This document shows, piece after piece, positions 1-33,408 of a stretch of 33,408 nucleotides of DNA. Position numbers and translations under genes: made by a program. The DNA lies in the IMG/VR virus record IMGVR_UViG_3300017738_000015, positions 1 to 33,408 of that record, one strand, 5' to 3'. The number at the start of each line of letters is the position of its first letter. Position 1 is the first letter of the stretch. The stretch is from a virus. The notes below the pieces were generated by a model. It searched no databases. It saw only the letters and a program-made list of their open reading frames with translations, and was not told the origin of the DNA.

Positions 1-123
1 TATGGCATTAGCTCCACTCCTCTTCTGGCGCATCAGGCCAAGTTGGATTGGCTGGGTTTGTTTTGCGAATAGTGCGTACACTCGCACGATATGTTTTAAA
101 TGCCGTTACACAATCTGAAGTCA
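1..123. repeat. Direct terminal repeat, left copy (circular assembly overlap)
   Basis: These 123 bases are identical to 33286-33408, checked base by base. The repeat lies within the 3' end of the 76-residue tail chaperone gene and the 5' end of the S74 spike gene. Those two genes read through cleanly when the ends are joined, so the sequence is circular or circularly permuted with a unique length of 33,285 bp. The overlap may come from the assembler; a natural terminal repeat of this size is possible but less likely inside two coding regions. Confidence 0.95.
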
Positions 124-238
124 AACCGCTATCAGATAATTGTGTCCAATCACTTGCTTGCAATATAGCATTAGCCGTTTCTTCAACAGCCAATTCAACC
201 GTTGGTCTATCGCTAGAAATGTTTTTATAGTTTGCCAT
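8..238 (-). CDS. Tail fibre assembly chaperone-like protein (76 aa)
   Basis: The protein is short and ends in the motif TWPDAPEEEWS, preceded by an arginine-rich helix (YRASVRTIRK). This matches the phage tail assembly chaperone family (Phage_tail_APC type), whose members end in a W/F-P-x-x-P segment and sit next to fibre genes. Such proteins are thought to help fibres or tails assemble. The ATG follows a GGTAGGAA ribosome site. Its stop codon overlaps the ATG of the S74 spike by one base (TAATG) when the circle is closed, so the two are translationally coupled. The family assignment rests on the C-terminal motif and the position beside the fibre genes. The exact client fibre is unknown; the adjacent 240-residue protein or the S74 spike is most likely. 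Confidence 0.7.
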   Translation of the reverse strand: MANYKNISSDRPTVELAVEETANAILQASDWTQLSDSGLTSDCVTAFKTYRASVRTIRKTNPANPTWPDAPEEEWS

Positions 239-246
239 ATTTGTTC

Positions 247-969
247 CTACCCTAGTAAGAGATTAGCATTGCCATCATCAAAATTGCCTGTTGCTGGAAA
301 AATCCTAACTGTCGTACATTCAGCCCCAAGAGAAATTTTACCACGCCACGCAATAAAATAAGCGTTATAAGGCGGTGAAAAAATAGATGAATCCATGAAC
401 CAAAAATTGCCGCCAAAATGCGTGAATTGCAGTGTGCCAGTCATTTTTGCTGCGTTGGCTGTCCATGCAGTTAATGAAAATTCTGTCGCAGTTTCGCCAT
501 AACCCTCAAATGAATTTCCGGCTGTACCATTTGAGTTGTGGTTTACGTAACTTGAACTTGAAATAATGCCACCCGAGGTTCCAAGTCTTACTTCTAAATT
601 ACCGCTAGTTGGCCCAGATACGTCATCTAAAGTCACAGTAAATCTGTTTGTGCCTGATGGTATTGTAAAGTCTTTGTTAGCCAAACCAGACAAACTCACA
701 GGACTGCCTTGTAATTTTGGATTGACAGCAAAAGGCTGTGAAAATGAAACCTCCCCACCATCTGCAATAGTTATAGCATCATCACCATCAGTAAACTCAA
801 TTAATGGTGTCTTGAGTGATGTTGAACCAGTAAGACTTGTTCCGCTAACTGCGCCAGAAAATGTGCCTGTTGTTCCAGAAACCGCACCAGTAGATGTGAC
901 TGATGTAGCAGTCAGCGCAGAGGTGCTAGGATGCTCAACGCCTATAACGCCTTTGCCAATGTAAGCCAT
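247..969 (-). CDS. Tail fibre/appendage protein, MAYIG type (240 aa)
   Basis: The N-terminus MAYIGKGVIGVEHP resembles the short attachment leader (M-x-YIG) found at the start of many marine podovirus fibre proteins, and also at the start of the S74 spike in this genome. It is followed by a Ser/Thr/Gly-rich repetitive stalk of the type TSVTSTGAVSG (residues about 15-55). The rest (about 60-240) is beta-rich, with few charged residues and many aromatics near the C-terminus, as expected for a trimeric receptor-binding head. The start codon overlaps the stop of the upstream 119-residue gene by one base. The role in host attachment is inferred from composition and neighbours. No enzymatic motif is visible. 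Confidence 0.65.
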   Translation of the reverse strand: MAYIGKGVIGVEHPSTSALTATSVTSTGAVSGTTGTFSGAVSGTSLTGSTSLKTPLIEFTDGDDAITIADGGEVSFSQPFAVNPKLQGSPVSLSGLANKDFTIPSGTNRFTVTLDDVSGPTSGNLEVRLGTSGGIISSSSYVNHNSNGTAGNSFEGYGETATEFSLTAWTANAAKMTGTLQFTHFGGNFWFMDSSIFSPPYNAYFIAWRGKISLGAECTTVRIFPATGNFDDGNANLLLG

Positions 970-1328
970 CAGGTTATCTCCATAATGCTCATGGTGACTG
1001 AGGTTTTATCTGCAACCGAGCAATCAACTTGGATTTTGTCGGTTGTTTCAAGAACCACCTTATTTCCAGCCAGTATCTCAAGTGAGCCGCCCACCGGGAT
1101 AGGCGCATCTTTCAACAGAAAAGTTGTTGTGTTTGTTGCTGCCCTGCCACCACCGCTGGTGTCACTCACTAGCTTGACGCTTGTTGTTACCTGGCTTGTA
1201 TGTACGTTTGCCAGCACCATGCCCAGAACAACGGTAGTTGTTGAGCTAGGGGTTGTGTACAAGTCCTCTGGTGTTCCAGAGCTTGCTGGCATCACATCAT
1301 GAGATACCACTTTAAATGTATTTGCCAT
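969..1328 (-). CDS. Virion structural protein, marine phage beta-sandwich type (119 aa)
   Basis: The sequence begins MANTFKVVSHDV and continues with a tail rich in T, V and S in alternating strand pattern (TTTVVLGMVLANVHTS; residues 26-45). This pattern is familiar from small structural proteins of marine T4-like and T7-like phages, which start MANTFKN and carry a VVLGLxLAN-like strand. It probably forms a small beta-sandwich decorating a tail or fibre. It lies between the T7-type fibre and the MAYIG fibre and shares one base with the latter. I do not know its exact location in the virion. Confidence 0.6.
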   Translation of the reverse strand: MANTFKVVSHDVMPASSGTPEDLYTTPSSTTTVVLGMVLANVHTSQVTTSVKLVSDTSGGGRAATNTTTFLLKDAPIPVGGSLEILAGNKVVLETTDKIQVDCSVADKTSVTMSIMEIT

Positions 1329-1341
1329 CTATTCTCTCCTG

Positions 1342-2925
1342 TTATCCAAGCGCAATGCTCAAAGCCACAATGGTATCCTCAGTAGCCGCCCCAATATCAG
1401 ACGCTAGCTCTGACGTTGACCGACCTTCGATTGTCGTGCCGTTCACTTTCAAAAAGTCATTATCAACAACACCGCTTCCAAATGTTGCTACATTGCCGCT
1501 GCTAATTCCTGATGTTGGTATTTGTGAGGTCAGTGCTAATGTTCCGGCTGTGACAGGCAAAAGAACAGTTATGTTACCGCTATAATCAGCGTGTGCTGGC
1601 GATTTTAGTTCGACATAATGTTGATTGGACACTTCACAATAAAATTTTATGTTTGATTCTGAGCCGCCATTTTTAAGGTCAATAACGCCTGTTTCGATGC
1701 CAACATTGCCATCAAGTAAAACTTGTCCTGATCCCTTTGGTGTCAGTTTCAAGCTAATGTTTGTATCGCCGCCAGTTGCGCTGATCTCTGGCGCATTGCC
1801 AGTGGCAGCGTTTGTAATGTCAAATTGATTGACCGCACTTGAAGTTGTTTGGAATATTATCTGTTCGTTGCCGTTTTCATCAGCAATGAAATGTGCATCA
1901 TCTATTAGAATATTGTGGCTATTGGTATCTAAATTACCGCCAAGTTGCGGGGTCGTGTCCTCAACAACATTAGCTAAGTTACCCACAGCGGAAACAACGT
2001 CAATAAATGCGCTTCCGTTGTACACCTTCATGTTGCCAGAGCTTGTGTTGAAATACAAATCTCCCGCATCTAGGTTTGACGATGGGTCAGAGCTTGCTGC
2101 GCCGTGGTATTGTCGTTGAAATGTAGTCAATGTTGCAGCAGCATTTGTTTCGGCTAATTCAGCAGCAGTCTTTGCGGTTTCAGCACCATTTTTATGGGTT
2201 AAAGCAGTTGCGGCACTAGCAGCCGCAGCCGTGGCTGATGCGGCGGCTGATACGGCGTCAACAAGCAAAGCCCAATAAGTTGTATTTGTTAGCGCGGTTC
2301 CAACTGGCGAGTCTTGCAGGGCTATGTACACATTGTTCAACTCTGCTGTTGTTGTTGATTTTACAATGTCACGTTCGATATATGCTGCTGTTGTGGTTGT
2401 TGCGTCTGTCCCTTTAAAAGTTCCAATCTCTTGAAAAATGGCAAGATCGCCATTTGTGTCGAAACCAAGGATTTTGTTGGCTCTGGCTGTTGCACCAACG
2501 GTAAATTGTGCTGTTGCAATAGTATTTGTTTGTGACAGTTTGAGTGAACGCCCTACCTCTTCTTGTAGTTCTTGGGCAATAAATGTCAGCTTATCAAGGG
2601 CATTTTCATGCGTTTCTGCTGGGAATGGGTCATTTGCAACATAGTCTGTTAGCTGCGTCCTTGCTGTTGTGCGCAGCAACACAATTGTCTCACCGCTTGC
2701 TGGTATATTGCCTGATGTAAAAACAACATTACCACCACTTGAGTTCCCTACATTTGTTACAGTGTAGTGGGTTGTCTTTGTTTTAACAGTCTCCGCACCA
2801 GTAGAATCTGTACGAATAATGACTGTAATATCATCATCGTCAAATATCTTAAAACCATAGGCAAACGTATCGTTACTGGCGTTGCCACTGTAACTGTTTC
2901 TGGTGGTTGCGCTACTAACTGTCAT
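1342..2925 (-). CDS. T7 gp17-like tail fibre protein (527 aa)
   Basis: Residues 1 to about 150 match the T7-type fibre N-terminal domain that docks on the tail: an FAYGFKIFDDDDITV segment, then DYTV-like and ERTT-like strands, then the helix ALDKLTFIAQELQEEVGRSLKLS. A long Ala/Thr-rich helical stalk follows (about 220-275), and then a beta-rich distal part with repeated Gly/Asn/Asp turns (about 300-527). Its place directly after the gp16-like gene is the T7 order (gp15, gp16, gp17). The distal part should bind the host surface and shows no recognisable enzyme. The ATG follows a GGAGA ribosome site. Confidence 0.88.
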   Translation of the reverse strand: MTVSSATTRNSYSGNASNDTFAYGFKIFDDDDITVIIRTDSTGAETVKTKTTHYTVTNVGNSSGGNVVFTSGNIPASGETIVLLRTTARTQLTDYVANDPFPAETHENALDKLTFIAQELQEEVGRSLKLSQTNTIATAQFTVGATARANKILGFDTNGDLAIFQEIGTFKGTDATTTTAAYIERDIVKSTTTAELNNVYIALQDSPVGTALTNTTYWALLVDAVSAAASATAAAASAATALTHKNGAETAKTAAELAETNAAATLTTFQRQYHGAASSDPSSNLDAGDLYFNTSSGNMKVYNGSAFIDVVSAVGNLANVVEDTTPQLGGNLDTNSHNILIDDAHFIADENGNEQIIFQTTSSAVNQFDITNAATGNAPEISATGGDTNISLKLTPKGSGQVLLDGNVGIETGVIDLKNGGSESNIKFYCEVSNQHYVELKSPAHADYSGNITVLLPVTAGTLALTSQIPTSGISSGNVATFGSGVVDNDFLKVNGTTIEGRSTSELASDIGAATEDTIVALSIALG

Positions 2926-2962
2926 TTTTCAATCTCCAACAGTTTTGCATATTAACATACAA

Positions 2963-5900
2963 TCATTTATCTGGGAACTGTTCTGCAATGTATCTATGAA
3001 CATTACCTATTCCTGTTACGTTTTGAAATGGTAACAAACTTAAAGCTGCCCTTGCTTTACCCTCTGTAGCCTCTTGATCGCTAAATGGGCTTAGTACCCT
3101 TGTTGAACCAGAAACAGCATTAACGCCTCTATTGAAAGCCTGAACTGCTGGTATGCCACCTAGAAAGTCTTGCCCTAGCCCTGTTGTTCTGTATGAAAAG
3201 ATAGGATCATCTGCAAAGAAAAATGCGGCTGTATCAACAGTGCTTGGAATAAAAGCAGACCAACTAGACCTTGAAAAACCAGCTTTTGCAACGGTTATTA
3301 CCACATCATCAAAATCTTTTCCCAATGTTTTTTCTTTGTATTTTCTTCTTTCCCTATCACTCATACCAATCATCTTAACATTTTGCTGCGCCAAATATGC
3401 GGCCCCTGCTGTCATTGCAGAAAATGTCATTGCTAAATACGCTCTTGTATCATTCATCGAAAGATTATGGAGCAACTGCTTTGAATGAGATACTATTTGA
3501 AATGTTCTGAATTGACTGATAACCTGACCCCAAGGTTTAGTCATAAAACGTGACAAATTTCCAACATCATTTTGTTGAATTGTTCTTCTTGTCCAACGTG
3601 CAAGTGCTACTCCAAAAGCCTCTCTAGCTTCTGAAGGCCAGTTTTCAAGATTTAATTCTCTTAATTTTTTAGCTTGAAATATTGATGAATTTTCTAATGT
3701 GGCGTGTTCTTTGATTGCATCGAAAACAATTTTGCCAAAATCTATCTCTTCACCATCAACAATCTGTTTTCCAAGTCCTAAAGAATTAAGTCTTTTCATG
3801 CTTAAATTTGCATTTTTGAAAGCAAGATCAGCTATTGTTTGCGCAACTACTCTAGCTGTGCCACGTTCTAACATTAAGGTTATTGGAGCCATGCCAGACA
3901 CATCTGCTTGAATGCGCTTTAGTTGGTCTGTTCTAACTTGTAGTCTGTTTAAAAACGCTCTTTGATCTATTTGCCCTGTTGGTTCTATGTAATCTAAACG
4001 ATTAATCATCTGTTGAATCATACGATCCGACCCAGTTCCGTAAAATGATTCTATGTCTCTTAAAACAGGGTCTTCAATTTTACCATCTACTCCTCTCTTC
4101 AGCATTTTTCTATATTCAGGAACCGCCCTCAACATTGACCTAAAACCATTTACATTATATGCGTTGCCAAGTTCTGCAAATTGTGCCCACCCAACTTGCC
4201 CCATAAGTCGCAAAAAGTTGTAATCTTGAACCAAGCGAACAATCTTCATAGGTTTTGAGTTGGGATCGTATTGTGGATTTGGTCGTCTGCCAATTATCAT
4301 GTTATACATAATTTGCGACACTTCAGCTTCTTTGTTAAACACATCCTCAGATATGCCTTCATTTTCACCGTATGCCCTGCCTTTGTTTATCTCTTTCACA
4401 AAGTCTGTCTCTGACTTTATGCCTTTTTTTGCAAGTGCAATACGCCCAGCCATTTCGTTTCCGTACATAGTGAAAACTTGTTCGGCATCTCTTTCTTGCA
4501 AACTTTTAAGAGACAAGGTGGTGTTGCCCCATTCAATCTCAGTATTCATGTCAAACTTCAATCGCCCTTTAGCATATGAAGGCAAGCCCGTATCTTTTTG
4601 TTTGAATAAATCTAGCAAGGAGTCAACTTCTGCTTCGGAAAACTCTTTGAACTGACCGCTTTTAGCGTCAATTTTTCCAAATTTTTCCTCAAGCATAATG
4701 TCTTTCAAAGTCTCTCTGCTTTCGGCAGTAAACAAGCGACTAAACCCAGAGTCTAAACCAGCCGTATCAGACCTAATCTTTGAATACATAGCTTCAGCAA
4801 GTTTATCAGCAGCGTCTTCTGATAAATCAGGCGTTCCCCTCGCAAGACCTTGAGATAAAAGCCTTTTTACAGCTATGTCTCCATGCACTTGACGCATTTC
4901 TTGGAACTTGTACTTGTTCCATCTGTGTGTAAAATAGGTCAAGTTTTTAGGAATGCTCTCAAAGCCTTTTACTCCGTTGGCTTTTGCCTCATCTAGCAAC
5001 TGTGCATAAAGCCTTGCATTAGTTTTTGCCATTTTTTTAACTGCTGGATGAAACTCCCCATTTGGGTTTTCTATAGCGTCAGCAATCAACTCACCAAATT
5101 CTCTACGATTAGAAAGCCTTTGTTTTCTAAACAATCCTGTTTTTGTAGACGTAACCCAATCTTTGTATTGGACTTTGTAATCTGAATAGAACTCAGCAAA
5201 CTGTCCTTTCATTATGTTTGTTTTAAGAATGTCTGCTGTGCTTTGAATATTCACGGTTCCACCGTTTCTTGCGCCTACAGCATCTTCTCCAAGTATTTGA
5301 CCAAGCCTGTTAAAAAACGGATTCTTTGAACTTAATAAGTATCCGGTCATATCAATTCGCGGCACAACACCAAGCAAACGGTCAAACATAGACTCTTGCA
5401 TCTCTATGTCATCCGCATCTAGGTCTACACCATTTCTAAGCGTTCCCATTAAAGGTGCTGGGCTTAGTGGGTTTGTCGCTGCGCCAACACTTGTATCACC
5501 ATCGACTAATTCTCTTTTTGCATCCCTTGCAATATCTTCTGCTTGTGCTTTTTCTACTGCTGCTAAATGATTTTGATGCGCTTTTACAACAGGGTCATTC
5601 GGGTTTCGATTTTTACCAAAATTAAAAGAGCCTATAGCCCCACCGAAAAGACCAGCGGCAGCAGTTGAATATAAAACATCATACGCATCTCTTGTTTGAC
5701 TTTGAGAGGCTATGTATCCGTCTATAGCTGCGTTTGAGGCCATTCCAGCTACCGCACCTTTTACTATTCTTGAAATGCGAGTTGCTTTTTGCGACCATAT
5801 TAGTGGAGCAGCAACGCCCTCTGTGGCTAATGTAACGGCTATTGCTCCAGGGTCACCAATGTTAAGTCCAATTCTTAATGCCGCACCTTCCCAGCCCCAA

Positions 5901-6271
5901 GAAGAAAGTTTCTTTTCGTTATCCAATCTGCGAAAAATGTCTTTTCGCATTGCTTCAGCATGAGGCAGACTAACTATATCCTCTAAATAATCGTGATATT
6001 CTTCTGGAATATCCTTAGTTAAGGATGAAAATTGATCTTTTGTTAGTCCATCTCTCAAGAGCTTCATGTCTGGTTCAAATTCTTCTCGACCAGCAAACAT
6101 ATAATTATGCAGATAATCTTCTTCCATCGTAGTGCTAACAAACTCTTTGAAGCCTACTTTTTCTTCTTCAGCTTTTCTTTCTGATTCAGCAATCGAAAAA
6201 GCTCGAAACTCAGGGCTTCCAACGGGAACCCTTCCAGACGGTCTTATAAATTTTTGTTTTTCTTCTGCCAT
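2963..6271 (-). CDS. Internal virion (ejection) protein, gp16-like (1102 aa)
   Basis: This is the longest gene of the window. It lies directly before the fibre gene and after the gp15-like gene, the position of T7 gp16, the channel-forming ejection protein. The protein is mostly helical with Arg/Lys-rich segments. It has a Gly/Ala-rich hydrophobic stretch at about 140-230 (IGDPGAIAVTLATEGVAA, SNAAIDGYIA, AAAGLFGGAIGSF) and another near 960 (YLAMTFSAMTAGAAYLAQQ) that could enter membrane. I see no lytic transglycosylase motif at the N-terminus, unlike T7 gp16 (1318 aa), so the wall-degrading step may lie elsewhere. Start and upstream stop overlap by one base (TAATG). The assignment is from synteny, length and composition. 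Confidence 0.75.
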   Translation of the reverse strand: MAEEKQKFIRPSGRVPVGSPEFRAFSIAESERKAEEEKVGFKEFVSTTMEEDYLHNYMFAGREEFEPDMKLLRDGLTKDQFSSLTKDIPEEYHDYLEDIVSLPHAEAMRKDIFRRLDNEKKLSSWGWEGAALRIGLNIGDPGAIAVTLATEGVAAPLIWSQKATRISRIVKGAVAGMASNAAIDGYIASQSQTRDAYDVLYSTAAAGLFGGAIGSFNFGKNRNPNDPVVKAHQNHLAAVEKAQAEDIARDAKRELVDGDTSVGAATNPLSPAPLMGTLRNGVDLDADDIEMQESMFDRLLGVVPRIDMTGYLLSSKNPFFNRLGQILGEDAVGARNGGTVNIQSTADILKTNIMKGQFAEFYSDYKVQYKDWVTSTKTGLFRKQRLSNRREFGELIADAIENPNGEFHPAVKKMAKTNARLYAQLLDEAKANGVKGFESIPKNLTYFTHRWNKYKFQEMRQVHGDIAVKRLLSQGLARGTPDLSEDAADKLAEAMYSKIRSDTAGLDSGFSRLFTAESRETLKDIMLEEKFGKIDAKSGQFKEFSEAEVDSLLDLFKQKDTGLPSYAKGRLKFDMNTEIEWGNTTLSLKSLQERDAEQVFTMYGNEMAGRIALAKKGIKSETDFVKEINKGRAYGENEGISEDVFNKEAEVSQIMYNMIIGRRPNPQYDPNSKPMKIVRLVQDYNFLRLMGQVGWAQFAELGNAYNVNGFRSMLRAVPEYRKMLKRGVDGKIEDPVLRDIESFYGTGSDRMIQQMINRLDYIEPTGQIDQRAFLNRLQVRTDQLKRIQADVSGMAPITLMLERGTARVVAQTIADLAFKNANLSMKRLNSLGLGKQIVDGEEIDFGKIVFDAIKEHATLENSSIFQAKKLRELNLENWPSEAREAFGVALARWTRRTIQQNDVGNLSRFMTKPWGQVISQFRTFQIVSHSKQLLHNLSMNDTRAYLAMTFSAMTAGAAYLAQQNVKMIGMSDRERRKYKEKTLGKDFDDVVITVAKAGFSRSSWSAFIPSTVDTAAFFFADDPIFSYRTTGLGQDFLGGIPAVQAFNRGVNAVSGSTRVLSPFSDQEATEGKARAALSLLPFQNVTGIGNVHRYIAEQFPDK

Positions 6272-8658
6272 TACATTAATTCTAAGTTTTGAACGCTTGG
6301 GATTTGTGGGTACGCAGGGGAGTCTTTGTCTTGTCCCTCTTGAATTTCTATAAATGTTCTTTTAATTTGTTCATTTACAGACTTAAGCCTTTCCTTGCTT
6401 ATATCGACTTTTAATAACGCCTCTTGATTAAGAGTTGTGTATTGTCCGTCTTTGTCTTGTAAGGCTCTGCCACCATCAACAACAATTAAAAAGTTATCAG
6501 CAGTTCCAGGAAACGGAAGTAAAGAGAGATCAGTAGCAGATAAATCTGATTGCTCTAAATACTCTTTATTGTTTGTCACAAAGTCATCAATAACAACAGT
6601 AGCTATTGTTTCTATGTTTTTTAAAACTCCGTTTTCTTTATTAAACTCTGGCATAATTGGTGTAATTGCGTTTCCAATAAACATATGACTTGAAGCAAAT
6701 TGCTCACCAGCAATAGACAGTGCTTTCTCTTGCCCTATGCCATATTTAACATATTCCATTGCTAATTTTTTAATTTCATTTTTGATGTACCCAGTGTTTT
6801 GTGGTGCGGCTTTGTCAAAGGGCCACCAATCTACCTCTGTAATTTTTTGGTCTGTCTCTGTCATTTGTTCATCAACATACTTTTCAGATAGCTGTAATTT
6901 TATATCTGGTATTTGTCTCTTCATCATCATAAGAGATTGTTCGTCACCAAATGTATCTGAGAGAACTTCAAAACTTCTCCACCATGTTAAGTCATCGCCT
7001 TTTATGTGTTCTGTCAAAAGTGCCTGTCTTAATGACAAATTCCTATATATTGAAATAGCCTCTCTGTCGGAATCGTCCAGCGTTGTTTTTTCTGGCGTTT
7101 GAAGGTTTTGTCTACCAGTTTCAAGTTTATTTTTAAAACCTTCGTAAATAACGCCGTTTTTAGACAAAAAATCCATTTGGGCTTGGGGGTCGCCATCAAG
7201 CTCTTGCATCTTTATTTCTATAACAGAGTCAAACTCTTTCTTTTTGCTATCTGGCAGAAGTCTGTACGCCTCTACTAAGTTTCCTTTATTTGCTTCTGTA
7301 CTTAAAGCTGAAATTCTTTGTTGTGATTGTTGTTCTTTTTTAAGAGTTGCTCTTGCTGTTGAGATAGAACTAGCCGTTCTTGCGGCCTTATCACCTACCT
7401 TATCAAACCTACTTAAAAGCCTTCCGTTTGGCATCTGTGTGGTTTCAAGTATTTCTGTTGCTTTAGAAAAATTTTGTTCAGCTAGTTCTATTTTTCCTTC
7501 TCTTAAAAAGTTTGCCCCCTGTTGCGTTAGCTGTTCTGCTGCCTCTACAGACGCTGTTGCTACATCTTCAGGAGTTTTATTATTTTCTGCAAGAGTCCTT
7601 GGGTCTCTAAATCTTCTAATTGCAAGAATAGGGTTTGATGTGTCAGAGATTTCATTGGTCATTTCTTGTTGAATTGTGTCAGTCAAATCTTTGAACAAGG
7701 GATTTGCGACAGCATTTACCAAATTTAAGCGTTGCCCATTGTCCAACCCAGAGGTGTTAAAGATTACCTCTTTCCCGCTATTGTCAACGCCCTGATACTC
7801 AATTCCTTTCATTATTGCATTTGCAATTTCTTCTTTATCTCTAAAATCCACAGCCAAACTTGTGATTTGACCTATAGCAAGATCATACGACTTACTTTTA
7901 AGTTCTCTTTTCCTAGTTGTTATTTTGTTTCTAAATGCTGATCTTGCGCTGGCTGATTGGCCTGATTTGTCTAAATCTCTCTCAATAGCGGAAAATTGCT
8001 CATCAGTGTCAGAAGCATTTATTCTGTTTTCAAAATCAAGAGATTCAAAACCTAATTTTATGCTTTGCTTACTGTAGCCAGTTCTCAACCCATCAACAGC
8101 ATTTTGATCTAATTGTTTATCTATTTCTGCCGATATTCTAATTCTGTCTGGATGATTAGGTGGAACCATAGATGCTTGCTTGATCTTCAGAGCAAGGGCA
8201 TCTGTTGCCGCTGTTGTTCTTACAATTTGCCCACGCCTAAAGGACTCTTGTTGACCCTTAAAATTTTGAGACAATATTGTAGAGCTAAGAGATTGCTTAA
8301 TGCTTTCCCTTTGGGAGTTTGTTAAATCTTTTCTTTGGTCTATTTCTTTTAATTTTTTGTCGCTAAATTTTTTAAAGTTTGATTGAAACGCATCTGTATC
8401 AGTGTCTTTGTTGTCTCTTCTAAAAGCCTCTGCTTCTTCTGAAAAAGCAACAAAGTAATTGTCACCTTCTTTTCTTGTTTCTGCCTCTTTTTGCTTCATT
8501 CCAAAATTAAATGCTGTTTGTGCAGCAGATTGACCCGCTTGCATAACAGCCCTGCCTGGAGCTTCAAACACACCAGAACTTGCTCTTGGCCCAACAGATG
8601 TAGCTTGGATTGTTTGTGACGGCCCTAATCCTTTGTTATAAAGTGGAATCCTTACCAT
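6271..8658 (-). CDS. Internal virion (ejection) protein, gp15-like (795 aa)
   Basis: A large, highly charged, Gln/Lys/Glu-rich helical protein with the coiled-coil character expected of the T7 gp15 tube protein (747 aa in T7). The first 50 residues are less charged (a GPRASSGVFEAPGRAVMQAG segment), followed by almost continuous helix. No catalytic motif is apparent. It is translationally coupled to the gp16-like gene through a one-base stop/start overlap and follows the gp14-like gene after 9 bases. In T7, gp14, gp15 and gp16 form the core that is ejected to make a conduit through the envelope. Assignment is from gene order and size. Confidence 0.75.
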   Translation of the reverse strand: MVRIPLYNKGLGPSQTIQATSVGPRASSGVFEAPGRAVMQAGQSAAQTAFNFGMKQKEAETRKEGDNYFVAFSEEAEAFRRDNKDTDTDAFQSNFKKFSDKKLKEIDQRKDLTNSQRESIKQSLSSTILSQNFKGQQESFRRGQIVRTTAATDALALKIKQASMVPPNHPDRIRISAEIDKQLDQNAVDGLRTGYSKQSIKLGFESLDFENRINASDTDEQFSAIERDLDKSGQSASARSAFRNKITTRKRELKSKSYDLAIGQITSLAVDFRDKEEIANAIMKGIEYQGVDNSGKEVIFNTSGLDNGQRLNLVNAVANPLFKDLTDTIQQEMTNEISDTSNPILAIRRFRDPRTLAENNKTPEDVATASVEAAEQLTQQGANFLREGKIELAEQNFSKATEILETTQMPNGRLLSRFDKVGDKAARTASSISTARATLKKEQQSQQRISALSTEANKGNLVEAYRLLPDSKKKEFDSVIEIKMQELDGDPQAQMDFLSKNGVIYEGFKNKLETGRQNLQTPEKTTLDDSDREAISIYRNLSLRQALLTEHIKGDDLTWWRSFEVLSDTFGDEQSLMMMKRQIPDIKLQLSEKYVDEQMTETDQKITEVDWWPFDKAAPQNTGYIKNEIKKLAMEYVKYGIGQEKALSIAGEQFASSHMFIGNAITPIMPEFNKENGVLKNIETIATVVIDDFVTNNKEYLEQSDLSATDLSLLPFPGTADNFLIVVDGGRALQDKDGQYTTLNQEALLKVDISKERLKSVNEQIKRTFIEIQEGQDKDSPAYPQIPSVQNLELM

Positions 8659-8667
8659 TAATTACCC

Positions 8668-9126
8668 CTATGACAATAAGGTTGCTGACTTGCCAGCACC
8701 GTCTATTAAGGTTGAATATGCTTGTGTCATCAATGCAGACTTTCTTGCTTGTCCCCCTGCCCTTGCAAGAGCCGCTTCAGCTATTTTTCTATTGGCAGCT
8801 AAATCGCCAGAAAAAGCAATCTGCAACGAATCTTGTTCTATACCAAAATAAGTATCAGCTAACGCTTCCATTGGTGATCCTGCCATTTGGATACCAGATG
8901 CAGCAGTTGCCAATCTTTGCGTTGAGGCAATACGTTCTCCCTGTCTGCGTACATTAACATCAGTTTGAGCCGCTTGCTTCCTGACTAAATCTCTCTCTTG
9001 TTCTGCAAGTTTAGCATTATATTCACCGATTGCTGCTGCTGACTTTGCGGCCCCTTTCCCACCTGTGAAGCCAATAACACTTGATGTTGCTGCTGCTGCC
9101 ACCGCCGCTGCTGTTAATGGATCCAT
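8668..9126 (-). CDS. Internal virion protein, gp14-like (152 aa)
   Basis: The protein starts with an Ala-rich hydrophobic segment (MDPLTAAAVAAAATSSVIGF, residues 1-20). A long amphipathic helix containing AEQERDLVRKQAAQTDVN follows, then the signature RQGERIASTQRLATAASGIQ and an AALARAGGQARKSALM segment. This organisation is typical of the internal virion protein B/gp14 family of podoviruses (196 aa in T7), which forms an outer-membrane pore during DNA ejection. It sits exactly between the gp13- and gp15-like genes. The start codon shares one base with the stop of the gp13-like gene. Confidence 0.82.
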   Translation of the reverse strand: MDPLTAAAVAAAATSSVIGFTGGKGAAKSAAAIGEYNAKLAEQERDLVRKQAAQTDVNVRRQGERIASTQRLATAASGIQMAGSPMEALADTYFGIEQDSLQIAFSGDLAANRKIAEAALARAGGQARKSALMTQAYSTLIDGAGKSATLLS

Positions 9127-9548
9127 TACACCAACCTCGCGTATCTTATGTAGTCTGCTTTATTAGGGCCGTATCGCTCCATAACGCCTTCTTCCTTAAA
9201 GCCAAGCCATTTTACAAATCTGTTTGCAATCTTGTCTTGCCCCCTAACGCTTGCTTGCAATCTGTGTAAATGAAAATCCTCTTGTATGTGATCTAACATT
9301 ATTCCTGCATATTTGGCTATCATGTAAGGTCTTAATAAACCTTCTTGACTTACCATGTACCAAGCCTCGCCAACGCCATCCCACATAACGCTTGCGCCAC
9401 CTACAGCCACAACCTCATCATTTACAACACCAGCATAAGATGGGGAGCTAGCATCATTGATAAAAACATCTTTGTATGACTGTCCAATCTCAAATGGCGT
9501 TTTGATTTTATCTATATGAAACCGAGTCATTTTCTCAATACTAAGCAT
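9126..9548 (-). CDS. gp13-like protein with GNAT acetyltransferase fold (140 aa)
   Basis: The C-terminal half carries a GNAT-like pattern: an HRLQASVRGQDKIANRFVKW helix followed by LGFKEEGVMERYG, equivalent to the motif where GNAT enzymes place the substrate and cofactor pocket. The length and position match T7 gp13 (138 aa), a protein needed for correct assembly of the internal core and tail and whose family also looks GNAT-like. The acetyl-CoA loop (Q/R-x-x-G-x-G/A) is not evident, so enzymatic activity is doubtful and a structural or assembly role is more likely. The gene overlaps the gp12-like gene by 8 bases. Confidence 0.8.
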   Translation of the reverse strand: MLSIEKMTRFHIDKIKTPFEIGQSYKDVFINDASSPSYAGVVNDEVVAVGGASVMWDGVGEAWYMVSQEGLLRPYMIAKYAGIMLDHIQEDFHLHRLQASVRGQDKIANRFVKWLGFKEEGVMERYGPNKADYIRYARLV

Positions 9549-12297
9549 CGAATGTATTTGACCTTCTCATTATAGCCAATATTGTCATAGGCAATGGCTG
9601 AGACTGTTGTATCACAATTTGTGCGTCATTGTCATATCCTGATGGAAACGAAACTTCTTTATCGCCTGTGAACAAAGGCACAGCCTCATCCATAGCCATA
9701 CTACTATCTCTGAATGGTAATCTATCTAAGCTGTTTATATCTGGCCCTATCTCTGCGCCAACCGTGTTTAGAAACCTAGCGGTTACACCATGTATCCTTT
9801 TTATTTTGCCCTGAGATACACCGTCCTCTGCACCACCCTCAAGCCTTAGTGTTTTGACCAATGATTTATAGCCAAATCCAATGTGAGCGTGTGTTGTGTT
9901 TCTATCTAATGTCACCGTACCGTTAGTCACGGTTTTATCTGGGTGTGTTGATCCATCTGCAAGTATTGAGACAACTTCGCCCTCAAGGTGATTTAGCCCT
10001 GATATTGTGGATGTTGATACGCCTTGATAAGTTAAACCATTATCAACAAAAAATGCTTGTGTGATTTGATCGTTAAAATATATCGAATTAATAAAAGCAA
10101 TATGCCTAACAGTGCTTCCATTAATCTCACGCTTTACAGAAACATAAACCTGATCTTCAGACCCACTTGGAATAGCTGTGATGCTTTCAACGATTGCTCT
10201 TGCTTGACCGCTTGCAAAAAGCCTCACCTCATCAGAGCTTTTTATGGATAGTAAACCGCCAGCAGTGGGTAAGGTTTCTTTTATGGTAACTATATTTGAT
10301 GCTGGGTTTTCAACTGTAAAATCAGCATGAGCATTGATGGCAGTAAAAATATTATCTGCTGTTGTGTCATTATTTGTATTTGGCCTAAATCCAAGCGTTG
10401 ATGATGGCGCAGAACTGCCAGCGGCCTCTGATGTAAATGTAACAGTTGTGCCATCGCTTTTTGTTAAAACCAATGTTGTGCCAACGGCTATATTCGCATA
10501 GTCGCTTACTGTAATTGTTGCGTGACCACTTACTCCACCAATCGGATGCTCATGCCATCCTACAGCACCATTCGCTCTATCGTATGTAAGGCCAATTAAT
10601 CTGCCATCGCTATGAACAAACCAGACAATAAGCTCTGGCTCTTGCTGCCATACCATGTCTGTCAGACCACCTCTAGGCAAGTGATCGGCTAATATACTTA
10701 AATCAATCCCAAGCAAGCCATCTGTATCTAAATCAAATGTTATTTCTTTTACTTTCTCCTGCCCCTTCTGAAGCAAGATAGTGCTGTTTCCAGCCCTCAA
10801 CGGCCTTATGTCTGAACTACCAAAAGTAGTTTCACGCAGCACGTTTACATTTGTTGGAGATACTGGGGTTGAACCAGTGCCACCAGATAGCGTGAACTCT
10901 GCACTTGTGGTTAAAACTTGTAAAAATCTTGCTGGCAAAAGGTGTTTGATGACGTTTACTTGGTCAGATGCTATTGTAAAATTAACTGCACTGTCAGCTA
11001 AAGTTCCAGGAGTGTGGTTTTCAAAATCAGCCGATACTGAGCCAAATATCGTCTGTGGCTGGCTTGTCGTGCCAGCAAAGTATAAACGCTCCTCATAGAA
11101 GCCCAACGCCCTTGGGAAGCCCGTAGTCGCGCTAAAACTGCCAAGTGACCACAAGGTTGTTGCGTTTGAACTGCCAACAACGCTTGCTGGTAAAAATCCT
11201 GTTGAAGCTCCTGCCGAATTTGTATTTTTGACAAGCGCAGTTACAACAGTAGCACTTGTAAACCCAGTTATTTTAACGTGACCAAAACCACTATGTTGAA
11301 ACTCCCATGTTATACTGCCATAGACTTTTTGGCCTTGTGTATGAACAGGGGGCGTTGATCCACTTGTATCACTTCCAGTGTCAACCTTTTTGTAAACATT
11401 ATCGCCATGACGCACCAAAACATTCTGTGCGTAGCTTGTGCTAGTAGCCCATGCGTCATGCTCTGCCTCTACAACCTCTCTAAATCTAATAAGTCTTCCA
11501 ACGTCTGTGCTGGCAAACAAACTAGCTGACGCTGTGATTGTTACCGTTCCTGTGTTTGCAGATGCGTACAATGTCGTGGTTGTGATGTTTTCATCAAGAT
11601 ATGGGCCATCCACAAAATCAATATCTGATAACGTCCACCCATTATGAGCGGCAGTCCTTACCAACTTCGCTGGCTCATGGCTCTTGTGAGCTAAAAACAA
11701 CGTATCCGCTGACTGCGCATAATTAAGACTAAATATTTCATGCTCGGCAAGATAAGGTGTTGTAATTTCTACAATAGTTGCGGCTGTTCCAGCACTTGAA
11801 TAAGTATCATAGTTAGTGCTATTTACGCCTGATAATTGAAATGTATTTGTTGTTTTCCCAGCAACCGTAAACTCTAAATTATTTACCTGTGTCATGCCGA
11901 CAACGCTTTTGATAAAAACTCTATCGCCATTATTAAAGCCATGTGAATTTGCAGTAACAACAGCAGGATTAGCTTTTGTAATAGCTGTAATGGTTTTTGT
12001 GGCGTTTGTTACAATGCCGCCATCTTTATAAACCCTTATGTAACTTGACCCAAACTCAAGCACATAAGCCTGTTCATCAGAAAACTCAAAGTTAATAAGC
12101 CTGACTCTTTCACCATCTTTTGACGATCCGACAAAGGTAGTTCCAGGTCTTCTTGTTATGCCCCCTTGAGGGAACACAATCATGTTTTCCAATGTTTCTG
12201 CTGCTTGGTTGTATTTATCTAAATCAATACGCCCTTCAAGGCGAGGCGAGATAGCACCAGCCCGAAAGTTTGTAATAATGCTGGATATTCTTGCCAT
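9541..12297 (-). CDS. Tail tubular protein B / nozzle, gp12-like (918 aa)
   Basis: The N-terminus (ITNFRAGAISPRLEGRIDL, then MIVFPQGGITRRPGTTFV) is the clear signature of the podovirus gp12 nozzle family. A segment at about 108-175 (NPAVVTANSHGFNNGDRVFI, later NNLEFTVAG and FQLSGVNSTNY) matches the small beta domain that profiles call the ubiquitin-activating-enzyme FCCH-like domain, common as an insertion in marine gp12 proteins. Later parts include the conserved LPRGGLTDMVWQQEPELIVW stretch around 545. At 918 residues it is longer than T7 gp12 (794 aa), which the inserted beta domains would explain. It forms the distal tail nozzle to which fibres attach. Confidence 0.92.
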   Translation of the reverse strand: MARISSIITNFRAGAISPRLEGRIDLDKYNQAAETLENMIVFPQGGITRRPGTTFVGSSKDGERVRLINFEFSDEQAYVLEFGSSYIRVYKDGGIVTNATKTITAITKANPAVVTANSHGFNNGDRVFIKSVVGMTQVNNLEFTVAGKTTNTFQLSGVNSTNYDTYSSAGTAATIVEITTPYLAEHEIFSLNYAQSADTLFLAHKSHEPAKLVRTAAHNGWTLSDIDFVDGPYLDENITTTTLYASANTGTVTITASASLFASTDVGRLIRFREVVEAEHDAWATSTSYAQNVLVRHGDNVYKKVDTGSDTSGSTPPVHTQGQKVYGSITWEFQHSGFGHVKITGFTSATVVTALVKNTNSAGASTGFLPASVVGSSNATTLWSLGSFSATTGFPRALGFYEERLYFAGTTSQPQTIFGSVSADFENHTPGTLADSAVNFTIASDQVNVIKHLLPARFLQVLTTSAEFTLSGGTGSTPVSPTNVNVLRETTFGSSDIRPLRAGNSTILLQKGQEKVKEITFDLDTDGLLGIDLSILADHLPRGGLTDMVWQQEPELIVWFVHSDGRLIGLTYDRANGAVGWHEHPIGGVSGHATITVSDYANIAVGTTLVLTKSDGTTVTFTSEAAGSSAPSSTLGFRPNTNNDTTADNIFTAINAHADFTVENPASNIVTIKETLPTAGGLLSIKSSDEVRLFASGQARAIVESITAIPSGSEDQVYVSVKREINGSTVRHIAFINSIYFNDQITQAFFVDNGLTYQGVSTSTISGLNHLEGEVVSILADGSTHPDKTVTNGTVTLDRNTTHAHIGFGYKSLVKTLRLEGGAEDGVSQGKIKRIHGVTARFLNTVGAEIGPDINSLDRLPFRDSSMAMDEAVPLFTGDKEVSFPSGYDNDAQIVIQQSQPLPMTILAIMRRSNTFDA

Positions 12298-12299
12298 AC

Positions 12300-12896
12300 T
12301 TACAACCTAATATTTGTGAAATCGTCTGCCTGTGGTTGCTCTGGGAAGCCCTCCATACTGTCAACTCCCTTGGCTTCTTTTAATCTTTGCTCATACAATG
12401 CAAACATTTGTTGCGCTATAGAGTTACTGCCAGTGATCGCGTATCCAACATCTGATGCCAGACGATGCGCTATCGTGCTTGAAAGCAAAGCGTCGTACTG
12501 TTCTGTGTCTTCTTCTCTGCCAATGTAAACAATGTTGCAAGTGTCTTCATTGCTCAAAACCTTTCTGCCTTCAACTTTAAACATAACATTACTGTCGTAA
12601 GCAGCTAGGTCATTATTTACGTTACTATTCCAAAACGATATGACACGCAGACAAAAAGGGTCTGTGGGTAATGTGAATTGTGAGGAAAATCCAAAAGCAG
12701 GGGCGGCTGAGTCTTTTGCTAATTCTTGTCTAAATATAGCTATGTTCCAAGGATGTGCGCGGAGAACCGAATCCCTAACAGGCCCAAAGTTTCTGTTACA
12801 CAGTCTGGCTTCTTTTGAGTTTTGAGTTAGGTCTGTGATAGTCGCAGCCCCCAACAAGTCCATAGCCTGATTACATATATCAACAACTGAGGGCAT
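12300..12896 (-). CDS. Tail tubular protein A / gatekeeper, gp11-like (198 aa)
   Basis: The sequence PSVVDICNQAMDLLGAATIT followed by NSKEARLCNRNFGPVRDSVLRAHPWN is the hallmark of the gp11 family (tail tubular protein A), which forms the ring between portal and nozzle. Length is close to T7 gp11 (196 aa). I place the start at the ATG at 12896, because an AGGAG ribosome site lies six bases upstream; an in-frame TTG one codon earlier is less likely. It is immediately followed by the gp12-like gene, two bases away, as in T7. Confidence 0.9.
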   Translation of the reverse strand: MPSVVDICNQAMDLLGAATITDLTQNSKEARLCNRNFGPVRDSVLRAHPWNIAIFRQELAKDSAAPAFGFSSQFTLPTDPFCLRVISFWNSNVNNDLAAYDSNVMFKVEGRKVLSNEDTCNIVYIGREEDTEQYDALLSSTIAHRLASDVGYAITGSNSIAQQMFALYEQRLKEAKGVDSMEGFPEQPQADDFTNIRL

Positions 12897-12904
12897 CAAA
12901 CACT

Positions 12905-12934
12905 CCTTGAAGAAGAAGGGGCGATAACGCCCCC
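12905..12934 (-). terminator. Stem-loop terminator after the capsid genes
   Basis: A perfect six-base-pair stem (GGGGCG at 12918-12923, CGCCCC at 12928-12933) with a four-base loop is followed on the minus strand by the T-rich run CTTCTTCTTC. It lies between the capsid-associated protein and the gp11-like gene. T7 places its only late terminator just after the major capsid gene, so a leaky terminator here would raise capsid mRNA over tail mRNA. The U tract is interrupted by C, so termination is probably partial. Confidence 0.65.
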
Positions 12935-12941
12935 TCTAATT

Positions 12942-13424
12942 TTAGTTTACAACGTAGTGAATAATGAACGACATATCACCGCCAGTGCCACCAGTGGCAT
13001 TGAATGTTGCGGCTATGTAGTAATATCCACCTGGATCGGATGACGCTCCTGCATTTGTGTACAGTTTCGCACCAATCGTGTTGATGTCTGCTGCCTCAGT
13101 TCTCAAGTCGGCAACGGCTGTAGTCCCATCTGCAACCGAGGTTGCAAAAAAGTCTTCGTCCACAACTGTTCCATCTGTCTGATAGATGCCAACATTGAAT
13201 GTGCAGCTACCGCCTAAAGCATCTGCCGCAACCTGAATGGCTGTAACAGAGGCATTACTTGGAATTGGAGCCAGCATGACAACATCATTGTCAGTGCTAT
13301 CACCAGCCGCTAACGCAATCGTACCTTGAGCAACACGCAAAACACCGTGTAACTCTTGGCTATCGTTGGCAACTTGAGGAGAGGCTTCAAAATTGGCTAC
13401 AAGGTCTGAATTTTTCGTAGTCAT
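12942..13424 (-). CDS. Probable capsid-associated (decoration-like) structural protein (160 aa)
   Basis: A beta-rich, low-complexity protein with Gly/Ala/Thr/Asp turns (LRVAQGTIALAAGDSTDNDV, then PSNASVTAIQVAADALGGSC). It ends in a strand FIIHYVVN. There is no catalytic motif. It follows the major capsid gene by 13 bases and precedes the terminator, so it should be produced at a level similar to capsid. That position and composition suggest a head decoration protein or another abundant virion protein. I recognise the general type from marine podoviruses but cannot name a characterised homologue. Confidence 0.6.
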   Translation of the reverse strand: MTTKNSDLVANFEASPQVANDSQELHGVLRVAQGTIALAAGDSTDNDVVMLAPIPSNASVTAIQVAADALGGSCTFNVGIYQTDGTVVDEDFFATSVADGTTAVADLRTEAADINTIGAKLYTNAGASSDPGGYYYIAATFNATGGTGGDMSFIIHYVVN

Positions 13425-13437
13425 AATTTACCACTCC

Positions 13438-14301
13438 TTACGCTGATTCGTCACAGTCAATCTGGACAACTTTTTCTTCTTCCATACGAGTGGAGCCAAT
13501 GCTCATGCAATAGTAGACTTGCGTTGCGTAACCTTTGTCGGAACGCTCATCTATTCTTGCCATTACATCTTTACCAATCGCTAGAGCAAGACCATCCTCT
13601 GCCCATGCAAAACATGAACGGATGTTGCCAGCTTTTGACAGACGGTTTGTAGTTATGAAGTTAAATCCCATGAACTGATTAACTTCACCCTGCACTAGAG
13701 CCTTTACCGTATTGAAATCACTTGATGTTACGTTTGTATCACCAAGCAATGCTTCAATCTGATCTGGCCCTACAGCAATATAGCGCGGTATTGACGGATC
13801 AACTGACGCAAGGTCTAAGGTCTTTTTAGCAGTCCTTAGTTTTGCAACAGTTAAATCTGCACCACCATTCGCAATTTGCTGACCAGCAGGAAGCGCAGTT
13901 GATGTGCTGCCTGTCTCACCAGTAAATGCTGTGCCTAATGCTGCTGAGATAATCTCATCGTCCATCGCCCGACCCAATGCAAAAGCGGCTGCTTGAGCAT
14001 AGGCAGAGGTTGGATCAATAAGCATTCTCACTTTATCTTGCTCATCAATAAGATCAGCATACTCGTAGTCCACAAGAGTTACCCTACGCCTTGCATGGGG
14101 TGTATCTATTTGTGGTGTGTCAGCGTGTCGGGTTGTACGCTTTTGCGCAGTAGCCTTCCCCACTTGGTCAAAAAAGGCATTTTTGCCAGTCATACTTTCT
14201 GTACGCACAGCATCACGCAAAAGAGAACCCTTCTGCTGTGATAACATCTGCACGTTTGCAGAATATTGCTGGACAAATGCCGTGGTTACTTCAATAGACA
14301 T
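13438..14301 (-). CDS. Major capsid protein (287 aa)
   Basis: The protein follows the scaffold gene, as T7 gene 10 follows gene 9. Its features fit an HK97-fold capsid of the type found in BPP-1-like and marine podoviruses: a loop with RTTRHADTPQIDTPHARRRV (about 55-75, E-loop-like), a spine helix region AAAFALGRAMDDEIISAALG (about 104-123), and the IPRYIAVGPDQIEALLGD segment (about 170-187). At 287 residues it is a short capsid protein without an N-terminal delta domain, in keeping with a separate scaffold. A strong AAAGGAGA ribosome site precedes the ATG. Confidence 0.88.
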   Translation of the reverse strand: MSIEVTTAFVQQYSANVQMLSQQKGSLLRDAVRTESMTGKNAFFDQVGKATAQKRTTRHADTPQIDTPHARRRVTLVDYEYADLIDEQDKVRMLIDPTSAYAQAAAFALGRAMDDEIISAALGTAFTGETGSTSTALPAGQQIANGGADLTVAKLRTAKKTLDLASVDPSIPRYIAVGPDQIEALLGDTNVTSSDFNTVKALVQGEVNQFMGFNFITTNRLSKAGNIRSCFAWAEDGLALAIGKDVMARIDERSDKGYATQVYYCMSIGSTRMEEEKVVQIDCDESA

Positions 14302-14373
14302 CTCTGTCTCCTTTTACCAAAATGACATTTGACTTGCAGACTGCTACCCGACAACACGGACACTCCTAGAATT

Positions 14374-14562
14374 TTAAGCCCTCTTGCGGCTACCGTCTTT
14401 CCGGTTGTCTTTAGGACGGCTTACACCGCTACCCTCTGTAACCCAATCGTGATATTTATCTGCCAGCTTAACTGGATCAAGAACATCACGCTGGGTTCCA
14501 AACTCAACCGCCATTCTAAGGCATTCTAATCGAATTGCCAATGGGGATAATTCATCATCCAT
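14374..14562 (-). CDS. Small protein between scaffold and capsid (62 aa)
   Basis: A short, basic-tailed protein: an amphipathic N-terminal helix (LAIRLECLRMAVEFG), a KLADKYHDWVTEG segment, and a C-terminal tail rich in Lys/Arg/Asp. It overlaps the scaffold stop by 8 bases and has a GGAGATGG ribosome site, so it is very likely translated. Small genes in this position occur in several marine podoviruses, but I know of no assigned function. A role in head assembly is inferred only from position. A 72-base gap to the capsid gene downstream contains the strong capsid ribosome site. Confidence 0.7.
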   Translation of the reverse strand: MDDELSPLAIRLECLRMAVEFGTQRDVLDPVKLADKYHDWVTEGSGVSRPKDNRKDGSRKRA

Positions 14563-15394
14563 GAACCATCTCCATCAATTCGGTCATTCTTTGCACTAAC
14601 CTCTGACGTTTTTGTGGGTTTTTACGATCTTGATACTCAGGATTTGACAAAATCGAATCAATCTCAGCTTGTGCATCTTTTGGTGTCATAACATTTCTTG
14701 ATGTATTTTCTGACACAGTATCTTCACTTGTAGCTTTCTTCTGGAACTCAGCTATTGCATCAAACGCTTTAATGAACTCTGGATGATTGCCAAGCCTTGT
14801 ACCGTCAGACAAAGGCAAATCAAACACCTCTGCCCCAGCAAATTGTTTTGCTACGTTTGAAGCTCTGTCAACTTTTTCATCGTAGGCCAACCCCCACTCC
14901 TGACGTAGCACAGCTTCTCCCTGTTGTTTTTCTTGTTCAAATGTTTGTGAGTTTTCGTTGATTACATCGTGAGTTGTTGTCCTGTAATAATCCATAATAC
15001 CAGCAACTTGCTTTGGTGTCATGCGGAGTTGATGAGCTACATCTGAAAACTCTGTAGCTACTTTTTCTGTTACAATGTTTCCATCAACCTCAATCTCATA
15101 CCCTTGCGGTGTTTCTGGACGCCCTAGACGGTCTGCTATCCTGTCTAAGTCCTCATCGCTAGGGTTTTCTGGCAATGGCACCTTGTCGGCCCCTATAAGC
15201 CTTTGTGCGTTGACGTATGAACGTGCCAAATTTGGAACGTCTTTGATTGGTGATAAACTTGGATGCTCCCTTAAATCTTCTGGTATCATTTCCAAGAAAC
15301 CGTCACCAGACCCACCAGAAGCAATCTCAGCAGGAGTTTGAATCTCTGCTGCTGTTTCTGGCTGGGCTACCTGTTCGGCAACCTGTTCTGACAT
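14555..15394 (-). CDS. Capsid scaffolding (assembly) protein, gp9-like (279 aa)
   Basis: The protein is acidic and almost wholly helical, with a Glu/Ala/Pro-rich disordered start (residues 1-30). It contains a GRPETPQGYEIEVDG motif (about 90-105), which is characteristic of podovirus scaffold proteins, and ends in a basic helical tail (RKNPQKRQRLVQRMTELMEM), as expected for the coat-binding domain of scaffolds. It lies between the portal/Bbp19-like genes and the capsid gene. The role is to template procapsid assembly, after which it leaves or is degraded. Confidence 0.85.
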   Translation of the reverse strand: MSEQVAEQVAQPETAAEIQTPAEIASGGSGDGFLEMIPEDLREHPSLSPIKDVPNLARSYVNAQRLIGADKVPLPENPSDEDLDRIADRLGRPETPQGYEIEVDGNIVTEKVATEFSDVAHQLRMTPKQVAGIMDYYRTTTHDVINENSQTFEQEKQQGEAVLRQEWGLAYDEKVDRASNVAKQFAGAEVFDLPLSDGTRLGNHPEFIKAFDAIAEFQKKATSEDTVSENTSRNVMTPKDAQAEIDSILSNPEYQDRKNPQKRQRLVQRMTELMEMVHG

Positions 15395-15397
15395 ATT

Positions 15398-15607
15398 TTA
15401 CTCCTCTTTCATCATGTTATAAATATGCAGTATTACTGCCCTCTTCCCTTCTTCAAAAGCTGTAGCATTGGCATCGCCAGCTACATAACTCAAGGTACGC
15501 CAATTACAACGTGCCTCAAGATCGTCTAGCACTTGCTTACCAGCATGATCGCTAAACAAATCTTTATACATAACTTTCAGTTTTTTTAATTCATCCGGGC
15601 CTGTCAA
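15398..15607 (-). CDS. Bbp19-like small structural protein (69 aa)
   Basis: The sequence pattern F-x(3)-AGKQVLDDLEARC, then DANATAFEEGKRAVILHIYN, matches the small family named after Bordetella phage BPP-1 Bbp19, found next to portal or capsid genes of many podoviruses. The conserved core is a helix, a Cys/Tyr-rich turn, and the A-F-x-E-G-x-R-x-V helix. It overlaps the portal stop by 4 bases, so it is co-translated with portal. Its function is not established; a minor head protein is the usual guess. Confidence 0.8.
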   Translation of the reverse strand: MTGPDELKKLKVMYKDLFSDHAGKQVLDDLEARCNWRTLSYVAGDANATAFEEGKRAVILHIYNMMKEE

Positions 15608-17190
15608 TTTCCTAACATCCTAACTGCCTGTGCGCCTTGGGCGGCTGTCATAACGTCTTCCTGTTCTTGCTGACGCTCCATTTGCTCTTGTTGTGCTATG
15701 GCTTTCTGTTCTCTTTCTGCATCAACCTGATCTTGTGGCTTGACTACTTTCTTTGGAACACCAAGGCTTTCCATCACATGATTAACCAGACCATCTGGGT
15801 TTAAATGATCGGCTACTGGTATTGCTTGTGCCAGTGGAAGTAGTATCTCCAAAGCTTTCATTGTACCATTAAGACTGCTGGATTTCTGTGCGCGAGCCAG
15901 TGGTGATACATATTCAATATCAATCTCTTTGCCTTGCAATATCTCTGGGGCAGACTCAAGCAATTCTTTTCTAAGCATCAAAGCAAACACTCTATCAATC
16001 AATGGACGTAGCATTTCATTTTGCAACCTAGATAACACTGGCCCAATAACTCTAAACCGCTCCTCTGACCTTTGCATTACCTCTGTTGCTGTCATGTTTG
16101 GCGCACCACCAGAAAGCAACTGATCTACAAAAAACGCTGACCTTATAGCTGTTCTGCGCTGTTCTTCCATGTTCAAACCAATTGGAATATTTGCCCCTGT
16201 GTTTAGTGGCGTAATTGTATCCCTTGTCCCACTTCTAAAAAAATTGAGGCCACCAGGCTGGGTACGGACAGGGAGGAGAAATCCGTCATCAGGAACAAGT
16301 AGAGGTGGGTCTATTTGTTTCTGTGCAGCTTGTATAATGGTTTTTGACATAAGATTTAACATCTTAACATCAGGCAACGCCACCATAGCTGGTGACCGCC
16401 CCATGATTTCCCCTGTTGCCTTGAGAAACCGAGGCACAACGTATGGGAACTCTTCAAAACCACTTTCTGTCATGGTCTGCTTTGTTTCCATATCTATGTA
16501 TAAAGATGCAAACGGCATATTCTTATTATCAATTTTTGTTACATCACGCTCTTCTCTCGGAACAACAACGTGCAGTATTTCAACTTCCTCATCTGGTCTT
16601 TTCTCAAATTTTTTCGCAATAAAGTCGCCAACGCTTTCTATGCCAAACCTTTGCACAGCTTGCCTTGCTGGTATTTTATATTTGCGGAATACTGTATCGA
16701 CTAAACCAAACTGATCTTCAGCTATGTAAAACTCTGATATGTGTCTTGTGCTAAAACGCAAACTCTCTTCGTCCATCTCCACAAACATACAGCCTGTGCC
16801 AAACACAACGAGATCAACGTACATCTCATGTATTTCAGTTTCAAAGTTTGATACGTTAAAAGCTCTCATCATTCGCTGGCTTGTATCTTCTAGCCAACGC
16901 TGCACCTCTTCATCACGCCCAAGCTCCTCATCTCTAAGCGTTAGGTGAAACCAAGCTGATGCACCGCTTGTGAGCATACCGTGTAAAGAAGATGCAAGTA
17001 AATCAACAGCTTGTAGTGCTGTGCCATCAAAAATCAACTCCATTCGCTTTTCGCCTTTGGAGCGTTGCCTTACAATGTCTGCCTTTCTTGGCAGCATATA
17101 GTCAGCAAGGTCTTGATAATGGGTATCCCAATAATACCGTTGTCCTTCGTAATGCTTGAAACGGTCTATCAAATCTTTTGATGAATACAT
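15604..17190 (-). CDS. Portal (head-to-tail connector) protein (528 aa)
   Basis: Clear member of the T7/BPP-1-type head-tail connector family. The N-terminal YWDTHYQDLADYMLPRKADI resembles the family start. A clip/stem region follows with the signature TATEVMQRSEERFRVIGPVL and RLQNEMLRPLIDRVFALML (about 370-408). The C-terminal tail is Gln/Glu-rich and coiled (about 490-528). Length is close to T7 gp8 (536 aa). It forms the dodecameric ring through which DNA is packaged and ejected. It follows a small 72-residue gene by 3 bases. Confidence 0.95.
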   Translation of the reverse strand: MYSSKDLIDRFKHYEGQRYYWDTHYQDLADYMLPRKADIVRQRSKGEKRMELIFDGTALQAVDLLASSLHGMLTSGASAWFHLTLRDEELGRDEEVQRWLEDTSQRMMRAFNVSNFETEIHEMYVDLVVFGTGCMFVEMDEESLRFSTRHISEFYIAEDQFGLVDTVFRKYKIPARQAVQRFGIESVGDFIAKKFEKRPDEEVEILHVVVPREERDVTKIDNKNMPFASLYIDMETKQTMTESGFEEFPYVVPRFLKATGEIMGRSPAMVALPDVKMLNLMSKTIIQAAQKQIDPPLLVPDDGFLLPVRTQPGGLNFFRSGTRDTITPLNTGANIPIGLNMEEQRRTAIRSAFFVDQLLSGGAPNMTATEVMQRSEERFRVIGPVLSRLQNEMLRPLIDRVFALMLRKELLESAPEILQGKEIDIEYVSPLARAQKSSSLNGTMKALEILLPLAQAIPVADHLNPDGLVNHVMESLGVPKKVVKPQDQVDAEREQKAIAQQEQMERQQEQEDVMTAAQGAQAVRMLGN

Positions 17191-17193
17191 GAT

Positions 17194-17412
17194 TTACCCC
17201 AATAAAGTTGGTTTGCCACCTGATTCTTGTGTTTGACCGCCAAGCGCACCAGTTCCAGCAACAACAGTTGATTTTCTGCCTCGCCTTTGCTTTCTTTCTT
17301 CTGTCATGGCTTCCTGCGCCAAAGCAGACGCACGTTCCTGATCTATTTTTGTAACCTCTGGAAGAGCTGGCGGGGGTGGCGGCACGATAACTTTTGGCTT
17401 TAAAAATCCCAT
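17194..17412 (-). CDS. Small proline-rich head-region protein (72 aa)
   Basis: The protein begins MGFLKPKVIVPPPPPALPEV, continues into a charged helix (EERKQRRGRKS, about 39-49), and ends with a Gly-rich tail (GGQTQESGGKPTLLG). Short proteins with a poly-proline N-terminus and an RRGR-x-S/T-x-V-like segment are common directly upstream of portal in BPP-1-like phages. The MGFxKP start could be myristoylation-like only by coincidence; no bacterial system for that is known. Function is unknown; a minor virion or packaging role is inferred from the position. Confidence 0.75.
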   Translation of the reverse strand: MGFLKPKVIVPPPPPALPEVTKIDQERASALAQEAMTEERKQRRGRKSTVVAGTGALGGQTQESGGKPTLLG

Positions 17413-17414
17413 GA

Positions 17415-17831
17415 CTAAGCCTTCTCTACTGATTTTTTCTTTGGAGAAATACTTAAAGCTCCATAATCTTCCATAATCGTACCAGCTTGACCAGATCGTT
17501 TTGACCGTCTTGTACCTCTGCCTCTTGAGGCAATCAAGGTTTCATCATCTGGAACTACCTCTGGTGTAACCTCTGCTGTTACCTCTGGCGTTTCGCCATA
17601 CAGCATTGCTCTACGCTCTTGCTTGTTAGTACCCATCACAATATCAAAGGTTTCATCAGCTACCTTCTTATAAGGCTTTTCAATCAGTTCTTCAAATGCC
17701 TCATCAGCAACATTTTTTACGCCTTTAGCAACTTTTTTTACTGGCCTTTCTAAAGGCTCAACAATTTTTTTATCTACAAACTTTGTAACTTTTTTAAAGG
17801 TCTTTGTAATTGGCCTAAAAAAACTACCCAT
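17415..17831 (-). CDS. Lysine-rich amphipathic protein, function unknown (138 aa)
   Basis: Residues about 7-65 form a long Lys-rich repeat-like segment with periodic KK/V/F spacing (KTFKKVTKFVDKKIVEPLER, then KKVAKGVKNVADEAFEELIE), likely one or more amphipathic helices able to bind membrane or nucleic acid. The middle (about 80-95) is acidic with repeated EVTPEV units. The tail is basic again (RGRGTRRSKRS). It lies 9 bases after the HlyC-like acyltransferase gene and 2 bases before the 72-residue gene. The abundance of surface lysines and the neighbour raise the idea that it is acylated, but this is inference. I know of no characterised homologue. Confidence 0.7.
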   Translation of the reverse strand: MGSFFRPITKTFKKVTKFVDKKIVEPLERPVKKVAKGVKNVADEAFEELIEKPYKKVADETFDIVMGTNKQERRAMLYGETPEVTAEVTPEVVPDDETLIASRGRGTRRSKRSGQAGTIMEDYGALSISPKKKSVEKA

Positions 17832-17840
17832 AATATTCTC

Positions 17841-18251
17841 CTAACCCCACTGATGAAAGCCTAGCTTTTGTGCTTCGGCTCTCAGCCAAAACAACTGATT
17901 GTACCCTTTTGTTGATAACACATTTTTTACTTTACGAAAACCCAGTGCAATATTTCGCTTACCGCCTTCTGCTATAAAGTCAATCGCCCAAGGAATATCA
18001 CCCCCACCTTCGTACCCTTCCGGCATAAACTCCAACTCTTTTACATACTGACTTACCTGGTCATGGGTTGGAAACGCCCAAGACGCAAAAACAAACGGAA
18101 CACGGCCTTCATCTCTTAGTATAATAAATTGATTTGCTTTCAAAGGTGGGATCACATATTTGTCAAACTCTTCTTCACCATACCAATTATGAAAATTACT
18201 CCTACTCATTAAATATAAAACATCACTTATATCTTCGTTTGAGTGACTCAT
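17841..18251 (-). CDS. HlyC-family lysine acyltransferase (136 aa)
   Basis: The protein aligns by eye over most of its length with toxin-activating acyltransferases such as HlyC and ApxC. These transfer a fatty acyl group from acyl carrier protein to internal lysines of RTX toxins. Visible landmarks are SRSNFHNW with His21 (HlyC His23), the strands VIPPLKANQFIILRDEGRV and FVFASWAF (about 33-60), and GGGDIPWAIDFIAEGG with Asp91 (HlyC Asp92). The His and Asp needed for catalysis are both present at matching distance. It is somewhat shorter than HlyC (170 aa), ending shortly after the GFRKVKNV strand. It overlaps the large terminase stop by four bases (ATGA), so it is part of the late operon. 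No RTX repeats (GGxGxDxxx) were seen, so the target must be something else, perhaps a virion protein or a host protein. Confidence 0.82.
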   Translation of the reverse strand: MSHSNEDISDVLYLMSRSNFHNWYGEEEFDKYVIPPLKANQFIILRDEGRVPFVFASWAFPTHDQVSQYVKELEFMPEGYEGGGDIPWAIDFIAEGGKRNIALGFRKVKNVLSTKGYNQLFWLRAEAQKLGFHQWG

Positions 18252-19537
18252 AACGTAAACGGATTATACTCATTAACCGCGACCTTTTGAGGGGGTCTAG
18301 TATAACTTTGTCTATTCTCCAACCCAACAGCCAGATACCTAAACGCATCCGCAGCATGAGACGTGAAGTCATGCCTTGGATGATCTCTGAACATTTTTCT
18401 ACGATCATCCCATTCCTGTCTGTATTGTTTTAGCATTTCTATGCCTTCAGCGCACTTATCCTTATCAAAATGGCATTTAGGCATCAGCACTCTGGCAGCA
18501 TTGATGCCATCAGCCACTTTCATTTTCGGGACGACTTTGAACCTGATGCCGAGCGTGAACGCCGTTTCGAGGCGGCTTTTGCCCGACCCGAGTTCCCTGA
18601 CTTCGATGTCGTGGGGGGCGAGGTGGTCTCCCCAGTGATAATCCTTTTGACGTAGGACTTCAGCGTAGTGATCCAACCCAACACCGCTGCTTTCATAGTA
18701 GTCAATGACATTTACCGCTCCACTCCTAAATATCTGCGCAAACCAAATTGCTGTTGAGTCGTTTATACCCAAATCCCATGCGGTATGCACAGGATAAGCG
18801 GGGTCATAAGGAACTCTAGTAATCCTTCCGTCATCATCAGCATCAGATAACAACTTTCCATAATAAGCCCCTATGATTGCCGCTGTAAAGGAACACTCAT
18901 ATTCCTGTTCATACTGTTCTGGGGTCATTTGCTTCTTAGCAGCCTCAAGCTCCTCATCTTTCACAAGACCGCTTTCAGATGCCTTTACAACCTTCCAGTA
19001 CCACTGATCTGATCCATTCTCTGTCTCAACCTTGGCATTGTCCAGTAAATCATAAAAATGATTATGTCCTGCTGGTGTACCTAGAAATACAGCCGCACCC
19101 TCTCTGTCGGACAGGGCGGGTCTTACAACCTCCCCCCACACCCTTGGGTTTTGCATCCCAAACTCATCAAACACACACAGGTCAAGATAAATACCACGCA
19201 AACTATCAGGGTTCTCAGCAGACAGCAGCATCAGCCTACCGCCATTAGGAAAATCAACTCGTAGCTCAGTTTCATTAAAGTTCACACCAGGTATCACAGA
19301 TGCGTAATATTTCACATAATCCCACGCAATACGCTTGGCTTGTGTAAAGGTAGGAGCCACAAACGCCACTCTTGGCCTCGGTAGTTCACAAACTAGACAA
19401 TGTTTGATTAAATGATTTACAGCCCAGACTGTCTTGCCAAAGCGTCTGTGCATTACAAGCACATTCCAACGCTTTACGCCCTTGTGCATTTCTGCTTGCA
19501 AGTCTCTTGGCTTATAAGGAATGCGTACCTGTTTCAC
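18248..19537 (-). CDS. terL: Terminase large subunit (429 aa)
   Basis: ATPase and nuclease motor that packages DNA. A Walker-A-like loop HRRFGKT is at 30-36 and a Walker B strand LDLCVFDEFG at 118-127, with acidic D124-E125. The nuclease domain starts near 250 with HTAWDLGINDSTAIWF and contains HDIEVRELGSGKSR near 313-326. It ends with HDFTSHAADAFRYLAVG near 395-412; the Asp residues there are the likely metal ligands. The small terminase gene ends 6 bases upstream. About 34 codons (18527-18628) in the conserved nuclease segment have strikingly GC-rich third positions compared with the rest of the gene (see findings). Confidence 0.95.
   Translation of the reverse strand: MKQVRIPYKPRDLQAEMHKGVKRWNVLVMHRRFGKTVWAVNHLIKHCLVCELPRPRVAFVAPTFTQAKRIAWDYVKYYASVIPGVNFNETELRVDFPNGGRLMLLSAENPDSLRGIYLDLCVFDEFGMQNPRVWGEVVRPALSDREGAAVFLGTPAGHNHFYDLLDNAKVETENGSDQWYWKVVKASESGLVKDEELEAAKKQMTPEQYEQEYECSFTAAIIGAYYGKLLSDADDDGRITRVPYDPAYPVHTAWDLGINDSTAIWFAQIFRSGAVNVIDYYESSGVGLDHYAEVLRQKDYHWGDHLAPHDIEVRELGSGKSRLETAFTLGIRFKVVPKMKVADGINAARVLMPKCHFDKDKCAEGIEMLKQYRQEWDDRRKMFRDHPRHDFTSHAADAFRYLAVGLENRQSYTRPPQKVAVNEYNPFTL
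18527..18628 (-). other. GC-rich patch within the large terminase gene
   Basis: In these 34 codons 29 end in G or C, while the codons on either side use A/T-ending forms freely. The encoded segment (HLAPHDIEVRELGSGKSR region through FKVVP) is a conserved part of the nuclease domain and keeps the reading frame. Extra open frames on both strands over this stretch are a by-product of its base composition. A recombination event with a high-GC relative, or a chimeric assembly join, are the two main explanations. Confidence 0.7.
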
Positions 19538-19543
19538 AGATTA

Positions 19544-19921
19544 TCAACTTTCCCACAGTATCTTTACTGCACCGTCAGTAACCTCAACACCAGCCCTAGC
19601 CTTTTGCTCCCCAAACCGCTCTGGCAGTATCTTACTAACCTTCCACCTAACATGAGTACCATAATCCCTCAATACATTCGGATCATAGTCCTTACGCTTA
19701 TGAAGAGCATCACTATATAACTGATCCAACTCCTCTAACGCCTTCTCAGCACTCTGACGCTGTGCCTCCCTAATAGAACTCTCAAAAGCCTCATCCTGCT
19801 TCATAACCTTATAAACAGCACTACGGCTAATACCAACCTCTCTACAAGCCTCTACCAAGCTATAACCATCACCTAATAAACTTGCTAAACCCTCTTTCTT
19901 AAACCTTGTAAACCTAGCCAT
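19544..19921 (-). CDS. terS: Terminase small subunit (125 aa)
   Basis: I start the protein at the ATG at 19921 (MARFTRFKKEGLASLLGDG), because a GGAG site lies five bases upstream; the longer open frame back to 19990 lacks such a site. Residues about 10-45 form a helix-turn-helix (YSLVEACREVGISRSAVYK) that should bind the packaging site. The remainder is a helical oligomerisation region (AEKALEELDQLYSDALHKRK) and a short C-terminal strand that may contact the portal or large subunit. This is typical of small terminases, and the large subunit follows directly. It is the first gene of the long late operon. Confidence 0.88.
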   Translation of the reverse strand: MARFTRFKKEGLASLLGDGYSLVEACREVGISRSAVYKVMKQDEAFESSIREAQRQSAEKALEELDQLYSDALHKRKDYDPNVLRDYGTHVRWKVSKILPERFGEQKARAGVEVTDGAVKILWES

Positions 19922-20183
19922 GCTAACTCCGACTGTGTGTTGGAAAGGACTATTTAACACATATAGAGTGAGGCGGCGCGTGTTGGGCATACGGCAAAAA
20001 ATAGACCCGCCCCTACCTACTCCTTACTTGTTTTGTGACAAGCTTGTTGTGCCTGATTTGCCTTAGCTCTGTGTGGTCAAGATTTGTTAAAACACGCTAC
20101 AAACTCAAGCAAACAAAACAAATCAAGCTCCCTCTTCTCTCTCTTTTACTTGTCTACTTGTTAGACTAATAACATACATTCTG

Positions 20184-20214
20184 TTGACAGTAAATAAGCA
20201 CCCTATGCCATACT
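20184..20214 (+). promoter_or_regulatory. Early promoter P1 (sigma70-like)
   Basis: TTGACA at 20184-20189 and CATACT at 20209-20214 with a 19-base spacer. The core CTGTTGACAG is itself a dyad around the -35 box, and a GCA-N5-TGC dyad (20198-20208) lies in the spacer. The same layout recurs in P2 and near 24142. It directs transcription towards the early genes. The -10 box is imperfect and the spacing long, so activity would be moderate or regulated. Confidence 0.55.
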
Positions 20215-20272
20215 TATATATATGCTGCTCTCAGCCTTGGTTTATTTTTTTTCGACTCATTGTCTTTTTTTG

Positions 20273-20302
20273 TTGACAGGTATATGCACGCTGTGCTTAT
20301 CT
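20273..20302 (+). promoter_or_regulatory. Early promoter P2 (sigma70-like)
   Basis: TTGACA at 20273-20278 followed by TTATCT at 20297-20302 with an 18-base spacer, 33 bases before the first early ATG. A perfect dyad GCAC-GCT-GTGC (20286-20296) sits between the boxes. Aligned with P1, more than half of the spacer bases are the same, including GCAC and TGC blocks, which suggests that P1 and P2 are duplicates under the same control. Confidence 0.6.
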
Positions 20303-20334
20303 CTCATTAGCAAAACAAATGAAAGGTTAAAACA

Positions 20335-20553
20335 ATGACTCAAAGACATAATGATTATCGTGACTGCATGACAACAGAGCCGATGAACAAAGAACCAAAC
20401 TTAAAGTTTTTTAGATCGCACCATGCAAAGACAATGCACGATAAAGATTTTCAAATTGCTTTAGGTAAGGTTTTAGATATTGCCGATAAGAACAAGGTTG
20501 ATATTCACGACCTTTGTCAATCAATTCGTTTTATGAATAAACATGGTTTCTAA
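20335..20553 (+). CDS. Early protein of unknown function (72 aa)
   Basis: First early gene, 33 bases downstream of promoter P2 and preceded by the recurring leader (TTAGCAAAAC, then GAAAGG). The protein is charged and histidine-rich in its first half (FFRSHHAKTMHDKDFQIALG), followed by a helical segment (KVLDIADKNKVDIHDLCQSI). No known domain is recognised. First-transcribed small phage genes often act against host functions or start the early programme, but nothing in the sequence shows this. Confidence 0.75.
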   Translation: MTQRHNDYRDCMTTEPMNKEPNLKFFRSHHAKTMHDKDFQIALGKVLDIADKNKVDIHDLCQSIRFMNKHGF

Positions 20554-20588
20554 TCAAATAATCACACTAGCAAAAGGAAGATAAGACA

Positions 20589-21044
20589 ATGAGAAAAGTT
20601 AGCAAAAACACAGTATTCGCATTTTTAAATCGTACCGTAAAACGTACTGGGAAAAATGACGCTGTTAAACGCACAGGATTTGTTGAGACTAACAACAAAA
20701 CAGGCGAAACAAAAAACACAGAATGTTTTTACATGACGCTACACGATAACCCTATAGCAAGCTTGCAGCCATTACACAAAACAAAATGGCACAAACGCAC
20801 AATACATTTAACCCTTGCAGGTTGGAACACAGTAACAACACGCGAACGATTAAATGCTTTATTGCGTATTCTGGGCAAAAGTAACTTGCATATTGTCCAA
20901 CATAAACACCAAGCTTGCCTTGCCACATTTGCAGGGAACAAACGGCTTACAACACCATTAAATGCGCATCGCTGGTATGATTTGGAAGAATTGCAGCACA
21001 TGGCAAACTTTTTATACCACAAAGAAACTAACAAGGCAGCATAA
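20589..21044 (+). CDS. Basic early protein of unknown function (151 aa)
   Basis: A Lys/Arg/His/Thr-rich protein with a beta-strand/helix pattern (NTECFYMTLHDNPI, then RTIHLTLAGWNTVTTRERLN). It has an N-terminal basic region with repeated KRTGK/KRTGF units at about 18-30 and a C-terminal WYDLEELQHMANFLY helix. The leader ACTAGCAAAAGGAAG and an ATG eight bases further support the start. The basic charge suggests nucleic-acid binding; the fold is not recognised. A strong stem-loop region follows it. Confidence 0.75.
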   Translation: MRKVSKNTVFAFLNRTVKRTGKNDAVKRTGFVETNNKTGETKNTECFYMTLHDNPIASLQPLHKTKWHKRTIHLTLAGWNTVTTRERLNALLRILGKSNLHIVQHKHQACLATFAGNKRLTTPLNAHRWYDLEELQHMANFLYHKETNKAA

Positions 21045-21053
21045 ACAACAACA

Positions 21054-21115
21054 GGCGGCACGCATTGCGCGTGCTGCCCCATGATTGCATGGCAATGATT
21101 GTGCAATGATGGGGC
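21054..21115 (+). other. Overlapping alternative stem-loops in the early leader
   Basis: Arm GGCGGCACGC (21054-21063) pairs with GCGTGCTGCC (21069-21078) over ten positions with one G-T wobble and a five-base loop. The 3' arm overlaps the 5' arm of a second stem, GCCCCAT (21076-21082) with ATGGGGC (21109-21115), whose loop holds a smaller ATTGC/GCAAT hairpin. The two main stems exclude each other. They lie between two early genes and 36 bases before the next ATG. No poly-U follows, so this is not a standard terminator; a switch, processing site or stabiliser is possible. Confidence 0.6.
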
Positions 21116-21150
21116 AAATGCCCACAACACTAGCAAGAGAGGTTAAACAA

Positions 21151-21372
21151 ATGGCAAAATATAATGGTTACACAAGTTGGAACGCTTGGAACGTATCGCT
21201 TTGGATAAATAACGATGAATACCTTTACAACATGGCAAGAGATACCGTCAAAAGTTTGGGTTATGTGCGTGGATTGAAGGCTCTTGTCGCACAATGGGGA
21301 GGCGAAAAAACCCCAGATGGGGCAATCTATAACCGCACCGGAATCAAGCAAGCAATACAAGAGATAGTTTGA
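21151..21372 (+). CDS. DUF7249-like small phage protein (73 aa)
   Basis: The start MAKYNGYTSWNAWNVSLWIN followed by NDEYLYNMARDTV is a pattern that recurs in many unrelated phages as a protein of unknown function (family similar to DUF7249). I take the ATG at 21151, because the leader ACTAGCAAGAGAGG lies just before it; the open frame extends 22 codons upstream through the stem-loop region and is unlikely to be translated. The stop overlaps the start of the next small gene by one base. Tryptophan-rich N-terminus and Gly-x-Lys turns suggest a small compact fold. Confidence 0.75.
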   Translation: MAKYNGYTSWNAWNVSLWINNDEYLYNMARDTVKSLGYVRGLKALVAQWGGEKTPDGAIYNRTGIKQAIQEIV

Positions 21373-21515
21373 TGGCTGAGAAACTTTTAAACGGTTTTTG
21401 TATGATAATCACAATCTTAATAATAATGGGTTTTATTGACTGGTTGTGGTTGTTTGGAATCGAAAGCAGTCGAAGTTACACTTGGTACGCTGTAATGGCT
21501 CACTTTGGTAAATAG
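21372..21515 (+). CDS. Single-pass membrane mini-protein (47 aa)
   Basis: Not on usual gene-length lists. The start codon is part of TTTGATGG, where the stop of the upstream gene and the ATG share one base. The protein reads MAEKLLNGF, then a hydrophobic span CMIITILIIMGFIDWLWLFG (about 10-29), then a polar tail ending in YAVMAHFGK. This is a convincing transmembrane helix with a tail. The function is unknown; early membrane mini-proteins are candidates for exclusion or host takeover roles. Coupled translation and good composition support it as real. Confidence 0.65.
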   Translation: MAEKLLNGFCMIITILIIMGFIDWLWLFGIESSRSYTWYAVMAHFGK

Positions 21516-21526
21516 GCTACCGACTA

Positions 21527-21556
21527 CCCATTGACGGTTAGAGGGCTGTCAGTGGG
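21527..21556 (+). other. Stem-loop upstream of the 152-residue early gene
   Basis: CCCATTGAC (21527-21535) pairs with GTCAGTGGG (21548-21556) over nine positions with one wobble and a twelve-base loop. It lies between the stop of the membrane mini-protein and the leader motif at 21581. No U-run follows. Confidence 0.5.
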
Positions 21557-21580
21557 CTTCAAATCGCCAGCAATGGCACA

Positions 21581-21600
21581 ACTAGCAAAAGAGAGAGGGC
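21581..21600 (+). repeat. Recurring early-gene leader, best copy (CTAGCAAAAGAGAGAGGG)
   Basis: Reference copy of a motif with consensus ACTAGCAAAAGAGAGAGGG. Other copies begin at 20307, 20566, 21129, 22061, 22393 (degenerate), 22726, 22978, 24176 and 25072, all on the plus strand in the early region. In nearly all, an ATG follows the copy at a short distance. The GAGAGAGG part is the ribosome-binding site, but the CTAGCAA block upstream is not part of a usual Shine-Dalgarno sequence and is the conserved portion. I saw no equivalent block before late genes. Confidence 0.8.
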
Positions 21601-21605
21601 AAATC

Positions 21606-22064
21606 ATGTCTAAGAAAGTAAATCACTCGTTATCTAATAAACTTATCAGTAGGTTTATATCAAATGAAGAAGCTACAAAGCGTAAGGAAGATAGGATAAT
21701 ACAAAGCCTATCGCCTGATATTGGCACGTTACGTCTAACTTACACCATGATTAACAAACATATCATTGATGCAAATGCCAGCATCCGAAGGCTTGCGCTA
21801 TTGCTTGGCGTTGATATGGAAACAATGACCAATGGCGATAAAGTGACGATACAAGGCGAATATGACGATGGAACGCCATGCAATGTAAATTTTTATCGCA
21901 CTAGGATGCGTTCAGATAGGCGAGTTAGTCTATCAGGCATTAAGAAGCAAGCGCAAAGTGGTGATCTATTAGCCTTGTCTTACAAGAGAAACGAGCAAGG
22001 CGAATACATACTAATTATTAACGTAACAGCGGCAGCACATTGTCGCGTAACTAAAATTAGCTAG
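21606..22064 (+). CDS. Early protein of unknown function (152 aa)
   Basis: I start at the ATG at 21606 (MSKKVNHSLSNKLISRFISN), which follows the leader motif; the frame is open for 25 codons upstream, but that part translates the leader itself. The protein has a helical N-terminal half with charged stretches (EEATKRKEDRIIQSLSPD), a middle helix (ANASIRRLALLLGVDMETM), and a beta-rich C-terminal half with a GDKVTIQGEYDDGTPCN hairpin and an ending strand YILIINVTAAAHCRVT. No family recognised. Its stop lies within the leader of the next gene. Confidence 0.72.
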   Translation: MSKKVNHSLSNKLISRFISNEEATKRKEDRIIQSLSPDIGTLRLTYTMINKHIIDANASIRRLALLLGVDMETMTNGDKVTIQGEYDDGTPCNVNFYRTRMRSDRRVSLSGIKKQAQSGDLLALSYKRNEQGEYILIINVTAAAHCRVTKIS

Positions 22065-22086
22065 CAAAAGAGAGAGGGATAAAACA

Positions 22087-22398
22087 ATGGTAATAGAATT
22101 TGATATTGATGACGTTTTGTTTATGTCGCACACCGCTTGCCAAAACTTTTACAATGAACAAAGAGAAAGATTTGAACATTATAAAAGTAATATAAGAATG
22201 TTGCCAGATAGACCAACAGCAAAAGACAAGCAAGGCACTATGTTTTTCTATGATAGCCAAGTTTCTGCCTTGATAGCTTACAAAGTTATCAGTGAAAGAG
22301 AAAGTGCCGCATTGCTTTGGGATTTAGTAGGCGAAGAATGGGTTGTGGCTTGCTCAATGGATTGGAAGCAATACATGGAAAGCAGAAGTGCTGCGTAA
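22087..22398 (+). CDS. Early protein of unknown function (103 aa)
   Basis: Start chosen at the ATG 17-20 bases after a complete leader motif. The protein begins with a short beta/acidic segment (MVIEFDIDDVLFMSHTA). It continues with a charged helix (YNEQRERFEHYKSNIRML) and a second helix (SALIAYKVISERESAALLWD), and ends with tryptophan-rich residues (WVVACSMDWKQYMESRSAA). No domain recognised; no membrane segment. The stop lies next to the degenerate leader copy of the next gene. Confidence 0.7.
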   Translation: MVIEFDIDDVLFMSHTACQNFYNEQRERFEHYKSNIRMLPDRPTAKDKQGTMFFYDSQVSALIAYKVISERESAALLWDLVGEEWVVACSMDWKQYMESRSAA

Positions 22399-22415
22399 AG
22401 AGAGAGGGCAAAACA

Positions 22416-22679
22416 ATGATTAACGCAATATTCAAATTAAGAGACAAGTCTCAAACAAATTTAGGATGGGAATACATTAAGATTGTTGATCGATATTGTT
22501 ATGGCTGGGAAGAAGTGCCAGCAGAAAACACATATCACAAAAAAGCTTGGACAATGAAAAAGTTTACCTTTGTCATTCTGGGCTGGGATACAGACAAACC
22601 AAAAGATATGCACCCAATAACTGAAGATGAGATGGAAGACTTATGGATGAATTATGATTTTGTTGAAATGGAAAACTAA
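22416..22679 (+). CDS. Early protein of unknown function (87 aa)
   Basis: The ATG at 22416 follows the leader copy AAAGAGAGAGGGCAAAACA. The protein is rich in Tyr, Trp, Asp and Glu (LGWEYIKIVDRYCYGWEEV, then WTMKKFTFVILGWDTDKP). It has an acidic C-terminus (EDEMEDLWMNYDFVEMEN), giving it a strongly negative net charge. Small acidic phage proteins often mimic DNA or bind basic host factors; that is speculative here. No family recognised. Confidence 0.7.
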   Translation: MINAIFKLRDKSQTNLGWEYIKIVDRYCYGWEEVPAENTYHKKAWTMKKFTFVILGWDTDKPKDMHPITEDEMEDLWMNYDFVEMEN

Positions 22680-22687
22680 AAGAGAAA

Positions 22688-22712
22688 CCGCCAAAGCATT
22701 GCGCTATGGCGG
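22688..22712 (+). other. Stem-loop upstream of the Cro/CI-like gene
   Basis: CCGCCA (22688-22693) pairs perfectly with TGGCGG (22707-22712); inside it AGC and GCT form an extra short stem around ATTGC. It lies 9 bases after a stop codon and before the leader copy at 22726. There is no clear U tract. The leader copy is followed by a ten-codon open frame (ATG at 22737) that ends before the regulator gene; it could be a leader peptide or nothing. Confidence 0.5.
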
Positions 22713-22788
22713 CTCTCACTTTCACACTAGCAAAACATGAAAGGTACGTTCCTAAAAAACCCTAAATAGGAATAGAAAGGATTATAAC

Positions 22789-22998
22789 ATGGATGCAAAA
22801 ACTTTCAAGTTAGAAAGATTACAGCTTGGTCTTAGTCAAACTGACATGGCTAACAGGCTAGGCGTTTGCCTGAGAACAATAGGTTATTACGAGGCAGGCG
22901 AGAAACCAATACCAGACTCAATCAGGCTTCTACATAACTGCTTAAAGAGAAAGGTCATTTTAGAAAAAGATATTGAGCTAGCAAAAGAGAGAGGATAG
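22789..22998 (+). CDS. XRE-family (Cro/CI-like) DNA-binding regulator (69 aa)
   Basis: A compact helix-turn-helix protein: KLERLQLGLSQTDMANRLG followed by CLRTIGYYEAGEKPIPDSIR has the XRE signature of a Q-T/S-x-x-A-x-x-L-G turn helix and a recognition helix ending in YYEAG. The rest is a short dimer-like helix. The ATG follows a GAAAGG site. It is the last gene of the first early block, directly before a terminator. It probably represses one or more of the promoters that carry dyads. The final codons translate a leader copy (ELAKERG). Confidence 0.85.
   Translation: MDAKTFKLERLQLGLSQTDMANRLGVCLRTIGYYEAGEKPIPDSIRLLHNCLKRKVILEKDIELAKERG
22978..22994 (+). repeat. Leader copy overlapping the end of the regulator gene
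   Basis: CTAGCAAAAGAGAGAGG occurs inside the last codons of the regulator gene. No plus-strand gene follows; a terminator begins 25 bases further on. It is either a relic of a lost downstream gene or evidence that the motif has a role apart from translation starts. Confidence 0.7.
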
Positions 22999-23018
22999 CA
23001 CAAGCTAGTTGTACAACA

Positions 23019-23060
23019 AAAACTAGCCTAGTCTATAAGCTGGGCTAGTTTTATTTTTTT
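23019..23060 (+). terminator. Rho-independent terminator of the first early block
   Basis: AAAACTAGCC (23019-23028) pairs with GGCTAGTTTT (23043-23052) over ten base pairs, followed by ATTTTTTTAT. The loop of fourteen bases is wide but the stem and T-run are clear. It ends rightward transcription before the minus-strand island. Confidence 0.75.
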
Positions 23061-23071
23061 ATATATTTATT

Positions 23072-23128
23072 GCTTGCTAGTTTTGAGTTGAGTCTAGTTA
23101 AAGACTAGACTAGTGTTAACGAGCAAGC
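23072..23128. other. Inverted-repeat region between convergent gene blocks
   Basis: AGTCTAGT (23091-23098) pairs perfectly with ACTAGACT (23104-23111) around a five-base loop. Outside it GCTTGC (23072-23077) pairs with GCAAGC (23123-23128), giving a larger cruciform. The segment 23074-23080 reads TTGCTAG, the complement of the leader core CTAGCAA. It may terminate minus-strand transcription from the resolvase gene, though no U-run is evident on that strand. Confidence 0.5.
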
Positions 23129-23142
23129 TCGATTTTATCCAG

Positions 23143-23547
23143 TCAGTTTTTCTTGTCAACCCCATAACTTTCCCTGACCACTTGAACCCAAGTTGATAGT
23201 GACATTTCTGCAACAAGCTTTGGATCATAAGAGAAAGAACGACACGCAGCCATAAGCTGTATGACGCAACGGATTGGCCTGTTGTTAAACTTGTATATCA
23301 GCACTGGGAACCTATCGCCTGATGCCTCACAAGCCTGTTCCCACCATGCCTGTTTGTAGGTTGCGCCACTGGCATAAGCCTTACATTCAATAGACCATCC
23401 AGGGATTACAATGTCAGCCTCACCTTTGATTTGATATTGAGAGAGGTTGCGCTTTGGCATCTCAGGCAATGACTCGCCAAGATGGTCTTTTATATAGTTT
23501 ACAATCTGACGCTCAAACGCTGCACCTTTCTGTCTGCTATCTGTCAT
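23143..23547 (-). CDS. Holliday-junction-resolvase-like nuclease (134 aa)
   Basis: Nuclease of the PD-(D/E)XK type resembling Hjc-like resolvases. The N-terminal KGAAFERQIVNYIKD has the active-site Glu12. It continues with QIKGEADIVIPGWSIECKAY, where Asp45 and Glu54-x-Lys56 complete the metal site at the usual spacing. The strand FPVLIYKFNNRPIRCVIQL follows. Length (134 aa) is typical for this class. It is the last gene of the minus-strand island, overlapping the upstream 52-residue gene by 11 bases. Likely role is cleavage of branched recombination or replication intermediates, matching the recombination genes nearby. Confidence 0.78.
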   Translation of the reverse strand: MTDSRQKGAAFERQIVNYIKDHLGESLPEMPKRNLSQYQIKGEADIVIPGWSIECKAYASGATYKQAWWEQACEASGDRFPVLIYKFNNRPIRCVIQLMAACRSFSYDPKLVAEMSLSTWVQVVRESYGVDKKN

Positions 23548-23695
23548 TTTTTTTCTGCTTTAAAACGCTCTTGGCTGGATTCTTTTTGCGGATTACACGC
23601 CCAAGATTATCAAACTTAATATCTATCTCTGGCACATGCAAAGCCTCTTTGATTTCTTCAATCGTAGGCACTTTATAATTATCTTTTCTGTCCAT
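23537..23695 (-). CDS. Small charged protein of unknown function (52 aa)
   Basis: I choose the ATG at 23695 (MDRKDNYKVPTIEEIKEALH), preceded by GGAGATAAAC; a longer reading to 23743 is possible but lacks support. The protein has a helical acidic first half, then a basic tail (RVIRKKNPAKSVLKQKKNDR). It overlaps the zinc-protein gene by 17 bases and the resolvase gene by 11, as expected for a coupled set. Unknown function; perhaps a partner of the resolvase. Confidence 0.55.
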   Translation of the reverse strand: MDRKDNYKVPTIEEIKEALHVPEIDIKFDNLGRVIRKKNPAKSVLKQKKNDR

Positions 23696-23951
23696 GTTTA
23701 TCTCCATACACCAAATGACAAACTTTACATTCCAAAGCACCATCCAGAAAGGTATCGCACCTCACGCAATTGCCATTGGCTAACCGCCTCGCAAACAAAC
23801 CATCACCCACTTGGATAACATCAGAAACCTCGCCAGTGCCATCGCATTCCTCGCAGTCCTCTGGCACAACGTCTGTTGGATCAAAGTAATCTTTGACATA
23901 CTGAAATCCTTTACCTTTGCACTTTCGACATGGCTTCGTTGAAAAAGTCAT
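23679..23951 (-). CDS. DnaJ-type zinc-finger protein (90 aa)
   Basis: Two CxxCxGxG repeats (CRKCKGKG at 8-15 and CEECDGTG at about 33-40) are the zinc-binding motif of DnaJ. A second CxxC pair (CVRC, CKVC) lies in the C-terminal half, making a possible second zinc site. The J domain is missing, so this is not a full chaperone. Small proteins of this type are common in phages with no fixed function; nucleic-acid or protein binding is likely. It overlaps the repressor gene upstream by 41 bases with a GAGG site before its ATG. Confidence 0.75.
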   Translation of the reverse strand: MTFSTKPCRKCKGKGFQYVKDYFDPTDVVPEDCEECDGTGEVSDVIQVGDGLFARRLANGNCVRCDTFLDGALECKVCHLVYGDKHGQKR

Positions 23952-24120
23952 TGGGCTTTACCTCACCGTTGCTTGCTAAAATAATCCTACGCAAAACGTC
24001 TGGGCTTGGATAGCGTCTGTTTGCTACAAAATGAGACACTGCCGAGCGAGTAATCCCACAACGCCTTGCAAACTTGCTTTGCGTTATCTTGTTGATTTTA
24101 AGATATTCTTTCAATGTCAT
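23911..24120 (-). CDS. XRE-family (CI/Cro-like) repressor (69 aa)
   Basis: The sequence MTLKEYLKINKITQSKFARR, then CGITRSAVSHFVANRRYPSP, is a clear helix-turn-helix with recognition helix SAVSHFVANRR. I start at the ATG at 24120; the four codons upstream would need a TTG start. It is transcribed away from the RecB-like gene, with an 82-base gap containing a perfect dyad. It is therefore likely to repress the neighbouring rightward promoter and perhaps its own. The C-terminal peptidase/dimer domain of large CI proteins is absent, so no RecA-dependent inactivation is expected. Confidence 0.85.
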   Translation of the reverse strand: MTLKEYLKINKITQSKFARRCGITRSAVSHFVANRRYPSPDVLRRIILASNGEVKPNDFFNEAMSKVQR

Positions 24121-24137
24121 AACATAAACCAAACTTT

Positions 24138-24169
24138 ACTGTTGACAGTTTGTAACATGCTGTTACTCT
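24138..24169 (+). promoter_or_regulatory. Operator/promoter region upstream of the recombination block
   Basis: ACTGTTGACAGT (24138-24149) is a perfect palindrome holding TTGACA as a -35 box. A second perfect dyad, GTAACA (24152-24157) with TGTTAC (24161-24166), follows with a three-base centre. TACTCT (24164-24169) is a weak -10 box, 16 bases after the -35. The 24120 repressor gene lies on one side and the recombination genes on the other, so this is the best operator candidate for a divergent switch. The -10 call is uncertain. Confidence 0.55.
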
Positions 24170-24202
24170 ATCAACACTAGCAAAACAGTCAAGGTAAATA
24201 AT

Positions 24203-25096
24203 ATGCAAAATATACCAGATAGGTTCAAAGAGATGGGCCTGACCCATCTATCAGCATCGTCAGGAACAGAAGAGAAATACCTTTTGATGCTAAAATATTG
24301 GTTGCGTCACAATCACAATATGCAGTTTCCAGGGTCAGCAAGAATGATAACAGGTTCTATTGTCCAAGAGGGAAGCGACTGCATACTAGGATTGCATAAC
24401 TTTGATCCAGAGAAGGGCCAGCAAGACGGAATGGACGTTGCAGAGTCAACGCGGCACATGATGTCTTTGTATGATGAATATAGCCCTCGCAACTTTGATG
24501 ATGGCAAGGATGCAGAAGACTATGAAGCATTTAGAGATTACTTATCGGACATGCTTGGCAACGCTGTTGCTGCTGTAAAAGAGTGGAGTAATCGCAACGG
24601 CATCAATCAATTAAACGGTGAGCATAAGACTTGGCATCACGATCCAAGGATTGAAGTTCCGATTATGCTCTTTAAAGACTACTACGGTGGCAACTTTCAG
24701 GCAGACTTGAAGTGCAAACTACCACAAAGAAACCCCCTCAAAAAAGATGGCACAAGAACATGGCGTGTTCCTAAACCAGACGTTCAACCCACATGGCAGA
24801 ACATCTGGCAACAGTCTGTCTATTACAAAGCCACAGGCGAAAAGCCATCGCTTCTTCATGTCACTGCATCAGGGTTTCATATCTGGGATGAAACAAACTG
24901 TGAGGCTCTGACAGAGGATAGTCTTGCAGAAACTTACGAGGATGTTGTTCGCAGTTGGATGATTACAGAAAACCTATTTAAAGCAGCGAATGGAAATTGG
25001 AACACGTTATTTGGTTTGGTTCAGCCAGATTTCATGGAGATAGAAAGAAGACATGGGCCAGAAATTTTAGCACTAGCAAGAGGAGCATGGAAATGA
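24203..25096 (+). CDS. RecB/Cas4-like PD-(D/E)XK exonuclease (297 aa)
   Basis: The order of motifs is that of RecB-family phage exonucleases: THLSASSGTEEKY (about 14-26), then the ARMITGSIVQEGSD segment (about 46-59), the core KDYYGGNFQADLKCK with likely Asp159 and Asp168-x-Lys170, and finally QQSVYYKATG (about 203-212), the Q-x(2-3)-Y helix. In many relatives the GS-x-V-x position holds His; here it reads GSIVQ, with Gln, which may weaken the metal site. It probably resects DNA ends to feed the annealing protein encoded downstream. It is preceded by a leader copy (24176) and the dyad promoter. Confidence 0.82.
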   Translation: MQNIPDRFKEMGLTHLSASSGTEEKYLLMLKYWLRHNHNMQFPGSARMITGSIVQEGSDCILGLHNFDPEKGQQDGMDVAESTRHMMSLYDEYSPRNFDDGKDAEDYEAFRDYLSDMLGNAVAAVKEWSNRNGINQLNGEHKTWHHDPRIEVPIMLFKDYYGGNFQADLKCKLPQRNPLKKDGTRTWRVPKPDVQPTWQNIWQQSVYYKATGEKPSLLHVTASGFHIWDETNCEALTEDSLAETYEDVVRSWMITENLFKAANGNWNTLFGLVQPDFMEIERRHGPEILALARGAWK

Positions 25097-25449
25097 TTAC
25101 GATACAAGACTCAGATGATATGTTTGATTTATTCTATACACCGCCACACAAGCTGGTTAGGCGAGACGATCCAGCGACAAGCCATGAGGCTGCTGAGAGC
25201 GTTGACACAAGCCACATGGAGCAAGTCGTTCTTGAGGCCATACAAGACTTTGGGGCAGAGGGCTGCATATCCGATCAGGTTTTAGCAAAGCTATCGCATC
25301 ACCGATACAGCAGTGTAACCGCTAGATACAAGCAGTTAAAAGAAAAAGGACTGGTGAAGGTTGATGACCGCAAACGCAAGGGCAAGTCAGGCCGTGGTCA
25401 GTTAGTAATGTGGGCAACAGAATTTTATGTGGGAGAAGAAAATGGGTAG
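25093..25449 (+). CDS. Winged-helix-like DNA-binding protein (118 aa)
   Basis: The ATG at 25093 overlaps the nuclease stop by four bases (ATGA) and is preceded by leader copy 25072. It contains RRDDPATSHEAAESVDTSHM (about 23-42), a motif that recurs in phage proteins next to recombination genes, followed by a winged-helix-like segment (CISDQVLAKLSHHRYSSVTA, RYKQLKEKGLVKVDDRKRK). Likely binds DNA. It may regulate or recruit in the recombination operon; I cannot name a characterised homologue. Confidence 0.72.
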   Translation: MITIQDSDDMFDLFYTPPHKLVRRDDPATSHEAAESVDTSHMEQVVLEAIQDFGAEGCISDQVLAKLSHHRYSSVTARYKQLKEKGLVKVDDRKRKGKSGRGQLVMWATEFYVGEENG

Positions 25450-25807
25450 ACCAAAAGGCGTAAAAAACAAATCAAACGCAAATCAAATGATAACTCTCAA
25501 GCTTACTAAGCAAGAGTTTTGTTTGTTGACACAGTGGAGCCGACATCATTTTTGGGACGACACAGAGTCTTTTACAGATGATATAAATATTGATGAGTTG
25601 CTTGGTTGGTCAAGAAGCTGCTTGCTTATGGCAAGGCTAAAAGCTGTTGCAGATGATCATGGTATTCACTTTGGTTTGGATGATTTCCCAACAGAAGATT
25701 CTGCACCGGATGCGCATAAAACCGAAAGAGTTACTCAAATGTTTGTTGATCAATATACAGCTAACCTTGCAATGATGGATAAACAAAAGGCAAAAGAAAA
25801 TGGATGA
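25442..25807 (+). CDS. Protein of unknown function with AT-hook-like start (121 aa)
   Basis: The ATG at 25442 overlaps the previous gene by 8 bases and follows GGGAGAAGAA. The first residues MGRPKGVKNKSN resemble an AT-hook (GRPxG) and the rest is helical and acidic (WDDTESFTDDINIDELLGW, about 36-54), with a Met/Asp/Gln-rich end. It may bind AT-rich DNA through its start. The family is not recognised. Confidence 0.7.
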   Translation: MGRPKGVKNKSNANQMITLKLTKQEFCLLTQWSRHHFWDDTESFTDDINIDELLGWSRSCLLMARLKAVADDHGIHFGLDDFPTEDSAPDAHKTERVTQMFVDQYTANLAMMDKQKAKENG

Positions 25808-25940
25808 AGAAACACAACAGCGCATTGATATGATGCAAATGAAAGTCGATGAGTTAGAGGCAAAGGTGCTAGAGCAAATGGTTGCTTTTACTACAGCTAT
25901 GAAGCTAATCGCAGACTTGATGGAGAAAAAAGATGGGTAG
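25800..25940 (+). CDS. Coiled-coil mini-protein (46 aa)
   Basis: Too short for usual gene lists. It starts at an ATG overlapping the previous stop by 8 bases, and ends overlapping the annealing-protein start. The sequence is almost a single helix (MQMKVDELEAKVLEQMVAF, then TAMKLIADLMEKKDG) with hydrophobic residues at heptad-like spacing. Such peptides often form homo- or hetero-oligomers. Tight overlaps on both sides support it as a real gene. Function unknown. Confidence 0.6.
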   Translation: MDEETQQRIDMMQMKVDELEAKVLEQMVAFTTAMKLIADLMEKKDG

Positions 25941-26634
25941 AGGAACCTTGCCGCCAAATCTTATCAAAGCCTTAGAAGATGTAGGCATGAGTCCAGAGAT
26001 GGATAAAGGGGCTGTATGGAACTGTCGAGGTACGCCAGTTGTTTTGCACAAAGCCTTAGAGCGTATTGCTCATAAACAAAATATGAGGTTTGATCCACCA
26101 ATGATTATTGAAACAGACGCAGAAAAAAACATTGCGGTGGTCTGTGTCACTGGTTACCTGGGTGATTTCTCTGAATGGTCTATAGGTGAAAGCACACCGC
26201 GCAATACCACTAATAATTATCCTTTTGCCATGGCTGAAAAACGTGCCAAGGACAGAGTTATATTAAAATTGCTTGGTGTTGCTGGCTTTGTTTATTCTGA
26301 ACAAGAGGCAGATAATTTTGAAAGAAGTAATCCAGACCTTGTACCAACTAAAGAAGAGAAAGCAGCCCAAGCCAACCAAGAAACAGAGAGCCAAGAGGGA
26401 GAAAGCAAGCCTGATGACAATGGGTTCGATCCTCTTGAACAGGAAGCAAGGGATTTCTGGCGTGAGGTTGCCATGAAGACCGACAGGAAAAACATGAAAA
26501 CCCAAAAAGAATACCTTGACTACACAAGGGGTGGTCACTTTGGCTCACAAATACAAAAGTTCATAGAAACTGAAACTTACAAAACTCAAATAGCACCTTG
26601 CTTACAAGCTGCACAGAAAAGATTAGGAGTGTAA
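25933..26634 (+). CDS. Probable single-strand annealing protein, Rad52/ERF-like (233 aa)
   Basis: Residues about 30-125 show a pattern known in phage annealing-type proteins: HKALERIAHKQNMRFDPPM, then VCVTGYLGDFSEWSIGES, followed by NYPFAMAEKRAKDRVILKLL with GVAGFVYSEQEAD. The AMAEKRAKDR-x-x-L helix is the strongest family signal. The middle is a Gln/Glu-rich linker (about 135-165), followed by a helical C-terminal domain. Assignment also rests on the neighbours: nuclease upstream and SSB-like protein downstream, the usual trio of recombination-dependent replication. Exact superfamily (Sak, ERF, RecT-like) cannot be fixed by eye. Confidence 0.65.
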   Translation: MGRGTLPPNLIKALEDVGMSPEMDKGAVWNCRGTPVVLHKALERIAHKQNMRFDPPMIIETDAEKNIAVVCVTGYLGDFSEWSIGESTPRNTTNNYPFAMAEKRAKDRVILKLLGVAGFVYSEQEADNFERSNPDLVPTKEEKAAQANQETESQEGESKPDDNGFDPLEQEARDFWREVAMKTDRKNMKTQKEYLDYTRGGHFGSQIQKFIETETYKTQIAPCLQAAQKRLGV

Positions 26635-26635
26635 A

Positions 26636-27046
26636 ATGCCTAGAGAACCGTGGAAATATAATGGTCAACTGCAAAGCCCAGATAAAGATTTTGAGTTGGT
26701 TCCAGTTTTATCAATTAAACTTTGGGAAAACGATAAGAACAAAGATGGTCAGCCTGATTACAGCAATGGCAACATGAGGCTGTATAACCCAAAACTAAAG
26801 GAGCGAGTTGATCTTGTGTCTCTTTCTTCAGACAACACTTACTCTGGTTCTGTTTTCATAAACGATGACGGAACTTGTAGCTTCACCGTCCGACAAAGAG
26901 TACCCAAAAACTATTCTGACTCTATTACAGATGGCGTCAAACAAGAGGGCTTGAAGCCACTAGCCCAAGCGGTAGAGAATAAACACTACCCAGAAGGCCA
27001 TCAGGAAGCCCCACAACAGGCTGAAGAGAAGATGCCTTGGGAGTAA
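26636..27046 (+). CDS. SSB-like single-stranded DNA-binding protein (136 aa)
   Basis: A beta-rich core (about 5-110; PVLSIKLWENDKN, SSDNTYSGSVFINDDGTCSF) is followed by a Gln/Glu/Pro-rich flexible tail that ends in EEKMPWE. Single-stranded DNA-binding proteins end in an acidic-aromatic tip after such a tail, through which they recruit partners. The order nuclease, annealing protein, SSB supports it. The N-terminal fold is not a textbook OB pattern by eye, so another small binding protein is possible. Confidence 0.55.
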   Translation: MPREPWKYNGQLQSPDKDFELVPVLSIKLWENDKNKDGQPDYSNGNMRLYNPKLKERVDLVSLSSDNTYSGSVFINDDGTCSFTVRQRVPKNYSDSITDGVKQEGLKPLAQAVENKHYPEGHQEAPQQAEEKMPWE

Positions 27047-27270
27047 GGCGTAAAAAGTCCAGAACCCACTCTACGGCCTTTGTAGAGCGATTTAGCGTTT
27101 ATTGCGAAATGTGCAACAAAGAAATGTCTTTAGAGAGTGGGTACTGGATTATAAATGGATTAGGGGAGTTGTTGTGTCATGGCACAAACGGTTGTTCAGT
27201 TAAAAAACAAAGTTCTTATAGAGGAAGCAAGGGTAGTAGCGAGGGACTATTACGCAGCCCTGATACTTGA
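27037..27270 (+). CDS. Small Cys-rich protein (77 aa), start uncertain
   Basis: The frame starts with TTG at 27037, overlapping the SSB-like stop; the first ATG is at 27109, giving 53 residues. Cysteines CEMC, then CHGTNGC, could make one zinc site (about residues 23-53). A stem CTCTAC/GTAGAG (27069-27087) lies in the first part. The last 31 codons overlap the following gene in another frame, and their Ser/Gly-rich sequence looks like run-on; the Cys-rich half is the convincing part. Function unknown. Confidence 0.45.
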   Translation: MGVRRKKSRTHSTAFVERFSVYCEMCNKEMSLESGYWIINGLGELLCHGTNGCSVKKQSSYRGSKGSSEGLLRSPDT

Positions 27271-27436
27271 GGGCTGGGGTTTGTACCGAATACTCAAAGA
27301 ACATGGTTACGAGCCACATAAGGCAAAGTATATCATACCCCTCAAAGGAGAAGAGAAAGGTTGGTATGCGAGTGAGCCACACGTTATTGAGTGCTTGGCT
27401 CACTATATATCAAATGGTGGAGAGCCTTTGTACTAA
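27179..27436 (+). CDS. Protein of unknown function (85 aa)
   Basis: Begins at ATG 27179, ten bases after GGGGAG. A helical start (LKNKVLIEEARVVARDYYAA) leads to a compact body (LEGWGLYRILKEHGYEPHKA, then KYIIPLKGEEKGWYASEPHV) that looks well folded, with Tyr/Trp-rich sites. It overlaps the Cys-rich gene by 92 bases in a different frame. Its stop codon TAA shares bases with the TAG stop of the facing minus-strand gene, so early and late operons meet with no spacer. Family not recognised. Confidence 0.65.
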   Translation: MAQTVVQLKNKVLIEEARVVARDYYAALILEGWGLYRILKEHGYEPHKAKYIIPLKGEEKGWYASEPHVIECLAHYISNGGEPLY

Positions 27437-27546
27437 CGCTTCTTCTTTGATTTCATAATCTTTTTTTGAAGAGCCATAGGTAAAGTCTTTTGTTTAGCGG
27501 TCAATCCGTTCTTCTTGGCTCCTGCTTTTTTCTTCTTGCCGTACAT
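27433..27546 (-). CDS. Lysine-rich mini-protein (37 aa)
   Basis: Not on usual gene lists because of its size. It reads MYGKKKKAGAKKNG, then LTAKQKTLPMALQKKI and ends MKSKKKR; 14 of 37 residues are Lys. Its ATG shares one base with the stop of the 102-residue gene upstream (TGATG), and its stop shares bases with the stop of the plus-strand gene at 27436. It is the last gene of the late operon. Tight coupling and the composition shared with its neighbours support it. Probably binds nucleic acid or negatively charged surfaces. Confidence 0.65.
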   Translation of the reverse strand: MYGKKKKAGAKKNGLTAKQKTLPMALQKKIMKSKKKR

Positions 27547-27854
27547 CACTTCTTTCCTTTCTTAGCTTTGTTGCGCTTTGATATTGCAGCCGCCTTCGAC
27601 TTTGCATCAGCCTTGCTGCTTGCACCCCATGCCCTGAGAGACAGGAGTAACCTAGTGGGTTTCCCATTTTTTCTTTCTGGCCCCCTCATGTTACCCATAC
27701 GAGCTAGGAAACTAGCCCTTCTAGGGTTGTCACCTTTTTTAACAGGGGCTTTTAGATTCATGCCCTGCCGCCTAGCAGACGCACGACCCCTAGCGTTCAA
27801 GCCACCCTTGGGGTTCTTGCCAGCTTTTCGTTGCCATGCTGGTGTCTTAGCCAT
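27546..27854 (-). CDS. Basic marine-phage protein, DUF6321-like (102 aa)
   Basis: The sequence KTPAWQRKAGKNPKGGLNAR, then GDNPRRASFLARMGNM and KPTRLLLSLRAWGASSK, follows a pattern I know from many marine cyanophages and pelagiphages (probably the family listed as DUF6321; the number is from memory). The C-terminus is a Lys/Ala helix ending KAKKGKK, histone H1-like in composition. No function has been shown, to my knowledge. It overlaps the lysozyme stop by 8 bases. Confidence 0.75.
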   Translation of the reverse strand: MAKTPAWQRKAGKNPKGGLNARGRASARRQGMNLKAPVKKGDNPRRASFLARMGNMRGPERKNGKPTRLLLSLRAWGASSKADAKSKAAAISKRNKAKKGKK

Positions 27855-28296
27855 CTGCCAATGCTCTCATCCGATCTACTAAACGTCTAGCCCTGTTGGG
27901 AACCTGAGTGTACCACCGCGAGTCTACCATCTCATCTGCCGCCTTGTCCCAATCCCTTGCGTCAACGCCAGCTTTCATGCCTTTGAACTTGCTGAGTCTA
28001 GGTCTGCCCATGTTGAACATCATGTTAGCTATTATATGCTGGCATTCTTCTGGCATATCGTCAAAGTCAGGGTACAATACTTTGCACTCATCTATTGTCA
28101 CAGACATATCCAGTGCAAACAATTTCTTAACACGCTCTTGCTCAACTGTTGTTCCAACAGGTTTGCCATGCTCCTCATCATTTTCGGTAATCAAATGACC
28201 AATGCCGCAAGTAGGCAAGCCAAGGTGATCTAAATACACCTCGTACTTACAGCCCTCATCTTCGGCTATCTCTTCTCTGAGTCTATCTTTGTTCAT
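27847..28296 (-). CDS. Endolysin, T4-type lysozyme (GH24, 149 aa)
   Basis: Muramidase that cuts the peptidoglycan at the end of infection. The catalytic triad of T4 lysozyme (E11, D20, T26) appears as Glu14 in EDEGCKY, Asp23 in VYLDHLG and Thr29 in PTCGIGH, with the same distances (9 and 6). A conserved NMMFNMG core helix (about 91-97) and a WYTQVPNRARRLVDRM end (about 128-143) also match. There is no signal peptide or SAR start, so it should need the holin. The gene is one of the last in the late operon. Confidence 0.95.
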   Translation of the reverse strand: MNKDRLREEIAEDEGCKYEVYLDHLGLPTCGIGHLITENDEEHGKPVGTTVEQERVKKLFALDMSVTIDECKVLYPDFDDMPEECQHIIANMMFNMGRPRLSKFKGMKAGVDARDWDKAADEMVDSRWYTQVPNRARRLVDRMRALADG

Positions 28297-28538
28297 TTCT
28301 TTTTCTTCGCTGCTGGTTTTTTCTTTTTTGCGCCACCTCGTAGCAAGTCTGAGTCAGCCTTCCTTGCGCCGCCCTTGCCAGACACAAAAGACTTTACCCT
28401 ACCCATAGCCCAAGCATGGGCAGAGGTCTTTGGCCTAGAACCTGATGAATAGTACGCACCAAGCCCACGTTTGTAGACCTTATTAAGAGTTGTTTTGGAA
28501 TACCGTGATGCACCTGAAATGCTTGCAAACCTAGACAT
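28293..28538 (-). CDS. Basic protein, DUF5824-like (81 aa)
   Basis: The pattern LNKVYKRGLGAYYSSGSRPK followed by SAHAWAMGRVKSFVSGKGGA and RKADSDLL is common in marine phages and resembles the family called DUF5824. The C-terminus is a lysine stretch (KKKKPAAKKKK), absent from many relatives. The function is unknown. It overlaps the lysozyme start by 4 bases and shares one base with the next upstream gene. Confidence 0.75.
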   Translation of the reverse strand: MSRFASISGASRYSKTTLNKVYKRGLGAYYSSGSRPKTSAHAWAMGRVKSFVSGKGGARKADSDLLRGGAKKKKPAAKKKK

Positions 28539-28723
28539 TATCCGCGACTCCTCTGCTTGCTAATCCTATCCATCATAGCTGGTGTAAGTTTGCCTTGTCT
28601 ATACAGCTTGGCAGTGCGCTTTATCTCTGCCTCTCGTTTCTTAGGGTTTTTTGCCCCACGCACATACTTCTTTGGCACACCGCCTTTTGTCTTTGGAACC
28701 TTTGCAAATTTACGCTTCGTCAC
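28538..28723 (-). CDS. Basic mini-protein of marine phages (61 aa)
   Basis: Highly basic (KVPKTKGGVPKKYVRGAKNP, then KKREAEIKRTAKLYRQGKLT and PAMMDRISKQRSRG), with a helical K/R/E core. Similar small proteins occur near DUF5824-like genes in other marine phages. No function known; the basic charge again suggests nucleic-acid or envelope binding. It overlaps the holin stop by 4 bases. Confidence 0.7.
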   Translation of the reverse strand: MTKRKFAKVPKTKGGVPKKYVRGAKNPKKREAEIKRTAKLYRQGKLTPAMMDRISKQRSRG

Positions 28724-29115
28724 TTAGATACCCCTTTGTATTTTTCAAAGCTACGCATCCCACCAAGGCCCAATAATCCTAATAATACAGTCATCAGGCT
28801 ATCCATGTCAAAAGCTGGATATGCCACTGCTTCAATGCCCATGTATGCGGTGACCACATCCATCGTAGGAAAAACTAAAAAATGCGCGAATAAGGCTAGG
28901 CTACAGCACCAACCCACGCTCGGCCTCCAGCCCGATACAAAAATATTTTTTGACTTTGCTTCTTCAGCATTGATAGCCAACTGGCCTTTGGCTAACTCTT
29001 GTGCGTGTCGATCAGCCATAGTAGCCAACTCATGCGCCAACTTGTTCTTCTGATCTTTGTCCTCAACAAATTTATCTAATAGCCCTGTCACTGGCCCTAT
29101 TAATGCTTGTATCAT
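28720..29115 (-). CDS. Holin, three-TM family (131 aa)
   Basis: Matches the holin superfamily with the conserved block SGWRPSVGWCCSLALFAHFL and the C-terminal LLGLLGLGGMRSFEKYKGV. The N-terminal half is an amphipathic helix rich in Lys/Glu/Gln, the later half has two or three hydrophobic spans (about 66-122). It makes membrane lesions that release the lysozyme encoded downstream. Its position just upstream of the lysis genes supports this. Confidence 0.9.
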   Translation of the reverse strand: MIQALIGPVTGLLDKFVEDKDQKNKLAHELATMADRHAQELAKGQLAINAEEAKSKNIFVSGWRPSVGWCCSLALFAHFLVFPTMDVVTAYMGIEAVAYPAFDMDSLMTVLLGLLGLGGMRSFEKYKGVSK

Positions 29116-29330
29116 TCTATTATCCTCACAATATAATTTGAACCATCATCATTCTTTTCAATTACAACTGTTTTGTTTTCACAAGCATACCTGACAGATG
29201 TTGATTTCTTGTAAAGGTTTCTCTCTATCTTTCGTTTGGTCTTGAGACATTTTGATATTTTCTCAAATGCGGTATGCTCTGCAATATCACCGCCCATATA
29301 GAGTATCAGTGTAATTGTTTCAGTTACCAC
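29112..29330 (-). CDS. Small protein of unknown function (72 aa)
   Basis: The frame starts with GTG at 29330, preceded by GAGGAAC, and overlaps the upstream stop by 11 bases; an internal ATG at 29297 gives 61 residues. It is a lysine-rich, mixed alpha/beta protein (AFEKISKCLKTKRKIERNLY, then NKTVVIEKNDDGSNYIVRII) with no membrane span. Located between the holin and a membrane coiled-coil protein. Function unknown. Confidence 0.6.
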   Translation of the reverse strand: MVTETITLILYMGGDIAEHTAFEKISKCLKTKRKIERNLYKKSTSVRYACENKTVVIEKNDDGSNYIVRIIE

Positions 29331-29724
29331 GTTGTCCGTTCCTCATTTTTTCTATCTGTTCTTCAATATTAGTTAATCGTTTCTCATAGAAATCTAAAGT
29401 TAATTTTTGTTGTTGATCGTGTGGCGCACGACCTTCATCAATTTGTTCTTGCAGTTTTGCAAGTTGCTCAGACAAATGTTCGATTAGCATAAATTGCTCA
29501 CTGTCTGCTGGCAACGAACCGGCCTCTCCTCTCGGCCATTTAATACGAAATTCTGTGTTCTGTTCCAAATCTGCCTCAATCAAAATGATTGTATTCTCTA
29601 TGCTGTTTAATCTTTCTATAATACCAAAGTACGCCCAAGTTCCAATCGCTGCGCCAACTACCATCGCAATCAGGTTGCGTATAGGCATAGATAATTCAGT
29701 GTTTTCATTTAACTTGTGAGCCAT
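29320..29724 (-). CDS. Membrane-anchored coiled-coil protein, marine phage type (134 aa)
   Basis: An N-terminal hydrophobic helix (IRNLIAMVVGAAIGTWAYFG, about 16-35) is followed by a long Glu/Gln-rich coiled coil (about 36-134) with the recurring segment FRIKWPRGEAGSLPADSEQF. I know this layout from many marine phages. A TM helix followed by a periplasmic coiled coil is what an inner-membrane spanin looks like, so a role in lysis is possible, but no outer-membrane lipoprotein partner was found. Otherwise it may be a virion or host-membrane protein. Confidence 0.7.
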   Translation of the reverse strand: MAHKLNENTELSMPIRNLIAMVVGAAIGTWAYFGIIERLNSIENTIILIEADLEQNTEFRIKWPRGEAGSLPADSEQFMLIEHLSEQLAKLQEQIDEGRAPHDQQQKLTLDFYEKRLTNIEEQIEKMRNGQRGN

Positions 29725-29936
29725 TACTCAACACCCATAATGCGTGACAGACCGAAAACCTCCATAAGCATAAACGTGAAAAACAAAAGCAGTACACCGC
29801 CAGCAATTAACTTACCACTAAAGTTAGTTGAGCCAATCTTGATAGCTACAAACTCATTGCCTAGTATTCGCAATACCAGTTCAAAACTATTTTCACCTAA
29901 TGTTACAGATACTGGCTTTTTCTTTTCATCCGACAT
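29724..29936 (-). CDS. Small single-TM protein (70 aa)
   Basis: A soluble N-terminal half (VSVTLGENSFELVLRILGNE, FVAIKIGSTNFSGK) precedes one hydrophobic span (LIAGGVLLLFFTFMLMEVFG, about 43-62). The motif GNEFVAIKIGSTNFS is recurrent in small membrane proteins of marine phages. Its stop shares one base with the next start. Function unknown. Confidence 0.7.
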   Translation of the reverse strand: MSDEKKKPVSVTLGENSFELVLRILGNEFVAIKIGSTNFSGKLIAGGVLLLFFTFMLMEVFGLSRIMGVE

Positions 29937-29938
29937 AA

Positions 29939-30145
29939 CTAATCCTTCTTGTGTTCATGCCCCATCCAGATACCAAAAACACCTGTCATCACCCCCATTA
30001 CAACACTGACAAAAGCTGACTGTGATGCTGTTGGGTCTTCGAGAGACATGAACCACTCTGCACAACGCCAAGACATAACTGTACTAGCCAGCATCATAAA
30101 ACGTGGCAGAACTTTCCATCTCAAAAACTGTTCGACTGTAATCAT
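29939..30145 (-). CDS. Two-TM small membrane protein (68 aa)
   Basis: The ATG at 30145 (MITVEQFLRWKVLPRFMMLA) follows GGGGGAAGG, so I prefer it to the in-frame ATG at 30163. Two hydrophobic stretches (about 13-35 and 44-62, ending FVSVVMGVMTGVFGIWMGHE) with a SLEDPTASQSA loop form a hairpin, a type common in marine phages; a holin-like role is possible but unproven. The gene overlaps the end of the 189-residue gene by 62 bases. Confidence 0.72.
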   Translation of the reverse strand: MITVEQFLRWKVLPRFMMLASTVMSWRCAEWFMSLEDPTASQSAFVSVVMGVMTGVFGIWMGHEHKKD

Positions 30146-30653
30146 AACCTTCCCCCTCAACACTACGAGCTATTGTCATAAACATCACAGCAAATAAAAA
30201 GATTGCTACCAGGAGTACACAGAAGATAATTGCACACGTTTTAATTGTCTCTGATATTTCTTGTTGCCTACGAGCCGCTTCAACTTGCGCTTTCTTAACC
30301 GCTTCCTTTTGTTCCCTAAGTTTCTGATTATGATGATTTAGAATCTCTTGCCATGTGCTTGGTTGATCCGCTGGTTTAGGCCAACGCATATTAATCATCG
30401 TAGCAATTTCTTGCATTTGCTCATTAAGTTTTTTAGCTTCAAGAACTGCATCAATTGAACTACGGATGTTGATGTCACCAACACCAGCTTGCTTATTACG
30501 TTCTTCATTGAGTTTCTTTTGCGCTGAGAATAACGTACCGATCTGGTCTGAAATATCTGCAACAGATTGAACATCATTGATGCGTGCCTTGATAAACCCT
30601 ATAGCATTGGAAGCCGCAGTAACCGCAGCAATAGCTGTTGTTATCGGCTCCAT
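30084..30653 (-). CDS. Coiled-coil protein with C-terminal TM, marine phage type (189 aa)
   Basis: Ala-rich N-terminal helix (MEPITTAIAAVTAASNAIGF), then a long Gln/Lys/Glu-rich coiled coil (about 45-140) and a hydrophobic span (TCAIIFCVLLVAIFLFAVMF, about 140-159), with a 30-residue polar tail. It may be a membrane-bound lysis or envelope protein, or an internal virion protein. It begins just after the 69-residue gene. Function unknown. Confidence 0.72.
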   Translation of the reverse strand: MEPITTAIAAVTAASNAIGFIKARINDVQSVADISDQIGTLFSAQKKLNEERNKQAGVGDINIRSSIDAVLEAKKLNEQMQEIATMINMRWPKPADQPSTWQEILNHHNQKLREQKEAVKKAQVEAARRQQEISETIKTCAIIFCVLLVAIFLFAVMFMTIARSVEGEGYDYSRTVFEMESSATFYDAG

Positions 30654-30656
30654 TCA

Positions 30657-30866
30657 TTAATCCGCATCTGCTATGGTGAAGTCAATGTCAGTGTCATTGT
30701 GCGCTTTCTCAAGCTCTGCATAATATTCATTACCTTCTTGATTTACTATGTAATCACAACAACCATCAGTTTTTTTCACGGCTTCAATCATACCTATTTC
30801 GTTAGTAGGATTTCCGTCTATATCGTGTCTTTTTATATACTTTGCTGATGTGTAAAGATGATACAT
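30657..30866 (-). CDS. Small acidic protein of unknown function (69 aa)
   Basis: The ATG at 30866 (MYHLYTSAKYIKRHDIDG) follows GGAGTTG, so the longer frame beginning at 30905 inside the upstream gene is less likely. The protein is compact, with two cysteines (DGCCDYIV) and an acidic C-terminus (AHNDTDIDFTIADAD). No TM span. It follows the jelly-roll tail gene and precedes the membrane protein cluster. Function unknown. Confidence 0.65.
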   Translation of the reverse strand: MYHLYTSAKYIKRHDIDGNPTNEIGMIEAVKKTDGCCDYIVNQEGNEYYAELEKAHNDTDIDFTIADAD

Positions 30867-30867
30867 T

Positions 30868-31917
30868 TTACAACTCCGCTTTGACTTCAAGTATTGGTGA
30901 GCCACCTACATTTGTGCTACTTGATGCGAGAAAATAAGCAGCCTTATAGAATTGTGCGCCATGCTTTCCAACATTACTGTTTGTGGGAGTAGAACTCCAA
31001 TTAAAACCATTAATAAAACCTATTACTGGTGTAGCCATTCGCTTTTCTACTTGCCACTCAACTTCACACCAGTTTGAGCCATCATTGTATTCTACGCCTA
31101 CTAGCCCATACGTTGTTGAGCCTACATAAATACCACAGCCCCACAACTCATAATACCGCTGACACTTAGCTAACGTAGTACCTATGTCCTCATGCTCAAA
31201 TGGCGTGGCTACTTCTCCAACCTCAAGCTGTACACCTGTAAGAAAAAAGTTACCTGTTTGTCCAGCAAGGTTAACTTGGTCACTGAACATAAAATCGTCT
31301 GTTCCAGTATAAGCACCCCAACCAGTGTGAGGAGTACCATGATAATCTGACCCACCAGCTAAAGGCCAGAACAAAATTATTTCAGCAGTGGTATCATTTG
31401 CTATATTGCCAGACGTATCTCCGTCAATAGTAATTGTCTTGTATTCCCATGTGTTTGCAGATGAAACTGTATAACTTTGCAAGTTACTGCGAACAGGTGT
31501 TGATTGATAAAAATTTACTGAGTGTTTTCCAGCTAAAGGTGATTTAACCCAAAAAGATAAAGTAAGACTTTTTGCAGACGATGTACCGTAGCATAAATGT
31601 TGAATATTTTGACCTTCAAATCTGGTGTCGAGATACAACAATTCGTCTGCTGCAATTGCGCTTTCTGCTGTTGTAACTGCAAGTTTTAAAGAATGTGCAA
31701 ATCCATTGCCAGAAGGGTTATCTGTGTCCTGTGTTATAGCTATAACCAGTTCGTCAAAATTACTTTTTGCAACACTAAATCTATCTACTGTATAACCCGT
31801 TGCAGTGGTCGTTTGGTTTCTCTGGTCAACAGTCATCGCACCGTTGATAACAAGATTTTTATTTTCTTGCGCCTGACCTGAACCAATCAATGCGGCTAGT
31901 TCTGCTGCTTTGCTCAT
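30868..31917 (-). CDS. Tail/fibre protein with jelly-roll carbohydrate-binding-like fold (349 aa)
   Basis: The protein matches a frequent marine phage layout: NLVINGAMTVDQRNQ near the start, a GYTVDRFSVAKS strand, the block SAKSLTLSFWVKSPLAGKHS, a NTWEYKTITIDGDTSGN segment, then FFLTGVQLEVGEVATPFEHE. These are strands of a carbohydrate-binding jelly-roll. A further C-terminal part (about 260-349) is beta-rich. It probably binds host or capsule sugars as part of the fibre. It overlaps the S74 spike stop by 4 bases. Confidence 0.8.
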   Translation of the reverse strand: MSKAAELAALIGSGQAQENKNLVINGAMTVDQRNQTTTATGYTVDRFSVAKSNFDELVIAITQDTDNPSGNGFAHSLKLAVTTAESAIAADELLYLDTRFEGQNIQHLCYGTSSAKSLTLSFWVKSPLAGKHSVNFYQSTPVRSNLQSYTVSSANTWEYKTITIDGDTSGNIANDTTAEIILFWPLAGGSDYHGTPHTGWGAYTGTDDFMFSDQVNLAGQTGNFFLTGVQLEVGEVATPFEHEDIGTTLAKCQRYYELWGCGIYVGSTTYGLVGVEYNDGSNWCEVEWQVEKRMATPVIGFINGFNWSSTPTNSNVGKHGAQFYKAAYFLASSSTNVGGSPILEVKAEL

Positions 31918-33293
31918 TCTCCTGCCTCCAACGCGCTAATTCGGGCTTCAAGTGCTTCTTGTTTTGTTTCAAGTGCTGTGATTGTTGATTGCTGTGCTGT
32001 GATTGTTGCTTGCTGTTCTTGAATAGCTTTTGTTAAAACCGCTGTTAGCTTTGAATAATTAACAGACCCTGCTACTAAATCTGTATCTTCATCCTTCTTT
32101 GTGAATACACTGCGCGGCATCATTGGGACAAACTCAGGCAGGATTTCAGAAACCTCATCTGCAATAAACCCAACTTCTTGCGCTTCGTCATCTGTCCTTA
32201 AATATTTTCTTGGCTGAAGCTGCACTACTTCTGCAAGGCCATACGGACAATCAACAATATTTTCTTTTACTAATCTACTAGAAGTATCGAAACTAACACC
32301 TCCGTCCGTAGTGCTAACCCTCAAATCTGCGTTTCCCGCACCAGATGGCAAAGCTAATAATCTTAAAGCACCAGTGCTGGTTAGACGCATTCGTTCCGTA
32401 CCGCCTCCGGTGCTAAACACCAGATTACCTTGTGACCTGATAGCAAAGTCAGTAAGGCTTTCTGTCCCACCCGTATTTACCAGAGCATTAGAACAACCTA
32501 CGTAACCAATATTTGCACCATTTGCACCAGTATCATGCTGAACATAACCGCCGGTTGCGTATGTGCTTTTAATAAGAACAGGTGAATTTGCGCTTGTTTC
32601 GACTTGTAAATGTGCGCTTGGGCTTGAAGTACCAATGCCCACCTTCCCGCTGCTGTCTATACGCATACGCTCATCGCCATTCGCACGGAATGACATTGCG
32701 CCAGTTCCACTCGCGTAACGAACACCTGCTGCATCCGCGTCAGACGTAGTACCCATATCTATGACTGATGTTCCGCCCACAGAAGAAATCACTTCCATTC
32801 GTGCGTTAGTATCTACGATAGATAATAGTTGACTTGGGCTTGTAGTGCCAATGCCAACCCTGTTTGCACTCGCATCAACAAACAATGTGCCGCTGTCAAA
32901 ATTAGCATCATCTGTAACAGCTAGTGTACTAGATAAAGTGGCTGCACCAGTAACACCAAGCGTGCCGCCCATTGCCATATTGCCGCTAAACGTACCGCCA
33001 TTAGCTGCGCTAACAGTATCAGCTACAGCAAAACTGTCGTAAACAATCATCTCGACAACATCGTCAGTGCTTGCCCCTGTTGTTAGTACAACGCTTGTGC
33101 CTGTTGTACTAGCGTAGTCCGTAACAGGCTTGAGAAGCACACCGTTTTGGTAAACATCCATGTATAAAGTATCTGAATAAGCTAGGGCTATGCCGTTAGC
33201 ATCATTGCCGCTGAATGTTGTTTGCCCAGAGGTAGCTGCGTAGATATATCTAGCTCTTACGCCATCGCCGAGGCTGCGTCCTATGTATGGCAT
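31914..33293 (-). CDS. Tail spike/fibre with S74 intramolecular chaperone (459 aa)
   Basis: N-terminal leader MPYIGRSLGDGVRARYIYAA and a T7-like strand set with YQNGVLLKPVTDY (about 1-90), then a collagen-free, beta-rich stalk with repeated GTTSPS/SSGKVGIGTSSPSAHL units (about 140-240). The C-terminus (about 338-459) starts SSRLVKENIVDCPYGLAEVV and includes QEVGFIADEVSEILPEFVPM, the S74 self-cleaving chaperone of endosialidases and related fibres; it ends in a trimeric coiled coil. I use the ATG at 33293, which overlaps the chaperone-gene stop, instead of an upstream GTG. The start lies in the repeated 123 bases, whose other copy is at position 8. Confidence 0.88.
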   Translation of the reverse strand: MPYIGRSLGDGVRARYIYAATSGQTTFSGNDANGIALAYSDTLYMDVYQNGVLLKPVTDYASTTGTSVVLTTGASTDDVVEMIVYDSFAVADTVSAANGGTFSGNMAMGGTLGVTGAATLSSTLAVTDDANFDSGTLFVDASANRVGIGTTSPSQLLSIVDTNARMEVISSVGGTSVIDMGTTSDADAAGVRYASGTGAMSFRANGDERMRIDSSGKVGIGTSSPSAHLQVETSANSPVLIKSTYATGGYVQHDTGANGANIGYVGCSNALVNTGGTESLTDFAIRSQGNLVFSTGGGTERMRLTSTGALRLLALPSGAGNADLRVSTTDGGVSFDTSSRLVKENIVDCPYGLAEVVQLQPRKYLRTDDEAQEVGFIADEVSEILPEFVPMMPRSVFTKKDEDTDLVAGSVNYSKLTAVLTKAIQEQQATITAQQSTITALETKQEALEARISALEAGE

Positions 33294-33408
33294 TAGCTCC
33301 ACTCCTCTTCTGGCGCATCAGGCCAAGTTGGATTGGCTGGGTTTGTTTTGCGAATAGTGCGTACACTCGCACGATATGTTTTAAATGCCGTTACACAATC
33401 TGAAGTCA
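33286..33408. repeat. Direct terminal repeat, right copy
   Basis: Identical to bases 1-123. It contains the 5' end of the S74 spike gene and the 3' end of the tail chaperone gene, which continues at the window start. Confidence 0.95.

What the first reader, a model, noticed from the sequence alone, without database searches (positions are those of the whole stretch)
17841..18251. HlyC-like lysine acyltransferase inside the head-gene operon, without an RTX toxin
The 136-residue protein keeps the residues essential in HlyC/ApxC (His21 and Asp91, against HlyC His23 and Asp92) and the flanking strands. It is co-translated with the large terminase and followed by head genes, so it is made late, during assembly. 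No RTX repeats or pore toxin are visible. This suggests fatty acylation of an unusual target: a virion protein (to help membrane entry), a host membrane protein or the neighbouring Lys-rich 138-residue protein. Related sequences may exist unnoticed in environmental phage genomes, but I know of no tested function.
Basis: partly seen in the sequence, partly recalled or inferred. Interest (0 to 1): 0.78.

Follow-up and report, generated by a model that had tools for sequence, protein, structure and literature searches.

The report
Phage-encoded HlyC-type protein acyltransferase
A very common group of marine viruses of bacteria carries, among its particle-building genes, an apparently intact enzyme of the kind that bacteria use to attach fatty acids to toxins; it always travels with one unexplained neighbouring gene, which suggests that these viruses fat-modify a protein involved in infection.

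Summary
In detail: window 17841-18251 (minus strand) encodes a 136-aa protein that passes the Pfam HlyC cut-off (46.8 vs 25 bits) and folds like ApxC, the solved toxin-activating acyltransferase (Foldseek E 1e-7, TM 0.80, far ahead of any other fold). His21 and Asp91 are invariant (96/96 and 98/98) among 99 distinct relatives that fall to 33% identity. The phage is an HTVC010P-type podovirus. The gene is near-universal in its group: of 122 distinct terL-portal intervals in IMG/VR, 118 have it, usually overlapping the terL stop codon. New and more telling: those 118 also carry the next gene (the '138-residue Lys-rich protein'), the other 4 lack both, and none is mixed. In one near-identical relative HlyC and the partner's N-terminal part are swapped as one block. 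There is no RTX toxin. I infer an acyl-ACP-dependent acyltransferase acting during assembly, most likely on the partner, which sits where T7 has its adsorption proteins 7/7.3. Enzyme identity is well supported; the target is inference, and no partner lysine is invariant. More distant pelagiphage HlyC-like proteins, some already labelled in GenBank, have lost the histidine. I found no paper on any of them.

The parts
17841..18251 (-). HlyC/TAAT-type acyltransferase, 136 aa; His21 and Asp91
   Evidence: Pfam HlyC, ApxC by sequence and by predicted fold; conservation; dN/dS 0.04-0.24
17415..17831 (-). Cassette partner, 138 aa: MGS start, variable Lys-rich N-terminal part, linker TPEVTAEVTPEVVPDD, conserved C-terminal motif RRSKRSGQAGTIMEDYG; sits where T7 has gp7.3
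   Evidence: Always present with HlyC and absent when HlyC is absent; weak PF11653 match E 0.0024, below its cut-off
18248..19537 (-). Large terminase subunit; stop codon overlaps the HlyC start (ATGA)
19544..19990 (-). Small terminase subunit
   Evidence: Sf6-type terminase small subunit, phrog_1482
17194..17412 (-). 72-aa protein (phrog_831-like); present with or without HlyC, hence not part of the pair
15604..17190 (-). Portal / head-tail connector
   Evidence: PF12236 E 6.9e-151, phrog_332

Best explanation
The gene encodes a working toxin-activating-acyltransferase (TAAT/HlyC) type enzyme. Late in infection, translated together with the terminase, it takes a fatty acyl chain from a host acyl carrier protein, using the His21/Asp91 pair, and puts it on an amino group of a phage protein that is built into the tail or ejected at infection. 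The most likely acceptor is the product of the next gene, the cassette partner. The lipid would help the particle to engage or cross the host envelope, much as CdiC acylates a non-RTX protein, CdiA, so that it binds target cells. Shown: family, fold, conserved active site, absence of the acetyl-CoA P-loop, purifying selection, obligate pairing with the partner, conserved place. Inferred: late expression (from operon position), acyl-ACP as donor, the partner as acceptor, the role in entry.
For: Pfam HlyC well above cut-off; ApxC top fold match, E 1e-7, TM 0.80, rmsd 2.1 A, next fold E 0.01; His21 96/96 and Asp91 98/98 over 99 unique proteins, at identities down to 33%; GNAT CoA-binding signature [QR]xxGx[GA] in 0/99; dN/dS 0.04-0.24. 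Pairing: 118 of 122 unique terL-portal gaps have HlyC plus partner, 4 neither, 0 mixed; the partner's C-terminal profile is not found in six-frame ORFs of the HlyC-less cultured phages tested, while the 72-aa gene is. L213 is about 90-100% identical in DNA to the window over terS-MCP apart from the stretch with HlyC and the partner's N-terminal part, which is 27-82% (one other short dip at 15580). In other pelagiphages HlyC-like genes lie directly upstream of a large putative tail protein. In cdi loci cdiC lies between cdiB and cdiA, and CdiC acylates CdiA, which improves target-cell recognition (PMC8510554). T7 genes 7 and 7.3, in the same place before the portal, are annotated as host range and adsorption genes; T7 particles without gp7.3 fail to adsorb (PMC11784390).
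Against: No lysine is invariant in the partner: the best position is K in 87 of 101 C-termini, and six partners have none in the last 45 residues. The N-terminal type of the partner changes without matching the HlyC clade (Lys-rich L126 vs Gly-rich L153, same HlyC clade). The four gaps without HlyC probably represent only about two losses. Homology of the partner to T7 gp7.3 is weak. No biochemical data exist; the donor is untested.
Confidence: 0.45

Rival explanations
1. The enzyme is an active HlyC-type acyltransferase, but its target is another protein: a different virion protein or a host envelope or defence protein. The partner is needed for another reason, for example as a specificity or delivery factor.
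For: No invariant acceptor lysine in the partner. The locus is exchanged as a block between near-identical phages, as host-interaction genes often are. HlyC-like genes of HTVC103P/104P lie in the early region beside ssb and primase genes, not among structural genes.
Against: Position within the packaging/head operon and strict pairing with one structural-region gene.
Confidence: 0.27
2. The protein no longer acylates; it is a structural or assembly factor that kept the fold, like a chaperone for the partner.
For: More distant pelagiphage HlyC-like proteins have lost the His (Tyr or Trp instead) and some have Glu for Asp, so the fold can persist without the full pair. It is 136 aa against 183 residues in the ApxC chain.
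Against: In this clade His21 and Asp91 are invariant while most of the sequence changes.
Confidence: 0.13
3. It is a GNAT-type acetyltransferase using acetyl-CoA, a counterpart of the GNAT-like proteins that other podoviruses carry in or near this place.
For: GNATs follow ApxC in the fold search. Phage Baldr has an acyl-CoA N-acyltransferase (phrog_4470) between TerL and portal. Weak fold matches include 'host specificity protein A' of Citrobacter phage CR8 and Vibrio phage ICP3, a name given in one T7 record to the product of gene 7.
Against: ApxC beats every GNAT by five orders of magnitude in E-value; CoA-binding signature in 0/99; profile comparison with the T7 gp7 family finds nothing.
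Confidence: 0.1

Closest known systems
ApxC / HlyC / CyaC, toxin-activating lysine-acyltransferases (Pfam PF02794)
   Same: Sequence family, fold, catalytic His and Asp, no acetyl-CoA P-loop
   Different: Encoded by a virus inside the terminase-portal region, shorter C-terminus, no RTX toxin beside it
CdiC of class IV CDI systems (PMC8510554)
   Same: TAAT enzyme beside a non-RTX protein; His/Asp pair; acylation improves target-cell recognition
   Different: CdiC's substrate is a large surface effector; here the neighbour is a small, largely low-complexity phage protein, and acylation is not shown
HlyC-like proteins of pelagiphages HTVC026P, 103P, 104P, 111P, 112P, 115P (GenBank labels 'toxin-activating lysine-acyltransferase' or 'putative RTX toxin acyltransferase family protein'); HTVC115P and this window both match phrog_20210 (function unknown)
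   Same: Same family by tblastn and Pfam where tested; several lie next to tail genes
   Different: Relatives of these types align at 17-24% identity to the window; His replaced by Tyr or Trp; other genome positions
T7 genes 7 and 7.3 (host range and adsorption proteins)
   Same: Order before the portal: about 133-aa protein, then small Lys-rich protein starting MG
   Different: No detectable sequence homology for the enzyme; homology for the partner only weak

Membership tests
HlyC/TAAT (PF02794) | Sequence match above the curated cut-off | tested here: met
   46.8 vs 25 bits; most of the divergent relatives tested also pass, L157 falls just below at 21.7
HlyC/TAAT (PF02794) | ApxC fold | tested here: met
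   AlphaFold2 pLDDT 84.5, pTM 0.79; 4whn E 1e-7, TM 0.80
HlyC/TAAT (PF02794) | Catalytic His and Asp | tested here: met
   His21 96/96, Asp91 98/98
HlyC/TAAT (PF02794) | No GNAT acetyl-CoA P-loop signature | tested here: met
   0 of 99
HlyC/TAAT (PF02794) | Uses acyl-ACP and acylates an internal lysine | not testable with these tools
   needs purified proteins and mass spectrometry
RTX toxin activation system | RTX protoxin encoded beside the acyltransferase | tested here: not met
   No RTX nonapeptides in the window; in relatives only isolated single matches, in other proteins
T7 gp7 (host range) family, phrog_2746 | Sequence homology | tested here: not met
   hhalign probability below 2% both ways
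T7 gp7.3 (PF11653), for the partner | Sequence match above the curated cut-off | tested here: not met
   18.8 vs 25 bits, E 0.0024; hhalign 45%

The most novel reading that the evidence does not exclude
A whole group of abundant marine podoviruses fatty-acylates one of its own adsorption or ejection proteins with a HlyC-type enzyme, so that virions carry covalently bound lipid that helps them attach to or cross the host envelope: a lipid-modified entry apparatus in a tailed phage.
Probability: 0.4. Interest if true: 0.85.

Novelty: new variant of a known kind. Interest (0 to 1): 0.66.

Why it matters
HlyC-type enzymes are known from RTX toxins and from a contact-inhibition effector (CdiA). Here one is near-universal in a large uncultured group of HTVC010P-type phages (303 viral contigs gave a relative in one scan), with an intact active site and an obligate partner. 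If it acts on a virion protein, fatty acylation becomes part of how some common ocean viruses infect. The pair (enzyme plus partner, two small genes) makes the question directly testable in laboratory E. coli.

Tried and rejected
Homology to T7 gp7 by profile comparison: none, so only position and general fold are shared. The partner's C-terminal lysine as universal acceptor: rejected, 14 of 101 C-termini lack it and six partners have no lysine in the last 45 residues. N-terminal glycine as acceptor (112 of 118 partners start MG): not excluded, but three start MA, and similar small proteins in HlyC-less phages also start MG. Matching of partner N-terminal type to HlyC clade: not found. RTX toxin hidden in the window or in relatives: none. 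NCBIfam gave no meaningful match. Literature searches found no paper on phage HlyC-like proteins; subscription journals are mostly not held.

Full report
What the window is. The 33.4-kb record is a tailed-phage genome or near-genome of the HTVC010P type: terminase 51-52% and portal 58-60% identical to pelagiphages HTVC010P, HTVC034P and Lederberg. Its G+C is 42% against 32-34% for sequence of three pelagiphages of this type, so its host need not be SAR11. The minus-strand late operon runs TerS, TerL, HlyC-like, 138 aa, 72 aa, portal, Bbp19-like, scaffold, capsid, tail tube A and B, then T7-like internal virion proteins (gp13-, gp14- and gp16-like) and a tail fibre.

The protein. 17841-18251 (minus) gives 136 aa. 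Pfam HlyC 46.8 bits (cut-off 25); ApxC 4whn by sequence, E 1.8e-5, with the catalytic His and Asp aligned. An AlphaFold2 model from 32 relatives has pLDDT 84.5 and pTM 0.79. In the PDB three ApxC chains are the only matches at E below 0.001 (best 1e-7, TM 0.80, rmsd 2.1 A); GNATs follow at 0.01 or worse. No sequence among 99 relatives has the acetyl-CoA P-loop signature.

Conservation. Relatives were gathered by the protein itself and, independently of it, by two portal proteins. Over 99 unique sequences from the first rounds, His21 is kept in 96/96 and Asp91 in 98/98 that cover the position, along with Ser18, Pro61, Tyr69, Phe75, Gly84, Trp88, Ile93, Gly116 and Arg124. Pairwise dN/dS is 0.04-0.24. 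The HlyC proteins of the 118 complete intervals fall into 26 clusters at 70% identity.

Place and partner. In 122 distinct, complete terL-portal intervals, 118 hold the HlyC gene followed by room for a second gene, and 4 (L262, L272, L280, L167) hold neither, keeping only the 72-aa gene; none has one without the other. In all 118 a partner ORF was found. The partner has a very variable N-terminal part, either Lys-rich or Gly-rich, a linker of TPEVTPEV type and a conserved C-terminal motif like RRxKRxGQAGTxxExYG. Its C-terminal profile found nothing in six-frame ORFs of the HlyC-less phages HTVC010P, Lederberg, HTVC028P, HTVC024P and Baldr (HTVC010P complete, the others as fragments), while the 72-aa profile found matches in all of them. 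HlyC starts with ATGA, overlapping the TerL stop, in 113 of 118. One caution: part of the 122 intervals came in through the HlyC query, so 118/122 is not an unbiased prevalence; but in the portal-query set alone the great majority of complete intervals also hold it.

Exchange. L213 (same contig as L112) has TerL, portal and capsid 99-100% identical in protein to the window, but HlyC 54% and partner about 70%. DNA identity is mostly 90-100% on both sides and drops to 27-82% from the end of terL through the partner. In L111 HlyC is 90% but the partner's N-terminal part is replaced. The locus is thus a hot spot of exchange, and the partner's N-terminal part can change without HlyC.

Function. The best reading is an acyl-ACP-dependent protein acyltransferase that modifies a virion protein, first of all the partner. 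This rests on family, fold, active site and pairing (shown) and on analogy with CdiC-CdiA (PMC8510554) and with T7 gp7.3, which sits at the same place and is needed for adsorption (PMC3276506, PMC11784390). Against it: no invariant acceptor lysine. I give 0.45 to this reading, 0.27 to another target, 0.13 to a non-catalytic role and 0.10 to an acetyltransferase.

Known and new. The family is known. HlyC-like genes are already labelled in GenBank records of HTVC026P, 103P, 104P, 111P, 112P and 115P, and a phage protein in BFVD is named as HlyC. Relatives of those pelagiphage proteins align at about 17-24% identity, have Tyr or Trp in place of the His, and lie elsewhere: directly upstream of a large putative tail protein in HTVC112P, 026P and 111P, and in the early region of HTVC103P/104P. 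I found no paper on any of them. New here: the clade with an intact active site, its near-universality in one phage group, the obligate partner and the block exchange.

Noticed in passing
window 9126-9548 (minus): The T7 gp13-like internal virion protein of this phage (phrog_308 E 1.9e-9) also matches acyl-CoA N-acyltransferase phrog_4470 weakly (E 0.029) and looks GNAT-like, so the operon may hold two acyltransferase-fold proteins.
   Followed up: partly
L037 4860-5297 (Pelagibacter phage Baldr): A GNAT-type acyl-CoA N-acyltransferase (phrog_4470, E 4e-22) occupies the TerL-portal interval where the window group has HlyC: possibly a recurring slot for acyltransferase-fold proteins.
   Followed up: partly
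L047 6986-7372, L050 6920-7333, L051 6929-7336: HlyC-like genes of three other pelagiphages lie a few genes after the tape measure gene and directly before a large putative tail protein; all lack the catalytic His.
   Followed up: partly
window 17300-18290 against L213/L112: Sharp block of divergence in otherwise about 90-100% identical phages, covering HlyC and the N-terminal part of its partner.
   Followed up: yes
L106, L107, L109: HlyC-like proteins with Glu in place of the catalytic Asp and Tyr in place of His, yet with the other fold motifs kept.
   Followed up: no
L180 1398-1610: An extra 70-aa Lys-rich ORF ending KISKTILG sits between HlyC and the partner in this relative.
   Followed up: no

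Follow-up and report, generated by a model that had tools for sequence, protein, structure and literature searches.

A start-associated leader repeat at the heads of early gene cassettes in a group of marine phages

INTRODUCTION

Cluster K mycobacteriophages carry the repeats known as Start-Associated Sequences (SAS and ESAS), and SAS-like motifs occur in Microbacterium cluster EF (PMC3203893, PMC7302621). The Cluster K SAS consensus is 5'-GGGATAGGAGCCC (PMC3203893), and about half of the Cluster K SAS have 17-bp inverted repeats (ESAS) upstream. In T4-type phages, a repeated early intergenic unit, the promoter-early stem-loop (PeSL), has been proposed to mediate module shuffling (Arbiol 2010 and Comeau 2014, as cited in PMC4503421). 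In prophages, type I and type II hammerheads that flank single genes are found between small phage genes whose identity changes, and a role in cutting long RNAs of the phage down to mRNAs of one operon or one gene was proposed for them (PMC3088659). The role of start-associated repeats in phages has been open since their description in Cluster K, as has the purpose of phage hammerheads.

Here we describe a leader repeat in the window, i.e., a 33,408-nt stretch of viral DNA (IMG/VR record IMGVR_UViG_3300017738_000015), and in related marine phage contigs. The repeat consists of AACACUAGCAAA, a ribosome site, and AUG and, judged from its distribution, appears to be the common start of most early gene blocks in a marine phage group. 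The TerL is 52% identical to those of the pelagiphages HTVC034P/HTVC010P and the portal belongs to the T7-like family; by sequence, the phages carrying the leader appear to be marine podovirus-like and not T4-type. A search of bacterial genomes for TerS relatives that might indicate the host found none.

RESULTS

The repeat unit and its position in the window

An earlier note, made from the sequence of the window, had proposed a leader of about ten copies with the 19-mer ACTAGCAAAAGAGAGAGGG as its unit. The repeat is real, but not with that unit: with ≤3 mismatches, the 19-mer matched at only three places in the window (21581, 22060, and 22977; 0.01 expected), and what recurs is the core wAAMA-CTAGCAAA, which lies upstream of a variable ribosome site. 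On the + strand, CTAGCAA starts at 20567, 21130, 21582, 22061, 22727, 22978, 24177, and 25073, and the variant TTAGCAA starts at 20307. That the copies precede an ATG holds for the eight that lie ahead of early starts; the copy at 22977 is a gene-end vestige. The copy listed as degenerate at 22393 turned out to be the ribosome-site half only (GTAAAGAGAGAGGG, 22396 to 22415), without CTAGC, before the start at 22416 of a gene that is second in its cassette.

The number of CTAGCAA occurrences in the window was not unusual (11 versus 6.7 expected, a total reached by 6 of 100 shuffles), and overabundance as such was rejected as not significant. It is the position of [CT]TAGCAA, rather than its count, that is nonrandom. 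The motif was present ≤65 nt upstream of 8 of the 15 early + strand starts versus 2 of the 36 minus-strand starts (Fisher p = 3e-4), and before starts on both strands there were 10 occurrences versus 0.8 in Markov versions of the window. A genome-wide scan, proposed in the earlier note as a check, gave an enrichment before early starts but not in total. Both minus-strand matches are TTAGCAA variants and neither is CTAGCAA, so the late genes do lack CTAGCAA, as had been claimed.

Several other readings of the motif were discarded. A protein-coding reading (LAKERG) is seen only at gene ends, and the copies do not all share one frame with respect to the start. Leader copy 7 (22974 to 22995, core 22978-22984) lies within the 3'-terminal part of the HTH gene and encodes the end of its product (ELAKERG, then the stop); no start follows it in the window, and its counterpart in relatives heads a downstream gene. 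Exact-pattern matches in L014, L015, L017, L021, L023, L026, and L032 are of the coding type and are in unrelated viruses. A small RNA partner had also been suggested; relatives do not preserve TTGCTAG at 23074, the sole complement on the + strand, and an antisense RNA acting through this site was therefore rejected.

Conservation of the leader in relatives

Nearly all early gene cassettes in about 20 related contigs of marine phages begin with the leader, which there lies 20 to 26 nt ahead of the ATG. We analyzed 73 nonredundant sites that were selected by CTAGCA[AG] alone, so that the flanks were not part of the selection. The flanks are nevertheless fixed, with A at −1 in 96% of the sites, A or C at −2 in 99%, and A at −4 in 70%; conservation ends at −5. 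Across sites, the consensus reads wAAMACTAGCAAA, followed by a ribosome site that varies, and the distance from leader to ATG at these sites is mostly 18 to 26 nt. Conservation of CTAGCAA where the ribosome site varies, which the earlier note had proposed as a test, was thus borne out: the block is fixed in related phages, and the ribosome site and spacing vary.

The motif is directly upstream of the ribosome site, as it would be if it were an ordinary or extended Shine-Dalgarno sequence in which CUAGC added pairing with the 3' end of 16S rRNA. However, CTAGC and the ribosome site are not a constant distance apart, and shuffling CUAGC did not make the duplex weaker with any of three versions of this 3' end (−8.59 to −8.54, −7.71 to −7.92, and −6.80 to −6.85 kcal/mol). 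Extended 16S pairing is largely refuted by this calculation, and we give it almost no credence.

Predicted promoter boxes and RNA structure upstream of the leader

Across relatives, a TTGACN box is found 30 to 42 nt upstream of the core at 36 of 207 sites (3.1 expected), which puts the leader at a predicted transcript start. Predicted early promoter 1 in the window (20273 to 20302), as read from the sequence, has TTGACA at 20273-20278 and a poor −10 candidate at about 20297-20302, with an operator-like dyad, GCACGCTGTGC, between them. Leader copy 1 (CATTAGCAAAAC...AAGG; 20303 to 20334, core 20307-20313) is at the predicted transcription start and before the gene start at 20335. Predicted early promoter 2 (24142 to 24169) has TTGACA at 24142-24147, TACTCT at 24164-24169, and the dyad GTAACATGCTGTTAC; leader copy 8 (24173 to 24202, core 24177-24183), also at a predicted transcription start, precedes the gene start at 24203. 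The promoter-like box would be consistent with the motif being a DNA element, either a part of the promoter (the initial transcribed region) or a repressor site. But most internal copies have no such box, many fall within genes or directly behind them, CTAG is the only palindromic part of the motif, and the operator-like dyads sit further upstream. A DNA element is thus very improbable.

Many internal copies place the leader just downstream of structured RNA. The mean z value of the upstream structure was −3.0 at intergenic copies versus −1.1 at gene-overlapping copies. Over all sites, a hairpin directly before the leader was not enriched (40 versus 30.8 by shuffle), and a general 5'-terminal hairpin was rejected on this ground. 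In the window, the structured intergenic RNA called element B (21050 to 21128; z −3.4) has two near-equal folds (MFE −39.1 versus centroid −38.9 kcal/mol), one of which leaves a GGGCAAAUGCCC hairpin just before leader copy 3 (21126 to 21150, core 21130-21136; before the 21151 start, DUF7249). Element C (21519 to 21580; z −3.9), likewise a structured intergenic RNA, has a 13-bp hairpin and a GCCAGCAAUGGC hairpin and is followed by leader copy 4 (21578 to 21605, core 21582-21588; before the 21606 start). A hairpin at 22682 to 22718 (z −4.9) is upstream of leader copy 6 (22723 to 22750, core 22727-22733), which is 62 nt ahead of the 22789 start (HTH protein). No structure was found upstream of three copies: copy 2 (20563 to 20588, core 20567-20573; before the 20589 start); copy 5 (22057 to 22086, core 22061-22067; before the 22087 start), which overlaps the stop codon of the gene that starts at 21606; and copy 9 (25069 to 25092, core 25073-25079; before the 25093 start), which is kept in relatives and overlaps the end of the gene that starts at 24203. 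Elements B and C had no match in Rfam, nor did the window have a credible match to any known RNA family there.

Hammerhead ribozymes in relatives

A hammerhead descriptor gave 59 matches, representing 26 distinct sequences in 32 contigs, and every match was followed at a short distance by the start of an early gene; the background of the descriptor was 1 match in 15.6 Mb of Markov sequence and 0 in 1.75 Mb of unrelated viral loci. By core and covariation, these 32 relatives carry type I or type II hammerheads, and the leader behind them is mostly of the CTAGC type. The core (CUGANGA, GAA, A15.1-U16.1, H17, and three stems) is kept in all 26 distinct sequences, and changes in stems I, II, and III are compensated. 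Because the sites were selected by the descriptor itself, it is the stem compensation that is independent evidence. The predicted cleavage site is 17 to 18 nt (once 10) upstream of the leader core in type I and 36 to 40 nt upstream in type II. In a 96-base search, Rfam Hammerhead_II (RF02276) scored 30.0 bits (E 7e-5; gathering cutoff, 37), and two further scores for the relatives' ribozymes were also below gathering (25.7 of 37 for RF02276 and 26.4 of 56.3 for RF03152).

The window, elements B and C included, has no hammerhead core, even with relaxed stems, and four cultured relatives examined had no hammerheads. Processing in the window would consequently rest on other hairpins. The link to mRNA processing that had been suggested earlier is supported indirectly, by the hammerheads just upstream of early gene leaders in relatives and by those other copies at which the leader coincides with a predicted transcription start. 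Hammerheads in distant relatives are ahead of leaders without CTAGC, so the ribozymes do not need CUAGCAA.

Cassette heads and homology-block ends

The leader tracks the cassette-head position and not the gene family: families 18 and 20 carry it when first in a cassette and lack it when second. Genes have it only at the head of a cassette. The cassette organization was overlooked in the earlier note.

Cassette content is shuffled among the relatives, and the leader is where many homology blocks stop; 90 of 170 right ends (16 expected) and 54 of 182 left ends (14 expected) were inside it. The window and the related contig L009 differ by one cassette, with the junction at the CTAGC core; leader copy 4 is the seam of this cassette, which is found in L009 and missing in the window. 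The motif could, then, be a recombination seam only, a short homology maintained by frequent cassette exchange in which CUAGCAA has no RNA role. Block ends at the leader far above chance and the clean L009 difference fit such a seam, as do two neighbors of the array, a nuclease homologue and a protein that may act in annealing. (The 25933 gene, considered as an annealing protein, had no family match; RAD52 and phage Sak were among the top results of a fold search but were not significant [E 0.03-0.14, pLDDT 68].) However, fixation of the leader is seen at promoter starts as well and at gene-overlapping copies (25073) that do not border swapped cassettes, and gene boundaries break generally as well, cassette boundaries doing so at leaderless gene junctions too (43/66 against 20/46, p 0.03). 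A seam with no other function is improbable. The breaks at leaderless junctions also count against the explanation that we prefer.

CUAGCAA might instead be the site of a phage or host protein (a translational regulator, mRNA stabilizer, or antiterminator) acting jointly on all early cassettes. The sharp 5' boundary, the near-invariant bases beyond the ribosome site, and the use of a single motif by unrelated genes are consistent with a protein site, and two small HTH proteins are encoded next to the leader array. But none of the neighboring genes was identified as encoding an RNA-binding protein, and distant relatives use other leaders; we consider a protein site rather unlikely. It would be compatible with the explanation that we prefer, not opposed to it.

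DISCUSSION

That explanation, which we think is probably correct, is that the repeat is a lineage-specific start-associated leader that provides early mRNAs, whether primary or processed, with one common 5' context for translation and is also a cassette recombination seam. The leader wAAMA-CUAGCAAA, a Shine-Dalgarno sequence, and AUG would head each early gene cassette. The first copy of an operon coincides with the predicted transcription start or closely follows it; many internal copies are just downstream of type I or II hammerheads (often, in relatives) or of other hairpins (in the window). Self-cleavage in the cell, or processing, would split polycistronic early RNA into cassette-length mRNAs with a short common 5' initiation context, which may improve their translation. 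The leader, being common to all cassettes, would also serve as short homology for cassette gain, loss, and exchange.

A more specific scheme is possible, and we offer it tentatively. Many cassettes of the early array may be bounded by self-cleaving or processed RNA whose 3' product refolds to a 5'-terminal hairpin directly before the leader (CUGAU..AUCAG in type II, UGUC..GACA in type I), with the leader doubling as a seam. In the window, this slot would be filled by elements B and C as additional processing RNAs, perhaps ribozymes that have escaped recognition. If this refolding occurs, the cassettes would be standard, independently stable mRNAs in any order.

By analogy, the leader appears to work like SAS and PeSL yet to belong to neither. 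Like SAS, it is a short asymmetric repeat just before the start codons of non-structural genes only, shared by unrelated gene families; both combine a ribosome site with conserved bases that lack a 16S partner, often have an inverted repeat upstream, and have an upstream consensus that varies, in SAS between subclusters. Unlike SAS, with its consensus GGGATAGGAGCCC, the leader belongs to another host group and has no sequence in common with it, the structures upstream of it are of several kinds, hammerhead ribozymes among them (no common 17-bp repeat was seen), promoter starts coincide with it, and the cassette-head rule applies. With PeSL, as described in the citing paper, it shares a repeated intergenic regulatory unit in the early region, gene shuffling, and promoter and stem-loop elements. 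However, the promoter-like box is at only 36/207 leader sites, the stem-loops have no U-runs, the part common to the leader copies is a translation leader, and the phages are not T4-type. Judged by that same description, shuffling and stem-loops are present, but the combined promoter and stem-loop unit was not found.

Compared to the prophage hammerheads, those described here are at a fixed distance before a common leader in marine podovirus-like phages, and other hairpin elements alternate with them in the same slot, the window having only the latter. Because leader and hammerheads co-occur at fixed spacing, the questions of what each does are directly testable, and natural comparisons exist, i.e., the same gene with and without the leader and the same slot with a ribozyme or a hairpin. 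For the rapid turnover of small early genes that marine phages show, the leader would also supply a definite seam at the sequence level. In a few type II elements, we noticed by eye candidate pseudoknots between loop I and the leader.

The Phage and Its Relatives

The window record (IMG/VR; 33,408 bases, 42% G+C) has portal, capsid, and tail families that are T7-like and a small terminase that is Sf6-like. Its large terminase has 52% identity to those of HTVC034P and HTVC010P, podoviruses of Pelagibacter. Bacterial genomes scanned with the window small terminase yielded no relative. Relatives (L-handles below) were gathered from viral contigs via the exact pattern, the protein encoded at 24203, and the small terminase. 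The phage group has a common layout: small terminase gene (minus strand), variable early array, HTH gene, RusA-like gene (minus strand), HTH gene (minus strand), and the 24203 gene, a nuclease homologue.

The Leader Is a Conserved Core before Early Starts

The earlier note, which proposed a 19-mer leader repeated about ten times, was partly right in its overall interpretation. The leader is real, conserved, and functional-looking, but the 19-mer is near-complete at only three places; what is repeated is the core, CTAGCAA. On the plus strand it lies at 20567, 21130, 21582, 22061, 22727, 22978, 24177, and 25073, with the variant TTAGCAA at 20307. The supposed degenerate copy at 22393 has the ribosome-site half only. 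Eight of the nine core copies precede early starts. The copy at 22978 falls within the final codons of the HTH gene and heads no gene in the window; because the matching motif leads the next gene in relatives, it looks like a vestige. Directly after leader copy 6, upstream of the HTH gene, is a ten-codon reading frame, MKGTFLKNPK (22736 to 22768), which is absent as such from the relative L024.

CTAGCAA is not overabundant in the window (11 occurrences versus 6.7 expected, within chance). It is the placement that stands out: of the 15 early starts, 8 have [CT]TAGCAA no more than 65 nt away, versus 2 of 36 minus-strand starts, and both minus-strand cases are the TTAGCAA variant. A leader-like motif, TTAGCAAGCAGAGGAGTCGCGGATAATG, precedes a late minus-strand start (about 28538 to 28565, minus strand); it falls within the terminal part of the gene before it and occurs in relatives too.

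We measured flank conservation at 73 nonredundant sites selected solely by CTAGCA[AG]. Position −1 is A in 96%, −2 is A or C in 99%, −4 is A in 70%, and +7 is A in 84%; conservation ends at −5, with nothing farther out. The ribosome site 3′ of the core is variable (AAAGGA, AAAAGG, AGAGAGAGGG, AACAGTCAAGG). Near-complete relatives have the pattern almost exclusively on one strand, in one cluster, and a reversed-pattern control gave no matches there. Distant relatives have different repeated leaders: AAAGGATCA in L354, L365, and L359, AACAACAAAAGGATC in L299, and two each in L347 and L348 (AAGGATCA and ACTAGCAA). Thus, CTAGCAA is one lineage's version of a wider habit. In L354, L365, L359, L299, and L286, where the early leaders read AAAGGATCA..ATG, AACAACAAAAGGATC..ATG, or CGGAGGGTTTAACAATG, hammerheads precede several of them.

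Predicted Transcript Starts and Possible Partners

A TTGACN hexamer lies 30 to 42 nt upstream of the core at 36 of 207 sites versus 3.1 expected from other distances. The window has such predicted promoter boxes at 20273 and 24142. Given ordinary promoter spacing, transcripts would start at the leader or a few bases before it. Between the promoter boxes are operator-like dyads, GCACGCTGTGC (20280 to 20298) and GTAACATGCTGTTAC (24149 to 24166). Those of relatives differ (GTGCA.., GAACATTGTTC, GGCAAGTCTTGCC), as if they were repressor sites of diverging specificity.

The best-supported reading is that the leader is an initiation leader and also a cassette seam. It would serve as a standard initiation context, at primary 5′ ends and also behind processing structures, and the same leader would be reused as the seam of the cassette array. 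The leader is slightly less structured than shuffled sequences (+0.5 kcal/mol). CUAGCAA does not strengthen pairing to the 16S end. The small RNA suggested previously as a partner found no support, its antisense complement not being conserved in relatives; a protein that binds CUAGCAA is possible. The sole plus-strand complement of the core, TTGCTAG, lies in a CTAG-rich region between convergent genes (23013 to 23130), which has a strong hairpin and then a U-run.

Hammerhead Ribozymes Precede the Leader in Relatives

The 60 nt upstream of intergenic leader copies fold far more strongly than shuffles (mean z, −3.0; −1.1 for gene-overlapping copies), and on inspection of these structures hammerhead cores were spotted. 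A descriptor (CUGANGA, GAAA, A15.1-U16.1, H17, and paired stems) applied to 3.15 Mb gave 59 matches, which represent 26 distinct sequences (8 type I and 18 type II) on 32 contigs. All lie just upstream of an early gene start within this phage group; as controls, Markov sequence gave a single match over 15.6 Mb, and unrelated viral loci totaling 1.75 Mb gave none. Pairing is preserved in stems I and III despite wide variation, and two positions of stem II show GC/AU and CG/UA changes. U, C, and A all occur at N7, and H17 is C throughout; the stem III loop of one type I sequence is GAAA. Examples between early genes are L009:1733-1786, L019:2459-2519, L182:3898-3951, L024:343-396, and L024:1158-1211.

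Rfam Hammerhead_II scored two sequences at 30.0 and 25.7 bits, below its cutoff of 37 (E values of 7e-5 and 1e-3, each search covering about 100 bases). Because they fall below Rfam cutoffs where checked, the hammerheads of these marine phages are probably unannotated so far. Predicted cleavage is 17 to 18 nt (once 10) upstream of the core for type I and 36 to 40 nt for type II. In all leader-bearing sequences except the type I of L325, the strand that cleavage would free is a predicted pairing partner for the 3′ flank (UGUCAUAAGACA, UGCCAUAGGGCA; CUGAUGAGGCCAUCAG, CUGACGAGGCCGUCAG, CUGAUGAGAUCAG), which could form a hairpin before the leader. These ribozymes are the part of most interest, and they are located in relatives and absent from the window.

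The window's own elements contain no hammerhead, even with relaxed stems. Element B (21050 to 21128; z, −3.4) has two folds of near-equal energy, a three-way junction or separate hairpins, one ending in GGGCAAAUGCCC right before the leader. Element C (21519 to 21580; z, −3.9) folds into a 13-bp hairpin plus a small one, and a third hairpin spans 22682 to 22718 (z, −4.9). In L009, the nearest relative, a type II hammerhead occupies the slot of element B, before the counterpart of the 21151 gene; this interchange suggests that element B may do the hammerhead's job, possibly as an unrecognized processing RNA. Apparent homologues of element B with compensatory changes occur in L342, L259, L264, and L182.

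The Leader as a Probable Cassette Seam

Early arrays combine units in many ways, each unit being one to three genes long and headed by a leader. Leader presence tracks the place in the unit rather than the gene: members of families 18 and 20 have it as unit heads and lack it when second, and in families 13, 19, 28, 32, 33, 43, and 44 it is constant, 20 to 26 nt before the ATG. When arrays were compared, 90 of 170 homology-block ends fell inside the leader (16 expected), and 54 of 182 block beginnings fell at it (14 expected). The excess persists after redundant junctions are thinned (ends, 49 versus 9.7; beginnings, 28 versus 7.9). It is partly a general preference for gene boundaries; breakpoints fall at 43 of 66 leader junctions versus 20 of 46 other gene junctions (P = 0.03), a conservative test because some of the latter are misassigned heads with a leader farther away. 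The clearest case is L009, where one extra cassette separates element C from the 21606 gene; in the window, which lacks this cassette, the two flanks meet at the CTAGC core.

Several known systems are similar in part. Start-Associated Sequences (SAS), described from Cluster K mycobacteriophages, are asymmetric repeats of 13 bp that lie at the ribosome site in nonstructural genes, include bases that cannot pair with 16S, sometimes have inverted repeats upstream, and are of unknown function there (PMC3203893); Microbacterium phages have SAS-similar motifs (PMC7302621). Hammerheads flank single genes in prophages, where their proposed role is to split long phage RNAs into mRNAs for individual genes (PMC3088659). 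In T4-type phages, module shuffling has been credited, as cited in PMC4503421, to promoter-early stem-loops (PeSLs), repeated units with promoter and stem-loop elements. The leader array unites these ideas, but its sequence is its own, and by test it is a member of neither the Cluster K SAS nor the T4-type PeSL.

The 25933 gene occupies the position of the annealing protein of cultured relatives; neither family search nor fold search proved that identity. Its protein (25933 to 26634) has a weak match to a RAD52/Sak-like fold, and Rad52-like phage recombinases tolerate divergence in such exchanges (PMC3945230). This protein and its counterparts (L009:7731-8384, L033:4013-4723, and L018:4847-5572) have two alternative N-terminal types, and their C-terminal parts are swapped among relatives.
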